Shown here in pieces: positions 1 to 64,000 of a stretch of 64,000 bases of DNA. Both the position numbers and the translations under genes were made by a program. The notes under the pieces were generated by a model that saw only the letters and a program-made list of their open reading frames with translations, ran no database searches and was not told the origin of the DNA. Source of the DNA: Flavobacteriales bacterium (GTDB lineage Bacteria > Bacteroidota > Bacteroidia > Flavobacteriales > Flavobacteriaceae); contig JABMNH010000071.1 of NCBI GenBank assembly GCA_013205245.1, forward strand, positions 1 to 64,000, in the 5' to 3' direction. Numbering within the stretch: position 1 is the stretch's first letter; every line of letters begins with the position of its first letter.

Positions 1-113
1 TATGGCAATTAAAAACAGTAAAAAATCAATATTAAGGAACTTAAAAAATTGAAATTATAAAAAAGTGTTCTCAAATTAACCTAAAAAACTGAAATTGTTC
101 TTTTGCAACGGTC
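1..113. mobile_element. probable end of an insertion sequence
   Basis: The RND permease reading frame loses family similarity at about base 113, where AT-rich sequence with no coding potential begins. Read on the minus strand, the new sequence starts GACCGTTGCAAAA. From memory this resembles IS5-type termini (GAGACCTTTGCAAAA). The adjoining TTAA at 114-117 fits the 4-bp YTAR target of that group. The transposase would lie outside the window and the other end cannot be seen, so this is an inference. Confidence 0.4.
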
Positions 114-744
114 TTAAATTAGTTTTACTAACGGCACTTGCAACTTCGGTAAATGATAATTTATAGGCACGTAAATCGTTTTCACGCACAGCAATTTCAA
201 TCTCTTGGGCCGGAAATCCAGAAATTCTAACCTGTGAAATACCATCAATATTTCTAAAATCGTTTTCTATATTTCTTGCATATTGCTTTAGGGTTGCCAA
301 AGGAATATTATTACCAGTAATGATGAGACTTATAGTTGACCTTATTCTTTCAACTTTTGCAATAATAGGAGGCTCCATCCCCGAAGGAAAGGAGGGGACT
401 CTGTCTACAGCATTTTTAACATCGGCTAAAACAACATCAATGCTTTTACCTTTTAAAGTTTCGACATTAATGGTTGCAGAGTTTTCTCTAGATACCGACG
501 TTACACGGTCAATACCAACAATACCTTTTAAATTATCTTCTATTTTAAGCACAACACCTTCTTCCATTTCTTCTGGAGAAGCACCTGGATAGCTAACATT
601 TATTGAGATGTTTTGTGATTCAACTAAAGGGAAATAGGAAGATTTCATTGATAAAGCACCTGCCAATCCAAATCCGAAAAAAGCAAAAATAATTACATTA
701 ACTGCTACCGGAAATTTTATAAAATAGGTTATAATTTTTTCCAT
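76..744 (-). pseudogene. RND efflux permease (AcrB/MMPL type), N-terminal fragment
   Basis: This is the start of an inner-membrane RND multidrug or metabolite exporter. The first transmembrane helix (about residues 8-30) and the opening of the porter domain are clear, including YPGASPEEMEE and the stretch ending EVASAVSKTN. Complete family members exceed 1000 residues. Here similarity stops near residue 210, and a few foreign residues (RPLQKNNFSFLG) precede a stop, so the pump domains are missing. The start codon overlaps the stop of the upstream membrane-fusion gene (TAATG), so the two are translationally coupled. The break coincides with the probable insertion-sequence end. The fragment alone cannot transport, and the rest of the gene may lie beyond the insertion. 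Confidence 0.75.
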
Positions 745-1859
745 TAGTGTTTTGTATTAAATAATTTTATACTCATTCCAGCATAAGCACCCGGAACAGG
801 TTTTGCTAAAATAGTTGTGCCATTTTGCAAGCCTTTGACAATAAGTGTGTCTTTATTTTCGAAAACAATATTAATTTCAACTAATACTAAAACGTCATTT
901 TTTATGATGTAAATTTTAGAATTATCAACCAATAAGTTTCGTTCAATTTCATAGGCATTATCTTCAGATTTAGCCTGAATATTAACATTTAAATATTGGC
1001 CTTCTTTTAAATCGGCACCTTCAACTTGAATAAAGGCTTGAATACTTTGTGTGGTAGCATCTACTTTTCCGTTAATTCGCACAACTTTTCCAGTATATGT
1101 TTTTGTTTTATCGCTATTTGAAAGTCTAACGGATTTACCAACTTGAAGTATATCTTGAAATTCTGATTTTACTGGCGCACTCAATTCAAAAACAGTAGGA
1201 TCTATAAATTCTCCTAATTTTTGACCTTGACGGATTAAGGTACCTGGATTTACCAAGGCATCTGTTAATATGCCATCAAAAGGGGCTTTTAAATTGTATT
1301 TATGCCATTTAACTTCTAAGTTATTAACATTGAAAAAGGCCGTATTTATCCCACGACCAGATATAAAAAATTTTTCTTTTTCTGATGTTAATTCTGGCAG
1401 ATTTGATATTGTTTTATTGATATCAAAATTTTGTAAATAAAGCTGCCATTTATCGTATTCTTTAGGGTAATCTAACTTAATGTCAGGCATAATAGCTGTA
1501 ATGGCATTAAATAAATTACTTTTTTGGGCTTGTAGATTGGCATAAAATTCTTCACTGTTTATTTTAACAAGTGTTTCGTCTTTTTTAAAAGCCATACCCG
1601 ATTTAAATTCTTTTGAAGTGCGCTCTAAAACACCTTGAACTTCTGAATATAATTCAATCTTATTTTTTGCAATTAAATTACCATTGGTACTTATAATAAG
1701 CGGGATAGTTCTGTTTGTTACTTTTTCTGAAAATACAGTTTTTACAATTTTCTCAGTCTTAGGTTTTGGTTTATTCTTGTTATCTATTAAGTATTTTGCT
1801 ACGAGTAGTGCGCCTCCTATAAATACAATTGCTAAAATTACTGATACAGTTCTTCTCAT
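744..1859 (-). CDS. RND efflux membrane-fusion protein (HlyD/AcrA family)
   Basis: Periplasmic adaptor that would link the RND permease to an outer-membrane channel. One N-terminal membrane anchor (about residues 5-25) is followed by the lipoyl/barrel-sandwich half (LYSEVQGVLERTSKEFKSG), a helical hairpin, the second half (YNLKAPFDGILTDALVNPG) and a beta-barrel domain. Its 371 residues are normal for the family. It sits 25 nt after the MarR gene and overlaps the permease start by one base, giving an operon marR-MFP-permease. A sequence resembling half of the MarR palindrome (AGTTATGCAACT) lies in the gap before it. Since the permease is broken, this protein may be an orphan. Confidence 0.9.
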   Translation of the reverse strand: MRRTVSVILAIVFIGGALLVAKYLIDNKNKPKPKTEKIVKTVFSEKVTNRTIPLIISTNGNLIAKNKIELYSEVQGVLERTSKEFKSGMAFKKDETLVKINSEEFYANLQAQKSNLFNAITAIMPDIKLDYPKEYDKWQLYLQNFDINKTISNLPELTSEKEKFFISGRGINTAFFNVNNLEVKWHKYNLKAPFDGILTDALVNPGTLIRQGQKLGEFIDPTVFELSAPVKSEFQDILQVGKSVRLSNSDKTKTYTGKVVRINGKVDATTQSIQAFIQVEGADLKEGQYLNVNIQAKSEDNAYEIERNLLVDNSKIYIIKNDVLVLVEINIVFENKDTLIVKGLQNGTTILAKPVPGAYAGMSIKLFNTKH

Positions 1860-1884
1860 TGTTTTAATATTGTTAGTTATGCAA

Positions 1885-2349
1885 CTAGTTTGATGTATTT
1901 TTTAAATTATTTTGAATTTTTTTCATAACATTTATGAATATTTCTTTTTCATTTACTGTAATGCCTTCTTGTAATAATTCCATACTATTTAACATTAATG
2001 GTTTCATTTTTGAGAAAATACTTTTTCCTGTTTTAGTGATGTAAATTAAGTTTATTCTGGCATCTTTTTTTGATGGAATCCTAGCTACTAAATTATTTTT
2101 TTCCATCACATTAATTAAACGTGTTAAAGTGGCTTTGTTTCTATTGGTTATAAAGGCTAGTTCGTTTTGAATGATGCCGTCATTATCTTCATTTAATATT
2201 TTTAAAACAATCCATTGTTCTTTGGTAACTTGAATGTTATTTTCATGAAAAACATCCGATAAAAAAAGATTCATCATTTTAAATGTTTTACCAATCCACG
2301 GTGCTAATGTTTTATTAAAGTCAGATTCCTTATTGTAACCAATATTCAT
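1885..2349 (-). CDS. MarR-family transcriptional regulator
   Basis: Winged-helix repressor of the MarR type, expected to control the efflux genes behind it and respond to a small ligand. The core is visible: a helical dimer region, the recognition region (IIQNELAFITNRNKATLTRLINVMEKN), the wing (RIPSKKDARINLIYITKTGK) and a C-terminal helix. I chose the ATG at 2349 rather than the one at 2379. A TATATTTG -7 box on the minus strand at 2375-2368 would place the transcript start downstream of 2379. A perfect 26-bp palindrome lies just upstream and is the probable operator. The ligand cannot be predicted. Confidence 0.88.
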   Translation of the reverse strand: MNIGYNKESDFNKTLAPWIGKTFKMMNLFLSDVFHENNIQVTKEQWIVLKILNEDNDGIIQNELAFITNRNKATLTRLINVMEKNNLVARIPSKKDARINLIYITKTGKSIFSKMKPLMLNSMELLQEGITVNEKEIFINVMKKIQNNLKNTSN

Positions 2350-2386
2350 TTTATATAAAAATTTCGACAAATATAGCATAAAATAA

Positions 2387-2412
2387 ATAATAGTTGCATA
2401 TGCAACTATTAT
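2387..2412. promoter_or_regulatory. perfect 26-bp palindrome, candidate MarR operator
   Basis: Each half reads ATAATAGTTGCAT, and the two halves are exact reverse complements with no spacer. It lies between the divergent marR and glutathione peroxidase genes, 11 bp upstream of the TATATTTG -7 box of marR (2368-2375). MarR proteins bind such sites near their own promoter, so autorepression is the simplest reading. Control of the divergent peroxidase gene is also possible. Confidence 0.75.
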
Positions 2413-2488
2413 AAATGTTTAATATTTTGGTCATATAAATGAGTGTTGGTGTTTTTTTAATAAATTAGCCTCAATTTAAAAACAGGTT

Positions 2489-3079
2489 ATGAAAAAGTTT
2501 ATTGCATTACTATTAGTCTTAGCTTTTGTGTCTTGTCAAAAGGCAAAAAATAAAGAAGTCGCCATTAATTTAAACACTCAAACAAACAGCATGCAAAAAG
2601 AAACAATTTATCAGTTTAAAATGACTGATCTTTACGGAAAGGAATTCAATTTTTCTAACCTAAAAGGTAAAAAATTGATGATTGTAAACACGGCCTCAAA
2701 ATGTGGTTATACACCACAATATAAAGATTTAGAAAAATTATATAATACTTATAAAGACAAAAATTTTGTAATTGTAGGCTTTCCAGCCAATAATTTTGGT
2801 AAGCAAGAACCCGGAACAGATACAGAGATCGCAGAATTCTGTCAACAAAATTATGGGGTTAGTTTTCCTATGATGACAAAAACATCGGTAAAAGAAGAAG
2901 ATATGAATCCTGTGTATCAGTTTCTAACGCAGCAATCTAAAAACGGATTTAAAGATTCTGAAGTGGCGTGGAATTTTCAAAAATACCTTATTGACGAAAA
3001 CGGAAACGTGGTTAATATATATCCGTCAAAAACATTACCAATAGATGCTGCTATTGTGGCTTGGATTGAAAACAAATAA
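2489..3079 (+). CDS. glutathione peroxidase family lipoprotein
   Basis: Thiol peroxidase of the GPx fold that probably reduces hydroperoxides with thioredoxin-like donors. The organism appears to use bacillithiol rather than glutathione. Residues 1-16 form a lipoprotein signal with lipobox FVSC (Cys16), predicting attachment outside the inner membrane. The catalytic set is complete: Cys72 in NTASKCGYT, Gln108 in FGKQEPG, and Trp162-Asn163 in WNFQKYL. Length is 196 residues including about 35 residues of leader and linker. It diverges from marR and its stop is 3 nt before the next gene, so the two may be cotranscribed. A second paralogue lies in the light island (32850-33407). Confidence 0.9.
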   Translation: MKKFIALLLVLAFVSCQKAKNKEVAINLNTQTNSMQKETIYQFKMTDLYGKEFNFSNLKGKKLMIVNTASKCGYTPQYKDLEKLYNTYKDKNFVIVGFPANNFGKQEPGTDTEIAEFCQQNYGVSFPMMTKTSVKEEDMNPVYQFLTQQSKNGFKDSEVAWNFQKYLIDENGNVVNIYPSKTLPIDAAIVAWIENK

Positions 3080-3082
3080 ATT

Positions 3083-4234
3083 ATGACAAAATATAAAGGT
3101 TTAAATACCATTTGCACGCACGTAGGCGAAATTAAAGACACACAATTCGGTGGGGCTATTTCGCCCATTTTTATGACATCATCCTATCCTTTTATGGATG
3201 TAGATGTGAAACGTTATCCGCGTTATTTTAACACACCAAATCAAGAATCTGTGGCCATAAAGATTGCCGCTTTAGAACATGCCGAGGCTGCGATGCCTTT
3301 TGCATCAGGTATGGCGGCTATAAGCACCACACTTTTGGCCTTTTTACAGCAAGGAGATCATGTGGTTTTTCAGAACGAAATTTATGGAGGCGCTTTTAAT
3401 TTTGTGGTAGAAGAGTTTGATAAATTTGGCATTGAATACACCTTTACAAAAGGTGTGGCTGTAACCGATTTTGAATCAGAAATTAAAGAAAACACCAAAG
3501 TTATTTATATAGAAACGCCTTCCAATCCATTACTTAGCATAACCGATGTTGTGGCTGTAGCCGATTTGGCTAAAAAACATGGTTTGATAAGTATGATTGA
3601 CAATACTTTTGCCTCACCTGTAAATCAAATCCCAATTGATTTGGGTATCGATATCGTTTTGCATTCCGCAACAAAATATTTGGGTGGACATAGCGATATT
3701 TGTGCAGGTGCCGTAGCTTCAACCAATGAAAATATAAATATTATTTTTCAGAAAGCTAAGAATTTAGGAGGTAATATGAGCGATTTTATGTGTTACCTTT
3801 TAGAACGCAGTATCAAAACTTTGGGCTTGCGTGTAAAACAACATAATGTAAATGCTTTGGCAATGGCAGAGTATTTAGAAGATCATAAAGCAATTAAAAA
3901 AGTATATTACCCAGGATTAGCATCACATCCAAATCACAGTATTGCAAAAGCGCAGATGAAAGGTTTTGGGGGCATGTTGTCTTTTGAATTGAATGACGGT
4001 CTAGATGCTGTTGCTTTTCAAAAAGCTTTAACAATGATTAAACCTTCGTTGAGTTTGGCAGGCGTAGAGTCCACTATTTTACTGCCAGCTGTAACATCTC
4101 ATGCCTTAATGGGCGCTGAGGCAAGAAAAGAGCAAGGCATATCAGATAATCTTTTGCGTTTTTCGGTCGGTATTGAAGAGCTTGAAGATATCATTGCAGA
4201 TATAGAGCAAGCCGTAGATCAAATAACAAAATAA
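3083..4234 (+). CDS. PLP-dependent trans-sulfuration enzyme (cystathionine gamma-synthase/lyase family)
   Basis: Cytosolic fold-type I PLP enzyme of the Cys/Met metabolism family. The PLP lysine is Lys198 in HSATKYLGGHSD and the cofactor-binding Asp173 is in SMIDNTFASP; the early FASGMAAIS motif binds the phosphate. Length (383) is typical. Members catalyse gamma- or beta-replacement or elimination on homoserine esters, cystathionine or methionine. Sequence alone does not separate cystathionine gamma-synthase, cystathionine lyase and methionine gamma-lyase. The neighbouring bshB1 gene needs a cysteine-rich thiol pathway, which fits a sulfur-amino-acid role. It starts 3 nt after the peroxidase stop. 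Confidence 0.85.
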   Translation: MTKYKGLNTICTHVGEIKDTQFGGAISPIFMTSSYPFMDVDVKRYPRYFNTPNQESVAIKIAALEHAEAAMPFASGMAAISTTLLAFLQQGDHVVFQNEIYGGAFNFVVEEFDKFGIEYTFTKGVAVTDFESEIKENTKVIYIETPSNPLLSITDVVAVADLAKKHGLISMIDNTFASPVNQIPIDLGIDIVLHSATKYLGGHSDICAGAVASTNENINIIFQKAKNLGGNMSDFMCYLLERSIKTLGLRVKQHNVNALAMAEYLEDHKAIKKVYYPGLASHPNHSIAKAQMKGFGGMLSFELNDGLDAVAFQKALTMIKPSLSLAGVESTILLPAVTSHALMGAEARKEQGISDNLLRFSVGIEELEDIIADIEQAVDQITK

Positions 4235-4252
4235 GAATTTAATTAGAATTAT

Positions 4253-4969
4253 ATGAAACTAGATATTTTAGCCATAGGTGCCCATCCAGACGATGTAGAA
4301 TTAGGTTGTGGTGCTACTGTTGCCAAAGCAGTTGCCGAAGGAAAAAAAGTGGGCATTTTAGATTTAACCAGAGGTGAATTGGGTACGCGTGGTTCTGCAG
4401 AAATACGCGATAAAGAAGCAGCGGTAGCTGCTAAAATACTTGGTGTTTCTGTTCGTGAAAATTTAGCTTTTGCCGATGCTTTTTTTGTTAATGACAAAGT
4501 ACATCAATTAGAAGTTATTAAAATGATTCGCAAATATCAGCCAGACATTGTGTTGTGTAATGCTGTTGAAGATAGACATATTGATCATCAGAAGGGAAGT
4601 AATTTGGCTTCGGATGCTTGTTTTTTATCTGGTTTAGAAAAAGTTGAGACGCAATTGGATGGTGTGAAGCAAGAAGCTTGGCGTCCAAAAAAAGTCTATC
4701 ATTATATTCAATGGAAAAATATTGAGCCTCATTTTGTGGTAGATGTAGGAGACTTTATTCACACCAAAATGGCATCCGTTAAGGCTTACGGTTCGCAGTT
4801 TTATAATCCAGATAGCAGTGAACCAGTATCGCCAATTACGAGTAAATTTTTTTTAGATAGTATTTCTTATCGCGCACAAGATTTGGGCCGTTTGATAGGT
4901 GTAGATTATGCCGAAGGCTTTACCACAGAGCGTTATGTAGCCGTTAAAAGTTTAGATGATTTAATCTGA
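4253..4969 (+). CDS. bshB1: bacillithiol biosynthesis deacetylase BshB1
   Basis: Zinc-dependent PIG-L/LmbE-family deacetylase that removes acetate from N-acetylglucosaminyl-malate, the second step of bacillithiol synthesis. The metal-binding motif AHPDDVELG is at residues 10-18 and the second motif EDRHIDH is near residue 107. Length (238) matches the family. It follows the sulfur-amino-acid enzyme by 18 nt on the same strand. It implies that bacillithiol is the low-molecular-weight thiol here, relevant to the several peroxidases in the window. The other bsh genes are not in view. Confidence 0.92.
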   Translation: MKLDILAIGAHPDDVELGCGATVAKAVAEGKKVGILDLTRGELGTRGSAEIRDKEAAVAAKILGVSVRENLAFADAFFVNDKVHQLEVIKMIRKYQPDIVLCNAVEDRHIDHQKGSNLASDACFLSGLEKVETQLDGVKQEAWRPKKVYHYIQWKNIEPHFVVDVGDFIHTKMASVKAYGSQFYNPDSSEPVSPITSKFFLDSISYRAQDLGRLIGVDYAEGFTTERYVAVKSLDDLI

Positions 4970-4987
4970 TTTTTTATTATAAAAATA

Positions 4988-5018
4988 TTTGTAGAAAATC
5001 GGAAATAGATTACATTTG
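4988..5018 (+). promoter_or_regulatory. promoter of tRNA-His
   Basis: TTTG at 4988-4991 and TACATTTG at 5011-5018 are separated by 19 nt. This is an exact match to the Bacteroidota housekeeping consensus TTTG-N19-TAnnTTTG. The tRNA begins about 38 nt after the -7 box. Confidence 0.8.
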
Positions 5019-5055
5019 CATCTGCTTATTTGAAAGACTAATAAGCACGCAAAAT

Positions 5056-5130
5056 GGTGGTTGTAGCTCAGCTGGTTAGAGCATCGGTTTGTGGTACCGA
5101 GGGTCGCCGGTTCGAACCCGGTCTTCCACC
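5056..5130 (+). tRNA. tRNA-His (anticodon GTG)
   Basis: The cloverleaf is readable: D arm with GCTCAGCTGGTTAGAGC, anticodon loop TTGTGGT with anticodon GTG, and T arm with GGTTCGAACC. The extra 5' G (5056) opposite C73 is the histidine identity feature. A full CCA is not encoded. In the acceptor stem, positions 5 and 6 (T,T) face T68 and T67 (strands GTGGTTG and CTTCCAC), giving two adjacent U-U oppositions. The last 16 bases are repeated downstream at 5248-5263. Confidence 0.93.
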
Positions 5131-5148
5131 CAAAAATAAAGCTTCTCA
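5115..5148 (+). repeat. 34-bp direct repeat, copy 1 (tRNA-His 3' end)
   Basis: Begins in the T loop of tRNA-His and continues into the terminator stem. It is repeated at 5248-5281 with 32 of 34 bases identical (CC changed to TT). Repeats of a tRNA 3' end are the usual footprint of integrase attachment sites. Confidence 0.8.
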
Positions 5149-5167
5149 GAAATGGGGAGCTTTTTTT
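5138..5167 (+). terminator. terminator of tRNA-His
   Basis: The hairpin AAAGCTTCTC / GGGGAGCTTT (two G-U pairs, short loop) runs into a T tract of ten bases. It starts a few bases after the tRNA. Confidence 0.75.
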
Positions 5168-5247
5168 GTGTCTTAAATCAAAGTTAAGACTTTCCGGGTG
5201 AGAAGTTTATCCCGTGAGCGTAGCGATACGAGGGTGCAGCCTGTGGA

Positions 5248-5281
5248 AACCCGGTCTTTTACCCAAAAATAAAGCTTCTCA
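5248..5281 (+). repeat. 34-bp direct repeat, copy 2 (displaced tRNA-His 3' end)
   Basis: Starts AACCCGGTCTT and ends AAAGCTTCTCA, 133 bp downstream of copy 1. No tRNA body precedes it, so it is not a second tRNA gene. An 18-bp palindrome and a T tract follow directly. It may be a remnant attachment site after loss of an integrated element, or a local duplication. Confidence 0.8.
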
Positions 5282-5299
5282 TCCCGATAGTTATCGGGA
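5282..5299. repeat. 18-bp palindromic repeat (TCCCGATAGTTATCGGGA)
   Basis: Almost the same 18-bp palindrome (central GT here, GC in the others) occurs at 18882-18899 and 62275-62292, always between genes. Here a T tract follows, so it can also act as a terminator. Confidence 0.75.
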
Positions 5300-5345
5300 G
5301 GGAGGTTTTTTGTACAGAGAGTCAACAAGGGAGCCTGCTCTCTTG

Positions 5346-8150
5346 TTAAACTTTAAGTTTTTCTGATAAATAAGAGGCAGTATAAGAATTTTGTTGAAGA
5401 ATCAAATCTTCTGGCGTTCCTTGAAATAGGAGGTCGCCACCTTTTTCGCCACCCTCTTTGCCCAAATCAATAATATAATCGGCACATTTAATCAGATCCA
5501 AATTATGCTCAATAACGAGAACGGAATGTCCCTTTTCTATAAGTGCCTGAAAAGATTTGATGAGTTTTAAAATATCGTGAAAATGGAGGCCTGTTGTAGG
5601 TTCATCAAAAATAAAAAGCGTTTTTTCTTTGGTTACACCTTTTACTAAAAACGAAGCCAGTTTTATACGTTGCGCTTCGCCGCCAGAAAGGGTAGAAGAG
5701 GCTTGCCCTAATTGCACATATCCCAAACCTACATCTTGTAAAGCTTTGAGTTTTTGAACTACTTTTAATTGGTTAATTTCTTTAAAAAATAGAATGGATT
5801 CATCAACACTCAAAGTCAATAAATCTGAAATTGATTTTCCCTCAAAAGTAACTTCTAAAACTTCCTTTTTAAAACGTTTGCCATTACAGGTTTCGCAAAT
5901 TAAATGCACATCTGCCATAAATTGCATTTCTATGGTAACTTCGCCATCGCCTTTACAGGTTTCGCATCTGCCACCATCTACATTAAAAGAAAAATGCTTG
6001 CTTTTATAATTTCTGATTTTAGATAATTTTTGTGATGCAAATAAATTCCTAATATCATCGTAAGCTTTGATATAAGTCACAGGATTAGAGCGACTGCTAC
6101 GGCCAATAGGATTTTGATTGATAAATTCTACATTCTTTAGACTTTCGTAATTACCTTCTATATTTCGGTACTGTCCTATTTTATCTGTGCTATAACCCGT
6201 TAATTCTTTCTGTAAAACAGGATATAAAATATGACGGACCAAGGTGCTTTTTCCACTACCCGAAACACCAGTTATGACAGCTAAGCAGTTTAAAGGGATT
6301 TTTACATCAATATTTTTAAGATTATGAGAACGCGCTCCTAGAATTTCTATATAATTCCGTGTTTTTCTTCGTTGTTTTGGGATGGGTATTTCTAACTTGT
6401 AATTAAGATATTGTGCTGTGAGCGAATCAGATTTTAATATGTCTTTATAAGTACCTTCAGCCACGATTTCGCCACCAAAATAGCCAGCCTCTGGTCCAAT
6501 ATCTATGATATAATCGGCGGCTTTCATAATATCTTCATCATGTTCAACAACAATAACAGTATTGCCTAAATCGCGTAAATCTTGTAGCACTTTTATTAAA
6601 CGTTCTGTATCTTTTGGATGTAAGCCTATGCTGGGTTCGTCTAAAATATACATAGATCCTACCAAACTGCTTCCTAAAGAAGTGGCAAGATTTATGCGTT
6701 GGCTTTCTCCTCCAGATAATGTGCGTGAATTTCTGTTTAAATTTAAATATGAAAGGCCAACGTCTTGTAAAAATTTAAGTCGGTTATTAATCTCAATTAA
6801 TATGCGTTTTGCGATTTTAAATTCGGTAGCATCTAATTTCAAGTTATTAAAAAAATCGTCTAATTTATCTAGTGGTAAATCCACCAAATCGGTAATCGAT
6901 TTGCCGTTTATTTTTACATAAGATGATTCAATTTTTAAACGTTTTCCGTTGCAAACATCGCATTGCGTTTTTCCGCGATAGCGCGATAATAAAACACGAT
7001 TTTGAATTTTGTAGCTCTTATTTTCGATGTGTTTAAAAAAGGTATTGATACCTTCAAAGGCATCATTGCCTTTCCAAATTAAATCTTTTTGTTCTTGTGT
7101 GAGCTCAAACCAAGGTTTATGAATGGGGATGCCAAACCTAGAAGCGCTCATTAATAGTGGTTCTTTGTATGATAAATAAGCTTCAGATCTCCATGGTAAA
7201 ATAGCATTGTCATAAATGGATAAAGCCGAATTTGGAATAACCAAGTCTTTATCAATACCAATAACATTGCCATAACCTTCGCATTTTGGGCAAGCGCCAT
7301 ACGGATTGTTAAAGCTAAAAAGATGAAGGTTTGGTTCTAAAAAAGACATCCCATCTAAGTCAAACGAATTGCTAAATTCTTGAATGCTTTTGTCTGATAA
7401 AATTTCTAATTGACAGAGGCCGTGACCTTCGTAAAAAGCTGTTTGAATAGCATCTGCGAGCCGATTGTAATAATCTTCGTTATGCTGCACAACCAGTCTG
7501 TCTACTACCAGATAAAATTCAGAAATTTTAGCAAAATCAGAAATATTTTCTAAAGCAGTCTCAATTTTTAATATATCACTTAAAAATTTTACACGGGCAT
7601 ACCCTTGTTGTAAAAGAAGGGGTAATAGTTTATTTAATGGACGTTCTTTGGAAACTTTAATAGGTGCTAAAAGAAGCAATTTTTCATTTTCTGGCAGTGC
7701 CTTTATATAGGTTATAACCTCGGTAACAGTATGTTTAATAACTTCATTACCAGAAATAGGAGAGTAGGTTTTGCCCACTCTGGCAAAAAATAATTTTAAA
7801 TAATCGTAAATTTCTGTAGAAGTGCCTACAGTAGATCTGGGATTGTTAGAATTAACCTTTTGTTCTATGGCAATAGCAGGCGAAATACCTTTTATATAAT
7901 CTACTTTGGGTTTGTTTAGTTTTCCTAAAAACTGACGCGCATAAGAAGACAAACTTTCTACATAACGTCTTTGACCTTCGGCATAAAGCGTATCAAAAGC
8001 CAAACTCGATTTTCCAGAACCAGACAAACCTGTAATAACAACTAATTTATTTCGGGGGATAGCAACATCAATATTTTTTAAATTATGCAACCCAGCACCC
8101 TTAATAAGGATGAATTCTTTAGGATTTAGTTCCGAAATATTTTGGGTCAT
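5346..8150 (-). CDS. uvrA: excinuclease ABC subunit A
   Basis: Damage-recognition ATPase of nucleotide excision repair, which loads UvrB on distorted DNA. Two ABC ATPase halves are complete: Walker A GLSGSGKSS and GVSGSGKST, signatures LSGGESQRINLA and LSGGEAQRIKLA, and Walker B motifs ILDEPSIGLHP and IFDEPTTGLHF. Zinc-finger CxxC pairs are present in both halves (CPKCEGYGN with CDVCNGKR; CETCKGDG with CETCNGKRF). Length (934) is normal. It is a single-gene unit on the minus strand. Bacteroidota often carry more than one UvrA; this appears to be a full canonical copy. Confidence 0.96.
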   Translation of the reverse strand: MTQNISELNPKEFILIKGAGLHNLKNIDVAIPRNKLVVITGLSGSGKSSLAFDTLYAEGQRRYVESLSSYARQFLGKLNKPKVDYIKGISPAIAIEQKVNSNNPRSTVGTSTEIYDYLKLFFARVGKTYSPISGNEVIKHTVTEVITYIKALPENEKLLLLAPIKVSKERPLNKLLPLLLQQGYARVKFLSDILKIETALENISDFAKISEFYLVVDRLVVQHNEDYYNRLADAIQTAFYEGHGLCQLEILSDKSIQEFSNSFDLDGMSFLEPNLHLFSFNNPYGACPKCEGYGNVIGIDKDLVIPNSALSIYDNAILPWRSEAYLSYKEPLLMSASRFGIPIHKPWFELTQEQKDLIWKGNDAFEGINTFFKHIENKSYKIQNRVLLSRYRGKTQCDVCNGKRLKIESSYVKINGKSITDLVDLPLDKLDDFFNNLKLDATEFKIAKRILIEINNRLKFLQDVGLSYLNLNRNSRTLSGGESQRINLATSLGSSLVGSMYILDEPSIGLHPKDTERLIKVLQDLRDLGNTVIVVEHDEDIMKAADYIIDIGPEAGYFGGEIVAEGTYKDILKSDSLTAQYLNYKLEIPIPKQRRKTRNYIEILGARSHNLKNIDVKIPLNCLAVITGVSGSGKSTLVRHILYPVLQKELTGYSTDKIGQYRNIEGNYESLKNVEFINQNPIGRSSRSNPVTYIKAYDDIRNLFASQKLSKIRNYKSKHFSFNVDGGRCETCKGDGEVTIEMQFMADVHLICETCNGKRFKKEVLEVTFEGKSISDLLTLSVDESILFFKEINQLKVVQKLKALQDVGLGYVQLGQASSTLSGGEAQRIKLASFLVKGVTKEKTLFIFDEPTTGLHFHDILKLIKSFQALIEKGHSVLVIEHNLDLIKCADYIIDLGKEGGEKGGDLLFQGTPEDLILQQNSYTASYLSEKLKV

Positions 8151-8271
8151 TTAAAAAAGGATAAGCTACAAATATATAAAAAGTCAGCTTAATTTTAAAG
8201 CTAATTAAATCCCAAAAATAATATTAGGGATTTTATTTCAAAAATAAATTATCATTAAAAAGTAAATATAA

Positions 8272-8304
8272 TTTGTTTTTTACCCAAATTATTTGCTATT
8301 TTTG
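8272..8304 (+). promoter_or_regulatory. promoter of the first ECF sigma gene
   Basis: TTTG at 8272-8275 and TATTTTTG at 8297-8304, with a 21-nt spacer, match the Bacteroidota housekeeping promoter. The leader to the start codon would be about 80 nt. Confidence 0.6.
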
Positions 8305-8393
8305 GAGTAATAATTTATTAAACCACTGCCTATAGCATAATATTACTTTTTTTTTGATTGATTGCACAAAAATTATCTTAATAAAGTAATGTT

Positions 8394-8978
8394 ATGAAAA
8401 ACCCCATACTTGACGATTCAGTATTGATTGCTAGTTATATATCTGGTCAAGAAAAACCATTAGAGATTTTAATTACCAGACATAAACAACGCGTTTTTAG
8501 CTTTATTTATTCAAAGGTTTTGGATAAAGAAGTGGCCGAAGATATATTCCAAGACACCTTTATTAAGGTTATAAATACTTTAAAAAAAGGAAAATATAAC
8601 GAAGAAGGTAAATTTTTGCCTTGGGTTATGCGCATTGCCCATAATTTGGTAATAGACTTTTTTAGAAGAAACAAGCGCATGCCTTTGTTTAAAAATACAT
8701 CAGATTTTGATATTTTTTCTGTGTTAGCCGATTCTAAAATTAATATTGAAGGTCAGATAATTAAAGACCAAATCCATACAGATGTTTATAGGTTACTTTC
8801 TACCTTGCCAGAAGATCAACGCGAAGTTTTAGAAATGCGTTTGTATAAAGATATGAGTTTTAAAGAAATTGCAGAACAAACTGGCGTAAGTATCAATACA
8901 GCCTTAGGTAGAATGCGTTATGCGTTGATTAATTTAAGAAAAACAATAGCGACAAAAGAAATAATTTTAACATATTAA
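8394..8978 (+). CDS. RNA polymerase sigma factor, sigma-70 family (ECF type)
   Basis: Alternative sigma factor of 194 residues with only regions 2 and 4. Region 2 covers about residues 22-90 (KEVAEDIFQDTFIKVINTL, then FLPWVMRIAHNLVIDFFRR). Region 4 is the C-terminal HTH (LPEDQREVLEMRLYKDMSFKEIAEQTGVS...ALGRMRYAL). No anti-sigma gene is adjacent. A 47-codon reading frame follows 57 nt downstream on the same strand and may belong to the unit. A housekeeping-type promoter lies upstream. Targets cannot be inferred. Confidence 0.92.
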   Translation: MKNPILDDSVLIASYISGQEKPLEILITRHKQRVFSFIYSKVLDKEVAEDIFQDTFIKVINTLKKGKYNEEGKFLPWVMRIAHNLVIDFFRRNKRMPLFKNTSDFDIFSVLADSKINIEGQIIKDQIHTDVYRLLSTLPEDQREVLEMRLYKDMSFKEIAEQTGVSINTALGRMRYALINLRKTIATKEIILTY

Positions 8979-9035
8979 TACTAAAGTAAAAATTTAGACG
9001 TTTATAGTTTAACTAACATAAAGAAAAACTATTAT

Positions 9036-9179
9036 ATGGCTAAAAATTACACTAATAATTTATTCGAAAAGACATTAAACCCTAAAAAAGAAACTGTTTC
9101 ATTTTTATTGAATTATTCAAAATCCTTATGGATTGTTAAAACTAGGTTTCATCAAATTTATGAATTAAGTTTGAATTAG
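9036..9179 (+). CDS. small hypothetical protein (47 aa)
   Basis: Starts MAKNYTNNLFEKTLNP and ends RFHQIYELSLN; it is basic and soluble with no membrane segment. It lies 57 nt after the sigma factor stop and ends just before a shared terminator hairpin, so it probably shares the sigma transcript. My recollection is that short proteins with a similar SFLLNYSKS-type core follow this sigma factor in other Flavobacteriaceae, which I cannot confirm here. Function unknown. Confidence 0.6.
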   Translation: MAKNYTNNLFEKTLNPKKETVSFLLNYSKSLWIVKTRFHQIYELSLN

Positions 9180-9181
9180 TT

Positions 9182-9212
9182 AAATGCCCACTTTGCCAAC
9201 GAGTGGGCATTT
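9182..9212. terminator. bidirectional hairpin between the sigma unit and nth
   Basis: AAATGCCCACT and AGTGGGCATTT form an 11-bp perfect stem. It sits between two convergent genes and overlaps the nth stop codon. Confidence 0.65.
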
Positions 9213-9870
9213 ATGTTTTATGTGATTCTTCCCATTTTCTTATAACCGATTTTCTGCCAATAGTGGCAGTAATAATATCTTTATTTAAATCCCAACCACG
9301 GGCTTGAGAATAAATTCTTCCGTAAAAAATAATTTGAAGATGGAGTTTGTTCCACAATCCTCTTGGAAACAAGCGTTTGGCATCTTTCTCAGTTTGTGTT
9401 ACATTTTTACCATTGGTTAAATTCCACCGATACATCAACCGATGAATATGTGTATCTACCGGAAATGCTGGCACACCAAAAGCCTGACTCATAACCACAC
9501 TAGCCGTTTTATGACCAACAGCAGGCATGGCTTCTAAAGCTTCAAAACTTTGTGGCACATTGCCATTATGCTCTTCGATAATCATTTTAGATAGGCCATA
9601 AATGCCCTTTGACTTCATCGGCGATAAGCCAACAGGGCGAATAATTTCTTTAATTTCTGCGACCGAAAGTTTTACCATATCATACGGATTATCGGCTTTA
9701 GCAAATAAGATGGGTGTTATTGTATTTACACGTGCATCTGTGCTTTGCGCGGATAATAATACCGAAATTAAAAGGGTATAAGGATCTTTATGATTTAGCG
9801 GAATTGGGGTTTTGGGGAATAATTCTTCGAGGGTGTCAATAACAAATTTAACACTTTGTTGTTTGGTCAT
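9211..9870 (-). CDS. nth: endonuclease III family DNA glycosylase
   Basis: Base-excision repair glycosylase/AP lyase for oxidised pyrimidines. The helix-hairpin-helix with catalytic Lys121 (AVGHKTASV) and catalytic Asp139 (PVDTHIHR) are present; length is 219. The C-terminal 4Fe-4S cluster of E. coli Nth is absent: the expected region (YSQARGWDLNKDIITATIG) has none of the four cysteines, and the whole protein has no cysteine. The fold and catalytic residues are otherwise intact, so activity without the cluster is likely. It is divergent from bcp. Confidence 0.93.
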   Translation of the reverse strand: MTKQQSVKFVIDTLEELFPKTPIPLNHKDPYTLLISVLLSAQSTDARVNTITPILFAKADNPYDMVKLSVAEIKEIIRPVGLSPMKSKGIYGLSKMIIEEHNGNVPQSFEALEAMPAVGHKTASVVMSQAFGVPAFPVDTHIHRLMYRWNLTNGKNVTQTEKDAKRLFPRGLWNKLHLQIIFYGRIYSQARGWDLNKDIITATIGRKSVIRKWEESHKT

Positions 9871-9903
9871 TTTTCGTATTTTTATAGCACAAACTTACAA
9901 AAT

Positions 9904-10362
9904 ATGACAACATTGCAAATAGGTGATAAAGCGCCAGATTTTAGAGCTTTAAATCAAGATGGAAAAACAATTTCTCTTTCTGATTATATGGGTAAAAAAT
10001 TGGTGCTCTTTTTTTACCCAAAAGCAAGCACGCCCGGTTGCACAATGGAGGCTTGTAATTTACGTGACAATTACCAAATCTTTTTAGCCAGCGGCTATGC
10101 TGTTTTGGGCGTGAGCGCTGATGCTGCCAAACGTCAACAAAATTTTATCACAAAAAATAATTTACCATTTGATTTATTGGCAGATGAAGATAAAACAGTA
10201 ATAAATGCCTTTGGTGTTTGGGGACCTAAAAAATTTATGGGACGTGTTTATGACGGCATTCACCGCACAACTTTTGTAATTGATGAAAAAGGTATTATTG
10301 AGGATGTAATTTTAAAAGTAAAAACAAAAGCACATGCAAGTCAGATAATTGCCGTAAATTAA
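9904..10362 (+). CDS. bcp: thioredoxin-dependent thiol peroxidase (Bcp/PrxQ)
   Basis: Atypical 2-Cys peroxiredoxin that reduces hydrogen and organic peroxides. The peroxidatic cysteine and probable resolving cysteine lie in STPGCTMEACNLRD, five residues apart as in PrxQ; the C-terminal RTTFVIDEKG is typical. I chose the ATG at 9904 because an upstream in-frame start (9856) would overlap the divergent nth gene and add 16 unconserved residues. That leaves 152 residues, the normal length. A strong hairpin terminates it. Confidence 0.94.
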   Translation: MTTLQIGDKAPDFRALNQDGKTISLSDYMGKKLVLFFYPKASTPGCTMEACNLRDNYQIFLASGYAVLGVSADAAKRQQNFITKNNLPFDLLADEDKTVINAFGVWGPKKFMGRVYDGIHRTTFVIDEKGIIEDVILKVKTKAHASQIIAVN

Positions 10363-10396
10363 AAAGGGTCTGTATAAATAAATACAGACCCTTTTT
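10361..10396. terminator. bidirectional terminator between bcp and pntB
   Basis: AAAAAGGGTCTGTAT pairs with ATACAGACCCTTTTT, a 15-bp stem with A and T tracts on both sides, between convergent genes. Confidence 0.9.
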
Positions 10397-10416
10397 AAAA
10401 TTATAAATAACTTAGA

Positions 10417-11799
10417 TTACATATTTTTAATTTCTGAAATTAAAGCTTGAATTGTTTTTTTAGCATCACCAAAAAGCATGGCTGTTTTTTGATTGTAAAA
10501 CAATTCATTTTCTATACCGGCATAACCGGGATTCATAGTTCTTTTGTTGACAATTATTTGCTTGGCATCGGCAACTTCAAGAATTGGCATGCCATAAATT
10601 GGACTAGAAGGATCATTATGAGCTGCAGGATTTACAACATCATTCGCCCCAACAACAAATACAACATCGGTATTTTTGAATTCTGGGTTTACATCATCCA
10701 TTTCGGCTAATTTATCATAGTCAACATTACTTTCTGCTAAAAGCACATTCATGTGACCTGGCATACGCCCAGCAACAGGGTGAATGGCATATTTTACTTC
10801 AACACCTTTGCTTTCTAACAGTTGTTCTAATTCGTGAATGGCATGTTGTGCTTGTGCTACAGCTAAACCGTAACCAGGTACAAAAATAACACGTTGCGAA
10901 TAATTCATTAAAATAGCGACATCACTTGCAGTGCTACTTTTAATTTCTCCAAGTTCAGATTTAGTACCGCTGGCAACAGCATCACCACCACCAAAAGCAC
11001 CAAAAATAACACTTGTTAAAGATCTGTTCATCGCTTTACACATAGCTACGGTTAAAATTAATCCGGCAGATCCAACAAGAATACCACCAACCAACATTAC
11101 CATATTTGTATAAAGAATACCTGTAATGGCAGCGGCTATCCCCGTTAAGGAGTTTAAAAGAGAAATAACTACAGGCATATCTGCACCGCCAATTGGAATA
11201 ACGAATAGCACACCATAAATTAGGGCGCCTAGAAGTAAAGCATATAATAAAATTTGACTGTCAGAACCGGTCCAAACCATATATGCGCCAAAGACAATAA
11301 GACCTAAAATAACAAGGTTGTTTATGAGATTGTATTTTGGGAGTCTGATTAAACCATTCATAGTGCCGTTTAACTTAGCCCAAGCAATTATACTTCCAGA
11401 AAATGTAATACTACCAATTATAATAGCTGCCATTGTTGTGGTGGTTTGCATAACATCGCCTATGTTTTTGCTAAATTCTACCAAGCCAATAATAGTTGCA
11501 CTTGCGCCACCAAAACCGTTAAATAACGATACAAGTTCTGGCATTTTGGTCATTTCTACTTTAACAGCTATAAGCCATCCAATTATAGAACCTATCGCAA
11601 TAGCGGCTAAAATTAATCCGTAAACAAAAGTAGGTACGTGTGAATTATTTAAGAAAATGGTGCCTACAATGGCAAGCCCCATTCCAGAGCCCGCAATTAA
11701 ATTACCTTTTTTTGCAGTTTCTGGATGCCCCAACATTTTTAATCCAAAAATAAATGTGATAGAGGCAATAAGATATATAATACTTAATGTGATTGTCAT
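10417..11799 (-). CDS. pntB: NAD(P) transhydrogenase subunit beta
   Basis: Integral membrane and NADP(H)-binding subunit of the proton-translocating transhydrogenase, which drives NADPH formation from NADH with the proton motive force. The N-terminal two thirds holds about nine hydrophobic helices. The C-terminal NADP domain has GYGLAVAQAQHAIHEL, HPVAGRMPGHMNVLLAE and VGANDVVNPAA. Length (460) is standard. It overlaps the upstream small subunit by 4 bp (ATGA), the last gene of a three-gene operon. Confidence 0.96.
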   Translation of the reverse strand: MTITLSIIYLIASITFIFGLKMLGHPETAKKGNLIAGSGMGLAIVGTIFLNNSHVPTFVYGLILAAIAIGSIIGWLIAVKVEMTKMPELVSLFNGFGGASATIIGLVEFSKNIGDVMQTTTTMAAIIIGSITFSGSIIAWAKLNGTMNGLIRLPKYNLINNLVILGLIVFGAYMVWTGSDSQILLYALLLGALIYGVLFVIPIGGADMPVVISLLNSLTGIAAAITGILYTNMVMLVGGILVGSAGLILTVAMCKAMNRSLTSVIFGAFGGGDAVASGTKSELGEIKSSTASDVAILMNYSQRVIFVPGYGLAVAQAQHAIHELEQLLESKGVEVKYAIHPVAGRMPGHMNVLLAESNVDYDKLAEMDDVNPEFKNTDVVFVVGANDVVNPAAHNDPSSPIYGMPILEVADAKQIIVNKRTMNPGYAGIENELFYNQKTAMLFGDAKKTIQALISEIKNM

Positions 11800-12104
11800 G
11801 ATTTTTTCTTTTTAAACATTTGTAACATTCGGTCGGTTACAACAAAGCCACCAACCACATTTAAAATTCCGAGTACTACAGCAAAAAAGCCTAATGTTAA
11901 AGCAACATAATCTGTAGGATCTGCTTGAAGCATAACTAAAATTGCGCCAACAATTACAACGCCACTTAAGGCATTTGCGCCAGACATTAATGGTGTATGC
12001 AATACAGCAGGAATATTTTTAATGACCTCAACGCCAATAAATATCGATAAAATAAGGATATAAATTAAATCGAGGTTATCGTTTATAAATTCTAAAATTT
12101 TCAT
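11796..12104 (-). CDS. pntAB: NAD(P) transhydrogenase alpha subunit, membrane part (PntAB)
   Basis: 102-residue membrane component with three or four hydrophobic helices. It corresponds to the C-terminal membrane part of a one-piece PntA (TPLMSGANALSGVVIVGA is the family hallmark). It lies between the soluble NAD-binding subunit and the beta subunit, 12 nt after the former and overlapping the latter by 4 bp. The alpha subunit is therefore split into two polypeptides, as in Rhodospirillum-type enzymes. Confidence 0.93.
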   Translation of the reverse strand: MKILEFINDNLDLIYILILSIFIGVEVIKNIPAVLHTPLMSGANALSGVVIVGAILVMLQADPTDYVALTLGFFAVVLGILNVVGGFVVTDRMLQMFKKKKS

Positions 12105-12116
12105 CGTATATAATTT

Positions 12117-13217
12117 TTAAGATTTTCTAATTTCACCACTTTTAACAATAAGTGTTTCTTCTGTAATTTGATCTTCTAAATCCCATTTAAACTTGTTATC
12201 TTCAGTCAAAAGGTTTAAAAAATTAAACATATTCTTAGCGTATAAATCGCTTGCATTGGTCGAAACACTTTCTGGAGCCATAGTAGTGCCAATAATTTTA
12301 ACACCATTATGAAGAACCGTTTTTCTCATTTCGCTTAATTCACAGTTTCCACCATGAGAAGCGGCTAAGTCAATAATGATAGCACCGTTTTTCATTTGAT
12401 TTACTTGTTCTTCTGTTATTAAAACAGGCGATTTCCTACCAGGAATTAAAGCTGTGGTAATAACCAAATCGGCTTTAAAAAGTGATACGTTTACGGCTTC
12501 TTTTTGACGTTTAACATAATCATCAGAAGCTTCTTTGGCATAACCGCCTTCAGATTCTTCACCTGTGTTATCAACACTGATAAATTTGGCGCCTAAAGAT
12601 TCTACTTGTTCTTTAGTTTCCATTCTAATATCGGTTGCTTCTACAATAGCGCCTAAACGTTTTGCAGTGGCAATAGCTTGTAATCCTGCAACACCAACAC
12701 CATAAATTAAAACGCGCGAAGGTGTCACTGTGCCAGCCGCAGTCATCATTAATGGGAATATTTTAGTCATTTCATTAGCGCCAACAATAACAGCTTTATA
12801 ACCTGCTAAATTGCTTTGAGAACTTAAAACATCCATATCTTGAGCTCTAGAAATCCTAGGAATAGCATCCATAGAAAAAGCAGAAACACCTTTACTCGCT
12901 ATTTCGGCTATTAATTCCGGATTAGATTTGTGGAATAATTGACTGATAACAATCTGATCTTTTTTGAATAAACTGATTTCTTCTTTTTCAAAAGGATTTA
13001 TTTTGACGATAACATCAGCAGTATTAAATAATTCTGAACGGTCAACTACGCTTGCGCCAGCATCTGTATAATCAGAATTTTTAAAATTTGATGCCACACC
13101 TGCATCTTGCTCTATTAAACACTCAAAGCCTTTATTTACAAGAAGCTTAGCGATGGTTGGGTTTAGAGAAACCCTTTTTTCGCTTTTAATGCTTTCTTTT
13201 AAAACGCCTATTTTCAT
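12117..13217 (-). CDS. pntAA: NAD(P) transhydrogenase alpha subunit, NAD-binding part (PntAA)
   Basis: Soluble subunit that binds NAD(H), related to alanine dehydrogenase. Motifs include MKIGVLKES at the start, the Rossmann segment VLIYGVGVAGLQAIATAKRLGA followed by the acidic end of the second strand (EATD), and the C-terminal half with ITTALIPGRKSPVLI. Length (366) matches the split form. First gene of the transhydrogenase operon, with promoter presumably in the 306-bp AT-rich gap upstream. Confidence 0.95.
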   Translation of the reverse strand: MKIGVLKESIKSEKRVSLNPTIAKLLVNKGFECLIEQDAGVASNFKNSDYTDAGASVVDRSELFNTADVIVKINPFEKEEISLFKKDQIVISQLFHKSNPELIAEIASKGVSAFSMDAIPRISRAQDMDVLSSQSNLAGYKAVIVGANEMTKIFPLMMTAAGTVTPSRVLIYGVGVAGLQAIATAKRLGAIVEATDIRMETKEQVESLGAKFISVDNTGEESEGGYAKEASDDYVKRQKEAVNVSLFKADLVITTALIPGRKSPVLITEEQVNQMKNGAIIIDLAASHGGNCELSEMRKTVLHNGVKIIGTTMAPESVSTNASDLYAKNMFNFLNLLTEDNKFKWDLEDQITEETLIVKSGEIRKS

Positions 13218-13523
13218 AAATTAATGTTTTTATTTTTGTTTATTTTGCAACACTTATAAAACAAATTTCAAGTAAAATACCCTACATGGTTTTATGCTAA
13301 TCGTAAGGTTTTTATAGAATGATTAGTTTTAGTTTCACATTATAAACGGTGTTAATTTAAATTGATTATATATTAATTAATTTTTTGGATATTAGAATTT
13401 GCCAAATGTAAAATTATTGATAGAGAATAAGTATGATAATTGTCAATGTATTTTTTAAATTCCCCCTTAAAAATAGCAATAAAAGCTGTAATTTTCAATC
13501 TTAAATAAATAATCAAAAAACAC
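13218..13523. other. intergenic region, 306 bp
   Basis: AT-rich divergent spacer between pntAA and the phosphodiesterase gene; it must hold both promoters. I see no clear TAnnTTTG box with correct spacing, no strong hairpin and no convincing small reading frame. Confidence 0.5.
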
Positions 13524-14285
13524 TTGGAAATAATATTTTTAGGAACCGGTACATCGCAAGGCATTCCAATAATAGGGAGTAAAGATCCTGTATGTTTATC
13601 TGCTAACATTAAAGATAAAAGATTACGGTCATCTGTTATTATTTCGTGTAAAGATAAGCAAATTGTTATAGACACAGGGCCTGATTTTAGGCAACAAATG
13701 TTACGTAATGATATTGATAAAATTGATGCCATTTTATATACCCACGAACATTCTGATCATACTGCCGGTATTGATGATATACGTCCTTTTTGTCATAGAA
13801 ATGGCCCGATGCCAATTTTTGCACAAGAGCGTGTTATGGCTAATTTAAGGGAAAGGTTTGCCTATATTTTTGCAACCGAAAACAGGTATGAGGGCGCGCC
13901 AAGTGTTGCGACACATGTTGTTGGAAATAAAAGTTTTAAGTTAGGAGAGATTTCTGTAGTTCCCATTGAAGTAGGGCACGGAAACATTCAAATATTGGGT
14001 TATCGCATAGAAGATTTTGTGTATTTAACCGATGTTAAAACGATTAGCGATACAGAAAAAATCAAACTTAAAGGCATCAAAGTTTTGGTGGTAAATGCTT
14101 TGCGGATAGATCCACATCCCACACATTTTAACTTACAAGAGGCGCTTAATTTTATTGCAGATGTTCAGCCAGAACGTACCTATATTACACATATAAGTCA
14201 TAAGTTGGGATTTCATAAAGAGGTCGAAAAACAATTGCCTAAAAATGTTTTTTTAGCTTACGATAACTTAAAAATTAGTCTTTAA
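13524..14285 (+). CDS. MBL-fold metallohydrolase (PhnP-like phosphodiesterase)
   Basis: Metallo-beta-lactamase fold protein with the two-metal motif THEHSDHTAGIDD near residue 74, and later histidines in EVGHGNIQILGY and ITHISHKLG. The opening FLGTGTSQGIPIIG is typical of the PhnP/RNase Z-like subgroup, whose characterised members hydrolyse cyclic phosphodiesters. Length 253. The reading frame opens with TTG at 13524, giving MEIIFLGTGTS, and no ATG is available close by, so TTG is the likely start. No phosphonate genes are nearby; the substrate is unknown. Confidence 0.85.
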   Translation: MEIIFLGTGTSQGIPIIGSKDPVCLSANIKDKRLRSSVIISCKDKQIVIDTGPDFRQQMLRNDIDKIDAILYTHEHSDHTAGIDDIRPFCHRNGPMPIFAQERVMANLRERFAYIFATENRYEGAPSVATHVVGNKSFKLGEISVVPIEVGHGNIQILGYRIEDFVYLTDVKTISDTEKIKLKGIKVLVVNALRIDPHPTHFNLQEALNFIADVQPERTYITHISHKLGFHKEVEKQLPKNVFLAYDNLKISL

Positions 14286-14290
14286 AAAGC

Positions 14291-14824
14291 TTAATTAAAA
14301 TCGATAATTTGATAGCCCAAACTTTGGTATTCGGTTAACACAGTCAAGGCAGATAATGCAAAAAGAATGGGTTTGGCCACATCTTCTTTAGAAATGTTAT
14401 AAGATAAGGCAGATTGTCCGCAGACATATAGTTTAACATCTACATTTTTCAACTCTTTTAATAAATCAAGACTCGGATTTTTCTTTCTGAATTTTTCTTT
14501 ATAAGCAGCATTACTTAAAATATCTTTGGTGGCAGAGCCGTGAAATACAACAGCAATATCTAGATTTTCTAAAGGCACACCTTGTGCAACATGCATGTTC
14601 ATAAAACGCGCCACAATATCTAGTAAAGGATTGCTCACATTAACATCATTGGTGGCTTTTCTGATATCAAAAATAACTTTGTATTTCTTTTGCGGATTTA
14701 AACTAAAATCGGGGTTTTGGATGTTATAAAATTTACCATATTCTTTTATGACAGATCCTTTTTGTAATTCTTGTGCATTTGTAGCTAAAGTTAAAAAAAG
14801 GAAGAAAAAGCTTAATTTTTTCAT
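14291..14824 (-). CDS. exported DsrE-family protein
   Basis: A signal peptide (about residues 1-17, KLSFFFLFLTLATNAQ) precedes a DsrE/F-like fold: FDIRKATNDVNVSNPLLDIVARFMNMH, AVVFHGSAT, and VKLYVCGQSALSYNIS with a single conserved cysteine near residue 131. Cytosolic DsrE proteins carry sulfur in persulfide transfer; exported versions are common in Bacteroidota but uncharacterised. It is convergent with the phosphodiesterase (5-bp gap) and follows the esterase gene by 23 bp, so it is probably in the operon running from the BatA-like gene. Confidence 0.75.
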   Translation of the reverse strand: MKKLSFFFLFLTLATNAQELQKGSVIKEYGKFYNIQNPDFSLNPQKKYKVIFDIRKATNDVNVSNPLLDIVARFMNMHVAQGVPLENLDIAVVFHGSATKDILSNAAYKEKFRKKNPSLDLLKELKNVDVKLYVCGQSALSYNISKEDVAKPILFALSALTVLTEYQSLGYQIIDFN

Positions 14825-14847
14825 TATAAGAGATGTTTTTAGGAAGG

Positions 14848-15498
14848 TTAAATTTTACTGCGTAAAAACTGATTAAAATCGTAAAAGCATTGTGGTGTAA
14901 CCGAATGACCAGTTGGGTATGTTTTAAAAACATTAGAAATGCCAAGTGCATTTAAATATTGTGGCGATTTTTGCGCCCATTGTAAAGGAATAACTTGGTC
15001 TTGTGTGCCATGAGAACAAAAGAAATCGAGGTTTTTATAAGCTTCAGGCGATAAAGCTTTAAATAATTCCTCTTTTATATAGCCACTTAAAGCCACAACA
15101 TTTTTAAATATTTCAGGATAACTAAGTGCCAAGGCGTAACTTAAAATACTGCCTTGACTGAATCCTAAAAGGCTGATGTTATCATGGTTAAAACTGAAAA
15201 CAGTTTTAAGTTCTTCGGTAAATTTGAGAATTGCTTTTTTGGCGGATAAAGCTTCGTCAATATCAGAAAAATTACCATCGGTATTATTAAAATTAATGGT
15301 GTACCAAGCATAACTTTGCATGCCCAAGGTTTGAGGTGCTCTGGCGCTAACAATTAAATAATTGTCGGGCAATTCTTCTGCGAACGAAAATAAATCGGCT
15401 TCATTGCTCCCGTAGCCATGTAGCAGTAATAAAAGGGGCGGATTTATTGTTGGTATTTTTGGTAATCTGTGTAAATAATTTAGAGATAAATCTGCCAT
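14848..15498 (-). CDS. alpha/beta hydrolase, carboxylesterase/phospholipase type
   Basis: Small serine hydrolase of 216 residues. The oxyanion segment LLLLHGYGSNEADLF, nucleophile elbow GFSQGS (Ser about 116), acid in HGTQDQVIPLQWA and His in YPTGHSVTP form a full triad. It resembles the YpfH/Est family of soluble carboxylesterases. No signal peptide, so cytosolic. It starts 1 bp after the dihydroorotase-like stop, in a run of tightly packed minus-strand genes. Confidence 0.85.
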   Translation of the reverse strand: MADLSLNYLHRLPKIPTINPPLLLLLHGYGSNEADLFSFAEELPDNYLIVSARAPQTLGMQSYAWYTINFNNTDGNFSDIDEALSAKKAILKFTEELKTVFSFNHDNISLLGFSQGSILSYALALSYPEIFKNVVALSGYIKEELFKALSPEAYKNLDFFCSHGTQDQVIPLQWAQKSPQYLNALGISNVFKTYPTGHSVTPQCFYDFNQFLRSKI

Positions 15499-15499
15499 A

Positions 15500-16756
15500 T
15501 TAATTCAATATCATTTTTCCATTATTAATAACGCCATACACTTTTCCTTTGAGATTTTTGTTTAGAAAAATGGCGTTTTTTGAAGTCGATAAAATATGTT
15601 TCCCCTCAAAAATATAATCCCCTTTAGGGTTAAAAAAAGTAAGATTTGCGAGCTGATTTTCGTTTACCGATGTCGTTTCAAGATTAAAACATTTTCTGGG
15701 TTTGTTGGTAAGGGCTTCAATCAAAATTTCTAAATCAATACAATTATTTACAGCGCCAAAAAGACTTTCTAAACCAATGCTGCCATTTAAGGCATGGGCG
15801 AATTCTATTTTTTTATTTTCGATATCAATAGGATTGTGGTCTGATGTAATCATATCAATAGTGCCGTCTAACACGCCGTTTATTAAGGCCTTAATGTCAC
15901 TTGGTTCGCGTAGAGGCGGAGATACTTTATAGCTGGTATCAAAATCAGATATTTCGGTATCGGTTAAAACCAGATGATGCGCAGCCACACTGCAGGTTAC
16001 TTTTAAACCTTTTTTCTTGGCATTTTTTATGAGCTGCACACTTCGTTTACACGAAATTGTAGGAATATGTAAGCGTCCACCTGTGTAGGTAAGTAGTGTT
16101 AAATCGCGTTTAATTTGGATTATTTCTGCCATGGCAGGAATGCCTTTTAATCCGTTAAGGGTACTTTGCTTGGCTTCGTGCATTTGACCTTCTGAAGCAA
16201 TGTTTATATCAAGCGGAAAACTCATGACAATGGCATCAAAATTTTGTGTGTATTGCAAGGCCAATTTCAATAAATTACTGTTGGCAATGCCTTTGCCATA
16301 ATCTGTAAAAGCAATGGCACCGGCTTGTTGCATATCGTACATTTCGGCCAATTCTACACCTTCAGATTTTTGTGTGAGCGCCCCAATGGGGTACACATTT
16401 ACCAAGTTATTATTGGCTTTTTCTTTGATAAAACTTATACCCGCTTTGTTGTCAGTTATTGGGTTTGTAAGTGGGTTAATTGCCACAGCTGTAAATCCAC
16501 TTTTAGCGGCAACATTTAAACCATTTGATAAGGTTTCGCGTTCTTCGTAACCAGGTTCTCCAAAGCAAACACTGCTGTCAAACCAACCTGTTGAAACGTG
16601 TAAATTTTCTAAATCTATAATTTTATGTGTCTTAGTTGGACTAAGGCTTTTGCCGATAGATTTAATAATACCATTCTCAATAAAAATATCCATCTTTTTA
16701 AGATGATTTTTACTTTCTTTATCAATTATTTTAGCTTGTTTAATGAGAAAATTCAT
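15500..16756 (-). CDS. dihydroorotase-like protein lacking metal ligands
   Basis: Amidohydrolase-fold protein of 418 residues, plainly related to class I dihydroorotase by layout (IIDLENLHVSTGWFDSSV, AHHLVLTD, YKVSPPLRE, TSDHNPID). The first metal motif, normally DxHxHxRxPG, is DSSVCFGEPG here, so both histidines and the substrate-binding arginine are replaced. The later HCED-type position reads SFPLD. The last motif is kept in part. I infer that it is inactive as a dihydroorotase, like the non-catalytic PyrC-prime proteins that assemble with aspartate transcarbamoylase in some bacteria. It overlaps the BatA-like gene by 4 bp. Confidence 0.8.
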   Translation of the reverse strand: MNFLIKQAKIIDKESKNHLKKMDIFIENGIIKSIGKSLSPTKTHKIIDLENLHVSTGWFDSSVCFGEPGYEERETLSNGLNVAAKSGFTAVAINPLTNPITDNKAGISFIKEKANNNLVNVYPIGALTQKSEGVELAEMYDMQQAGAIAFTDYGKGIANSNLLKLALQYTQNFDAIVMSFPLDINIASEGQMHEAKQSTLNGLKGIPAMAEIIQIKRDLTLLTYTGGRLHIPTISCKRSVQLIKNAKKKGLKVTCSVAAHHLVLTDTEISDFDTSYKVSPPLREPSDIKALINGVLDGTIDMITSDHNPIDIENKKIEFAHALNGSIGLESLFGAVNNCIDLEILIEALTNKPRKCFNLETTSVNENQLANLTFFNPKGDYIFEGKHILSTSKNAIFLNKNLKGKVYGVINNGKMILN

Positions 16757-18702
16757 GACCTAAAATGTTTTAGTAAGACGAGTTCAATGATAAAAAATAA
16801 GAGTGCTAATACAATACATATTTCCCACCATTCAAAGATAGATGTATTGTCTTTAAAGGATTGTATGGCTTCTGATACATCTGTAAAATAGGATGTATTT
16901 TTATTTTTTTCTAAAAAATCTTTGGTATAAAATTCTTGAACACCTTCTTTTCTATTGCTGTTAAAAGCTAAATTTTGCAATTTTAAATCGGCATTATTTA
17001 TGGTGTAAAATCCGGCTTTATCTGGTTGCTTATCTGTTTCTAAAATAACGGTATTTTGTTGTATCCGCTGTAGCGGAATAAAAGAATTTGTGCCATCAGA
17101 AATGCTTAACACGGCATCATTTTTTATGGTAGTATTTATGGCAATTTTATTATTGTCATTCAAAGTATAATACAACCTGTTGGTAGGGGTGGTTTGCAAG
17201 GCCGCATTATAAAAAATGGGGACAATTAAAGGCGAATTTACCAGCGTATTCAATTTGACATCAAGCGGTGTGGCAACAAAATAAAGTGTGCCATTTTTTA
17301 CTGGGATTTGGCTTATAAAATCGGCATTATTATCTAATTTAAGAACACTGTTGCTGTGGGTTGTGTTGATATTGTAATAACTCGTCACACTTGGGTAATC
17401 GAAGTTTTTGACTTGTTTTTCGAACACATTTGTCAACAAAGGGTGCGCGTAATTTATAGTTGTAATCTGATGCGCTTGAGCAATCTTAGTAAATTTATTT
17501 TTGATATTTAAAGTGTTAAATAGCTGTGTATAAGAACTTATGTTGCTTTGTTCACCTGGTATAACAACCAAAGTACCACCATTATCTAAAAACCTTTTTA
17601 AAGCCGTAATTAATAAATCTGGAATCCTATCAACCGCATTTGATATGATAAGCTGTTGTTTAATAATTTTGGTGTAATCAAGATTGTTTAAACCACTTTG
17701 CGTGTGATTAAATTCAATACCATCATACAATTTATTTAAGGCTTTTGAATTGTTGCCAATACTTAGAACATTAATTTTTTCTGGCTTTGTCAACACAAAA
17801 TATAAAGTGTTATCTAATTGGAGAGACTTGTCATCTAGTGTTATTTTTCCTTTAAAATTGGCATCGTTTGCTATGGTAAATTTTGTATTGCTCACTCCAT
17901 TTTCAACACTTTTAACACTTGTTTTTGCAAGCAATAGGTTGTTGTTAAAAAGCGATACAGCCGTATTTTTTGTTGTTGAATTCGTGTTTTTAATCACCAC
18001 ATTAATAGAGACATTTGTGGCATCTTTGCTCAATATATACACACTGTCTATACTTATATTAGCCGTATTGTTATGTTGTAATTTGATGAATTTATAATCA
18101 ATTTTAGGATTAAAAGTGATGCCAGCATTGGCGGTTTTGTTTGTTTGAAAATCGGATATTATAAAGGCATTGGTTTCGCCTTCTAGTTTTTGCGATACAT
18201 TAGAAATTCTTAGCAAAGCACTTTCTAATTGAAAAGGAGTAGGGCTGAGTTTTAATTTTGATACCTGCGATTTAAATTGTTCTATGTTTAAGTTTTTAAA
18301 AGTTTCGTTATTACTTAACAAAGTAATGGCCGATGTTGTACTAGGAAATTTTATTAAATCTTGAACAGCCTTATTAAATAAATTTACAGTGCTAATCTTA
18401 GCTTGCATGCTATACGAATTGTCTAAATAAACAATATTGTTTGTTGTTGTAGCTGCCTTTTTTTTGCTGTAAAAGGGTTGCGAAAAGGCTAAGATCAAAA
18501 AAGTAAACAGCGCTAATCTACTAATAAGTACAAGAATTTTCTTTAGATTAGAACTTTTTCTATTTTGTAAAACGATGTTTTTTAAGAACTTAACATTTGT
18601 AAAACGAACCTTGGTAAATTTTTGTAGCTGAAAAAAATGAACAATTATAGGAAGGATAAGCAAGATTAAAGCGAAAAGAATATAAGGGTGCTTAAATTGC
18701 AT
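16753..18702 (-). CDS. BatA-type membrane protein with von Willebrand A domain
   Basis: Opens with the BatA N-terminal signature (QFKHPYILFALILLILPIIVHFFQLQ) and a second hydrophobic segment near residues 60-77. An extracytoplasmic VWA-like domain follows with a MIDAS motif (VYLDNSYSMQAK, DxSxS), a long beta-rich region with a glutamine-amidotransferase-like segment (LDNGGTLVVIPGE), and a final membrane helix (WWEICIVLALLFFIIELVLL). Length 649. Such proteins are widespread and poorly understood in Bacteroidota, often linked to aerotolerance or envelope assembly. It is the first gene of a minus-strand operon with the dihydroorotase-like protein. Confidence 0.82.
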   Translation of the reverse strand: MQFKHPYILFALILLILPIIVHFFQLQKFTKVRFTNVKFLKNIVLQNRKSSNLKKILVLISRLALFTFLILAFSQPFYSKKKAATTTNNIVYLDNSYSMQAKISTVNLFNKAVQDLIKFPSTTSAITLLSNNETFKNLNIEQFKSQVSKLKLSPTPFQLESALLRISNVSQKLEGETNAFIISDFQTNKTANAGITFNPKIDYKFIKLQHNNTANISIDSVYILSKDATNVSINVVIKNTNSTTKNTAVSLFNNNLLLAKTSVKSVENGVSNTKFTIANDANFKGKITLDDKSLQLDNTLYFVLTKPEKINVLSIGNNSKALNKLYDGIEFNHTQSGLNNLDYTKIIKQQLIISNAVDRIPDLLITALKRFLDNGGTLVVIPGEQSNISSYTQLFNTLNIKNKFTKIAQAHQITTINYAHPLLTNVFEKQVKNFDYPSVTSYYNINTTHSNSVLKLDNNADFISQIPVKNGTLYFVATPLDVKLNTLVNSPLIVPIFYNAALQTTPTNRLYYTLNDNNKIAINTTIKNDAVLSISDGTNSFIPLQRIQQNTVILETDKQPDKAGFYTINNADLKLQNLAFNSNRKEGVQEFYTKDFLEKNKNTSYFTDVSEAIQSFKDNTSIFEWWEICIVLALLFFIIELVLLKHFRS

Positions 18703-19095
18703 TGTTCAAAAGATTTGTCAAAAATACTAAAAACCCATAGAAACACAATTAAAAATCACAAAAGAATTGGCATGTGTTTTTGCGTTTGTTTTTAGGGGCT
18801 TCTTCCAAATTATCACGACACCTATCCGTGGGAGGTAGGCTCAGCCTGACATTAAAATGACGTCATAGCTAGGAATCCCGATCCCGATAGCTATCGGGAC
18901 TATCGGGACGACGAGTAATCTCAAATAAATAAAACTAGAGATTCTTCACTTCGCAGTGCTTCGTTCAGAATGACATAGGCACTTGTCATTCAGAGAGAGT
19001 CCCACTTAAGTGGGACGACGATGAATCTCAAATAATTAAAACAAGAGATTACTTCTCTTTGCCTACCTTTCGGTAGACAGGCTGGCAATGCCATT
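18703..19095. repeat. intergenic region rich in dispersed repeats
   Basis: 393 bp between the BatA-like gene and lon with no supported reading frame. It contains an 18-bp palindrome (18882-18899). Two related units of about 46 bp (18905-18950 and 19012-19057) share GGGACGACGA and an AATCTC...GAGATT inverted repeat. A CCCACTTAAGTGGG palindrome is near 19000-19013, and a GCCTACC...GGTAGACAGG hairpin near 19061-19081. These look like non-autonomous intergenic repeats typical of Flavobacteriaceae. Confidence 0.7.
18882..18899. repeat. 18-bp palindromic repeat (TCCCGATAGCTATCGGGA)
   Basis: Perfect palindrome, identical to 62275-62292 and two bases from perfect identity with 5282-5299. Further CCCGAT and ATCGGG half units flank it on both sides. 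Confidence 0.75.
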
Positions 19096-21534
19096 TTATT
19101 TCCCTTTTTGTTTTGTCAAAGCAATATCAATAACATCGCTCATGTGTTTTACATAATGAAATGTCAAGCCTTTTAAATAATCGGCTTTAATTTCTGCGAT
19201 ATCTTTTTCATTTTCTTCGCATAAAATCAGTTCTTTAATATTGGCACGTTTGGCAGCCAAAATTTTCTCTTTAATACCACCAACAGGCAATACTTTACCA
19301 CGCAAAGTAATTTCGCCAGTCATGGCCAATTTAGATTTAACTCTGCGATTTGTATAGGCCGATACCAAACTCGTTAACATGGTAATACCCGCACTTGGAC
19401 CGTCTTTTGGTGTGGCACCTTCGGGCACGTGCATGTGTACATTTTTAGTTTCTAAAGTTTCGCTAGAAATGCCAAATTTGTCGGCATGCGCCTTAATATA
19501 TTCCATGGCAATGGTGGCCGATTCTTTCATCACTTTACCTAAGTTTCCCGTAATAGTAAGCGTTCCTTTCCCTTTAGAAAGGATGGATTCAATAAACAAA
19601 ATATCGCCACCAACACTTGTCCAAGCCAAACCAGTAACCACGCCGGGCACTTCGTTGTTTTCGTATTTGTCGCGTTCTAAATGCGATGGGCCTAGTATTT
19701 TTTCTATGGTTTCTACAGCAATTTTAGTATCGTATTCTTGTTCCATGGCAATGCTTTTTGCCGCAAAACGAATCACTTTGGCAATCATTTTTTCCAAGCC
19801 ACGCACACCCGATTCTCTGGTATAACCTTCCACAATTTTTTCCAATTGTTTTTTACCTAATTGGATGTGTGTTTTTGTTAATCCATGTGCTTTTAATTGT
19901 TTAGGTACAAGGTGTTTTCTAGCAATTTGCACTTTTTCTTCAATGGTGTAACCAGACACGTTTATCAATTCCATTCTATCGCGTAAAGCCCAAGGAATTT
20001 CTGATAAATTATTGGCTGTGGCGATAAATAAAACATTAGACAAATCGTAACCCATTTCTAGGTAATTGTCGTAAAATGCTGTGTTTTGCTCAGGATCTAA
20101 AACCTCTAACATTGCCGATGACGGATCGCCATTGTGGCTGTTTACCAATTTGTCAATTTCGTCAAGTACAAAAACAGGATTAGATGAACCTGCTTTTTTA
20201 ATGTTCTGAACAATACGCCCAGGCATGGCACCGATGTATGTTTTTCTGTGTCCACGAATTTCGGCTTCATCGCGTAAGCCACCTAAAGACATGCGTACAT
20301 ATTTGCGCCCGATTGATTCGGCTATAGATTTCCCCAAAGAGGTTTTACCCACGCCCGGAGGGCCATATAAACAAATGATAGGCGATTTCATGTCGCCTTT
20401 TAATTTTAAAACAGCCAAATATTCTATAATGCGTTCTTTAACTTTTTCTAAGCCAAAATGGTCGCGGTCTAATATGCGTTCGGCGCGTTTTAAATCGAAT
20501 TTATCTTTGGTGTATTTTTGCCAAGGCAGTTCTAACATCAAATCTAAATAGTTACGCTGGATGCCATATTCTGCCACCGGCGGATTCATGCGTTGCAAGC
20601 GTCCCAATTCTTTATTAAAAGTTTCTGACACTTCTTTAGACCATTTCTTTTTCTTTGCCTCGTGGCGCATTTCTTCAATTTCTTCGTCATAAGACACGCC
20701 ACCCAATTCTTCTTGAATTGTTTTAAGTTGCTGATGTAGATAGTATTCGCGCTGTTGCTGATCCATGTCTTCGCGCACTTTAGAATGGATGTTGTTACGG
20801 ATTTCTAATTTTTGTAACTCTTTATCCATCTTTTTAAGCATCAAAAGAGCACGCTCTTTTAAATCGCTAATCTTTAAAAGGTCTTGCTTTTCGGCAACAC
20901 CTAAATTCATGTTAGACGAAATAAAGTTTACCAAAAAGTTATTACTCTGAATATTTTTTATGGCAAACGAAGCTTCTGAAGGTAAATTAGGATTTTCTTT
21001 GATAATTTTTAAGGCCAATTCTTTAACAGAGTCAATAATTGCTTTAAACTCAGTGTCTTTTGCAGGGGGCTTTACTTCTTTAAATTCTTTAACCTTTGCT
21101 TTAATATAAGGTTCTTCTTGAATTATTTCGCCAAGCTCGAAACGTTTTTTACCTTGAATAACAACCATGGTATTGCCATCGGGCATTTTAAGTACCTTTA
21201 AAATACGCGCTACAGTACCAATTGGATATAAATCTGATGCTTTGGGGTTTTCTATATTTTCGTCTTTTTGAGCGACAACACCAATGGTTTTATTGCCTCT
21301 ATTGGCATCTTTAATAAGTTTTATAGATTTATCGCGTCCAGCGGTAATAGGAATAACAACACCCGGAAATAATACCGTATTTCTTATAGGTAAAATTAAG
21401 AGCACATCTGGCACCTCTTCTTTGTTTATTTCTTCTTCATCTTCGGGCGTCATTAACGGAATTAATTCGGCATCTTCGTCTAAAGCTTGTTGTAATGACA
21501 AACTGTCAATATTTAAAAATTTAGGATTACTCAT
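19096..21534 (-). CDS. lon: ATP-dependent protease La (Lon)
   Basis: Cytosolic AAA+ serine protease for damaged and regulatory proteins. In order: the N-terminal LAN substrate domain ([20 protein letters not shown]), a coiled middle, the AAA+ module with Walker [14 protein letters not shown] and Walker B FVLDEIDK, and the protease domain. The protease has catalytic serine in [11 protein letters not shown] and lysine in [14 protein letters not shown]. Length (812) is standard. It stands alone on the minus strand between repeat-rich sequence and the second ECF sigma gene. Confidence 0.97.
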
Positions 21535-21773
21535 AGTTTCTTTACGTCATTTTGACATTAATATAAGAATATTTTCTATATTGTAGGGTTAAATAATAAC
21601 TATATAAGTAACGCTATCAATACATTAAAGTTTAACACTTAATTATACATCTGCTATATTTCAATTCTTATGCCATAGTAGGTCAGATGTCAATTTAAGT
21701 AACTAATGTAAAATTATTTTTAAAAAGTGTAACAATTTAAATTAATTTTTGTCTTTTATTTAGAAACGATTTT

Positions 21774-22352
21774 TTGCAAGTTAAAAGTTTACATATTGAC
21801 CAATTAATTGAACGCTGTAAAAAGGCAGACAAAAGTGCTCAGTTTGAACTCTATAAACGTTATTATAAAGCAATGTATAATACGGCCTATAGAATTCTGA
21901 ATGACAGCTTTGAGGCTGAAGATATAATGCAAGAATCGTTTCTAATTGCTTATACAAAATTGGGCACTTTTAAAGCCGAAAAAAAAGAAGGATATGACAG
22001 TGGTGTCCCTTTTGGAGCCTGGTTAAAACGCATCGTAATTAATAAAAGTTTAACCCAGTTAAAGAAGATTGATAAATATGAAAACGTCCCGCTTGAGCGG
22101 ATTGGAAATCCGGCAGAAGAAGAGGGATTAAGTGATTACAGTAATTTGAAAGCAAATGCAATTTTAGATGAAATTAAACTACTAAAAGGAAATTATCAGA
22201 CGGTGCTTAACCTCCATTTTATTGAAGGTTTTGATTATCAAGAAATGGCTCAAATAATGGATGTTTCTTACGAAAATATAAGGGTAATGATATCTAGAGC
22301 AAAAAGCAAGTTGAAAAAAAATTTAAAAAACAGTTATGAAAAAATCTCTTGA
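21774..22352 (+). CDS. RNA polymerase sigma factor, ECF type
   Basis: 192-residue sigma factor with region 2 (FEAEDIMQESFLIAYTKLGTF, then GAWLKRIVINKSLTQL) and region 4 (YQTVLNLHFIEGFDYQEMAQIMDVSYENIRVMISRAKSKL). The likely start is TTG at 21774, since the next in-frame ATG lies inside region 2. Its end overlaps the membrane protein gene by 17 bp, and two exported beta-solenoid proteins follow, all in one operon. The arrangement is that of an envelope-sensing ECF system. Confidence 0.9.
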   Translation: MQVKSLHIDQLIERCKKADKSAQFELYKRYYKAMYNTAYRILNDSFEAEDIMQESFLIAYTKLGTFKAEKKEGYDSGVPFGAWLKRIVINKSLTQLKKIDKYENVPLERIGNPAEEEGLSDYSNLKANAILDEIKLLKGNYQTVLNLHFIEGFDYQEMAQIMDVSYENIRVMISRAKSKLKKNLKNSYEKIS

Positions 22353-22863
22353 ACATAAATTTAAAGAACTCGAAAATGAGTTTGATGTTGAAGTACCAGA
22401 AATAGGTCATTTTGATAGATTTCAAGCCAGACTTCAAGGGGAGGTTAAACCCAGACGCAATTACTGGAAACCGCTAGCAATTGCTGCAAGTCTGTTATTT
22501 CTTATCAGTTTTTCTTGGCCTTATTTTAATACCACTTCAGATTTAAAAGATGTGTCACCTCAAATGGGCGAAACACAGGCTTATTTTACATCGGTTATAG
22601 ATCATGAATTAAAAGAATTGGGAAAATTAGAATCTGATGATACTAAAAAAATTATTGCCGATGCTTTAATACAAATCAATATCCTTGAAAAAGAATATAA
22701 AAACCTAACCATACAACTAAAAGAAAGTAACGCCAATAAAATAATTATTTATGCCATGATAGACAATTATCAAAAACGCATAAATGTTTTAAAATCGGTT
22801 ATAGATCAAATTAATAATTTACAAAATTCTAAATATTATAGCAATGAAAAAGAACTTATTTAA
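22336..22863 (+). CDS. single-pass membrane protein, probable anti-sigma partner
   Basis: 175 residues. An acidic/basic cytosolic N-terminus of about 47 residues is followed by one membrane helix (WKPLAIAASLLFLISFSWPYF) and an extracytoplasmic helical region of about 100 residues with coiled-coil character (LNILEKEYKNLTIQLKES). This topology is that of anti-sigma factors, and the gene overlaps the sigma gene by 17 bp. No zinc motif (HxxxCxxC) is present, so it is not a ZAS-type anti-sigma factor. The role is inferred from position. Confidence 0.7.
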   Translation: MKKSLEHKFKELENEFDVEVPEIGHFDRFQARLQGEVKPRRNYWKPLAIAASLLFLISFSWPYFNTTSDLKDVSPQMGETQAYFTSVIDHELKELGKLESDDTKKIIADALIQINILEKEYKNLTIQLKESNANKIIIYAMIDNYQKRINVLKSVIDQINNLQNSKYYSNEKELI

Positions 22864-23932
22864 ATCGATATTATTGGTATTGTTATTACCAATTTTTGGA
22901 TTTACCGCAGATAATCCAAAAGAAAAATACGAAAAATCTACAACCATAAAAAAAGAATTTAAAGTGAATGCAGACGCATTGCTTAAAATTAAAAATAAAT
23001 ATGGAAACGTTGATATCATTTCTTGGGATAAAAACACAATCAGCATCGAAGTAGTGATAACCGTTAATGGCTCAGACGAAAATGATGTAGAGAAAAGGTT
23101 AAAAGATATCTATGTTGAATTTGACGCCACTTCTAGTGAGGTTTCGGCTAAGACAATTATAGAAAAATCTTCTAGCAATTGGTCTTGGTGGGGTCGCAAC
23201 AAAAGACTTAATTACAAAATTAATTATACTGTTAAAATGCCTATAACTAATAATTTAGATTTAGAAAATGATTATGGTTCTATTAATATTGATAAATTAA
23301 AGGGAACTACAAATATCAATTGCGATTATGGTAGTTTTGATATTGGTGAGTTGCAAAACACGTCGAATAGAATTAATGCAGATTACGTGTCGTCATCTTC
23401 AATTGCTTTTATTAATGAGGGTGTTATCAATTCAGATTATTCAAAAATAAATATTGATAAAGCAAATAAGATAGACTTAAATGCCGATTATACAAGCACT
23501 GAATTTGAAAGTATAAGAGACCTTAAATTCTCTTGCGATTATGGCAGTCTTAGAGCAAATAGTGCCGAAACAATTATAGGAAATGGCGATTATATTAGCC
23601 TAAGAGTGGGAAGTTTGGCAAGAGAATTAGATATAAGGGCAGATTATGGTTCACTTAAAGTGGATAAAATTTTAAAAGGATTTAAATCTGTTAAAGTTAA
23701 TACAGATTATACATCTGGGATACGCTTTGGTTTTGACAATGCTTGCTCTTTTGACTTTGTTGTAAAACTAGATTATGCCGGCTTTGACTATAACGACCTT
23801 AAACTTGATTTTAATAAAAAAATAGTAAAATCGACTTCAAAATATTATGAAGGATTTTATGGAAACAAAAACAGTGGAAGCACAGTAAATATCAATGTAG
23901 AATACGGAAGCGTATCTTTTGATAACAATTAA
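22844..23932 (+). CDS. exported DUF4097-like beta-solenoid protein
   Basis: 362 residues with a signal peptide (residues 1-20, up to FGFTA). The mature part has about ten repeats of a short rung beginning x-D-Y-x-S (for example NDYGSINI, CDYGSFDI, SDYSKINI, CDYGSLRA, ADYGSLKV, VEYGSVSF), as expected for a right-handed beta-helix. A Trp-rich segment (SSNWSWWGRNK) near residue 110 interrupts it. It overlaps the anti-sigma-like gene by 20 bp. Cellular role unknown; it is probably periplasmic or on the outer surface. Confidence 0.78.
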   Translation: MKKNLFKSILLVLLLPIFGFTADNPKEKYEKSTTIKKEFKVNADALLKIKNKYGNVDIISWDKNTISIEVVITVNGSDENDVEKRLKDIYVEFDATSSEVSAKTIIEKSSSNWSWWGRNKRLNYKINYTVKMPITNNLDLENDYGSINIDKLKGTTNINCDYGSFDIGELQNTSNRINADYVSSSSIAFINEGVINSDYSKINIDKANKIDLNADYTSTEFESIRDLKFSCDYGSLRANSAETIIGNGDYISLRVGSLARELDIRADYGSLKVDKILKGFKSVKVNTDYTSGIRFGFDNACSFDFVVKLDYAGFDYNDLKLDFNKKIVKSTSKYYEGFYGNKNSGSTVNINVEYGSVSFDNN

Positions 23933-23945
23933 AATTTTAAAAAAA

Positions 23946-24671
23946 ATGAAAAAATTAGCAGCAATAATTGTATTTATTAGTTTAACAGTAACAACAGTTC
24001 AAGCCCAATGGTTTGGAAAAAGCATCAGAGGCAATCATAAAATGGTTACCGAAACCAGAACCACATCAGATTATGACGGCATCGGCGTAGCAGGATCATT
24101 TGACGTGAAGTTGGTTGAAGGAAAAGAAGGTAAAATAACTATTAACGCCGAAGAGAATCTGATACCCTATATTATAACCGAAGTTGATAATAACACACTT
24201 AAAATTAAGTGGAAAAAAGGCTATAGTATTTCTACAAATAAACACATTCTTGTTACCGTTCCTTTTAAAAGTATCTCTAAAGTTTCATTAGCTGGTTCTG
24301 GCGATGTTTACACCGATAATGCCACAATTACATCAGATAACTTAAAGGCTTCTTTATCTGGCTCTGGAGATATAAGATTAGATGTTAAAACAGGAAAATT
24401 AGAAGCGCGTATTGCAGGTTCTGGCGACATTGAATTAACAGGAATCACAGATGATTTAAGTGCTTCAATAGCTGGTTCTGGCGATGTAAAAAGCTATGAC
24501 TTATTGGCCAAGAATGGTGATCTTAGAATATCTGGGTCTGGCGGGATAAAAGCAAATGTGTCAGACATGTTAAAAGTATCTATTGCAGGTTCTGGCGATG
24601 TTACTTATAAAGGCAATCCTAAAGAAGATGTCAGAATTTCTGGCTCGGGAAGCGTAAGATCAAAAGAATAA
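23946..24671 (+). CDS. exported head-GIN domain protein (DUF2807)
   Basis: After a signal peptide (MKKLAAIIVFISLTVTTVQA) comes a DUF2807 domain made of rungs ending in a GSGD motif: LAGSGDV, LSGSGDI, IAGSGDI, IAGSGDV, ISGSGGI, IAGSGDV, ISGSGSV. I chose the ATG at 23946; an earlier in-frame codon at 23919 adds nine residues before the signal peptide and lies inside the previous gene. Length is 241. Last gene of the ECF operon, followed by a strong terminator. The paired beta-solenoid proteins may be targets or sensors of the sigma system. Confidence 0.82.
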   Translation: MKKLAAIIVFISLTVTTVQAQWFGKSIRGNHKMVTETRTTSDYDGIGVAGSFDVKLVEGKEGKITINAEENLIPYIITEVDNNTLKIKWKKGYSISTNKHILVTVPFKSISKVSLAGSGDVYTDNATITSDNLKASLSGSGDIRLDVKTGKLEARIAGSGDIELTGITDDLSASIAGSGDVKSYDLLAKNGDLRISGSGGIKANVSDMLKVSIAGSGDVTYKGNPKEDVRISGSGSVRSKE

Positions 24672-24693
24672 TATACCCTTCAATTATTTTGTG

Positions 24694-24727
24694 AGAGAAG
24701 TCATTTTAAATGGCTTCTCTTTTTTTA
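24694..24727 (+). terminator. terminator of the ECF operon
   Basis: AGAGAAGTCATT pairs with AATGGCTTCTCT and is followed by eight T residues. Confidence 0.85.
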
Positions 24728-24829
24728 TACTCTTAATTGATAAACTGTTAAAGAAATATTAAAATCTAAATAATTTGTTACAAAACTAAAAGTATGTAGT
24801 CTTATAAGTATAATATCAATTAATAAATT

Positions 24830-25252
24830 ATGAAAAAATCAATTTTTACCTTAACCATCCTTTTAAGTTTTGCCAACAATTCAAACGCAAATCAAATAAT
24901 CCCAGAAAAGAACAATATTACTGATAATGAAATAGCTTATATTGTAGAAGAAGAAACAGACGAAGCTTTTAGTTTTAATCATAAGACCTATTTGCCAGAA
25001 AATTTTAATCCTTATGATTTAACCGATAATGAAGCAGATGTAACTTTATGGATAGATGAAGACGAAGACGAAGCATTCGATTTTGATCACACACAGTATT
25101 TGCCAGTAGGTTTTAATCCAAACTCAGCATTTAATGCTCTTTTTTTAGAAGATTTAGAATGGATTGAAGAAGAAGATGAACCATTTACTTTTGATACAAA
25201 TAAATATTTTAATAATCATAAAGAAGAAATATTAGATACAAATAATTTTTAA
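24830..25252 (+). CDS. exported acidic triple-repeat protein, function unknown
   Basis: 140 residues with a signal peptide (about residues 1-20). The mature part holds three copies of an acidic repeat: EEETDEAFSFNHKTYLPENF, EDEDEAFDFDHTQYLPVGF and EEEDEPFTFDTNKYF. The general pattern is a run of Glu/Asp, then E-x-F-x-F-[DN]-x-x-x-Y, usually followed by LP and F-N-P. No cysteine or membrane anchor. It lies 158 nt after the ECF operon terminator and has its own terminator, so it is a separate unit. Not assignable to a family I recognise. Confidence 0.75.
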   Translation: MKKSIFTLTILLSFANNSNANQIIPEKNNITDNEIAYIVEEETDEAFSFNHKTYLPENFNPYDLTDNEADVTLWIDEDEDEAFDFDHTQYLPVGFNPNSAFNALFLEDLEWIEEEDEPFTFDTNKYFNNHKEEILDTNNF

Positions 25253-25305
25253 AACGCATCGCAAGCTGTAAAGCTCTTATATATATTTTTGGTTAGTTAA
25301 CAATT

Positions 25306-25338
25306 AAACAGATAAGGATTCTCTTTATCTGTTTTTTT
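25306..25338 (+). terminator. terminator after the acidic repeat protein
   Basis: AAACAGATAA pairs with TTATCTGTTT around a short internal loop and runs into seven T residues, just before the convergent GlmU-like gene. Confidence 0.75.
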
Positions 25339-26512
25339 ATTGTGCTCTGTATTTAGAAGTCTCATCAAAAATATGTTGTAAAATATTTTTATCTATTTCG
25401 TTAAATACCAAATCCCTACGCTCCATTACTTTTTCGGCTACTTCAAAAACTTTTGGTAGTTGATAAGTTGTAAATCCAGCACTACCACCCCAAGAAAATG
25501 AAGGAATAAAATTTCTCGGGAAATTACCACCGTAGATATTTGCACTTACACCCACAACAGTTCCTGTATTGAACATGGTATTGATGCCACATTTTGAATG
25601 GTCGCCAAAAATAAGACCGCAAAACTGAAGTCCGGTATCTTTAAATTTTTCTGATTCATAATCCCAAAGTTTTACACTGGCATAATTATTTTTAAGATTA
25701 GAGTTGTTGGTATCTGCACCTAAATTACACCACTCGCCAATAACCGCGTTTCCTAAAAAGCCATCGTGAGCCTTACTTGAATAGCCAAAGAAAACAGCAT
25801 TATTAACCTCGCCACCAACTTTACAGTGTGGTCCTAATGTGGTAGCACCATATATTTTTGCACCCATTTTTAAAACGGAATGTTCTCCAATGGCAAAAGG
25901 ACCTCTTACCATACAACCTTCCATTATTTCGGAATCTTTGCCCAGATAAATAGGGCCATTTGAAGCGTTTAGCACGGCTATTTCTACTGATGCACCTTCT
26001 TCTAAGAAAATCTGATCTTTATTTATGCAATGTACAGTATCTGAAATTTTTTGAGAAATGCGTCCGTGTGTGAGTAACTCAAAATCAAGTTTAATGGCGG
26101 CATCGTTTAAACTAAAAATATCCCAAACATTTTTTATTTGTAATAAATCTTCATCCAATTCAAAGTGTGTGTAGGTATCAAAATCTACTTCTTCTTGCAA
26201 ATTTGATGTGTAAAATGCTACAATTTCATCCGATTTAAAAATAGCTTCGTTCTCTTTGAGATTTTTTACTTTATTAACAAGACTATTGGTAGGAATAAAT
26301 GAAGCATTAATCATAATGTTGGCCTCAAATTCTACCATTGGAAATTTCTCAGATAAATAATCTTCGGTTAGGGTAGTAGTGGTACAGGATAAATGTTTTT
26401 CCCACTTTTCGCGAATGGTTAAAATTCCCACACGGATATCGGCAACAGGTCTGGTATAAGTTAGTGGTAATAGGGCATCACGCACAGTGCCATCAAATAA
26501 AATGCAATTCAT
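25337..26512 (-). CDS. GlmU-like sugar nucleotidyltransferase homologue
   Basis: 391 residues. The N-terminal half resembles the GlmU uridylyltransferase fold (MNCILFDGTVRDALLPLTYTRPVADIRVGI) but lacks the usual LxxGxGTRM nucleotide loop. The C-terminal half is a left-handed beta-helix of hexapeptide repeats (GPIYLGKDSEIMEGCMVRGP onward) with N-acetyl/hexose-type features. I chose the ATG at 26512 because the upstream extension (to 26545) has no family support. It may make activated sugars for the envelope or act as a regulator; substrate unknown. Confidence 0.8.
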   Translation of the reverse strand: MNCILFDGTVRDALLPLTYTRPVADIRVGILTIREKWEKHLSCTTTTLTEDYLSEKFPMVEFEANIMINASFIPTNSLVNKVKNLKENEAIFKSDEIVAFYTSNLQEEVDFDTYTHFELDEDLLQIKNVWDIFSLNDAAIKLDFELLTHGRISQKISDTVHCINKDQIFLEEGASVEIAVLNASNGPIYLGKDSEIMEGCMVRGPFAIGEHSVLKMGAKIYGATTLGPHCKVGGEVNNAVFFGYSSKAHDGFLGNAVIGEWCNLGADTNNSNLKNNYASVKLWDYESEKFKDTGLQFCGLIFGDHSKCGINTMFNTGTVVGVSANIYGGNFPRNFIPSFSWGGSAGFTTYQLPKVFEVAEKVMERRDLVFNEIDKNILQHIFDETSKYRAQ

Positions 26513-26569
26513 TAGTTTTGATTTTGAACAAAGATAAGCTAACAAATTTAGTTGCTCAAATTTTAAAAA

Positions 26570-26932
26570 CTAATTTTTAATTAAAGCTTCAATCTCTTTT
26601 GCAGTTAATAAACAACTACTAACTTTATTTATATCAGAACAATAAGAACTATTTGTAGCATTGTTTTTACAATCTATATTCGATAAGTCAATTGTTTTGA
26701 ATTTTGGGTTGTAAACAATACAGCGCTCTAATAAAAGTGCTAAAGACTCATTTTCATTAATGCTTATATTATTTTTTATGAGGTAAGATTCTAAAAGCAA
26801 TTGAATGGCTGATCTAGAATGTGAGCAAATTGAAAAAGGAATAATATCGGTACTGGGTTTTAATAGCTCTTGTTCGGCTATTGCCACTTTTTTTTGAGCT
26901 TTAGAAAATAAATAGTCAGGATTTTTATTCAT
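26570..26932 (-). CDS. small helical hypothetical protein (HEPN-like)
   Basis: 120 residues, mostly helical. The segment CSHSRSAIQLLLESYLIKNNI and the following LALLLERC resemble HEPN-type helical proteins, but the usual Rx4-6H motif is not convincing. Four cysteines lie in the second half. It sits between the terminator of the pyruvate oxidoreductase gene and the GlmU-like gene on the same strand, so it is not cotranscribed with the former. Function unknown. Confidence 0.6.
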   Translation of the reverse strand: MNKNPDYLFSKAQKKVAIAEQELLKPSTDIIPFSICSHSRSAIQLLLESYLIKNNISINENESLALLLERCIVYNPKFKTIDLSNIDCKNNATNSSYCSDINKVSSCLLTAKEIEALIKN

Positions 26933-26947
26933 AAAAAAGTTGAATAA

Positions 26948-26980
26948 AAAGAAACCCTTATTTTTAATAAGGGTTTCTTT
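26948..26980 (-). terminator. terminator of the pyruvate:ferredoxin oxidoreductase gene
   Basis: AAAGAAACCCTTAT pairs with ATAAGGGTTTCTTT around a small AT loop, 8 bp after the stop codon; an A tract on the plus strand gives a T tract on the transcript. Confidence 0.85.
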
Positions 26981-26987
26981 AGCTCTA

Positions 26988-29900
26988 TTATATACCTTGG
27001 TATAATTCTAATTTTTCCCATTTCTCTTCAACACCTTGTTGCGCTTTTACTAAAAGCTCTTTCGCAATTTCGGGGTTGTCTTTTACAACACGCGTAAATC
27101 TAGCTTCATTATACATAAAGTCTTCAATAGGAATACTTGGCGCTTTAGAATCTACTTTGAATTTTTTTCCTTTTGGATTTTCAGGATTGAATCTAAATAA
27201 TGGCCAGAAACCGCTATCTACAGCTTTTACTTGTTGTGTAGCGCCATCTTTTAAATCGTAACCATGCTCACCACAATGAGAATAGGCAATAATTATAGAT
27301 GGTCCAGGATAAGCAACAGCTTCCTCTATAGCTTTTAGTGTTTGCAAATCTTTGGCGCCAATAGCTATTTGAGCTACATATACATTTCCGTAAGAAATAG
27401 CTTGCAAAGCAACATCTTTTCTTTGTGTGCGTTTTCCTGAGATAGCAAACTTAGCACTTGCACCTATTGGTGTAGATTTTGAAGCTTGACCACCAGTATT
27501 TGAATATACGTGTGTGTCCATAACCAAAACATTAATATCTTCTCCAGAAGCCAGCACATGGTCTAATCCGCCATAGCCAATGTCGTAAGCCCAACCATCG
27601 CCACCAAATATCCAAACCAATTGTCTGCGTAGATAAGAGGTTAAACTCAATAATTTTTTAGCATCTGCATCATTTAAAGTTTTAAGTACAACTTTCAATT
27701 TTGCAATATCTGCTAATTTAGTTTCTTTTTCAGTTTCATTAGTTTCTTTGTTATTGATGATGGCATCAACAATGTCACTACCAACAAGCAATTCAACATT
27801 TTGAAGTAAGTCTAATGCTAATTCTTGTTTTTTAGAGAGTGCTAAACGCATACCTAAACCGTATTCTGCATTATCCTCAAACAATGAATTTGCCCAAGCA
27901 GGACCTCTGCCAGCAGCATTTTTAGTGTAAGGTGTTGTAGGTAGATTACCACCATAAATTGAAGAACAACCTGTGGCGTTGGCAACTATCATGCTATCGC
28001 CATACAATTGTGTTATTAATTTAATATAAGGTGTTTCACCACAACCAGAACAAGCTCCAGAGAATTCGAATAAAGGTTCTAAGAATTGTGAGCCTTTTAC
28101 ATTTGTAATGCTTAATTCTTTTCTGTCGTAATAAGGCAACTCATTAAAGTAATCCCAATTTCCATTTTCAACTTCGGCATTTTCAATTTTGTTATGCATG
28201 TTTATTGCCTTAAAGTCAGGATCTTCTTTACTTATAGCAGGACAAACAGCAACGCATAAATCACATCCAGTACAATCTTCTGGAGAAACTTGTAATAAAT
28301 AAGATTCTTCTTTAGCGTTAAAAGGGCGCCCTTTAGCAGGGACGTGTTTTAAACCACTAGGACTGTCACTAAGTTCTAAGTTTGTTACAACTTTAGATCT
28401 AATGGCTGCGTGAGGGCAAATCATAACACATTTATTACATTGTGTACAAATATCTTCACCATCCCAAATAGGAATAATATCGGCTATACCACTTTTTTCA
28501 TATTTAGTAGTGCCTGTTGGGAAAGTACCATCAACTGGGAAAGCACTTACAGGTAATTCATCTCCTCTACCTTCTAATATAACACCCAATACACGTTGTA
28601 CAAACTCTGGCATATTTCCAGACATGGCTGTAGAAAACTCTTTAGTACTTGTAATTTTATTAGAGTAATGTACTTCATAAAGATTTTCTAAGGCTTTATC
28701 TACAGCATTAAAGTTCATTTGAACAACTTTGTCGCCTTTATGAGAGTATGATTTTACAATAGCTTCTTTAATTTTATCGATAGCTTCATCTTTTGGAAGC
28801 ACACCAGAAATAGCAAAGAAGCAGGTTTGTAAAATTGTGTTTGTACGTTTTCCTAACTTAGCTTCAAAAGCAACTTTAGTAGCATCAATCACATAAAATT
28901 TAAGTGATTTATTGACGATTCTCTCTTGTAAAGTTTTAGGTAATTTATCCCAAACCTCATCTTTAGAATAAGGTGAATTTAATAAGAATGTACCGCCTTG
29001 TTTTAGATCTTTAGCGATATCGTAATTTTCAACAAAATTAAATTGATGACAGGCAATAAAATCTGCGGTATCAATTAAATAAGTAGAAGAAATTGGTTTT
29101 GGACCAAATCTAAGATGCGATATTGTTTGTGCACCTGCCTTTTTAGAATCATAAACAAAATAACCTTGTACATAATTATCAGTTGTTTGTCCAATAATTT
29201 TAATTGAGTTTTTATTTCCACCTACAGTACCATCAGAACCTAAACCATAAAACATACAGTTAATAGTTTCTTTTTTAATTCTATATTCTGGATTAAATTC
29301 TAAACTTGTAAATGTTACATCATCATTAATACCAATGGTAAAATGATTCTTAGGTTTAGATTTTAGAAGTTCGTCATAAATACCTTTAACCATTGATGGT
29401 GTAAATTCTTTTGATGATAAACCATATCTTCCACCTATAATGCTTGGCATTGCTTTTCCGTATTCAACAAAAGCACTAACGATATCAAGATATAATGGGT
29501 CTCCAATACTTCCTGGTTCTTTTGTGCGGTCTAAAACAGCAATTTTAGTAACCGACTTAGGAATCATTTTCATGATGTGTTCAATAGAGAAAGGTCTAAA
29601 TAAGCGCACAAAAATAGCGCCTACTTTTTCGCCATCACCAACCATTTTATCAATAGCTTCTGTTACAGCTCCTGCACCAGAACCCATAATAATAATAATA
29701 CGCTCGGCATCTGGAGCTCCTATATAATCAAATAATTTATATGAGCGACCTGTATGGTTGTAAAAGTCATCCATAACACCTTGAACAATTTCTGGAACGG
29801 CATTATAATAAGTATTGGCAGCTTCTCTGGCTTGAAAGAATACATCGGGGTTTTGAGAAGTTCCTCTAATTACAGGGTTGTCAGGATTTAAACTTCTGTT

Positions 29901-30518
29901 TCTATGTTCAAGAACTTTATTCTCTGGTATCATTGCTTTTACAACCTCATCTGGAATGGCATCGATTTTAGAAATTTCGTGAGAAGTTCTAAATCCATCA
30001 AAAATATTTAAAAAAGGAATACGTGATTTTAAAGTGGCTACTTGAGAAATAAGTGCCATGTCATGAGCTTCTTGAACAGAATTTCCAAATAACATTGAAA
30101 ATCCTGTTTGGCGTGTTGCCATCACATCACTATGGTCACCAAAAATAGATAAAGCGTGGGTAGCAATTGTTCTTGCTGCAACGTGTATAACAGAAGGTAA
30201 AAGTTCTCCTGCAATTTTATACATATTAGGAATCATCAACAATAAACCTTGTGATGCTGTAAAAGTTGTGGTAAGTGCACCAGCTTGTAAAGATCCGTGA
30301 ACTGCACCAGCAGCACCAGCTTCACTTTGCATTTCAACAATTTTTGGAATATTATTCCAAATATTATTATCGCCTCTAGCACTAAACACCTCGGCATGCT
30401 CACCCATTGGTGATGCAGGTGTTATAGGGTAGATTGCACAAATTTCATTTGTTTTATGTGCAATTATTGCAACAGCCTCATTGGCATCACAAATAAGTTT
30501 TTTTGTTTCGGTTTCCAT
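26988..30518 (-). CDS. nifJ: pyruvate:ferredoxin (flavodoxin) oxidoreductase
   Basis: Single-chain enzyme of 1176 residues that oxidises pyruvate and CoA to acetyl-CoA and CO2, passing electrons to ferredoxin or flavodoxin. Domains in order: pyrimidine-binding (YPITPASPMGEHAE), core, gamma-like domain (FYGLGSDGTVGGNKNSIK), two 4Fe-4S clusters (CTQCNKCVMICP and CTGCDLCVAVCP), and the TPP domain (FSGACSGCGETPY, ATGCSSIYGGN, FGGDGWAYDIGYGG). Full length. A monocistronic unit. In a probably aerobic marine bacterium this suggests oxygen-limited metabolism or a source of low-potential electrons. Confidence 0.96.
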   Translation of the reverse strand: METETKKLICDANEAVAIIAHKTNEICAIYPITPASPMGEHAEVFSARGDNNIWNNIPKIVEMQSEAGAAGAVHGSLQAGALTTTFTASQGLLLMIPNMYKIAGELLPSVIHVAARTIATHALSIFGDHSDVMATRQTGFSMLFGNSVQEAHDMALISQVATLKSRIPFLNIFDGFRTSHEISKIDAIPDEVVKAMIPENKVLEHRNRSLNPDNPVIRGTSQNPDVFFQAREAANTYYNAVPEIVQGVMDDFYNHTGRSYKLFDYIGAPDAERIIIIMGSGAGAVTEAIDKMVGDGEKVGAIFVRLFRPFSIEHIMKMIPKSVTKIAVLDRTKEPGSIGDPLYLDIVSAFVEYGKAMPSIIGGRYGLSSKEFTPSMVKGIYDELLKSKPKNHFTIGINDDVTFTSLEFNPEYRIKKETINCMFYGLGSDGTVGGNKNSIKIIGQTTDNYVQGYFVYDSKKAGAQTISHLRFGPKPISSTYLIDTADFIACHQFNFVENYDIAKDLKQGGTFLLNSPYSKDEVWDKLPKTLQERIVNKSLKFYVIDATKVAFEAKLGKRTNTILQTCFFAISGVLPKDEAIDKIKEAIVKSYSHKGDKVVQMNFNAVDKALENLYEVHYSNKITSTKEFSTAMSGNMPEFVQRVLGVILEGRGDELPVSAFPVDGTFPTGTTKYEKSGIADIIPIWDGEDICTQCNKCVMICPHAAIRSKVVTNLELSDSPSGLKHVPAKGRPFNAKEESYLLQVSPEDCTGCDLCVAVCPAISKEDPDFKAINMHNKIENAEVENGNWDYFNELPYYDRKELSITNVKGSQFLEPLFEFSGACSGCGETPYIKLITQLYGDSMIVANATGCSSIYGGNLPTTPYTKNAAGRGPAWANSLFEDNAEYGLGMRLALSKKQELALDLLQNVELLVGSDIVDAIINNKETNETEKETKLADIAKLKVVLKTLNDADAKKLLSLTSYLRRQLVWIFGGDGWAYDIGYGGLDHVLASGEDINVLVMDTHVYSNTGGQASKSTPIGASAKFAISGKRTQRKDVALQAISYGNVYVAQIAIGAKDLQTLKAIEEAVAYPGPSIIIAYSHCGEHGYDLKDGATQQVKAVDSGFWPLFRFNPENPKGKKFKVDSKAPSIPIEDFMYNEARFTRVVKDNPEIAKELLVKAQQGVEEKWEKLELYQGI

Positions 30519-31038
30519 AAGTAGTATAGCTATTTAAAATACTGGGTAAAATTAGAACACATTAATAATATTAACTATGATAATTGTCAAGTTTTAAAAG
30601 ACTGTGATTAATTTTATTTCAAATAATTTCAAGTCTTTTTTAAACATTACAAACAAGTTTTAAAAATTTTAATAATACCAAAATCAATTAAATACAAATA
30701 CTATTATCAAAAAGGGGAAATAACCCCTTTAACTTAGGGGAAAACAATTGGTTTATATGCTATTAAAATGAATCAAATTTGTGATGAAATTGGGAATTAT
30801 GGCAATTGTTTTCTTTGTTATATTTTGATTGTAGAGCGTAATTCTCTTTTCAAGCATTCTTAGGTAATAAGATTTATTGAGGGGTAATCTTAGCCTTAAT
30901 CTAACCTCATTCTGTTAAGGAATGAGGTTTTTTTGTAATGTAAAAAAAAGGGAAATAACCTATACATTTTTAGGGGTTTACCATAATGTAATTTTTGATT
31001 TATTATAAGTTATTTGATGTAACTTAAAAATTACGGTT
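30519..31038. other. intergenic region, 520 bp
   Basis: Upstream half is AT-rich and must hold the promoter of the divergent pyruvate oxidoreductase gene. At 30903-30934 there is a strong plus-strand terminator with no recognisable gene before it; a short untranslated transcript could occupy about 30780-30930. The end holds the leader of the 58-codon reading frame at 31039. Confidence 0.5.
30903..30934 (+). terminator. orphan intrinsic terminator
   Basis: AACCTCATTC and GAATGAGGTT form a perfect 10-bp stem with a 7-nt loop, followed by seven T residues. No coding gene on the plus strand precedes it within the gap, so it may end a small RNA. Confidence 0.75.
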
Positions 31039-31215
31039 ATGGGAATTTCTTCTGTTTTAAACAAAATAAAAGCCTACTATAATAAAGATGGCTATTCAAT
31101 ATCAGTAAATTATAAAGGGCATCCTCTTTCTGCCACGGGTAGTACCGAAGCTTCTGTTTTTAAATCTATAATTTATTTAATGTCTTTTGTCGATTTTGCC
31201 GAAGTGAAAAAATAA
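31039..31215 (+). CDS. small hypothetical protein (58 aa)
   Basis: Reads MGISSVLNKIKAYYNKDGYS onward and ends SFVDFAEVKK. Codon use looks like a real gene (GCC, GGC and ACC codons in an AT-rich background). It contains a beta-hairpin-like stretch (YSISVNYKGHPLSATG) followed by a helix. It stands alone between divergent and convergent neighbours. No family recognised. Confidence 0.5.
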   Translation: MGISSVLNKIKAYYNKDGYSISVNYKGHPLSATGSTEASVFKSIIYLMSFVDFAEVKK

Positions 31216-31278
31216 TAATCAGCTTCAAATAAAGATTTAGTGGCTGACAATTAATGAGCTATTGTTTCAAATTTGTGA

Positions 31279-31806
31279 TTATTCCAAAGTGATTTCAGCA
31301 ATTTCTAAATTAAATTTTTCTTGCTTTTTATTTGATATTAAAAAACCTATTTCTTCTAGTATGTTTGAAGAAAAATTGGGGATAGTAAGTTTTCTACCTC
31401 TATAAGTTGGTTGTAATTCTGAAAGTAAAATTTCGATTGTTTGCCATTCTCCTGTTGTTTCAAATACTTTTATATATGATTCTTGACTATATTTATCAGA
31501 TTTTGCTCTAAACTGATACTTTTTGCCATCACCTTTTAATTTTATAATTACTTTTTTGAAGCCTTCAATATTTTTTTCATTAAATCGATAACGTAAAAAT
31601 GAAAAACCTCCATTATTTTCTAAAGATACTTTTCCTGTAAAAACACCTTGTCCCTCTTCATTTAAATAGAATACACTTGTTGAACGCCCACCCATTACCA
31701 CATCATTAACTAACCTCCAATCAGAAATATCACTTGTTTTATTGAAATCGAAAATGAGCACACTCTTACTTATTATTATTGACATTATTATAATTTTTAA
31801 AATCAT
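31279..31806 (-). CDS. CIA30 family protein
   Basis: 175 residues with an N-terminal hydrophobic segment (about 1-17) and a CIA30/NDUFAF1-like galactose-binding fold (FDFNKTSDISDWRLVNDVVMGG, FSFLRYRF, GDGKKYQFRAKSD). In mitochondria the family helps assemble complex I; in bacteria it is uncharacterised. It follows the SRPBCC gene by 7 bp and is the last minus-strand gene of the light island. Bacterial homologues are known to me as neighbours of photolyase genes, consistent with this context. Confidence 0.78.
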   Translation of the reverse strand: MILKIIIMSIIISKSVLIFDFNKTSDISDWRLVNDVVMGGRSTSVFYLNEEGQGVFTGKVSLENNGGFSFLRYRFNEKNIEGFKKVIIKLKGDGKKYQFRAKSDKYSQESYIKVFETTGEWQTIEILLSELQPTYRGRKLTIPNFSSNILEEIGFLISNKKQEKFNLEIAEITLE

Positions 31807-31813
31807 TACCTTT

Positions 31814-32296
31814 TTACTTTAAAGAACCAAACAACTCAATTAATTTTTGAGTTCTATAATTAAATATCTCTGTTAACTTAGGTTTTACCAATATTGGATG
31901 TACCATTCTACTTATAAAACCAAATGGAACTTTATAATCTATTACATCTTCCATTTCTACTCCTCCTTCAATTTCTTTTATAAAATGTTTATGGTGCCAT
32001 AATGCATAAGGTCCAAATCGTTGCTCATCTACAAAGTACTCTTTATCTACTACATGAGTTATTTCAGTAACCCAATTTGTTTTAATACCAAATACTGGTG
32101 TAACTATATATTGAATAATTTGCCCAGCAAACATTGACTTATCATCTTCCGAAATAATATCAAAACTCATATAATTAGGCGTAATGATTTTTAAATTTTT
32201 TGGGTTGGATAAAAAATCCCAAGCCTGATCTATTGTAATTGGTAATTTTTGCTTTGATGACAACCGATAAACGATTCCTTTTGATGAAAATTTCAT
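31814..32296 (-). CDS. SRPBCC-family ligand-binding protein
   Basis: 160-residue START/Bet v1-like fold (DQAWDFLSNPKNLKIITPNYMSF at the start, FGPYALWHHKHFIKEIEGG, then the C-terminal long helix). Such proteins bind hydrophobic ligands; those next to photolyase genes are a recurring component of light-induced clusters. A 92-bp gap separates it from tspO. I found no GTTTAA dyad in that gap, so it may be read through from the queD promoter or have a weak promoter of its own. Confidence 0.82.
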   Translation of the reverse strand: MKFSSKGIVYRLSSKQKLPITIDQAWDFLSNPKNLKIITPNYMSFDIISEDDKSMFAGQIIQYIVTPVFGIKTNWVTEITHVVDKEYFVDEQRFGPYALWHHKHFIKEIEGGVEMEDVIDYKVPFGFISRMVHPILVKPKLTEIFNYRTQKLIELFGSLK

Positions 32297-32388
32297 GTGT
32301 CTATATTATTTTTTTTAACGGTCACATGCTGCTCACTATCAGTCATTTTATTAGCTGATAAACTTTTTAGCATGCTCTTTTCATAACC

Positions 32389-32850
32389 TTAATTTTTTAA
32401 ATAAGAGTAAGCGTTTAAACTAGTTGCAATTAGTAACCAAAGAAAATAAGGTGCAATTAACAAGGATTTCAATTTTAAATCTGAACCAAAAACAAACAAA
32501 TAATAACCAATTAAAACTGTAAGCAAAATGATAACAATTAATGCAAATCCAACAGCATGCTGATTAAAAAATATATAGTTCCAAGACACATTTAATATAA
32601 ATTGAATACCAAATAGGAACCAAAATGTATTTGATTCTTTTAAAGGAACTAAAAAAGACATATAGATTGAAAAACAGATCATTATAGTTGTCCAGGCTAC
32701 GCCAAAAACCCAACCTGGTGGTGTCCAAGGCGCTTTATTTAAAGTTAAATACCAACCAGATGTTGGCCCGCTATTCATAAGCCAACTACCAATACCTAGG
32801 GCTGAAAAATTTATCAGTAAAAATAGAGTTAACCACATAAATTGTTTCAT
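32389..32850 (-). CDS. tspO: TspO/MBR family membrane protein
   Basis: 153 residues with five predicted membrane helices. Family motifs include LNKAPWTPPGWVFGVAWTTIM, the WNYIFFNQHA segment and a C-terminal W-rich helix. TspO proteins bind porphyrins or other tetrapyrroles and in Rhodobacter modulate pigment genes in response to oxygen and light. Its start overlaps the peroxidase stop by one base (TAATG), so the two are translationally coupled. This fits a role in handling photosensitising tetrapyrroles in the light island. Confidence 0.9.
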   Translation of the reverse strand: MKQFMWLTLFLLINFSALGIGSWLMNSGPTSGWYLTLNKAPWTPPGWVFGVAWTTIMICFSIYMSFLVPLKESNTFWFLFGIQFILNVSWNYIFFNQHAVGFALIVIILLTVLIGYYLFVFGSDLKLKSLLIAPYFLWLLIATSLNAYSYLKN

Positions 32851-33407
32851 TACAGTTGTTTTAAAATTTTACTACTCATTGGTTTAGTTATAGAATAAAA
32901 ATAATCTAAAAAATTACCGTTTTCATCAATTAAGTATTTTTGAAAATTCCATTTTACAGAGCTATTTTTTACACCATTTAATTCTTTTTTTGTTAACCAA
33001 GCATATAAAGGATGTTGCTTATCTCCTTTAACATCCACTTTTTCTGTCATTAAAAAAGTGACGCCATAATTCACTTTACAAAACGATTGTATTTGGGTTG
33101 CATTTCCTGGCTCTTGACCACCAAATTGATTACAAGGAACACCAATTACAACCAACTTATCTTTATAAGTTTCGTGCAATTTCTGCAAATCGGCATATTG
33201 TTTTGTGAATCCACATTCTGAAGCCGTGTTTACAAAAAGGATTTTCTTTCCTTTAAACTTGGCTAAATCTATGTTTTCACCTGATAAACTTTTTATAGAA
33301 ATATCGTAAATTGAAGCTGTTGATTTCATTTTTTCTGAATTATTTGTAATTAAAAAGCTTGTTAAAAACAAACTAAATGCTGTTGATATTGTTATTATTA
33401 GTTTCAT
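32850..33407 (-). CDS. glutathione peroxidase family protein
   Basis: 185 residues with an N-terminal signal or anchor (about 4-20) and a complete GPx site: Cys65 in NTASECGFT, Gln98 in QFGGQEPG, and Trp153-Asn154 in WNFQKYL. It is a paralogue of the lipoprotein at 2489-3079 but without a lipobox. It lies within the queD-folE operon, coupled to tspO. In a light-induced operon the expected task is removal of lipid hydroperoxides produced by singlet oxygen. Confidence 0.9.
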   Translation of the reverse strand: MKLIITISTAFSLFLTSFLITNNSEKMKSTASIYDISIKSLSGENIDLAKFKGKKILFVNTASECGFTKQYADLQKLHETYKDKLVVIGVPCNQFGGQEPGNATQIQSFCKVNYGVTFLMTEKVDVKGDKQHPLYAWLTKKELNGVKNSSVKWNFQKYLIDENGNFLDYFYSITKPMSSKILKQL

Positions 33408-33411
33408 AATT

Positions 33412-33636
33412 TTATACGGCTATTTTAAAATTTAAACGTTTCTCTACTTTCTTTTTTATAAGTGTAAGTCGTTTCATTAAATCCATTAAATTTGGATTTT
33501 TTGTCTTTTTATATATTTCATTAATTCCTAAAATTAATGATTTCACTTCTTTTGAAGCTATAATTCGCTCATTAGTCGTTTTTAATGAGATTTTACGTTG
33601 TTCAAATTCAATTCCTTTTTCAACTATATCCATCAT
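33412..33636 (-). CDS. small hypothetical protein in the light-response operon
   Basis: 74 residues, strongly basic and helical (KKTKNPNLMDLMKRLTLIKKKVEKRL). No signal peptide. The start codon directly follows the folE stop and its stop lies 4 nt before the peroxidase start, so it is firmly part of the operon. No family recognised. The density of neighbours argues that it is a real gene. Confidence 0.65.
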   Translation of the reverse strand: MMDIVEKGIEFEQRKISLKTTNERIIASKEVKSLILGINEIYKKTKNPNLMDLMKRLTLIKKKVEKRLNFKIAV

Positions 33637-34338
33637 TTATAAATTTAAATAGTTATGTAATTCGGCTATTTTTTCTGGCTTATTAAAAACTCCGCCATAA
33701 TAGCATGTAACGGTTGCGGATGAATCATCTTTAATTCCTCTAGAAGCCACGCACAAATGTTTTGCATCAATAATTACTGCAATGTCTTCTGTTTCTAAAA
33801 TTGTTGCCAATTCTCTCGCAATTTGATTTGTTAATCGTTCTTGCACTTGTGGTCTATTAGCAAAATATTGTACAATTCTATTAATTTTTGAAAGTCCAAT
33901 TACTTTTCCAGATGAAACATAGGCCACGTGTACTTTACCAAAAATTGGCACAAAATGATGCTCACAATTTGAATAAAACTGAATATTTTTTTCAACCAAC
34001 ATTTGATTGTATTTATATTTATTATCAAACAAAGCAATTTTCGGTTTGTTAGCAGGATTTAAACCTGAAAATATTTCATCAATATACATTTTAGCAACTC
34101 TTTTTGGAGTTCCTTTTAAAGAGTCATCGTTTAAATCAAGCCCCATAACTTCCATTATTTGAGCAAATAAACCCGCTATTTTCTCTTTCTTTTCTGTGTC
34201 AGAAATATCAAAAGCAGTTTCTGTTAATGGTGTATCTATTCCTGTATATAAATGATCATCACCAATTTCTTCCATTGTAAAATTTTCTAATTGATTCCCA
34301 TTAGTAGGGAATTTCAACAAAGTTTCTGGGTGTTTCAT
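33637..34338 (-). CDS. folE: GTP cyclohydrolase I
   Basis: Converts GTP to 7,8-dihydroneopterin triphosphate, entry to folate and pterins. Zinc and catalytic residues are present: SNCEHHFVPIFGKVHVAY and KHLCVASRGIKD. The frame starts at 34338, overlapping queD by 38 bp, but an ATG at 34275 (MEEIGDD) is equally plausible as the start because similarity begins there. Length is 233 or 212. Its place in a photoprotection operon fits a supply of methenyl-tetrahydrofolate, a usual photolyase antenna. Confidence 0.93.
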   Translation of the reverse strand: MKHPETLLKFPTNGNQLENFTMEEIGDDHLYTGIDTPLTETAFDISDTEKKEKIAGLFAQIMEVMGLDLNDDSLKGTPKRVAKMYIDEIFSGLNPANKPKIALFDNKYKYNQMLVEKNIQFYSNCEHHFVPIFGKVHVAYVSSGKVIGLSKINRIVQYFANRPQVQERLTNQIARELATILETEDIAVIIDAKHLCVASRGIKDDSSATVTCYYGGVFNKPEKIAELHNYLNL

Positions 34339-34714
34339 AAAGTTTTATTTTTAGTTCGTATTGTTTTTCAATTAATGGTCTTATAATCCTATAAATAACC
34401 ATTGCAATGTTTTCTGCAGTTGGATTTAAATTTTTAAATTCTTCTACGTCCATATTTAAATTTTTATGGTCAAATTTTTCAAGAACGTTTATTTTAATTA
34501 AGTCGGATAACATTTTAGTATCTATAACATAGCCTGTATCTTCATTAATAAATCCAATTACTTTAACCTCTAATTCATAATTATGACCGTGATAATTTGG
34601 ATTATTGCATTTACCAAAAACACCTCTATTTTGTTCATCAGACCAATTCTTATTGTGTAATCTGTGAGCAGCATTAAAATGTTCTCTTCTAGTAACAGCA
34701 GTTTTTAAGTTCAC
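34301..34714 (-). CDS. 6-pyruvoyl-tetrahydropterin synthase / QueD family protein
   Basis: 137 residues. Zinc histidines are visible in FNAAHRLHN and NYHGHNYELEV, and the catalytic region in the FDHKNLN and ETPRNFVEIPY segments. The family forms 6-carboxy- or 6-pyruvoyl-tetrahydropterin from the FolE product. Start codon is GTG at 34714 (no ATG in reach). It is the first gene of the operon, 11 bp from a GTTTAA-N16-TTAAAC dyad. Linkage to folE and photolyase rather than other queuosine genes suggests pterin synthesis. Confidence 0.88.
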   Translation of the reverse strand: MNLKTAVTRREHFNAAHRLHNKNWSDEQNRGVFGKCNNPNYHGHNYELEVKVIGFINEDTGYVIDTKMLSDLIKINVLEKFDHKNLNMDVEEFKNLNPTAENIAMVIYRIIRPLIEKQYELKIKLYETPRNFVEIPY

Positions 34715-34724
34715 ATTTATTATT

Positions 34725-34752
34725 GTTTAACTTTTATATCACAATATTAAAC
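34725..34752 (-). promoter_or_regulatory. light-island dyad 1 (queD-folE promoter)
   Basis: GTTTAA (34725-34730) and TTAAAC (34747-34752), separated by exactly 16 nt, just upstream of queD. Same half sites and same spacing as at 34848, 41558 and 42506. Inferred operator of the MerR/CarH-like regulator. Confidence 0.75.
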
Positions 34753-34847
34753 ATTTTATTTGTTTTTAAAATAAAACACACATTTCTTTTATTTATTATA
34801 TAATAGCTTTTAATTATAGTAATTCATTTTATATGCAATTATTTTTT

Positions 34848-34875
34848 GTTTAATTTACATATCGTATTATTAAAC
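34848..34875 (+). promoter_or_regulatory. light-island dyad 2 (DUF2867 gene promoter)
   Basis: GTTTAA (34848-34853) and TTAAAC (34870-34875) with 16 nt between them, ending 13 bp before the ATG at 34889. Flanking bases (TTTT before, AAT after) also match the other sites. It sits 95 bp from dyad 1 in the same divergent gap. Confidence 0.75.
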
Positions 34876-34888
34876 AATTACAAACAAC

Positions 34889-36310
34889 ATGAAAATTCTT
34901 GTTACAGGATCAACTGGTTATATTGGAAAACGATTAATACCTCTATTATTAAATGAAGGTCATATGATTGTTTGTTCTGTAAGAGACATATCCAGAACTA
35001 TTAAACACAACGAAGATGAGCATATAGAAATTGTTGAAGCTGATTTTTTAAAGCATGAAACATTACAAAATATTCCTAAGGATATAGATATAGCTTATTA
35101 TTTAATACATTCAATGTCTAATTCTTCAACCGAATTTCATTCCTTAGAAGAAAAATGTGCTCAAAACTTTAAAAATTGTATTGAAAACACTTCGGCAAAA
35201 CAAGTTATTTATTTAAGCGGAATTACCAATGACACCAAACTTTCAAAACATTTATTGTCTAGAAAAAATGTAGAAAGCATTTTACAATCAAACACCTATG
35301 CACTAACAACTTTTAAAGCAGGTATTATTGTTGGCTCAGGAAGTTCTTCATTTGAAATTATAAGAGATTTAGTTGAAAAATTACCTGTAATGATTGCTCC
35401 TAAATGGCTGAACACTAAAACACAACCTATTGCTATAAGAGATGTTTTAAATTTTTTATTTAGCGCAATTGGAAATGAAAAATTATATAATCAATCTTTT
35501 GATATATTTGGTCCAGAAATACTAACTTATCATGAAATGTTACTTGAATTCGCAAAAATTAGATGTCTTAAAAGATATATTTTTACGGTTCCAATAATGA
35601 CTCCAAAGTTATCATCTTATTGGCTCTATTTTGTAACATCAACGTCCTATAAACTAGCATCTTCATTAGTAAATAGTATGGGTATTGAAATTATTGGAAA
35701 ACCCAGTAACATTAATCAATTATTAAAAGTGGAACCTATTTCGTATAAAGAAGCTGTAAAACTTGCATTTCTAATTATTGAACAAAATAGTATTGTATCA
35801 AGCTGGAAAGATTCATTTGTCAGCGGTCGTTTACAGCATAAAACACACGAATATATAAATGTTCCAACCTATGGATGCTTTATAGATAAAAAACAACGAG
35901 CAGTTAAAAATGCTGAATTAACTTTGAATAAAATTTGGGCTATTGGTGGAGAAAATGGCTGGTATTATGGTAATTTTTTATGGAAATTAAGAGGTTTTAC
36001 CGATAAAGTTTTTGGCGGAATTGGTTTAAGAAGAGGACGAACAAATCCAACAGAACTTAATATTGGTGATTCCCTCGATTTTTGGCGTGTAATTTATGCC
36101 GATAAAAAACAGAAAAGATTGTTATTATATGCTGAAATGAAATTGCCTGGGGAAGCATGGTTAGAATTTAAAATTGAAGACAACATATTGCATCAAACTG
36201 CTACTTTCAGACCAAAAGGTATTGCAGGACGCCTGTACTGGCTTTCAGTTATACCATTTCACTGGTTTGTATTTAATGGTATGATTTCAAAATTGGCAGA
36301 ACCTAGTTAA
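34889..36310 (+). CDS. NAD(P)-binding protein with DUF2867 domain
   Basis: 473 residues. The N-terminal atypical SDR Rossmann domain (ILVTGSTGYIGKRLIPLLLNEG at 3-24) is followed by a C-terminal DUF2867 domain (about 320-473; GGENGWYYGNFLWKLRGFTDKVFGG, then LPGEAWLEFKI). Homologues with both domains recur in light-induced gene clusters with photolyase, but their substrate is unknown. It is the only plus-strand gene of the island, has its own dyad, and its last 8 bp overlap the convergent photolyase gene. Confidence 0.85.
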   Translation: MKILVTGSTGYIGKRLIPLLLNEGHMIVCSVRDISRTIKHNEDEHIEIVEADFLKHETLQNIPKDIDIAYYLIHSMSNSSTEFHSLEEKCAQNFKNCIENTSAKQVIYLSGITNDTKLSKHLLSRKNVESILQSNTYALTTFKAGIIVGSGSSSFEIIRDLVEKLPVMIAPKWLNTKTQPIAIRDVLNFLFSAIGNEKLYNQSFDIFGPEILTYHEMLLEFAKIRCLKRYIFTVPIMTPKLSSYWLYFVTSTSYKLASSLVNSMGIEIIGKPSNINQLLKVEPISYKEAVKLAFLIIEQNSIVSSWKDSFVSGRLQHKTHEYINVPTYGCFIDKKQRAVKNAELTLNKIWAIGGENGWYYGNFLWKLRGFTDKVFGGIGLRRGRTNPTELNIGDSLDFWRVIYADKKQKRLLLYAEMKLPGEAWLEFKIEDNILHQTATFRPKGIAGRLYWLSVIPFHWFVFNGMISKLAEPS

Positions 36311-37586
36311 ACAACGCTTTTTTTAACACCGTTAAATACCGTTCTCTCGCAAATTTATGTTCCACAATTTCGGGAGTTTCCTTATAATTGGGATTCCACT
36401 TTTTAATATATTTAAAATCTGGATCAAACTTTTGTTGTTGAGTAAATGGATTAAAAACCCTAAAATAAGGAGCCGCATCACAACCAGTACCAGCAACCCA
36501 TTGCCAGTTTCCATTATTGGCAGACAGTTCAAAATCTAATAACTTTTCAGCAAAATAAGCTTCACCCCAACGCCAATCAATTAATAAATGCTTAATTAAA
36601 AAACTTGCTACTATCATTCTAACTCTGTTATGCATATAACCAGTTTCATTTAATTGTCGCATTCCTGCATCAACAATTGGATATCCGGTTTTACCTTCAC
36701 ACCATAATTTAAATTCAGATTCATTATTTCTCCATTGAATAAAATTGTATTTCGATTTAAAATTTTCATTAACAACTTTTGGAAAATGATAGATAATTTG
36801 CATAAAAAACTCACGCCAAATTAACTCGCTTGTAAATGTAGCATCAACTTTTATTGTAAAATCAACTAACTTTCTAACACTTATTAACCCAAAACGCAAG
36901 TGGACTGATAGATTTGATGTTTCTACGGAAGGAATATCTCTGGTTTTTACATAATTTGAAATACATGAATCATTTATTGGCTTAACTTTCATTGAAGATT
37001 TTACAAAACCAATATCAGACAAGTTTGGAAATGTAAAAGCAGCTTTTAAAAAATTCTCTTTTAATGTTTCAGAAGAAAATTTTTGAAGGTTCCCATTGTA
37101 ATATTTCTGCAACCATTTATTTTTATATGGAGTATAAACAGTATAAGGCAAACCATCATTTTTTACAATTTCAGCTTCTTCAAAAATTACCTGATCTTTA
37201 AATGATTTAAACTCGACTCCTTTTTCTAAAAAAAGAGATTCTAATTTGCCATCCCTTTTAATAGCGTAAGGCTCATAATCCTTATTTATATAAACTTCCT
37301 TTATCGTATAATTTTCCAGTAACTTTTTCCAAACTTCTAAAACAGTTCCTTTTTCAATTTTAACAGCACTACCTATTTTAAGCAGTTCTATATTTATAGC
37401 ATTTAAAGTTTCATAAATAAAAGAAACTCTAGCATCATTTTTTGGAAGATCGTTTAGAATTTCTTCATCAAAAATAAAGATTGGTAGCACTTTGTAACCA
37501 GATTGTAAGGCATGATACAATCCGCAATTATCATGCAATCTCAAATCTCTTCTAAACCAAAAAATGGCAATTTCATTTTTATTCAT
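36303..37586 (-). CDS. phr: deoxyribodipyrimidine photolyase / cryptochrome family
   Basis: Light-driven repair of UV pyrimidine dimers. The N-terminal antenna domain starts IAIFWFRRDLRLHDN. The FAD domain has the binding stretch, LIWREFFMQIIYHFP, NETGYMHNRVRMIVASFL, and the electron-path signature SANNGNWQWVAGTGCDAAPYFR. Length is 427 from the ATG at 37586 (the frame also opens at a TTG at 37595). It is the last gene of the carotenoid operon, 9 bp after the lycopene cyclase stop, and overlaps the convergent DUF2867 gene by 8 bp. Confidence 0.94.
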   Translation of the reverse strand: MNKNEIAIFWFRRDLRLHDNCGLYHALQSGYKVLPIFIFDEEILNDLPKNDARVSFIYETLNAINIELLKIGSAVKIEKGTVLEVWKKLLENYTIKEVYINKDYEPYAIKRDGKLESLFLEKGVEFKSFKDQVIFEEAEIVKNDGLPYTVYTPYKNKWLQKYYNGNLQKFSSETLKENFLKAAFTFPNLSDIGFVKSSMKVKPINDSCISNYVKTRDIPSVETSNLSVHLRFGLISVRKLVDFTIKVDATFTSELIWREFFMQIIYHFPKVVNENFKSKYNFIQWRNNESEFKLWCEGKTGYPIVDAGMRQLNETGYMHNRVRMIVASFLIKHLLIDWRWGEAYFAEKLLDFELSANNGNWQWVAGTGCDAAPYFRVFNPFTQQQKFDPDFKYIKKWNPNYKETPEIVEHKFARERYLTVLKKALFN

Positions 37587-37595
37587 AAACTTCAA

Positions 37596-38279
37596 TTAAT
37601 TGAATACTTTTTTAAACTTTTCAATTAAAATTAAATTAGCAAAAAGCATACTAAACGCATAAAAAGCATCTTCTATAGGCACTGTTCCAATTCTAAAACC
37701 TAAATTTTCAGCATTGTTATACCAAACAACTTCCTGATGAATAAAACTACCTGTTAAAATTCCGTTTACAATAAAAAATGGAATTAATATCACCAAAAAA
37801 GTAAGATAGAATTTTTGTAAGATCATGTTTTTAGCAAAAAAAGAATAGGCTAACAAACCCGCAAAAACAGAGAAATTCACAAGCGTATACCATTTATCAG
37901 TATTTAAAATTAATACAACTACTGAAATAAAAAATAATACAATTGTTAGATAACTTGTCACTTTTTTTGACAATTCTAGGTTCGAGAAAAAATAGCCTAC
38001 TGCATAATGTGTAAAAATACTTGCATAAGGAATACAAATAAAAAATAATATTTCTTCTAACGGAAGCCCAAAAATGGTGAAATTAACGTGATACGTAGGA
38101 TTAAAACCCCAAACACCAATTTTGGTGAAAATAACATCCCAAACTAAAAAAAAGAACGCAACAATAAAAAGAGACAAAAAAACCGATTTCCACCATCTAA
38201 TGAAACGCATTTTTTTTTCAAAACTATAGGCAAATGGAACCATAAATGACGTGATATTTAAAATTAAATAAAGACTCAT
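37596..38279 (-). CDS. crtY: lycopene beta-cyclase, CrtYcd-type fused integral membrane form
   Basis: 227 residues with about seven membrane helices and two cyclase modules in one chain. Each carries the acidic motif: PLEEILFFICIP in the first and PIEDAFYAFSM in the second (PxE-E/D). This heterodimer-derived type closes both ends of lycopene to give beta-carotene. Start overlaps the crtZ stop by one base (TAATG). It makes the substrate of the hydroxylase encoded just upstream. Confidence 0.9.
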   Translation of the reverse strand: MSLYLILNITSFMVPFAYSFEKKMRFIRWWKSVFLSLFIVAFFFLVWDVIFTKIGVWGFNPTYHVNFTIFGLPLEEILFFICIPYASIFTHYAVGYFFSNLELSKKVTSYLTIVLFFISVVVLILNTDKWYTLVNFSVFAGLLAYSFFAKNMILQKFYLTFLVILIPFFIVNGILTGSFIHQEVVWYNNAENLGFRIGTVPIEDAFYAFSMLFANLILIEKFKKVFN

Positions 38280-38716
38280 TACATATTGAAATATTTAAAA
38301 GGAACAAATAACATTCCAAAACATTCTCCTTCTTCTTTCCCCAAATGTTTATGATGAACCATATGTGCTTTTCGCAATCCTACTAAATATTTGTTATTGG
38401 ATTTATTAAACCATTTAAATCGCTTATGAATTAAAACATCGTGCACTAAAAAATAGGCAAGTCCGTAAAAAAATATTCCTAATCCTATAAAAAACAGAAA
38501 ATTTAATCCATCTTGAAATCCGAAATAAAACAATAGAATACTTGGTATAGCAAATACCACAAAAAAAACATCGTTTCTTTCAAACCAATTTTGATATTTG
38601 GGTTGATGATGATCTTCGTGAAAATACCACATTAAACCGTGCATTACATATTTATGTGTAAGCCAAGTTACGCCTTCCATCAATAAAAATGTAACCATTG
38701 TAATAAGTATAAACAT
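38279..38716 (-). CDS. crtZ: beta-carotene hydroxylase (fatty acid hydroxylase superfamily)
   Basis: 145-residue membrane di-iron enzyme with all four histidine clusters: HKYVMHG, HEDHHQP, HDVLIHKRF and HMVHHKHLG. Adds 3- and 3'-hydroxyls to beta-carotene, giving zeaxanthin, the common yellow pigment of marine Flavobacteriaceae. Start overlaps the stop of the upstream unknown gene by one base (TAATG). No ketolase gene (crtW) is present nearby, so zeaxanthin is the predicted end product. Confidence 0.93.
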   Translation of the reverse strand: MFILITMVTFLLMEGVTWLTHKYVMHGLMWYFHEDHHQPKYQNWFERNDVFFVVFAIPSILLFYFGFQDGLNFLFFIGLGIFFYGLAYFLVHDVLIHKRFKWFNKSNNKYLVGLRKAHMVHHKHLGKEEGECFGMLFVPFKYFNM

Positions 38717-39216
38717 TAGTGTATTTTATTTAATTTTTGTTTAATTTGTTTAGATTTTTCACTACTTAAAGTGCTAATTAACAACACATTATTTAGTATT
38801 TTAATTTTAAAATCCCTTTTTAAATTACTTGCTTCTATCTCATTAATAATTAGCAAATAATCATCTTTAATATTTCTGTGATATCCTAAAAATTTAGGCA
38901 TTTCACTTTGAAGCAAAAACCTTAAATATCTAATTTCAACATTGTTTTTGTTGTTATTTATTAAACTATCCAATTGTTTTTTCCCCTTTTTAAAATATTT
39001 GTATTTCGCTATCGGAAATTTAACCAGCTTAGATTTCATAAAAAACATAACCGCTGTATAACTTTTTGCTTCTACTGTTTCGTTTTTCTCTAAAATTTCT
39101 ATAAAGTAGTTTGCCTGTTCTACAGAAGTAATTTTAGGAAATGTATTTCGTACCTCCTCAACTTCAGAAATTGAATTACCAATGGCCATAAACATTAAAA
39201 GAACAACTAATTTCAT
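38716..39216 (-). CDS. exported hypothetical protein in the carotenoid operon
   Basis: 166 residues. An N-terminal hydrophobic stretch (MKLVVLLMFMAIGNS) looks like a signal peptide, followed by a helical, basic domain with FIEILEKNETVEAKSYTAVMFFM, then RYLRFLLQSEMPKFLGYHRN. It lies between crtB (9-bp gap) and crtZ (1-bp overlap), so it is translated with the pathway enzymes. No family recognised. Its position suggests a role in pigment handling, unproven. Confidence 0.75.
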   Translation of the reverse strand: MKLVVLLMFMAIGNSISEVEEVRNTFPKITSVEQANYFIEILEKNETVEAKSYTAVMFFMKSKLVKFPIAKYKYFKKGKKQLDSLINNNKNNVEIRYLRFLLQSEMPKFLGYHRNIKDDYLLIINEIEASNLKRDFKIKILNNVLLISTLSSEKSKQIKQKLNKIH

Positions 39217-39225
39217 TTAATAAAT

Positions 39226-40065
39226 CTACAATAAATTTAGTTTATACACCACAAAAGATTTAGCTAGCAAACTGATTTTAAGTGGATTTGAAACTCTTAT
39301 TCTTGTGTTCATAATTTTTTCTGAAGGTGTACCTTTTAACTTTTTAAGCAATCTTCTATAATAAATATAAGCTGTATAAACTCCGAATTTTGCTTCTAGA
39401 GGCAACATTTTTATTCCTTTAAATGCTTCATGAAAATCTTCTTCAATTTCATCAATAATTTTATTTTTTGCTGAAATATCCAATTTTTTCAAATCTATTC
39501 CTGGGAAATAAGAACGATTTAACACTTCATAATCATCTTTTAAATCTCTTAAAAAGTTTACTTTTTGAAAAGCAGAACCCAAACGCATCGCATAACTTTT
39601 TAAATGCTCATATCTTTCTACATCTCCATTAACAAAAACTTTCAAACACATTAAACCTACAACATCTGCCGAACCATAAATATAATTTTCATATTCAGCT
39701 TTTGTTTCATAATCGTTTTTATTTAAATCAAGTTTCATACTTGTTAAAAAAGCCTGAATTAAATCGTCTGTAATTTTGTGTTTTTTAACTGTAAGCTGAA
39801 AACTATTTAAAATAGGATTTAAACTTATGTTAGCTGCGAAAGCCTTGTAATAGTCTTGTTCAAACTCATTCAATAATTTTTCTTTTTCATAACCGTGAAA
39901 AGAATCTACAATTTCATCGGCCAACCTTACAAAAGCATAAATACTATAAATATCTTCTCTAATTTTAGGAGCCAGCATTTTTACAGCTAATGAAAATGAA
40001 GTACTGTATTTTTTTGTAACCAATTTACTACAAGCAAATCCGGTTTGATCAAATAGCTGTTTCAT
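39226..40065 (-). CDS. crtB: 15-cis-phytoene synthase
   Basis: Condenses two geranylgeranyl diphosphates to phytoene. Both aspartate-rich magnesium motifs are present (RLADEIVDSF and NFLRDLKDDYE), plus YAMRLGSAFQKVNFLRD. I chose the ATG at 40065 (MKQLFDQTGF), 13 bp after the crtI stop; an upstream frame extension overlaps crtI without similarity. Length 279. No crtE (GGPP synthase) in the cluster, so the precursor must come from an isoprenoid gene elsewhere. Confidence 0.93.
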   Translation of the reverse strand: MKQLFDQTGFACSKLVTKKYSTSFSLAVKMLAPKIREDIYSIYAFVRLADEIVDSFHGYEKEKLLNEFEQDYYKAFAANISLNPILNSFQLTVKKHKITDDLIQAFLTSMKLDLNKNDYETKAEYENYIYGSADVVGLMCLKVFVNGDVERYEHLKSYAMRLGSAFQKVNFLRDLKDDYEVLNRSYFPGIDLKKLDISAKNKIIDEIEEDFHEAFKGIKMLPLEAKFGVYTAYIYYRRLLKKLKGTPSEKIMNTRIRVSNPLKISLLAKSFVVYKLNLL

Positions 40066-40078
40066 AATTTTTTTTGAT

Positions 40079-41554
40079 TCATTTAATTTTAGTAGTAGCA
40101 TTTTTTATCACCATTTGTGACACAATTTTTCCCGAAATTATGGATGGCGGAACGCCAGGTCCTGGAACGGTTAACTGACCGGTAAAAAATAGGTTTTTAA
40201 CTTTTTCGCTTTTTATTTTCGGACGCAAAAAAGCCGTTTGTGTTAAGGTATTTGCTAATCCGTAAGCGTTTCCTTTGTATGAATTATAATCTGCAATAAA
40301 ATCGTTTACACAATATGATTCTTTTAAAATAATTGCATCCCTAACTTTTTGGTTTGTCAGTTTTTCTAATCGCTCCATAATTTTTACAAAATAACGCTCC
40401 CTAATTTCTGGAGTATCTTCAATTCCTGAAGCAATTGGAATTAAAAAAGTAGCAGCTTCCTTACCAATTGGAGCAAAACTAGTATCGGTTATACTTGGGA
40501 AACTCGCGTAAAAAAGCGGATCCTTTGGCCATTTTGGCGTATCATATATATCTATTGCGTGCACATCAAAATCGGTATCAAAAAACAACGTATGATGTGA
40601 AATATTCTTTATTTTTTTATTGAAGCCAACATAGAAGAGCAATGAAGAAGGCGCAAATGTTTTTCTTTCCCAATAATTTTCAGAATACTTTCGATATTTT
40701 TTATCTAACAAGGTTTCAGAATGATGATAATCTGCACCACTTACAACAATATCAGCCGGTAAAAATTCATCATTAACCTTTACTCCTATAGCTTTTCCAT
40801 TTTCAACAACAATTTTTCCAACAATTACATTTGTTTTTATGGTAACACCTAATTCAGTTGCTAATGACACAAAACCTTTAACAACTTCAAACATTCCACC
40901 CTTTGGATGCCAAGTTCCTAAACCAAAATCGGCATAATTCATAAAACTGTAAAAACTTGGAGTATTGGAAGGTTTTGCACCTAAAAATAATACAGGAAAT
41001 TCTAAAATTTGAATTAGCTTTTTGCTTTTAATATTGGCTCTAACTTCTGTACTGATACTTTTAAAAAACTGATTCACATTTTTAATGGTATCAAAAGTGA
41101 TTAGTTCTGTTATAGAATTTCCTGGCTTATATACCATATTATTCACCGCAATTTCATAATTGAATTTTGCAGCTTTTAAAAATTTTTTCAAATAAACGGA
41201 GCTTCCTTTTTCTTCTTTTTCAAAAACAGCATAAATTTCTTCTAACCTATCAGAAATAGTTATAGAATTTAACACATCAAAATATACCTGATATGCAGGT
41301 GCTAGTTTTTCTAAATCGTAAAAATCGCTTGGTTTTTTATTGAAGTCTGCAAAGAATTTTTCAAATACATCTGGCATCCAATACCAAGTTGGGCCAATAT
41401 CAAATTTAAAACCATCTTTTTGAAGTACACGCGCTCTTCCTCCTACGCTATCGTTTTTTTCAAGAATTGTAACATCATAACCTTCTTTTGCTAAATAACA
41501 TGAAGCTGATAATGATGAGAATCCTGAGCCTATTATAATTATTTTTTCCTTCAT
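40079..41554 (-). CDS. crtI: phytoene desaturase
   Basis: FAD-dependent desaturase turning phytoene into lycopene. N-terminal dinucleotide fold IIIIGSGFSSLSASCYLAKEG, then NDSVGGRARVLQKDGFKFDIGPTWYWMPD; C-terminal signature TGQLTVPGPGVPPSIISG. Length is 491 from the ATG at 41554. That ATG is only 4 bp from the GTTTAA half of the promoter dyad and 10 bp from a TATATTTG -7 box (41564-41571, minus strand), so the leader is extremely short or absent. First gene of crtI-crtB-unknown-crtZ-crtY-phr. Confidence 0.95.
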   Translation of the reverse strand: MKEKIIIIGSGFSSLSASCYLAKEGYDVTILEKNDSVGGRARVLQKDGFKFDIGPTWYWMPDVFEKFFADFNKKPSDFYDLEKLAPAYQVYFDVLNSITISDRLEEIYAVFEKEEKGSSVYLKKFLKAAKFNYEIAVNNMVYKPGNSITELITFDTIKNVNQFFKSISTEVRANIKSKKLIQILEFPVLFLGAKPSNTPSFYSFMNYADFGLGTWHPKGGMFEVVKGFVSLATELGVTIKTNVIVGKIVVENGKAIGVKVNDEFLPADIVVSGADYHHSETLLDKKYRKYSENYWERKTFAPSSLLFYVGFNKKIKNISHHTLFFDTDFDVHAIDIYDTPKWPKDPLFYASFPSITDTSFAPIGKEAATFLIPIASGIEDTPEIRERYFVKIMERLEKLTNQKVRDAIILKESYCVNDFIADYNSYKGNAYGLANTLTQTAFLRPKIKSEKVKNLFFTGQLTVPGPGVPPSIISGKIVSQMVIKNATTKIK

Positions 41555-41557
41555 TTT

Positions 41558-41585
41558 GTTTAACAAATATAAAATAATATTAAAC
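41558..41585 (-). promoter_or_regulatory. light-island dyad 3 with -7 box (crtI promoter)
   Basis: GTTTAA (41558-41563) and TTAAAC (41580-41585) flank exactly 16 nt. On the minus strand the spacer ends in TATATTTG (41571-41564), an exact Bacteroidota -7 box abutting the downstream half site. A protein bound here would cover the promoter. Confidence 0.8.
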
Positions 41586-41608
41586 AAAATTAAATTATTT
41601 AAAAAAAA

Positions 41609-42511
41609 TTATAAAATATTTAACAACTCTAAAGGAGACTTAAACACTTTCATTTGAGATAGATCAACTAAATTTTCATCTAATAAAGCAGTTTTAACGC
41701 CTAAAACCCATAAAATATCTTTACTGTTTTTTAAGACTTTTGAATTAACTTCTTCTAAATAGTTCTCAATAGTTTCTTTTGAAGGCTCAACAGTTAAATA
41801 CGTAACAAAACAAATGTTATCATACACTTTTTGAAGATCATTTAAATTTTCAACAGGCACACTTTGTCCTAAATAAATAGAATTATGGCCGTGAAATAAC
41901 AACTCAAAATGCAAGTACAACAAACCAAGTTCATGTATTTCATTCAAAGGCAAATACAACACAAACTTTTGTGCTTCATTTTCAGATTGTGTTACCTGAA
42001 GTTTTTCAATATTAATATGAATTTTTTGTTTTATTAAATTGGTAATAAAATGTTCATGAGCTGGTGTTATTGTGTTTATTTGCCATAAAATACCAATCTC
42101 ATTTAGAAAAGGCATAAATATTTTAGTAAAAATAGTTCTAAAATTAAATTGCTGTATTAAACCAGTATAGATTTTGTTGAATAAAATTTCATCAAAATTT
42201 AACATTGCTAATTTTAAAGAATTTGCAGCTTGGTTTTGAAAACCATCTTTAAAAATTAACTCTTTAACCTGCTGTTCCAAGCCTTTTGCAGACAAGGCTG
42301 CAATTTTGGATATTTTAAGGCCATTATTATTTAATAAAGAGATATTCAATATTTTTTGTAAACTCTCTATATCATAATATCTTATGTTGGAATCTGTTCT
42401 ATTAGGCTGAAACAAATTGTATCTTTTTTCCCAAATACGAATAGTATGCGCTTTAATTCCTGAAAAATTTTCAAGATCTTTAATTGTGAATTCTGTTTTT
42501 ATATTGTTCAA
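41609..42511 (-). CDS. MerR-family regulator with cobalamin-binding photoreceptor domain (CarH/LitR-like)
   Basis: 300 residues. The MerR winged helix (residues 8-76, FTIKDLENFSGIKAHTIRIWEKR) is followed by a helical cap domain and a Rossmann-like B12-binding domain. Cap motif W143-x9-E153-H154 and cobalt-ligand motif E191-I-H193-E-L-G196 match CarH, as does SIYLGQSVP. CarH proteins bind adenosylcobalamin, repress in the dark and release DNA in light. The residue after W143 is Gln, where Thermus CarH has His132. Start is TTG at 42511, which coincides with a half site of dyad 4, implying autoregulation. It lies ahead of crtI. Confidence 0.9.
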   Translation of the reverse strand: MNNIKTEFTIKDLENFSGIKAHTIRIWEKRYNLFQPNRTDSNIRYYDIESLQKILNISLLNNNGLKISKIAALSAKGLEQQVKELIFKDGFQNQAANSLKLAMLNFDEILFNKIYTGLIQQFNFRTIFTKIFMPFLNEIGILWQINTITPAHEHFITNLIKQKIHINIEKLQVTQSENEAQKFVLYLPLNEIHELGLLYLHFELLFHGHNSIYLGQSVPVENLNDLQKVYDNICFVTYLTVEPSKETIENYLEEVNSKVLKNSKDILWVLGVKTALLDENLVDLSQMKVFKSPLELLNIL

Positions 42512-42533
42512 TTTTTACTAGTATTAATTAAAC
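42506..42533 (-). promoter_or_regulatory. light-island dyad 4 (regulator's own promoter)
   Basis: GTTCAA (42506-42511, one mismatch) and TTAAAC (42528-42533) with the same 16-nt spacing. The degenerate half overlaps the TTG start codon of the regulator. A weaker autoregulatory site is a reasonable reading. Confidence 0.65.
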
Positions 42534-42592
42534 AAATATATAAAATTTATTATTAATCAAACAAATTTCAAAAAATGTACACGGCTACATAT

Positions 42593-45439
42593 TTATTTAC
42601 TCAAATACATTTTTCGTCTAGAGTATAACTCGTAGAACTGATCGTCTTTTAAACTGTCAATAAACAAGATGCTTTCACCTGTAGATTTCATTTCTGGTCC
42701 TAAATTCTTGTTTACATTTGGAAATTTGTCAAAAGAAAAGACAGGTTGCTTAATAGCAAAGCCATCTAATTTTGGATTAAAATCAAAGTCCTTTACTTTA
42801 TGAGTTCCCAACATAACTTTGGTAGCGTAATTTACATAAGGCTCATTATAGGCTTTTGAGATAAACGGCACAGTTCTAGAAGCTCTAGGGTTGGCTTCAA
42901 TAATATAAACGACATCTTCTTTTATAGCAAATTGTATGTTTATCAAGCCAATAGTTTTTAAAGCTTTTGCTATTTTAACTGTATGATCTTTTAGTTGTTG
43001 TAATACAAATGGACCTAAATTAAACGGTGGTAAAGTAGCATTCGAATCGCCAGAATGTACACCGCACGGTTCAATATGTTCCATTATGCCAATTATATAA
43101 ACATCTTCGCCATCGGAAATAGCATCGGCTTCAGCCTCAATAGCGCCATCTAAATAATGGTCTAATAAAAGCACATTATTAGGAATGCTTTTTAAGATGT
43201 TAACAACATGCTTTTCAAGTTCATCTTTATTAATCACAATTTTCATTCCCTGTCCGCCTAATACATACGAAGGTCTTACAAGTATTGGAAAATCGAGTTC
43301 ATCTGCAATAACAAGCGCTTCTTCTGCCGAAGTGGCTGTGCCAAATTCTGGAAATGGAATTTCAAGCTCTTGTAATAATTTTGAAAATTGACCGCGATCT
43401 TCTGCTAAATCTAAAGCTTTAAAGCTGGTGCCGATAATTTTAATACCGTATTTATCTAGTTTTTCTGATAGTTTTAAGGCTGTTTGACCACCAAGTTGTA
43501 CAATGACACCTTCGGGTTTTTCATGCTGAATAATATCATAGATATGCTCCCAAAAAACAGGCTCAAAATAAAGTTTATCAGAAATGTCAAAATCGGTTGA
43601 AACAGTTTCTGGATTGCAATTTATCATGATGGTTTCGTAACCACATTCTTTGGCTGCCAAAACACCATGCACACAACAATAATCGAATTCGATACCTTGC
43701 CCTATTCTATTAGGTCCCGAACCTAAAACAACAATTTTCTTTTTATTAGTTACAACTGATTCGTTTTCGGAACTAGAAACACCATTTACAATACTGTTAT
43801 TTTCAAAAGTAGAGTAGTAGTATGGTGTCTGTGCGTTGAATTCTGCCGCACATGTATCTACCAATTTATAAACCCGATTGATATTTAATTTTTGACGCAA
43901 AGTATATACTTCACTTTCTAAACAACCCAACATATGAGCAATTTGTCTATCGCCATAGCCTTTTTGTTTGGCTTCTAAAAGAAGTGGCTTTGGTAAAGTT
44001 TTTAAAGTGAATTTAGAAATTTCTTTTTCAATGAGATAAAGACCTTCGTATTGCTTTAAAAACCACATGTCTATTTTGGTAAGCTCATGAATTTTTTGAA
44101 GCGATAAGCCCATTTTTATAGCGTCATAAATAACAAAAACGCGATCCCAACTTGGGTTGATAAGTTTGCTGATTATCGTATCATAATCGGTATAACCTTT
44201 ACCATCTGCCCCAATACCATTGCGTTTTATTTCGAGCGATTGTGTGGCTTTATGAAGCGCTTCTTGAAAAGAACGGCCTATGGCCATTACCTCGCCAACA
44301 GATTTCATTTGCAGGCCTAAAGTGCGGTCAGAACCTTCGAATTTATCAAAATTCCATCGCGGTATTTTTACAATAACATAATCTAAAGTAGGCTCAAAAA
44401 GGGCCGATGTATTTTTAGTTATCTGATTTTTAAGTTCATCTAAATGATAACCAATAGCCAGTTTAGAAGCAATTTTAGCAATAGGATAACCTGTTGCTTT
44501 TGAGGCTAAAGCTGATGATCTTGATACACGTGGATTGATTTCTATGGCAATAATATCTTCATTTTCATCAGGACTCAATGCAAATTGCACATTACAACCC
44601 CCTGCAAAATCGCCGATAGAGCGCATCATTTTAATAGCCATATCGCGCATGCGTTGGTAGGCGGTATCGCTTAATGTCATGGCAGGCGCAACGGTAATAG
44701 AGTCGCCTGTGTGAATGCCCATCGGATCCATATTTTCTATGGTACAGATAATAATGACATTGTCGTTTTTATCGCGTAAGAGTTCTAATTCGTATTCTTT
44801 CCAACCTAATAAAGCTTTGTCAATGAGTACTTCGTGAATGGGCGAGGCTTCTAAGCCGCGTTCTAATAAATGGTCAAAATCTTCTTTTTTGTAGACTATA
44901 GAAGCACCTGTGCCACCTAAGGTAAACGAAGGTCTAATTACCAATGGAAAGCCAAATTCTTGTGCAATTTCTTTTCCTTCTAAAAAAGATGTGGCTGTTT
45001 TGCTTGGCGCTTGTGGTATGCCAATACTGTTCATTAATTTTCTGAACTGCTCGCGGTCTTCGGTTATGTTAATGGCGTTGATATCTACACCAATAATTTT
45101 AACATTAAAATCGGCCCAAATACCTTTGTCTTCGGCTTCAATACATAAATTTAGAGCTGTTTGACCGCCCATAGTTGGCAAAACGGCATCAATAGTATGC
45201 TTTTTTAATATGTCAACAATAGATTTTGTTGTTAAAGGTTTTAAATAAACATGATCTGCCATGGCAGGATCTGTCATTATGGTAGCCGGATTTGAATTAA
45301 TTAAAATAACTTCGATGCCTTCTTCTCTTAGAGATCTTACGGCTTGTGTGCCAGAATAATCAAATTCGCAAGCCTGACCAATAATAATGGGACCAGAGCC
45401 TATAATTAAAACCGATTTTATTGAAGTGTCTTTTGGCAT
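42593..45439 (-). CDS. carB: carbamoyl-phosphate synthase large subunit
   Basis: Makes carbamoyl phosphate for pyrimidines and arginine with the CarA subunit. Two ATP-grasp halves are complete (GSGPIIIGQACEFDYSG near the N-terminus, GSGPNRIGQGIEFDYCC at about 570) with PSFTLGGTG and PSYVLGGQG loops. At 948 residues it is about 120 shorter than the E. coli enzyme and ends just after GPEMKSTGES, so the C-terminal MGS-like allosteric domain is missing. This seems normal for the group, and means UMP/ornithine control at that site is absent. Confidence 0.95.
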   Translation of the reverse strand: MPKDTSIKSVLIIGSGPIIIGQACEFDYSGTQAVRSLREEGIEVILINSNPATIMTDPAMADHVYLKPLTTKSIVDILKKHTIDAVLPTMGGQTALNLCIEAEDKGIWADFNVKIIGVDINAINITEDREQFRKLMNSIGIPQAPSKTATSFLEGKEIAQEFGFPLVIRPSFTLGGTGASIVYKKEDFDHLLERGLEASPIHEVLIDKALLGWKEYELELLRDKNDNVIIICTIENMDPMGIHTGDSITVAPAMTLSDTAYQRMRDMAIKMMRSIGDFAGGCNVQFALSPDENEDIIAIEINPRVSRSSALASKATGYPIAKIASKLAIGYHLDELKNQITKNTSALFEPTLDYVIVKIPRWNFDKFEGSDRTLGLQMKSVGEVMAIGRSFQEALHKATQSLEIKRNGIGADGKGYTDYDTIISKLINPSWDRVFVIYDAIKMGLSLQKIHELTKIDMWFLKQYEGLYLIEKEISKFTLKTLPKPLLLEAKQKGYGDRQIAHMLGCLESEVYTLRQKLNINRVYKLVDTCAAEFNAQTPYYYSTFENNSIVNGVSSSENESVVTNKKKIVVLGSGPNRIGQGIEFDYCCVHGVLAAKECGYETIMINCNPETVSTDFDISDKLYFEPVFWEHIYDIIQHEKPEGVIVQLGGQTALKLSEKLDKYGIKIIGTSFKALDLAEDRGQFSKLLQELEIPFPEFGTATSAEEALVIADELDFPILVRPSYVLGGQGMKIVINKDELEKHVVNILKSIPNNVLLLDHYLDGAIEAEADAISDGEDVYIIGIMEHIEPCGVHSGDSNATLPPFNLGPFVLQQLKDHTVKIAKALKTIGLINIQFAIKEDVVYIIEANPRASRTVPFISKAYNEPYVNYATKVMLGTHKVKDFDFNPKLDGFAIKQPVFSFDKFPNVNKNLGPEMKSTGESILFIDSLKDDQFYELYSRRKMYLSK

Positions 45440-45520
45440 GGTTTAGATTTATTGCAAATATTTAAAAATATTATGTTGTAAAGAAAGCATATGTATCATA
45501 AGTTATCAAAAAGATATAAA

Positions 45521-45551
45521 AAAAGGTGTTACTAATAAAAGTAACACCTTT
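45521..45551 (-). terminator. terminator of rpmH
   Basis: AAAAGGTGTTACT pairs with AGTAACACCTTT, a 12-bp stem, 22 bp after the rpmH stop; a run of A on the plus strand gives the T tract of the transcript. Confidence 0.85.
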
Positions 45552-45573
45552 GGTATATTAAAGAAATTAGTCA

Positions 45574-45732
45574 CTATTTTTTTGGACTAGGTTCTGATGA
45601 AACACTTACTTTGGCTCTGCCTTTAGCACGTCTTCTGGCTAAAATTTTTCTACCGCTAACACTAGCCATACGTTCTCTAAATCCGTGTTTGTTATTTCTC
45701 TTTCTTCTCGATGGTTGGTATGTTCTTTTCAT
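45574..45732 (-). CDS. rpmH: 50S ribosomal protein L34
   Basis: 52 residues, [20 protein letters not shown] at the start and the typical [18 protein letters not shown] core. The extension [10 protein letters not shown] at the end is longer than in E. coli but usual in Flavobacteriaceae. It is very basic, with its own terminator, and lies between carB and the divergent SDR gene. Confidence 0.97.
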
Positions 45733-45898
45733 TTTACTGTTATCTAATTAAAGCCTAAATATTTTACTAAAAAAGTTCGGCAAATATACAAAGAGTTTTA
45801 TGTTTGACAAGCATTTTATTCAAAAAAATCTTAATTAAAAATATTATTATTTTCACAAATTAAAAGTTTATTTTTACAGCACTTAAAATATATTTATT

Positions 45899-46777
45899 AT
45901 GTACAACGAACCCATGTTAAAAGATAACGCCTTAAAAGGAAAAACCTATGTAGTTACTGGTGGTGGAAGTGGTTTAGGTAAAGCTATGAGCACTTATTTT
46001 TTACAATTAGGAGCTAATGTGGTTATCTCTTCACGTAATTTTGAAAAGCTTCAAAACACAGCAAACGAATTAGAAACTCTCACAGGAGGAAAGGTCTTAC
46101 CTGTACAATGTGATGTGAGACATTACGAAGAAGTAGAAAATATGCTTGCAAAAGCGCTAGAAACTTTTGGTAAAGTTGACGGTTTATTAAACAATGCAGC
46201 AGGTAATTTTATAAGTCCAACCGAACGTTTATCTGCCAATGCTTTTGATACCGTTATTGATATTGTTTTAAAAGGAAGTAAAAACTGCACTTTGGCTTTT
46301 GGTAAACATTGGATTGCCGAAAAACAAGAACGTGCCACAGTTTTAAATATCGTTACAACGTATGCGTGGACAGGTTCTGCGTACGTGGTGCCATCGGCAA
46401 CAGCCAAAGCAGGAGTGTTAGCAATGACACGCTCTTTAGCCGTAGAATGGGCTAAATATGGCATTAGAACCAACGCCATTGCACCAGGGCCATTTCCTAC
46501 AAAAGGGGCTTGGGACAGATTATTGCCAGGCGATTTACAAGAAAAATTCGACTTCAAGAAAAAAATACCTTTACGTCGTGTAGGTGAACATCAAGAATTA
46601 GCCAATTTGGCAGCGTATTTAATGAGTGATTTTTCATCTTATATTAATGGCGAAGTTGTGACTATTGACGGTGGCGAGTGGCTGCAAGGTGCAGGAGAAA
46701 TGAATATGCTTGAAGCGGTTCCTAAAGAAATGTGGGATATGCTTGAAGCTATGATTCGCTCAAAGAAAAGATCTTAA
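45899..46777 (+). CDS. SDR-family oxidoreductase (2,4-dienoyl-CoA reductase-like)
   Basis: 292-residue classical-like SDR. The NAD(P) loop is TGGGSGLGKA, followed by the LLNNAAGNF motif. The active-site region differs from the usual YxxxK: TTYAWTGSAYVVPSATAKAG, in which Ala replaces the tyrosine and Lys is kept. This pattern is that of peroxisomal-type 2,4-dienoyl-CoA reductases. A role in oxidation of unsaturated fatty acids is likely. The gene is monocistronic. Confidence 0.83.
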   Translation: MYNEPMLKDNALKGKTYVVTGGGSGLGKAMSTYFLQLGANVVISSRNFEKLQNTANELETLTGGKVLPVQCDVRHYEEVENMLAKALETFGKVDGLLNNAAGNFISPTERLSANAFDTVIDIVLKGSKNCTLAFGKHWIAEKQERATVLNIVTTYAWTGSAYVVPSATAKAGVLAMTRSLAVEWAKYGIRTNAIAPGPFPTKGAWDRLLPGDLQEKFDFKKKIPLRRVGEHQELANLAAYLMSDFSSYINGEVVTIDGGEWLQGAGEMNMLEAVPKEMWDMLEAMIRSKKRS

Positions 46778-46867
46778 TCTAAATAATTTGGCGATGCGTT
46801 GCGTCGCCATTTCTGCTATAACCTCTCCTTTGGAGAGGTCAGAACTGCTTTTTAGTAGTTCTGGGTG
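46778..46867. repeat. cluster of intergenic inverted repeats
   Basis: Three hairpins in succession: GGCGA...TCGCC (46790-46807), ACCTCTCC TTT GGAGAGGT (46821-46839) and AGAACTGC...TAGTTCT (46841-46861). No T tract follows the first two. They resemble dispersed flavobacterial intergenic repeats more than a dedicated terminator. Confidence 0.55.
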
Positions 46868-47062
46868 AGGTAAAATTAAAAATTTCGATTTTTGGTGTTT
46901 AAGCCAAAATAAAACCAGCAAAATACGCTTATGGCTTGTGTCGGGGATAGTTGGTTTTAAGAAATTTTTTATTTAGGTTTATTTTGTAAAGCTTAACACT
47001 TTTAAAGACTGTGGTCTTTGATAAAATAGTGTATTTTTGCAAGGTCAAAAAACAAGAAATTA

Positions 47063-47842
47063 ATGGGAAAAATAATAGCCGTTGCAAATCAAAAAGGAGG
47101 TGTTGGTAAAACAACAACCTCACTAAACCTTGCAGCAGCATTGGGTGTTTTAGAGAAAAAGGTATTGTTAATTGATGCCGATCCGCAAGCAAATGCGTCA
47201 TCGGGATTGGGTATAGATATAGATAAAGTAACCAAAGGAACGTATCAGGTTTTAGAACTTGAAATTCCTGCTCACGAAGGCATTGTTTCTACCACCTCTC
47301 CAAATGTGTCAATTATGCCAGCGCATATAGATTTGGTGGCTGTAGAAATTGAATTGGTAGATAAAGTTGACCGAGAATATATGCTTAAAAAAGCGCTTGA
47401 GCCCATTAAAGACGCTTACGATTATATTATTATTGATTGTGCGCCTTCTCTTGGTTTAATAACACTTAACGCCCTTACAGCGGCCGATTCGGTTGTTATT
47501 CCTATTCAATGTGAATATTTTGCTTTAGAAGGTTTAGGGAAATTATTGAATACTATAAAAAGCGTTCAAAAAGTGCACAATGCCGATTTAGATATTGAAG
47601 GATTGTTATTGACCATGTACGATTCGCGTTTACGCTTGTCAAATCAGGTGATAGAAGAGGTTAAGAAACATTTTCAACAGATGGTTTTTAAAACCATAAT
47701 TCATAGAAATACACGCTTAAGCGAAGCGCCTAGTTTTGGCGAAAGTATTATTGCTTACGATGCTACAAGTCGCGGTGCCATAAATTATATTAATTTAGCG
47801 AACGAAATACTTAAAAAGAATGCTCATGGCAAAAGCAACTAA
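47063..47842 (+). CDS. parA: chromosome-partitioning ATPase ParA (Soj)
   Basis: 259-residue deviant Walker ATPase that moves ParB-bound origin DNA. P-loop ANQKGGVGKTTTSLNLAAAL at residues 8-27, Walker A-prime LIDADPQANASSGLG, and IIIDCAPSLGLIT. A TATTTTTG -7 box lies at 47032-47039. The start of parB lies inside its 3' end. I see no palindromic parS site of the TGTTTCACGTGAAACA type in the window. Confidence 0.95.
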   Translation: MGKIIAVANQKGGVGKTTTSLNLAAALGVLEKKVLLIDADPQANASSGLGIDIDKVTKGTYQVLELEIPAHEGIVSTTSPNVSIMPAHIDLVAVEIELVDKVDREYMLKKALEPIKDAYDYIIIDCAPSLGLITLNALTAADSVVIPIQCEYFALEGLGKLLNTIKSVQKVHNADLDIEGLLLTMYDSRLRLSNQVIEEVKKHFQQMVFKTIIHRNTRLSEAPSFGESIIAYDATSRGAINYINLANEILKKNAHGKSN

Positions 47843-48725
47843 AAAACAAGCACTGGGACGCGGACTGTCGGCTATTTTAAAAACGGCATCAGAATCTGAA
47901 ATAGACGCAACTTTTTCTAAAAATAAAACGGCTGTTTTAGATACTATTATTGATGTGGAGCTCGATAAAATTGTTGAAAACCCTTTTCAGCCCAGAACTC
48001 ATTTTAACGAAAAGGCTTTAACTGAGTTGGCAAATTCTATTCAGGAATTAGGAGTTATTCAACCTATTACTGTCAGAAAAATAGCACATAATAAATTTCA
48101 ATTGGTATCGGGAGAACGCCGTTTGAGAGCTTCAAAACAATTGGGTTTAAAGACTATTCCCACGTATATAAGATTGGCTAATGATCAAGAAATGTTGGCC
48201 ATGGCTTTGGTAGAAAACATCCAACGTAAAGATTTAGATCCCATAGAAGTTGCCCTATCTTACCAACGTTTGATAGACGAAATAAACCTAACGCAAGAAC
48301 AATTGAGCAAACGTGTGGGTAAAGATAGGTCTACTGTAACTAATTATTTACGGTTGTTAAAATTAGATCCCATAATTCAGACAGGTATGCGTGACGGATT
48401 TATAAGCATGGGTCATGGCAGGGCATTGATAAACGTAGAAAAACAAGACGATCAATTAAACATATACGCACAAATTGTAAAGCTAAAACTCTCTGTAAGA
48501 CAAACCGAAGATTTGGTTAGAAGATTAAAAAATACAGGAAACGAAACAACTTTAAAAATTCAGAAAATAAGTAAGTCTGATATAGTGACGCAGATAGAAT
48601 CAGATTTTGTGGCGCTTTTAGGAAAAGATGTTAGTATTAAAACAAATGCTTTAGGCAAAGGCAAAATAGAAATTAAATTTTCTGATGAAGCCGCTTTAAA
48701 TCGTTTAAAAAAGTTACTGCTTTAA
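47826..48725 (+). CDS. parB: chromosome-partitioning protein ParB
   Basis: DNA-binding CTPase-family partition protein. The ParB/Srx domain (IVENPFQPRTHFNEKALTELANSI, then SGERRLRASKQLG and LVENIQRKDLDP), the central HTH (QLSKRVGKDRSTVTNYLRLLKL) and the C-terminal dimerisation part are all present. Starts are possible at 47820 or 47826; the second (MAKATKKQALGRGLSAI) matches the family. It overlaps parA by 17 bp and is followed directly by the DUF5683 gene. Confidence 0.95.
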   Translation: MAKATKKQALGRGLSAILKTASESEIDATFSKNKTAVLDTIIDVELDKIVENPFQPRTHFNEKALTELANSIQELGVIQPITVRKIAHNKFQLVSGERRLRASKQLGLKTIPTYIRLANDQEMLAMALVENIQRKDLDPIEVALSYQRLIDEINLTQEQLSKRVGKDRSTVTNYLRLLKLDPIIQTGMRDGFISMGHGRALINVEKQDDQLNIYAQIVKLKLSVRQTEDLVRRLKNTGNETTLKIQKISKSDIVTQIESDFVALLGKDVSIKTNALGKGKIEIKFSDEAALNRLKKLLL

Positions 48726-49286
48726 ATGAGAAAGTCTTTAATTTTCTTTTTAGTTTTTATAATATCTGTATCGCTATCGGCACAGAAAAAAAGGATGCAA
48801 AAAAGAGTCGAAAAAGACACTATTTTTAGAGACGATTTAACCAATCCACTTTCGCCTTCAAAAGCCGCTTTTTATTCGGCTGTATTGCCAGGACTCGGTC
48901 AAGCCTATAATAAAAAATATTGGAAAATTCCACTTGTATATGGTGCCCTAGGATCAAGCTCTTACTATTACTTTCTAAACAATTCTGATTTAAGACAATA
49001 TAGGAACGCTTATAAATTAAGATTGGCTGGTAAACCAGATGAATTTTTAGGTTTAATTTCTAATGATGGTCTTATTAGTGCACAAAAAACATTAAAACGA
49101 AATCGCGATTTGTCTTTGTTTTTAACCTTGGCATTTTATGCTTTAAATATTATTGAAGCCAATGTAGATGCGCATTTGCAAGACAGACCTATTGATAATA
49201 AAGTCAGTTTTAGACCGCTCATAAATTATGCGTCAGATATTAATAAACCTGTTTTTGGTATTGCAACAACTATAAAAATAAATTAA
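48726..49286 (+). CDS. DUF5683 membrane protein
   Basis: 186 residues with a signal peptide (about 1-19), then a proline-rich glycine motif typical of the family (AAFYSAVLPGLGQAYNKKYWKIPLVYG) and two further hydrophobic segments. It begins immediately after the parB stop, so it is cotranscribed with parAB and dapB. This order is conserved in Flavobacteriaceae as far as I recall. Function unknown; the envelope location is inferred. Confidence 0.85.
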   Translation: MRKSLIFFLVFIISVSLSAQKKRMQKRVEKDTIFRDDLTNPLSPSKAAFYSAVLPGLGQAYNKKYWKIPLVYGALGSSSYYYFLNNSDLRQYRNAYKLRLAGKPDEFLGLISNDGLISAQKTLKRNRDLSLFLTLAFYALNIIEANVDAHLQDRPIDNKVSFRPLINYASDINKPVFGIATTIKIN

Positions 49287-49295
49287 GAAAACAAC

Positions 49296-50000
49296 ATGAA
49301 TATAGCCCTATTAGGATATGGTAAAATGGGTAAAGAAATTGCGCAAATAGCTTTAGATCGTGGCCATATAATTGTGTCTAAATTAGATTTTGATACCGAG
49401 GATTTTCAATTCAATAATGCCGATGTGGCCATAGATTTTAGTGCACCAAACGTGGCTTTTAACAATGTGTCTCTGGCCTTACAAAATAATGTGCCCGTTG
49501 TTTCTGGCACGACTGGATGGTTAGATAAATACGATGCTGCTGTTGCTATTTGTAACAAAAATAAAGGGGCCATGCTCTATGCTTCTAATTTTAGTTTGGG
49601 CGTTAATTTATTTTTTGAGTTAAACACCAAATTAGCTAAATTAATGAAGCATTATGATAATTATCAAGTAACTTTAGAAGAAACACATCACACAGAAAAA
49701 AAGGATGCGCCAAGTGGCACAGCTATAAGTTTAGCCGAACAAATTATAGATAATAGCACCAAAGAAAAATGGTCTTTAGAAAAGCCATCCGATAAGGAAA
49801 ATATTAATATAAAGTCCAATCGTTTGCCAGATGTGCCAGGTACACATTGGGTAAATTACATTAGCGATGTTGATGAAATTTCTATTAAACATAAGGCTTT
49901 TAGTCGTAAAGGATTCGCTTTGGGAGCTGTTTTGGCTGCCGAATGGATTGCCGGAAAACAAGGTGTTTTTAGCATGAAAGATGTGTTAAACATTGGTTAA
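49296..50000 (+). CDS. dapB: 4-hydroxy-tetrahydrodipicolinate reductase
   Basis: NAD(P)H-dependent reductase of the diaminopimelate and lysine pathway. Nucleotide fold MNIALLGYGKMGKEIAQIA, the loop VSGTTGWLDK, the catalytic segment LEETHHTEKKDAPSGTAISLAE (His-His and Lys), and the C-terminal HKAFSRKGFALGA. Length (234) is short but usual for Bacteroidota. It lies in the parAB-DUF5683-dapB-lepB run; lepB follows after 82 bp. Confidence 0.95.
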   Translation: MNIALLGYGKMGKEIAQIALDRGHIIVSKLDFDTEDFQFNNADVAIDFSAPNVAFNNVSLALQNNVPVVSGTTGWLDKYDAAVAICNKNKGAMLYASNFSLGVNLFFELNTKLAKLMKHYDNYQVTLEETHHTEKKDAPSGTAISLAEQIIDNSTKEKWSLEKPSDKENINIKSNRLPDVPGTHWVNYISDVDEISIKHKAFSRKGFALGAVLAAEWIAGKQGVFSMKDVLNIG

Positions 50001-50082
50001 AACATCATAATGCACTCAAAGCAATAGACTTGAATCTTAGAAATAATTTAACTTTACCAAACTTTAAAGAAATCAATCAAAA

Positions 50083-51651
50083 ATGACAATCATACAATTA
50101 TTCTATTTTTTTATCGCCGTTCAGGTAATTCACTTTTTTGGTACTTATAAATTATATGTAAAAGCTGGCCGTCAAGCTTGGGAAGCCGCTGTACCCATTT
50201 ATAATGCTGTTGTTTTAATGCAAATTATAAATAGACCTAGATGGTGGACAATTTTGTTGTTTGTACCCGTTATAAATTTATTTATGTTTCCTGTTTTATG
50301 GGTAGAAACCATTCGCAGTTTTGGACATAATTCTAATAAAGATTCGTGGTTGGTTTTATTCACATTAGGTCTGTATATCTATTATATAAATTATGCCACA
50401 TCTAACGATTATATAAAAGAACGCAGTCTTAAACCACGTACCAATACAGGCGAGTGGGTGAGTTCTATTGTTTTTGCCATAGTGGCGGCAACCATGGTGC
50501 ATACTTATTTTATGCAACCTTATACCATTCCAACTTCTTCATTAGAGAAATCTCTTTTAATAGGCGATTTTCTTTTTGTAAGTAAGTTTCATTATGGCGC
50601 CAGAGCGCCGATGACAGCTGTGGCTTTTCCTATGGTTCACGATACTTTTCCAAGTATTCCTGTGCCTTTTACAGGGATAAAATTAACACCTCAGTTTAGA
50701 TCGTATCTTAAAAAACCACAACTGCCTTATTTTAGGTTTCCCGGATTGCAATCTATAAAACGCAATGACATTGTTGTGTTTAACTGGCCTGCCGATACGG
50801 TTCAGCAGTTTTTTAAAACCCCAGATCATAAGATAAGAAAACCTGTAGATAAAAAATCTAATTATGTAAAACGTTGTGTAGGTATTGCGGGTGATACTTT
50901 AAGTGTGGTTGATGGTTATGTTTATATAAATGGTGAAAAAACTGTTTTGCCAGACCGTGCCAAACCGCAGTATGATTACACCGTTTACACCGAAGGGCAA
51001 CAGATTAGCACACGTTCTATAGAAGAAAGGTATCATGTAAGAGAATGGGGTAGGTATCAAAATGGGAATTACCGTTTTAATTTAGATGAAGATAATGCCC
51101 GTTTGATTTCTAAAAACCCAATGGTTAAAAAAATTGAACGCGAATTTTATCCTAAAGGAATGGCAGAAGATGTTTTTCCACACGATAAAAATCTGAATTG
51201 GAATCATGATAATTATGGCCCAATTTACATCCCCAAACAGGGCAAAACAGTGACTTTAACTTTAGAAAATTTACCATTGTATAATAAAATTATTGGTGAA
51301 TACGAAAAGAATGATTTAGAAATAAATAATAACGACATCTACATTAATGGCAAAATAGCAACGTCTTACACTTTTAAACAAAATTACTATTGGATGATGG
51401 GCGATAACCGTGGTCATTCTGAAGATTCACGCTATTGGGGATTTGTGCCTTTTGACCATGTGGTTGGAAAACCTGTATTTATTTGGATGAGTTGGAACAG
51501 TGCAGGTAAAGGTATAAATAAAGTGCGTTGGGATAGGATGTTCACTACAGTTGGCGGCAGCGGAAAGCGCGTATCATATTTATATTATTTCTTAGGTGCT
51601 TTAGCACTTTGGTTTGGTGTCGATTTTTACAGAAAGCGCATTAAAAATTAA
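50083..51651 (+). CDS. lepB: signal peptidase I
   Basis: Serine-lysine membrane protease that removes signal peptides. At 522 residues it is large, with three or more N-terminal membrane helices (residues 1-105), a fourth at about 125-145, and a long insert in the catalytic domain. Catalytic Ser153 lies in TIPTSSLEKSL and Lys263 in NYVKRCVGIAGD; box E GDNRGHSEDSRYWG is present. A C-terminal hydrophobic segment (YLYYFLGALALWFGVDF) adds another anchor. It is followed 15 bp later by the WbqC gene. Confidence 0.94.
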   Translation: MTIIQLFYFFIAVQVIHFFGTYKLYVKAGRQAWEAAVPIYNAVVLMQIINRPRWWTILLFVPVINLFMFPVLWVETIRSFGHNSNKDSWLVLFTLGLYIYYINYATSNDYIKERSLKPRTNTGEWVSSIVFAIVAATMVHTYFMQPYTIPTSSLEKSLLIGDFLFVSKFHYGARAPMTAVAFPMVHDTFPSIPVPFTGIKLTPQFRSYLKKPQLPYFRFPGLQSIKRNDIVVFNWPADTVQQFFKTPDHKIRKPVDKKSNYVKRCVGIAGDTLSVVDGYVYINGEKTVLPDRAKPQYDYTVYTEGQQISTRSIEERYHVREWGRYQNGNYRFNLDEDNARLISKNPMVKKIEREFYPKGMAEDVFPHDKNLNWNHDNYGPIYIPKQGKTVTLTLENLPLYNKIIGEYEKNDLEINNNDIYINGKIATSYTFKQNYYWMMGDNRGHSEDSRYWGFVPFDHVVGKPVFIWMSWNSAGKGINKVRWDRMFTTVGGSGKRVSYLYYFLGALALWFGVDFYRKRIKN

Positions 51652-51666
51652 CACATTAGGTTTTAA

Positions 51667-52287
51667 ATGATTGTCATTCAGCCCAGTTATTTTGGTCCTA
51701 TCAGTCAGTTTGCTGTGATGTCAAAATATGCCGAAGTGGGTTTAGAAGTCTGCGATAATTATCAGAAACAAACCTATCGTAACCGCTGTTATATTTACGG
51801 AGCCAATGGCAAATTAATGCTCAACATTCCTATTATTCATCAAAAAGATGGTTATAGACAGCTCACTAAAAATATAAAAATTGAGCCCGCTTTTAATTGG
51901 AAAACGCAACATTTAAAATCCATTCAAACAGCTTATCAAACGTCCCCTTTTTTTGAATTTTATGAAGATGATTTTCTAGCTTTTTTTGAAAAAGATTATA
52001 CCCACTTACTTGATGTTAATATTTCAGGTATTAAATTGATATCAGATTTGTTAGGCTTAGAAATTACGTTTTCTGAAACATCCGCATACAAACCTGTTAT
52101 TGAATTAAAAAAAGATTATCGCTTTTTAGCAAACGCCAAAACAGAACAACCATTTACCTTTGAAACATACACCCAAATGTTTGATGATAAATATGGGTAT
52201 ATTCCGAATCTCAGCATTTTAGATCTGTTGTTTATGGAAGGACCAAATGCGTTAAACTATCTTGAAAATCAAGTTACAGAAATCTAA
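51667..52287 (+). CDS. WbqC family protein
   Basis: 206 residues with the typical opening VIQPSYFGPISQFAVMSKY and YRNRCYIYGANGKLMLNIPI. The WbqC family is found in O-antigen gene clusters and as a conserved gene in Bacteroidota; the reaction is not established. It lies 15 bp after lepB and 2 bp before the DUF6122 gene, within the same operon. Confidence 0.88.
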   Translation: MIVIQPSYFGPISQFAVMSKYAEVGLEVCDNYQKQTYRNRCYIYGANGKLMLNIPIIHQKDGYRQLTKNIKIEPAFNWKTQHLKSIQTAYQTSPFFEFYEDDFLAFFEKDYTHLLDVNISGIKLISDLLGLEITFSETSAYKPVIELKKDYRFLANAKTEQPFTFETYTQMFDDKYGYIPNLSILDLLFMEGPNALNYLENQVTEI

Positions 52288-52289
52288 TA

Positions 52290-52604
52290 ATGGAAATACT
52301 TAGAATAGCCATTCATTTTGGATTACACATTATTGCACCTTTTTTTATAGCCTATTTTTTCTTTAATAAAAATTGGAAATTAGCTTATATTCTCATGCTT
52401 TTAACAATGCTCATTGATTTAGATCATTTATTAGCCACGCCCATTTTTGACCCTAATCGTTGCAGCATTAACTTTCATCCCTTACACACTTATTGGGCAC
52501 TTGCCGTTTATATAGGTTTGCTATTTTTTAAAAGAACCAGAATTATTGGCATTGGATTGGTATTGCATATTATTACCGATGCTTTAGATTGTTTGTGGTT
52601 GTAA
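52290..52604 (+). CDS. DUF6122 membrane protein
   Basis: 104 residues with three or four hydrophobic segments and conserved histidines and aspartates (LLTMLIDLDHLLATP, INFHPLHTYWALAVY, LHIITDALD). The pattern resembles YdjM/YfhO-type metal-dependent membrane hydrolases, but activity is unproven. Last gene of the parA-to-DUF6122 run. Confidence 0.8.
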   Translation: MEILRIAIHFGLHIIAPFFIAYFFFNKNWKLAYILMLLTMLIDLDHLLATPIFDPNRCSINFHPLHTYWALAVYIGLLFFKRTRIIGIGLVLHIITDALDCLWL

Positions 52605-52645
52605 CAAATATATAATTAGAGGTGTGTATTCAACATTTCTAAATA

Positions 52646-53704
52646 TTATTTTTTTTGAGGATAATATTCAATTAATTCTGAACCCGAAATTAAGCTTGCT
52701 AATATTTTTGTACTCGAAAATTGTTCAAAAATTATTTTAAAGAAAACGGTTAAAGGGATGGCCATAATTAAACCCGGAATCCCCCAGATATAACCCCAAA
52801 GACTTAGCATAACCAAAATGGTAATGATGTTTATTGAAAACGATTTCCCCATAAATACAGGTTCTAAAATACCACCCATTAAAACTTGAACAGCGGTTAT
52901 TGAAAGTATAAAAAACAGCAATGTTCCTGTTGAATCTAATTCAACAAAAGCAAATAACGCTAATAAAATGACAGAAATAAATGAACCTATCATCTGAATA
53001 AAGTTGATTATAAAGGCAAATAACCCCCAAAAAATCGGAAAACTTACATCAAAAAACAGACAGGCAAGTGTAACTCCAATGCCTGTAAAGAGACTGATAA
53101 TAAATTTTACTTTCATAAATTTAATCAGATCTTTTTCAATTTTAAAAAATACTTTAACCGATGAGAATTTTTGTTTGAGCAAAGTGTTATTTAATACTTT
53201 TTGAAGATTTATGGATTCTAAAAGCCATAAAACCAAGAAAAAGGCCGTCATTAAAATAAGGGAAAGAGTGTTTGAAAGAAAATCTATAGTAGATCCAAAA
53301 TATTTTGTAAAGTCATTTTTTTCAAAATAATGTTCAAAAACACTTTTACCTTCTATGCGCTCAATACCAAAATTTTCTTCGATAGAAATTACCAAATTCA
53401 CAATTTTTGTTTTCGCCTTTTCTACAAAAGTATTATCTACTGCCAGAATTTCTTTACTTGAATAATGGACTAATACGCCACCTATTTTTAAAACGATGGC
53501 AATTATTGAGATGATAAGGAGAATGCTTACAAGCTTAGGAATTTTCATCTTAGTAAGCCATCGCATTAGCGGCAAAAACAGCAATGCAATAAACATTGAC
53601 AAAACAAGCGGAATAAAAATAAATGATAATATTTTTAGCACATAAAAGATTAGTGGCATAACAATTATCAATAAAAGCGTATTTGTAGTCTTTAGTTTTT
53701 CCAT
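52646..53704 (-). CDS. AI-2E family transporter (UPF0118)
   Basis: 352-residue polytopic membrane protein with about eight helices in the family arrangement. The N-terminal helices include LLIIVMPLIFYVLKILSFIF, a large soluble loop spans about 80-150, and the C-terminal GILEPVFMGKSFSINIITIL then GYIWGIPGLIMAIPLTVFFK are typical. Members export autoinducer-2 in E. coli, and some from salt-loving bacteria act as sodium/proton antiporters. Its neighbours here are two sodium/proton antiporters, 2 bp away from nhaA, which favours an ion-related role. Confidence 0.87.
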   Translation of the reverse strand: MEKLKTTNTLLLIIVMPLIFYVLKILSFIFIPLVLSMFIALLFLPLMRWLTKMKIPKLVSILLIISIIAIVLKIGGVLVHYSSKEILAVDNTFVEKAKTKIVNLVISIEENFGIERIEGKSVFEHYFEKNDFTKYFGSTIDFLSNTLSLILMTAFFLVLWLLESINLQKVLNNTLLKQKFSSVKVFFKIEKDLIKFMKVKFIISLFTGIGVTLACLFFDVSFPIFWGLFAFIINFIQMIGSFISVILLALFAFVELDSTGTLLFFILSITAVQVLMGGILEPVFMGKSFSINIITILVMLSLWGYIWGIPGLIMAIPLTVFFKIIFEQFSSTKILASLISGSELIEYYPQKK

Positions 53705-53706
53705 TT

Positions 53707-55008
53707 TTATTTTATTGTTTTACTACTCAATCTTAAAATTATATAACCTATTATTCCCGAAATAAATGAGCCAATTAGAATACCTATTTTTGCAGAATCA
53801 ATAAAAGTTGGTGCTCCCATATAAGCCAGATTGGCAATAAATATTGACATTGTAAAACCTACACCTGCCAAAATTGCCACACCAATTATTTGTTTAAAAT
53901 TAACACCTTTAGGCAATTCGGTGATTTTCAATTTGACGCCTAAAAATGACATTAATGATATCCCCACAAATTTACCAACAAATAAACCAATGGCAATATT
54001 GGCAATTAACGAATAGTCTAAATTCATATCTGTATTTATAATAACGCCGGCATTTGAGAGTGCAAAAATGGGCATTATAAAATAGGCTATCCACTTGTGG
54101 AGTTTATATTCAAGGTGCTGTAAAGGCGACCTTACCTTGCCTGTAGATAATTCCAAATTTTCTATTTGTTCTATTTGATTTTGAGAAAGAATGTCACGCT
54201 GATTATTTCTATCTGATTTTATGCTATCTACAATATGGGACAATTTTTTAGCATATTTTTTGATATTTACTTTTTGACTGATGGGAATTGTAAATGCCAT
54301 TAATACACCAGCAATTGTAGGATGAATACCCGATTTTAGGAATAAAAACCAAATAACAACCCCAATAAAAAAGTACACATAGTTTATGTATATTTTTCGA
54401 TAGTTTAGAAAAGCTAAAATTATAAACAATAATAAGGCGTATAATATAAGCATCCAATTAATGGCAGCGCTATAAAAAATGGCTATAACAAGTACAGCAC
54501 CAATATCATCAATAATGGCAAATGCTGTTAAAAACACTTTTAAACTAAGTGGAATTCTTTTTCCTAATAAAGAAAGAATGGCTAGAGCAAAAGCAATATC
54601 GGTAGCCATAGGGATGCCCCAACCATTTATGGTTTCAGGATTCTTATTAAAGAAAAGAAATAGTGCAATGGGTGCTAAAACACCCCCCAGAGCTGCAAAA
54701 AAAGGAAATGCAGCCTTTTTTATGGTGTTTAACTCGCCAATCAAGAATTCTCTTTTTAGTTCTAACCCAATCAAGAAAAAGAAAATAGCCATAAGCCCAT
54801 CATTAATCCATAATATAAGTGGTTTTTTGAGTTCAAAATCTTGAAAACTGACACCAATTTTATACTGCCAAATAGATTCGTAAACCTGCCCATATTGAGA
54901 GTTTGCCCAAATTAAAGCCATAATTGTGGCACCAAACAAAAGGATGCCACTTAAACTTTCTGTTTTTATAAATTTTTGAAATGGCGTAATTATAATTTTT
55001 TTTAACAT
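53707..55008 (-). CDS. nhaA: Na+/H+ antiporter NhaA
   Basis: 433 residues, about 12 helices. The family motifs around the ion-binding aspartates are visible: WGIPMATDIAFALAILSLLG and LTAFAIIDDIGAVLVIAIFY (the DD pair). GLELKREFLIGEL near residue 80 is the pH-sensing region. A hydrophilic insert at about 250-300 is longer than in E. coli. It sits between the CPA1 antiporter (9-bp gap) and the AI-2E gene (2-bp gap), so the three form one operon. Confidence 0.95.
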   Translation of the reverse strand: MLKKIIITPFQKFIKTESLSGILLFGATIMALIWANSQYGQVYESIWQYKIGVSFQDFELKKPLILWINDGLMAIFFFLIGLELKREFLIGELNTIKKAAFPFFAALGGVLAPIALFLFFNKNPETINGWGIPMATDIAFALAILSLLGKRIPLSLKVFLTAFAIIDDIGAVLVIAIFYSAAINWMLILYALLLFIILAFLNYRKIYINYVYFFIGVVIWFLFLKSGIHPTIAGVLMAFTIPISQKVNIKKYAKKLSHIVDSIKSDRNNQRDILSQNQIEQIENLELSTGKVRSPLQHLEYKLHKWIAYFIMPIFALSNAGVIINTDMNLDYSLIANIAIGLFVGKFVGISLMSFLGVKLKITELPKGVNFKQIIGVAILAGVGFTMSIFIANLAYMGAPTFIDSAKIGILIGSFISGIIGYIILRLSSKTIK

Positions 55009-55017
55009 TGTTTACTT

Positions 55018-56355
55018 TTAACTTTTTAAATTTGGATTATCAGTTTTGCTTAAATCAAGATTTTCTTCATCAAATATATGATGACCATCTTCTAAACTTT
55101 TTTCTATAGAGTCGTGTAGTACATCGTAATCGCTTAACAACTCAGAAATATTTTTGCCTTTGCTTTTGCCCATCACTAGTGCCATTGTCATCACTGCACT
55201 TGTAATTAATATGGTGTATAATAATATGCCTTGGTTAAAATTAACCAGGGTGTATTTTACAGGAATGGTATAAAATAAAAGCACCGTAATTAAACCTCTG
55301 GGGGCAATAAATAATTGAGGCATAATGCCTTTATCCCAAAGCAATATTTTGAGAAAAATAAAACGGATAAAATATATAATGCCAACAATTGCTAAACTTT
55401 GAATGGCGACTTGATAATTTACCAATGAGATTAATGAAATTGTGAGTCCGAATGTTACAAAGAAAAAAGTGCGTAATATAAATGCAGACTCTAAAGTAAT
55501 GGTATAAAATTCTTTAAAAATGGGTTTGATGCGTGTTTTATTAATTGAATTTTTAAGAAAACTTCTAAAGAAAATATCCGTATTGTTAAGTATCAGTCCA
55601 AAAAACAGGATAATTATTAAGGAAGATAGATGGAAAACAGAACCTATGGCGTAAATCAACATCAGTACGGCAATTATTAAAAATAACTTGACGTGACTTG
55701 TGAGTTTTTGAATGCCCCAAACAGCAATATAACTAAACACCACAGCCACTATAATAGTTATAACAATATTAGATGTAATGCTAAATATAACACCAGATGT
55801 AGAATAAAATACTTCGGGAGATATAAGAAATTGAAATAAAATGATACCTAAAATATCAGAAAAGGTACTTTCGTAAATCATAAATTCTTTTTTGTCTTCA
55901 GCCAGATTAGCAACACTCGGAATAATTATGGCACTGCTCATAATTGAAAGCGGTACAGCATATATAAACGCATCGTAAAACGGAGATTCCAAGAACATTT
56001 GAATGGCTAAAGCAATTAAAATTGAGCTGCCAATCAACCCAAATAATGCCATTAAAAATGATTTTATGATCAGGCCAATTTTATCTTTTTTAAGTTTTAA
56101 ATCGAGGGCAGCTTCTAAGACTATTAAAATTAGCCCCACTTTTCCTACCACAATTAATGTTTTTGATATGAGGGGATTGCTCTTTAATTCGGGATAAATA
56201 TATTGAATGGCAACACCAAGGGCCATCAATAAAAGCACGCTTGGAATATTTGTTTTAATAGATATAAAATTGAAAATAAAACTAAAAATAATGACCAATG
56301 AAGCGCCTATAATAATAAGATATTCGGGTTTTATATAATCAAAAGCGAGTTGCAT
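55018..56355 (-). CDS. cation/proton antiporter, CPA1/NhaP type
   Basis: 445 residues with about 12 membrane helices, e.g. LLMALGVAIQYIYPEL, VLEAALDLKLKKDKIG and ESTFSDILGIILFQFL (conserved acid in the ion-binding helix). The FIAPRGLITVLLFYTIP segment is typical of the monovalent cation:proton antiporter-1 fold. A short acidic cytosolic tail ends it. It is the first gene of the antiporter operon, directly after the TetR gene on the same strand. Confidence 0.88.
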   Translation of the reverse strand: MQLAFDYIKPEYLIIIGASLVIIFSFIFNFISIKTNIPSVLLLMALGVAIQYIYPELKSNPLISKTLIVVGKVGLILIVLEAALDLKLKKDKIGLIIKSFLMALFGLIGSSILIALAIQMFLESPFYDAFIYAVPLSIMSSAIIIPSVANLAEDKKEFMIYESTFSDILGIILFQFLISPEVFYSTSGVIFSITSNIVITIIVAVVFSYIAVWGIQKLTSHVKLFLIIAVLMLIYAIGSVFHLSSLIIILFFGLILNNTDIFFRSFLKNSINKTRIKPIFKEFYTITLESAFILRTFFFVTFGLTISLISLVNYQVAIQSLAIVGIIYFIRFIFLKILLWDKGIMPQLFIAPRGLITVLLFYTIPVKYTLVNFNQGILLYTILITSAVMTMALVMGKSKGKNISELLSDYDVLHDSIEKSLEDGHHIFDEENLDLSKTDNPNLKS

Positions 56356-56400
56356 ATTTTAGTTTTTACTTCTTAATATTATTGTTTGTATTTATATGAT

Positions 56401-57072
56401 TTAAGGACTAATTGTTTTAAAAACCAACCGATTATAAAATTTAGAAATCACATCTTCTCCTTTTTTAACATCAGTAAGCATGGGTAAATGATTTGAAAAA
56501 TATCTTTGCTGATGTGCGCCTTCTGCTATTGTAGAGACCAACATATGTGAAAATTCAAATTTTGGATTTATTTCTAAAACTGTTTCGGCAACCCTAGTAA
56601 CCACATTTTTGTATGATTCAAAACAACCCTTTTTATTTTCTTCGTCAACATCTTTGGTGTGATAGGCTTTTATAGATTCTTTAATAATAATTTTATTCAA
56701 TAAAACTTCATTCACATAAGATATTGAGTCGTCTTCTAAAACAGGTTCTGTTAAGATATTTATTGATTTTGCGAGTTTTTCTATAGCAGATTCAACATTT
56801 AATGTGGCTAAAAAAATGCGATAATCTATCCAACTCCAATACCAACTTGTTAAGTACACAAGTAAGGTGTGCTTATTGATAAAATAACGATAAATTGAAC
56901 TTTCTGGAGAATTGATTTCGATACTTAACTTTTTAAAAGTAAAGGTTTCGAATCCGAGCGTATCAATTAATACAATACTATTTAATATAATATTACGCCC
57001 CAATTCTGTAGAATCTGGATTTTTTAGATATAATTCTGGGTTAACTTGAATTTTAATATTTAAATCTCTCAT
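56401..57072 (-). CDS. TetR/AcrR-family transcriptional regulator
   Basis: About 223 residues. The N-terminal HTH covers about residues 20-65 (IVLIDTLGFETFTFKKLSIEI, then SPESSIYRYFINKHTLLVYL), and a helical ligand/dimer domain follows. Starts at 57132 and 57087 are in frame, but a -7 box TATATTTG at 57100-57093 (minus strand) points to the ATG at 57072. A palindrome at 57101-57113 abuts that box. It lies 45 bp upstream of the antiporter operon on the same strand and may control it. Confidence 0.85.
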   Translation of the reverse strand: MRDLNIKIQVNPELYLKNPDSTELGRNIILNSIVLIDTLGFETFTFKKLSIEINSPESSIYRYFINKHTLLVYLTSWYWSWIDYRIFLATLNVESAIEKLAKSINILTEPVLEDDSISYVNEVLLNKIIIKESIKAYHTKDVDEENKKGCFESYKNVVTRVAETVLEINPKFEFSHMLVSTIAEGAHQQRYFSNHLPMLTDVKKGEDVISKFYNRLVFKTISP

Positions 57073-57092
57073 AGTTAAAGTATACATTTGTG

Positions 57093-57113
57093 CAAATATA
57101 ATAGTAATACTAT
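57093..57113 (-). promoter_or_regulatory. TetR-gene promoter with adjacent palindrome
   Basis: TATATTTG on the minus strand (57100-57093) is an exact Bacteroidota -7 box. ATAGTA-A-TACTAT (57101-57113) is a perfect inverted repeat directly upstream of it. The position suits repression by the TetR protein itself. Confidence 0.6.
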
Positions 57114-57215
57114 CATTAATGCAAGTAATCATTAAATTATTTTATATAAGCAAACAATGGGGTAAATAAACAATTGTATATTAATTGGTTATCGCCTGTA
57201 AAATATCAGTTGGAG

Positions 57216-57236
57216 TATCCCGCCAAAAGCGGGATA
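57216..57236. repeat. inverted repeat TATCCCGC...GCGGGATA
   Basis: An 8-bp stem around CAAAA, between the TetR and small membrane protein genes. No T tract follows, so it is probably another intergenic repeat rather than a terminator. Confidence 0.5.
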
Positions 57237-57245
57237 TGTGTAGAA

Positions 57246-57413
57246 TTATTTTTCTTTTGTATAAAACACCCAAGCAATAATAAAAAATCCAAGACCTGTG
57301 ATAATGGGAGGAAGAATAATTTTGGGGCCATAAAAACCACCAATATAAATCATAGCAATTCCTAAAATGACCAATGCCAGAGCACTTGCTTTAATAAGTT
57401 GTGATGTTTTCAT
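57246..57413 (-). CDS. small two-helix membrane protein (55 aa)
   Basis: Two hydrophobic helices (LIKASALALVILGIAMIYIGG and IILPPIITGLGFFIIAWVFY) joined by a short loop, then TKEK. It starts 5 bp after the stop of the large FAD/Fe-S oxidoreductase on the same strand, so it is probably translated with it. It may help membrane attachment of that enzyme, but this is only inferred. Confidence 0.7.
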   Translation of the reverse strand: MKTSQLIKASALALVILGIAMIYIGGFYGPKIILPPIITGLGFFIIAWVFYTKEK

Positions 57414-57418
57414 AATAT

Positions 57419-60331
57419 TTAGTTTTTGTTTAATGCCTGCCTTAAAATACTTATTGGATGCAATGCTTGTCGCGATGTGCCGTCTTTTATCTGATGCCTA
57501 CAGCTTGTTCCGTTAGCTGAAATTAAAGTGTCTTTGTCTAAAGGGCGAATTTTTTTAAATAAATTGTCCTCGCCAATTTGCATACTGATGTCGTAATGTT
57601 CTTTCTCGTAACCAAAAGAGCCCGCCATACCACAACAGCCTGTTGCTAAAATTTGAACAGCATAATTTTTGGGAATATTAAGTACTGTAAAAGTACTTTC
57701 ACTATTGCTTAAAGCCTTTTGATGGCAATGTGTGTGGATTTTAACCACCTTATTTTCTAAAGTAAAGTCATTACTAGAAATATGGCCTTTTTTAAATTCA
57801 TTGCTAATAAATTCTTCTATCGTAAAACAGTTTTTAGCAATTTTTTTAGCCGATTCTTTATCGTCAGCCAGGCGTAAATATTCATCTCTAAAACTTAAAA
57901 TAGCCGATGGTTCTATCCCAATTAAAGGGCTGTCTTTTGTGATGACATCTTTAAAGTGGTTGATATTCTGATTGGCAAATTTTTTAGCATCTTCTAAAAA
58001 TCCTTTAGAAATGGCACTGCGGCCACTTTCGGCATGTTTTATTATTTTAACTTCGTAACCAAGCGTTTCTAGTAATATAACAGCATCCTTACCAACGTTT
58101 ACATCGTAAAAATTAGTAAACTCATCATTAAACAAATAAACAGCAGATTTAAACATCTTTTTTTCGGATGGTTTTTTATGTCTCAAATACCACTTATAAA
58201 AAGATTGATTGGCAATTTTAGGAACTTGTCGTTCTGTAGCAATACCCAAAAAACGTTTTGACAAAGTGGTGTTGGCAATAATGTTTACTAAAAATGCAAG
58301 TCTTCCAACTTTGGCTGCATATTTGGCATTTTGAGCAAATAATTTGGTTCTGAAATCGGGTGGATTTTCTTTCTGATATTGGTATAAAAATTCCGCTTTA
58401 AGCGATGCCACATCAACATTACTGGGGCATTCGCTAGAGCAAGCCTTACAACTTAAGCACAAATCGAAAACTTGTTTGAGTTCTTTGTGATTAAACTTAT
58501 TTTGCTGATCTGAATTGGTTAAAAATTCGCGTAAAGTATTAGCCCGAGCTCGGGTGGTATCGGTTTCATTTTTTGTGGCGCGATAACTGGGGCACATAAC
58601 GCCGCCAGCGGCAACAGGTTTTCGGCAATCGCCAGAACCATTACATTTTTCTGTAGCACGTAAAATGCCTAATGAGTCAGAAAAATCGAGTATAGTATCT
58701 ACTTCTGGTTCTTTTCTCTCTGGATTGTAACGCAAGTTTTCATCCATTTTTAATGGATTTATAATCTTACCCGGATTTAAAATATTGTTTGGATCAAAAG
58801 TATTTTTGATGCGTTTAAGCAAGTCGTAATTCTTTTCGCCAATCATTAAAGGAATAAATTCGGCGCGCACAATACCATCGCCATGTTCGCCACTAAATGA
58901 ACCGCCATAGCGTTTTACCAAATGGGCAGTTTCTGTGGTTATGGTTCTAAACAAAGCAACATCGGCTTGTTTTTTTAGATTTAAAATAGGACGGAGGTGC
59001 AATTCGCCGGCGCCAGCATGGGCGTAATAAATTGCTTGTTGTCCGAATTTATCCATCATCTCGGTAAATTCGCTTATATATTTTGGCAAATCAGCTACCA
59101 TAACTGCGGTATCTTCAATACAAGCCACAGCTTTATCATCACCAATAATATTGCCCAACAAACCCAATCCAGCTTTACGAAGATTGATTAATTTATCAAT
59201 ATTTTCGCCTTCAAGAATAGGGAAATGATACCCAAACTTGTGCGATTTCAAATCTTTAACTAAATCTTCGGCTTGTTTTAGTGCTTCTGCTTTAGAGTTT
59301 GCAGCCACTTCTAACATCAAAATAGCACCCGGATCACCTTCAATAAAAAACCTATTTTTGATTTGTTCACGGTTATTTTTAGTGCAATCTAAAATGGTTT
59401 TATCCATCAACTCACAAGTGTACAGATTGTGTTTCATCGCCACAACAACAGCTTCTAAACTTTCTGATATGCTGTTAAAATGAGCGGCAATCATTAAGTT
59501 TTTACTAGGCGGTAAATCGTCTAGTTTTAAGGTTATTTCTGTTGTAAAAGCCAAAGTACCTTCGCTGCCACAAAGCAGTTTTCCTACATTTATTGATTCG
59601 TTTTTTCCACCAAACAAAGAACAATCTAATAGCGCATCTACAGCATAACCATTGTTGCGGCGGTGAATTTTTGGATTGGGAAAATTATTGTGAATGTCGT
59701 TTTGAACCGATTCCTGCGACAATTCATCATATAGTTCTTTATAGATTTTATTATCAAGATTTGGCCCCTGCATTTTTGTTTTAAAAGCATCGCAAGACAA
59801 TTCTCTAAAAACAGCCGATGTGCCATCACTTAAAACACAATTGAGTTGTATAATTTTATCGCGGGTAACGCCAAACTGAATAGAAGTTGTACCCGATGAG
59901 TTATTGCCTACCATGCCGCCCATCATGCATCTGTTTGATGTAGATGTGTTAGGGCCAAAAAACAAGCCGTAAGGTTTTAAAAACCGATTTAAATCGTCGC
60001 GAATGACACCCGGTTGTACGCAAACTGTTTTATCTCGTTCGTTAAATCCTAAAATTTCGGTAAAGTGTTTTGAGACATCAACCACAATGCCATCGCCCAC
60101 ACATTGCCCCGCTAATGAGGTGCCAGCCGCTCTTGGGATTAATCCTATTTTATATTTTTGCGCAAAATTTATAAGCGCTTTGATATCAAAAATATCCTTT
60201 GGATAAGCAACAGCCAAAGGGATTTTGCGATAAACGGACGCGTCTGTTGCATAAACCGATTTATGTAAATCATCATAAAGTAAGTCCCCTTTAAGTGATG
60301 TGTTTAATTGTTGAAGTAGGTTGGTATCCAT
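57419..60331 (-). CDS. FAD-linked oxidase fused to Fe-S/CCG domain (YdiJ/Dld-like)
   Basis: 970 residues. N-terminal FAD-binding type 4 domain (AYPKDIFDIKALINFAQ, then RAAGTSLAGQCVGDGIVVD), FAD-oxidase C domain (YAHAGAGELHLRPILNL, GGSFSGEHGDGIVRAEF), a 4Fe-4S module (CLSCKACSSECPSNVD) and two cysteine-rich CCG domains (HTHCHQKAL and GCCGMAGSFGYEKEHY). This layout is that of quinone-linked D-2-hydroxyacid (lactate, glycolate or hydroxyglutarate) dehydrogenases of the YdiJ type. Substrate cannot be fixed from sequence. A 55-codon membrane protein gene follows after 5 bp. Confidence 0.92.
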   Translation of the reverse strand: MDTNLLQQLNTSLKGDLLYDDLHKSVYATDASVYRKIPLAVAYPKDIFDIKALINFAQKYKIGLIPRAAGTSLAGQCVGDGIVVDVSKHFTEILGFNERDKTVCVQPGVIRDDLNRFLKPYGLFFGPNTSTSNRCMMGGMVGNNSSGTTSIQFGVTRDKIIQLNCVLSDGTSAVFRELSCDAFKTKMQGPNLDNKIYKELYDELSQESVQNDIHNNFPNPKIHRRNNGYAVDALLDCSLFGGKNESINVGKLLCGSEGTLAFTTEITLKLDDLPPSKNLMIAAHFNSISESLEAVVVAMKHNLYTCELMDKTILDCTKNNREQIKNRFFIEGDPGAILMLEVAANSKAEALKQAEDLVKDLKSHKFGYHFPILEGENIDKLINLRKAGLGLLGNIIGDDKAVACIEDTAVMVADLPKYISEFTEMMDKFGQQAIYYAHAGAGELHLRPILNLKKQADVALFRTITTETAHLVKRYGGSFSGEHGDGIVRAEFIPLMIGEKNYDLLKRIKNTFDPNNILNPGKIINPLKMDENLRYNPERKEPEVDTILDFSDSLGILRATEKCNGSGDCRKPVAAGGVMCPSYRATKNETDTTRARANTLREFLTNSDQQNKFNHKELKQVFDLCLSCKACSSECPSNVDVASLKAEFLYQYQKENPPDFRTKLFAQNAKYAAKVGRLAFLVNIIANTTLSKRFLGIATERQVPKIANQSFYKWYLRHKKPSEKKMFKSAVYLFNDEFTNFYDVNVGKDAVILLETLGYEVKIIKHAESGRSAISKGFLEDAKKFANQNINHFKDVITKDSPLIGIEPSAILSFRDEYLRLADDKESAKKIAKNCFTIEEFISNEFKKGHISSNDFTLENKVVKIHTHCHQKALSNSESTFTVLNIPKNYAVQILATGCCGMAGSFGYEKEHYDISMQIGEDNLFKKIRPLDKDTLISANGTSCRHQIKDGTSRQALHPISILRQALNKN

Positions 60332-60338
60332 AGTAAAT

Positions 60339-60677
60339 TTAACTTACCGATGTGCCATTTTTAATAGCTTTTTTTGATTCTAAAAGCACAATGGCGCCTT
60401 TGTCATCGGCAACGCCTAAGATTAAGCATTCGCTAAAAAAGTTGGCTATTTGTTTGCGTTCAAAATTGACTACAGCAACCACTTGTCGGTTTAACAAATC
60501 GGCTTTTGTATAATGCTCGGTAATCTGTGCACTCGATTGTTTGATGCCTAAAGCCCCGAAATCTATTTTTAATTGATAGGCTGGTTTTCTGGCATTGGTA
60601 AAATCGTTGACTTCGGTTATGGTACCGATACGTAAATCAAGTTTGGTAAAATCGTCAAAAGAAATAGTATTGCTCAT
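60339..60677 (-). CDS. csaA: CsaA-type tRNA-binding domain protein
   Basis: 112 residues forming one OB-fold tRNA-binding domain (FTKLDLRIGTITEVNDFTNARKPAYQLKIDFG, then VVNFERKQIANFFSECLILG). Bacterial CsaA was described as a chaperone-like, tRNA-binding dimer. I chose ATG 60677 (MSNTISFDD), 4 bp after the DUF962 stop; an earlier in-frame ATG at 60689 overlaps that gene. Downstream comes the large oxidoreductase (7-bp gap). Confidence 0.9.
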   Translation of the reverse strand: MSNTISFDDFTKLDLRIGTITEVNDFTNARKPAYQLKIDFGALGIKQSSAQITEHYTKADLLNRQVVAVVNFERKQIANFFSECLILGVADDKGAIVLLESKKAIKNGTSVS

Positions 60678-60681
60678 AAGT

Positions 60682-61140
60682 TTATCCAAAAATCTTTTTC
60701 ATTACCCAAGCAGGCCCAATGAGTAAAAATTGTAAATCCTTAAAAAATGAAGGTTTTATACCTTCAACATGATGTCCGTAAAACTGACCTATCCATGCCA
60801 CAACAAAGATACCAATTGATGTGTATAATAGTGGCGCCACCGCACCTAAATAATAATTTCCTAAAATACAGAGCGCCGATAAAATGAGCATTTTTATCGC
60901 TGTAGCGACAGATAAACGAACGTAAAAAAGGAGCAGGAGTATAACAACGAGCGTTGCCCAATTTTCTATAAACGGATTATCGAGGTTGATATTTTTAGAA
61001 AGAAAAGTTCTTGGAATACTCATAAACATGCCAATAATAGAAAAGAAGATGGCTGGTACGCAGATGTAATGAATAATCTGATTGGTTTTATTTTGGTGGC
61101 TTACCGCATAATCTGCAAACCATTGGTCGAGTGTTTTCAT
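60682..61140 (-). CDS. DUF962/Mpo1-like membrane protein
   Basis: 152 residues. The opening LDQWFADYAVSHQNKTNQIIHYICVP with conserved histidines matches the Mpo1/YGL010w family, followed by three or four membrane helices and AWIGQFYGHHVEG. The yeast member is an iron-dependent dioxygenase that removes one carbon from 2-hydroxy fatty acids. The histidines that would bind iron are kept here (SHQNKTNQIIH and FYGHHVEG). It is first in a minus-strand operon with csaA and the hydroxyacid dehydrogenase-like gene, which also suggests 2-hydroxyacid metabolism. Confidence 0.85.
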   Translation of the reverse strand: MKTLDQWFADYAVSHQNKTNQIIHYICVPAIFFSIIGMFMSIPRTFLSKNINLDNPFIENWATLVVILLLLFYVRLSVATAIKMLILSALCILGNYYLGAVAPLLYTSIGIFVVAWIGQFYGHHVEGIKPSFFKDLQFLLIGPAWVMKKIFG

Positions 61141-61221
61141 AGATTTGAAAGTTTAGGCTAAAACTACAAAAAATTTTAAAATCTAAATTAGTTTCCTTAG
61201 TTTTAAGCCTAAAATAAACAG

Positions 61222-61776
61222 ATGTCTAATACACTTTCAAACATGTTGCCTTTAGGTACAAAAGCGCCACGTTTTGAGCTTTTAGATACCGTTTCTCAAG
61301 CATATAAAAACTTAGAAATACTTAAAGGTCACAAGGGTACGCTTGTTCTGTTTATTTGTAATCATTGCCCGTTTGTTTTACATATAAACGATATGCTGGT
61401 AGAAATGGCAAATCAGTACCAAGCTAAAGGTATTCGTTTTATGGCCATTTCTTCGAATGATGTGCTTAATTATCCACAAGATGGTCTAGAATTTATGCAT
61501 CAGCAGGCTTTAAAATTTAAATATCCTTTTCCGTATTTATACGATGACACACAAGAAGTCGCCAAAGCATATCAAGCGGCTTGCACACCAGATATTTTTC
61601 TTTTTGACGCGGATTTGCGTTTGGCTTATCGCGGACAATTAGACGATTCACGTCCTGGTAATGGCATCCCGGTAACGGGAAAAGATTTAAAACTGGCCAT
61701 GGATTGTGTTTTAAATGGCACAAAAGTTTCGGCAATTCAAAAACCTAGTATTGGTTGTAATATAAAGTGGAAATAG
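61222..61776 (+). CDS. thioredoxin-family protein (AhpC/TSA-like)
   Basis: 184 residues, thioredoxin fold. After the entry LGTKAPRFELLD comes LFICNHCPFVLHIND, where CNHC takes the place of the usual CxxC. CTPDIFLFDADLRLAYRGQLDDSRPGNG with cis-Pro is conserved in this subfamily. No signal peptide, so cytosolic. The substrate is unknown. It precedes rlmH by 3 bp. Confidence 0.88.
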   Translation: MSNTLSNMLPLGTKAPRFELLDTVSQAYKNLEILKGHKGTLVLFICNHCPFVLHINDMLVEMANQYQAKGIRFMAISSNDVLNYPQDGLEFMHQQALKFKYPFPYLYDDTQEVAKAYQAACTPDIFLFDADLRLAYRGQLDDSRPGNGIPVTGKDLKLAMDCVLNGTKVSAIQKPSIGCNIKWK

Positions 61777-61779
61777 CAG

Positions 61780-62253
61780 ATGAAAATTAAACTTTTAGCC
61801 GTTGGCAAAACAGATAATAAAAATTTAGAACAGCTTATTGCCGATTATCAAAAGCGCCTTAAATTTTATATTGGCTTTGAATTGTCCATTATTCCCGATA
61901 TTAAAAATGCTAAAAACTTAAGCGAAACACAACAAAAAAACGCTGAGGGAGAACTCATTTTAAAACAGTTAAATCCAACCGATCAATTGGTGCTGTTAGA
62001 CGAAAATGGCAAGTCTTTGAGCTCTGTGGGGTTTTCGCAATTCTTACAAAAAAAGATGCTAAGCGGTTGTAAACAAGTTGTTTTTGTTATTGGTGGACCG
62101 TATGGATTTTCTGACGACGTGTATAAAAATGCCGTCGGAAAATTATCCTTATCTGATATGACATTTTCGCATCAAATGGTGCGCTTATTTGCCGTTGAAC
62201 AATTATACCGCGCCTTTACCATTTTAAGCAATGAACCTTATCATCATAAATGA
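61780..62253 (+). CDS. rlmH: 23S rRNA pseudouridine-1915 N3-methyltransferase
   Basis: SPOUT-class methyltransferase of 157 residues that modifies helix 69 of 23S rRNA. Typical segments are MKIKLLAVGKTDNKNLEQLIADY, VLLDENGKSLSS, the SAM-binding FVIGGPYGFSDDVY, and the C-terminal FSHQMVRLFAVEQLYRAF ending NEPYHHK. Full length. Start is 3 bp after the thioredoxin-like gene. Confidence 0.96.
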   Translation: MKIKLLAVGKTDNKNLEQLIADYQKRLKFYIGFELSIIPDIKNAKNLSETQQKNAEGELILKQLNPTDQLVLLDENGKSLSSVGFSQFLQKKMLSGCKQVVFVIGGPYGFSDDVYKNAVGKLSLSDMTFSHQMVRLFAVEQLYRAFTILSNEPYHHK

Positions 62254-62274
62254 GTGTTCAGTGTTCAGTCCCGA

Positions 62275-62292
62275 TCCCGATAGCTATCGGGA
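62275..62292. repeat. 18-bp palindromic repeat (TCCCGATAGCTATCGGGA)
   Basis: Identical to the copy at 18882-18899, in the 203-bp gap between rlmH and rdgB. Overlapping short direct repeats (GTGTTCAGT, GTATTCAGT) flank it. Confidence 0.75.
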
Positions 62293-62456
62293 TCAGTATT
62301 CAGTTGGCATAAATATCAAAAAACAAACTAAATGTCACCTTGAGCGCAGTCGAAAGGTCTTTAAATATAATATGAAAACAAATTTTAAAAGATAAATAAC
62401 AAAACTCTTTACTTTTAGCCAATAACCAATAGCCAACAACCTTATACCCTAAATAC

Positions 62457-63029
62457 ATGAAACTCGTTTTCGCTACAAACAACCCCAATAAATTAATAGA
62501 AGTCAAAGCTTTATTGCCGCAACATCACATTTTGAGTTTGCAAGATATTGGCTGTTTTGAAGACATTCCAGAAACGGAAGACACCATAAAAGGGAACGCT
62601 ATTTTAAAGGCCGCATATATCTTAAAAAACTATGGTTATCATTGTTTTGCAGACGACACGGGTTTAGAAGTAGAAGCTTTAAACGGTGCGCCGGGTGTCT
62701 ATTCGGCGCGTTACGCTGGCCCCGATTGTAATTCTGAAAATAATATTCAGAAACTTTTAAAATCTTTAAATACGCATGCTAACAGAGCTGCACAATTTAA
62801 AACGGTTGTGGCTTTAACCACACAAACAAAAACACTCACTTTTACAGGTATTTGTAAAGGAAACATCCTAATAGAAAAACATGGCGACAGCGGTTTTGGT
62901 TATGATCCAATTTTTACACCTTTGGGATTCGAAAAATCATTTGCAGAAATGACACTTTTAGAGAAATCGGCGATAAGCCATAGGGGTAAAGCCATAAGAG
63001 AATTAATAGGGTATCTAATAACTAAATAA
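62457..63029 (+). CDS. rdgB: non-canonical purine NTP pyrophosphatase (RdgB/HAM1)
   Basis: Hydrolyses ITP, dITP and XTP to keep deaminated purines out of nucleic acids. Substrate loop FATNNPNKLIEVKALL, FADDTGLEVEALNGAPGVYSARYAG, and the C-terminal GFGYDPIFTP and SAISHRGKAI motifs are complete. Length (190) is normal. It is followed 10 bp later by the DUF1569 gene. Confidence 0.95.
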   Translation: MKLVFATNNPNKLIEVKALLPQHHILSLQDIGCFEDIPETEDTIKGNAILKAAYILKNYGYHCFADDTGLEVEALNGAPGVYSARYAGPDCNSENNIQKLLKSLNTHANRAAQFKTVVALTTQTKTLTFTGICKGNILIEKHGDSGFGYDPIFTPLGFEKSFAEMTLLEKSAISHRGKAIRELIGYLITK

Positions 63030-63039
63030 AATAAAACTG

Positions 63040-63486
63040 ATGAATTTATTTGACAAACAAGATTTTGAAATCCTACTCAAGCGTATTAAAAATTTTAGTG
63101 AAACTTCAGAAAAACAATGGGGCACTTTAACCCACGCCCAAATGTTGGCGCATTGTACAGAAGTTTTAAAAATTTCGCAACACGATTATAAAAAACAGTT
63201 TTTAATAGGCAAACTCTTTGGAAAACGCTTTTTGAAAAGTATCTTGAATGAAGAGCATAAGATTAAGAAAAACATTAAATCATCAAAAAAATTATTTGTA
63301 GAAAATCCCCAATCGTTTAAAGAAGAGAAAGAAGCTTCAATGTCAATCTTTCAAAAATTCTTTGATAAAGGAGAGAAATTTTATGATGGCCGGCTGCATC
63401 CCATATTTGGACACTTAACAAGCCAACAATGGAATGATATTACGTATAAACATTTACACCATCATTTGGCACAGTTTAGCTCGTAG
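63040..63486 (+). CDS. DUF1569 family protein (DinB-like)
   Basis: 148 residues of helical bundle with TLTHAQMLAHCTEVLKIS and a C-terminal HPIFGHLTSQQWNDITYKHLHHHLAQF. The spaced histidines are those of the DinB/YfiT metal-binding fold, as expected for DUF1569. Thiol-dependent transferase activity (for example with bacillithiol) is possible but unproven. It lies 10 bp after rdgB. Confidence 0.85.
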   Translation: MNLFDKQDFEILLKRIKNFSETSEKQWGTLTHAQMLAHCTEVLKISQHDYKKQFLIGKLFGKRFLKSILNEEHKIKKNIKSSKKLFVENPQSFKEEKEASMSIFQKFFDKGEKFYDGRLHPIFGHLTSQQWNDITYKHLHHHLAQFSS

Positions 63487-63600
63487 GGCTTTTTTACACG
63501 TGGTATGTATGAACTACTAAAAGTATAGGTTAAAATATTTATTATAAATACATTACCATTCCATTGCTTCTTAACTTAAAAAATGATAGCTTCGCTCTTG

Positions 63601-63615
63601 CCTGCCTTAGGCAGG
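63601..63615. repeat. CCTGCC-TTA-GGCAGG inverted repeat
   Basis: Short perfect hairpin in the 257-bp gap after the DUF1569 gene; the rest of that gap has no supported gene. Similar GCCTACC/GGTAG hairpins occur near 19061. Confidence 0.55.
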
Positions 63616-63688
63616 TATCGTCTGATATAAGTCATTGAAACGATTCATATCAATAAAGATAAGCGTAACCTATAAAAAAATTGCACAA

Positions 63689-63722
63689 AAAAAGCCTTAT
63701 AACTGGTTATAAGGCTTTTTGT
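63689..63722. terminator. bidirectional terminator before the FKBP gene
   Basis: AAAAGCCTTATAAC pairs with GTTATAAGGCTTTT around a 2-nt loop, with A and T tracts on either side. It lies 21 bp after the stop of the minus-strand isomerase gene. Confidence 0.88.
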
Positions 63723-63743
63723 TTTCTAAATTTTGAGATTCTT

Positions 63744-64000
63744 TTACTGTGCAGAAACCAAGGCCACTTTAAAAATAAGTGCGGCATCTGGAGGAATAAC
63801 CCCACCTGCACCACGGCTGCCATAAGCCAAGTCTGAAGGAATTATAAAAGTAGCCTCTTCACCCACTTTTAAAAGCAAAATACCTTCATCCCAACCGGCA
63901 ATAACTTGCCCAACACCCACTACAAAAGCTATGGGGTCGTTGCGTTTAAAAGACGAATCGAAAACAGTACCATCAAGCAATTTACCTTCATAATGTACAG
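63744..64000 (-). CDS. FKBP-type peptidyl-prolyl cis-trans isomerase (partial, N-terminus beyond window)
   Basis: The visible part is the C-terminal FKBP domain: VHYEGKLLDGTVFDSSF, then GVGQVIAGWDEGILLLKVGEEATFIIPSDLAYGSRG and VIPPDAALIFKVALV. The frame stays open to the window edge, so the start lies further right. Catalytic-pocket aromatics and the conserved DGTxFDSS and GxVIxGWDEG motifs are intact. Whether it is exported cannot be seen. A strong terminator follows. Confidence 0.93.
   Translation of the reverse strand, partial: VHYEGKLLDGTVFDSSFKRNDPIAFVVGVGQVIAGWDEGILLLKVGEEATFIIPSDLAYGSRGAGGVIPPDAALIFKVALVSAQ

Follow-up and report, generated by a model that had tools for sequence, protein, structure and literature searches.

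A CarH/LitR-like regulator in a flavobacterial carotenoid cluster with Gln at the position of Thermus His132

CarH/LitR of Thermus thermophilus (3WHP, 5C8D–5C8F) joins a MerR DNA-binding domain to a four-helix bundle bearing a W-x9-EH adenosyl-cap motif and to an ExHxxG lower ligand, and it controls carotenoid genes; the flavobacterial regulator described here shares these features, the last by prediction. The His after the cap Trp, from which the bis-His light state of CarH arises, is ascribed to ‘many’, not all, CarH proteins (PMC9304148), so a His132-type residue is not a strict definer of CarH. The adenosyl group of CarH is released as 4′,5′-anhydroadenosine (PMC10442372), and return to the dark form therefore requires fresh AdoCbl.

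Three other systems are close enough for comparison. The photocobilin SasPcob (8J2W/8J2X) has the Trp-Gln cap and the EH residues of the regulator and a base-off/His-on AdoCbl site like that predicted for it, but it is not a MerR transcription factor and carries a biliverdin-binding globin domain. CtMerR of Chloracidobacterium thermophilum (8JBS/8JBT) is likewise an AdoCbl photoreceptor of the MerR family that lacks His at position 132; unlike the regulator, it has Arg there instead of Gln, and a published carotenoid target for it was not found. Class II LitR proteins of Pseudomonas (PplR/PmlR) belong to the same LitR family, have photolyase, SDR and folE genes among their light-inducible targets and also lack a detectable PF02310 domain, but they are B12-independent and work with a short LOV protein. 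In flavobacteria, a MerR gene before crtI has been mentioned, unstudied, in PMC4732338 and PMC11855829, and the crt genes of Chryseobacterium lacus are light-induced (PMC7064467). No published light or B12 experiment on the flavobacterial clade was found in the searchable literature.

The regulator and its predicted cofactor site

The regulator gene lies at 41,609–42,511 (reverse strand) of the window, the whole 64,000-nucleotide stretch of Flavobacteriales contig JABMNH010000071.1 that was analysed. It is a real open reading frame of 300 amino acids with a TTG start at 42,511, and its orthologues have TTG or ATG at the same start position. Pfam detects PF13411 (MerR_1, MerR-type DNA-binding domain; 6.3e-12) and B12-binding_2 (PF02607) in the product. 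PF02310 (B12-binding) was undetected in the regulator by Pfam and is at most weakly seen in its relatives (4/54, best E 0.011). A phmmer comparison with PDB sequences aligns residues 8–228 with T. thermophilus CarH (3whp/5c8d; E about 3e-11), which upholds the CarH-like assignment made in the sequence-only reading. In this alignment, EIGILWQINTITPAHEHF lies opposite EVGEAWHRGEIGVAEEHL, and LNEIHELG lies opposite PGERHEIG. It follows that W143 corresponds to W131, Q144 to H132, E153/H154 to E141/H142, E191 to E175 and H193 to H177.

All of the residues that the earlier reading had assigned to the cap and lower motifs are therefore where it had placed them. The cap Trp W143 (TGG) and Q144 (CAA, 42,082–42,080) are encoded at 42,080–42,085 (reverse strand), and E153-H154, at 42,050–42,055 (reverse strand), complete the W-x9-EH motif. 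The predicted lower cobalt ligand, E191-I192-H193 (41,933–41,941, reverse strand; Thermus E175-R176-H177), belongs to a D/ExHx2G motif present as E191-x-H193-xx-G196. The regulator differs from Thermus CarH in having Gln at His132, in having Ile192-Ser217 in place of Arg176-Asp201, the residues by which the Thermus dimer is held together, and in an altered Sx(T/V) motif and a GG motif whose first Gly is Leu (LG). Its score against the CarH equivalog NCBIfam NF052513 is 71.2 bits, below the 400-bit cut-off. The signature for light-responsive B12 domains (SignatureFinder: GxxW, EH, GxxH, GxxxP) is likewise incomplete; GILW, EH and GQSVP are present, and NEIH replaces GxxH. Asn takes the place of the GxxH Gly in 73 of 91 relatives, and mining for motifs such as GxxH can overlook this flavobacterial branch.

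The lower (Rossmann) half of the B12 domain is thus divergent at the sequence level. An AlphaFold model built with 54 sequences (pLDDT 87, pTM 0.80) has CarH 5c8f/5c8e as its best PDB matches in Foldseek (5e-13), and its B12 domain gives a TM of about 0.8 to TtCarH and 0.69 to CtMerR. W143, E153, E191 and H193 are invariant in 91/91 flavobacterial orthologues, and positions 152 and 154 are His in 78 and 80 of them, respectively. Moreover, W143 and H193 are kept in all 121 crt-linked homologues. H193 is lost in seven homologues, all without crt neighbours (Fisher 1.7e-5, phylogeny not corrected for), and three of these have lost the cap Trp as well. This distribution suggests joint conservation of the cofactor-site residues wherever crt genes are controlled, with residue 144 not among them. 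Judged from its sequence, the regulator is likely to be an AdoCbl light sensor. The seven homologues from which the lower His is gone (L113, L122, L130, L151, L152, L153 and L156) are probably B12-independent paralogues.

Residue 144 and the predicted light state

The phmmer alignment bears out the earlier observation that Gln144 replaces Thermus His132 directly after the cap Trp. A view of the residue as special to this regulator finds no support among its relatives. Among 91 sampled Flavobacteriaceae orthologues, column 144 is Gln in 87, His in two and Leu in two, and it is Gln in all 80 named relatives (Lutibacter, which supplies four of the closest, Flavobacterium, Winogradskyella, Tenacibaculum, Maribacter and others). 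A private mutation is thereby ruled out, and the Lutibacter matches make that genus the probable source of the window. The column is mixed in 52 class-level homologues from beyond the clade (Gln in 11, Leu in 10, Gly in 9, Met in 5, Ile in 4, and others), and it ranks only 227th of 300 in conservation. On a tree made without column 144, 38 changes are needed at this position, and the three rows with His are three separate changes. The tree and the counts indicate that Gln is inherited and stable within the clade and that His cannot be inferred as the ancestral state. Alignment across Bacteroidota, the check proposed with the earlier reading, thus finds Gln144 to be the ordinary residue of the flavobacterial clade, at a position that is widely variable elsewhere, and finds no His at the equivalent position. 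The nearest extra His of the regulator is H152, opposite Thermus Glu140, in a column that holds His, Asn or Gln among relatives. Crt-linked homologues outside the clade have Gln, Gly, Leu, Ile, Ser, Met, Arg, Ala, Thr, His or Lys at column 144, and this diversity indicates that the carotenoid link is independent of the residue.

The residues known at the His132 site of B12 photoreceptors include Arg in CtMerR, Gln in SasPcob and Tyr in AbDPcob (PMC11796333). Trp-Gln is thus already known from SasPcob, the closest precedent, whose PDB sequence confirms the pair (GVLWQANRWSVAQEH). In its light state, SasPcob (8J2W/8J2X) is a monomer whose Co(III) bears water or hydroxide, and the bis-His domain shift is absent (PMC10979010). 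In one study of Thermus H132A, photolysis gave a 352-nm hydroxo form and most of the protein was still tetrameric, whereas an earlier report, cited in the same paper, says that dissociation occurs (PMC10442372). The need for bis-His ligation in CarH signalling is disputed because these two reports conflict. In light-exposed CtMerR, with Arg at the site, a conserved Glu turns to the cobalt-bound water (PMC11796333).

Together, the SasPcob and H132A data make the earlier proposal that no bis-His product forms through residue 144 likely to be right. The accompanying suggestion of a faster reset is baseless, since recovery of the dark form needs fresh AdoCbl and H132A suggests a weaker light output; the mostly tetrameric state of H132A in the light, as found in one of the two studies, implies that a Gln form might signal poorly. 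The flavobacteria offer a natural experiment on bis-His ligation across much of a family, with the carotenoid role apparently kept. Bacteroidota also encode stand-alone B12-domain proteins, with several matches of 353–372 amino acids; one of them (L155, 1,327–2,394, reverse strand) has Trp-Gln and SasPcob as its best PDB match (3e-23).

Gene cluster, promoter and candidate operator

On the same strand after the regulator, with little or no gap, follow crtI (phytoene desaturase; 40,079–41,554, ATG at 41,554), crtB (phytoene synthase; 39,226–40,101), a small gene, a crtZ-like hydroxylase assigned by context and without a Pfam or NCBIfam match (38,279–38,716), lycopene cyclase (crtY; CarR_dom_SF/Lycopene_cyc; 37,596–38,279) and, directly after it in the same gene run, a DNA photolyase (36,303–37,595), all on the reverse strand. 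Beyond them lie a gene for an SDR/DUF2867 protein (34,889–36,310, forward strand) and the pair ptpS (34,301–34,714) and folE (33,637–34,338), which spans 33,637–34,714 on the reverse strand. Of the 71 named loci that extend far enough, 70 have both crtI and crtB after the regulator, and 12 have a photolyase gene there. Eight sampled genomes from the other family of the same order gave no match.

The regulator promoter contains a Bacteroidota-type −7 element, TAnnTTTG (TATATTTG; 42,533–42,540, reverse strand). In 137 of 158 relatives, this box, followed by TTTAA, lies 21 bp 5′ of the regulator start codon, which itself falls within another conserved stretch, ATGAACAA. Together, the promoter block and this stretch make up an inverted repeat, TTGTTYA-N18-TRAACAA. 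Operator 1 (TTGTTTA-N18-TGAACAA; 42,504–42,535, reverse strand) overlaps the −7 box with its left arm and the start codon with its right arm. Operator 2 (TTGTTTA-N18-TAAACAA; 41,556–41,587, reverse strand) lies between the regulator and crtI, and its right arm abuts another −7 box, TATATTTG (41,571–41,564), just 5′ of the crtI ATG. The mechanically called TTG start of crtI, at 41,587, falls inside operator 2, and the ATG at 41,554 is the likely start. Operator 3 (TTGTTTA-N18-TAAACAA; 34,846–34,877, forward strand) is 12 bp 5′ of the SDR/DUF2867 ATG, and operator 4, with one mismatch (34,723–34,754, reverse strand), precedes ptpS-folE.

The exact repeat occurs three times in the 2.38-Mb assembly, always in the crt cluster, at the regulator, crtI operon and SDR promoters. 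Copies with one mismatch are near the control level genome-wide (20 versus 12), and only the clustered ones are accordingly to be trusted. In the fetched loci, a spacing of 18 accounts for 196 sites and a spacing of 19 for 17, and all other spacings (10 to 29) give 0–2. Where codon 2 of the regulator encodes Asn, it is AAC in all but one case (125 of 126), versus 33% AAC in the remainder of the gene (P 1.5e-58), and among 99 other genes whose second residue is Asn the split is 33 AAC and 66 AAT; this bias points to a constraint on the DNA. Across flavobacteria, the right arm of the repeat runs over the regulator start codon and sets AAC as the second codon. Across 60 genomes of the family, 176 repeat sites were counted versus 20 for a reversed control, with 3.6 sites per genome where the regulator is present (control 0.38), 1.4 where there is only a divergent homologue and 0.6 where there is none (small groups). 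Homologues whose column 144 holds Leu, Ile, Val or Thr also have this repeat nearby, which indicates that the operator is independent of Gln144.

Both arms include TnnACA, which forms the core of the direct repeat used by CarH (PMC9304148). The arms are inverted, the usual arrangement for MerR proteins (PMC8156234), whereas Thermus CarH uses tandem direct repeats (PMC9304148). From this sequence evidence, TTGTTYA-N18-TRAACAA is probably the operator bound by the regulator, and it may be new, as no earlier description was found in the open-licence literature. It provides a handle for testing how light acts on genes in Bacteroidota and might find use in optogenetics. Two other candidates were rejected: tandem 11-bp direct repeats of the CarH type at the regulator promoter, as TGTnnA shows no enrichment at 11-bp multiples, and a pair of direct TTTGTTTRATTAA copies in the window, a pattern not upheld in relatives.

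Elsewhere, the repeat precedes fasciclin-domain genes (the largest group), beta-carotene 15,15′-dioxygenase, folE, SDR, fatty-acid desaturase and other genes, although a few of these assignments may be due to chance. Among the sites in other flavobacteria (L287, L294, L296, L306, L308, L312 and others), the beta-carotene 15,15′-dioxygenase gene stands behind the repeat once, and the fasciclin-domain genes adjoin a gene with tRNA_Me_trans domains.

Proposed mechanism and alternatives

Our main reading, to which we give a probability of roughly 0.62, is that the regulator belongs to the CarH/LitR type and, in an AdoCbl-dependent manner, represses a photoprotection regulon in the dark, its light state being aquo/hydroxo-Co(III). 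Starting from the sequence, conservation, fold, operator and gene set established in the analysis, we infer AdoCbl binding, light sensing, the sign of regulation and the photoproduct as follows. In the dark, AdoCbl would be held between the four-helix bundle (W143, E153, H154) and the Rossmann half, with H193 as the lower ligand. The loaded regulator would bind the inverted TnnACA half-sites of TTGTTYA-N18-TRAACAA and so cover the −7 box or the start at its own gene, crtI-crtB-crtZ-crtY-photolyase, SDR and ptpS-folE. Light would split the Co–C bond and, given Gln144 at the His132 position, would yield water/hydroxide-Co(III)-His193 and not a bis-His product. As in SasPcob, the adenosyl group would be lost and the Glu153-His154 helix would rearrange, which would break the dimer interface and lift repression. 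A wider proposal, which we consider about evenly balanced, is that flavobacteria hold a separate branch of CarH-like light repressors in which a second His is never required. In this branch, a MerR-style inverted repeat of CarH half-sites, overlapping the regulator's own start codon, would mark out a light regulon whose genes serve carotenoid, photolyase, pterin, retinal and fasciclin functions.

Another upper ligand in the light, H154, H152 or E153, would still allow a bis-His-like or Glu-water state. The frequency of His at positions 152 and 154 among the orthologues and the movement of the CtMerR Glu towards the cobalt-bound water (PMC11796333) are in keeping with this idea, but crt-linked relatives replace H152 with Asn or Gln and H154 with Arg, Ser or Gln, and SasPcob, with its own Trp-Gln, shows water or hydroxide; we consider such a ligand improbable. 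Slightly less probable still is that the regulator binds B12 but senses mainly AdoCbl or redox state and not light. Its target set (carotenoids and, in a relative, a redoxin) would also fit oxidative stress. Against this stand the photolyase in the same gene run, the operator shared by folE, SDR and, in relatives, beta-carotene dioxygenase, the light-inducible set of Pseudomonas LitR, which also includes photolyase, SDR and folE genes, and a rhodopsin gene in the genome.

The main rival is a B12-independent regulator of the LitR/CarA type, with a degenerate lower half that holds no cobalamin and with light or redox signals arriving through a partner, as for Pseudomonas class II LitR with short LOV or Myxococcus CarA with CarS. 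The divergent lower half favours it: the regulator shows PF02607 without PF02310, as described for class II LitR, its GG and SxT positions are changed, and CarA retains the lower motif yet is B12-independent (PMC9304148). The invariant W/E/H residues speak against it. CarA has lost the cap Trp, whereas the regulator clade keeps W143 (91/91), E153 and H193, and every crt-linked homologue retains W143 and H193. In class II LitR the B12 domain is limited to its helical half, whereas the regulator model has a Rossmann half that carries His193 and matches CarH. A signature-pattern search of the genome for a short-LOV partner found none. We regard this rival as unlikely, and AdoCbl-dependent dark repression remains the preferred reading. 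The genome also encodes PduO adenosyltransferase, methylmalonyl-CoA mutase and MetH, a gene content that would make it capable of producing AdoCbl. Its methionine synthase reading frame (L031, 337–3,273, reverse strand) carries, between its two B12-binding domains, a DUF559 stretch that resembles an inserted intein or endonuclease domain.
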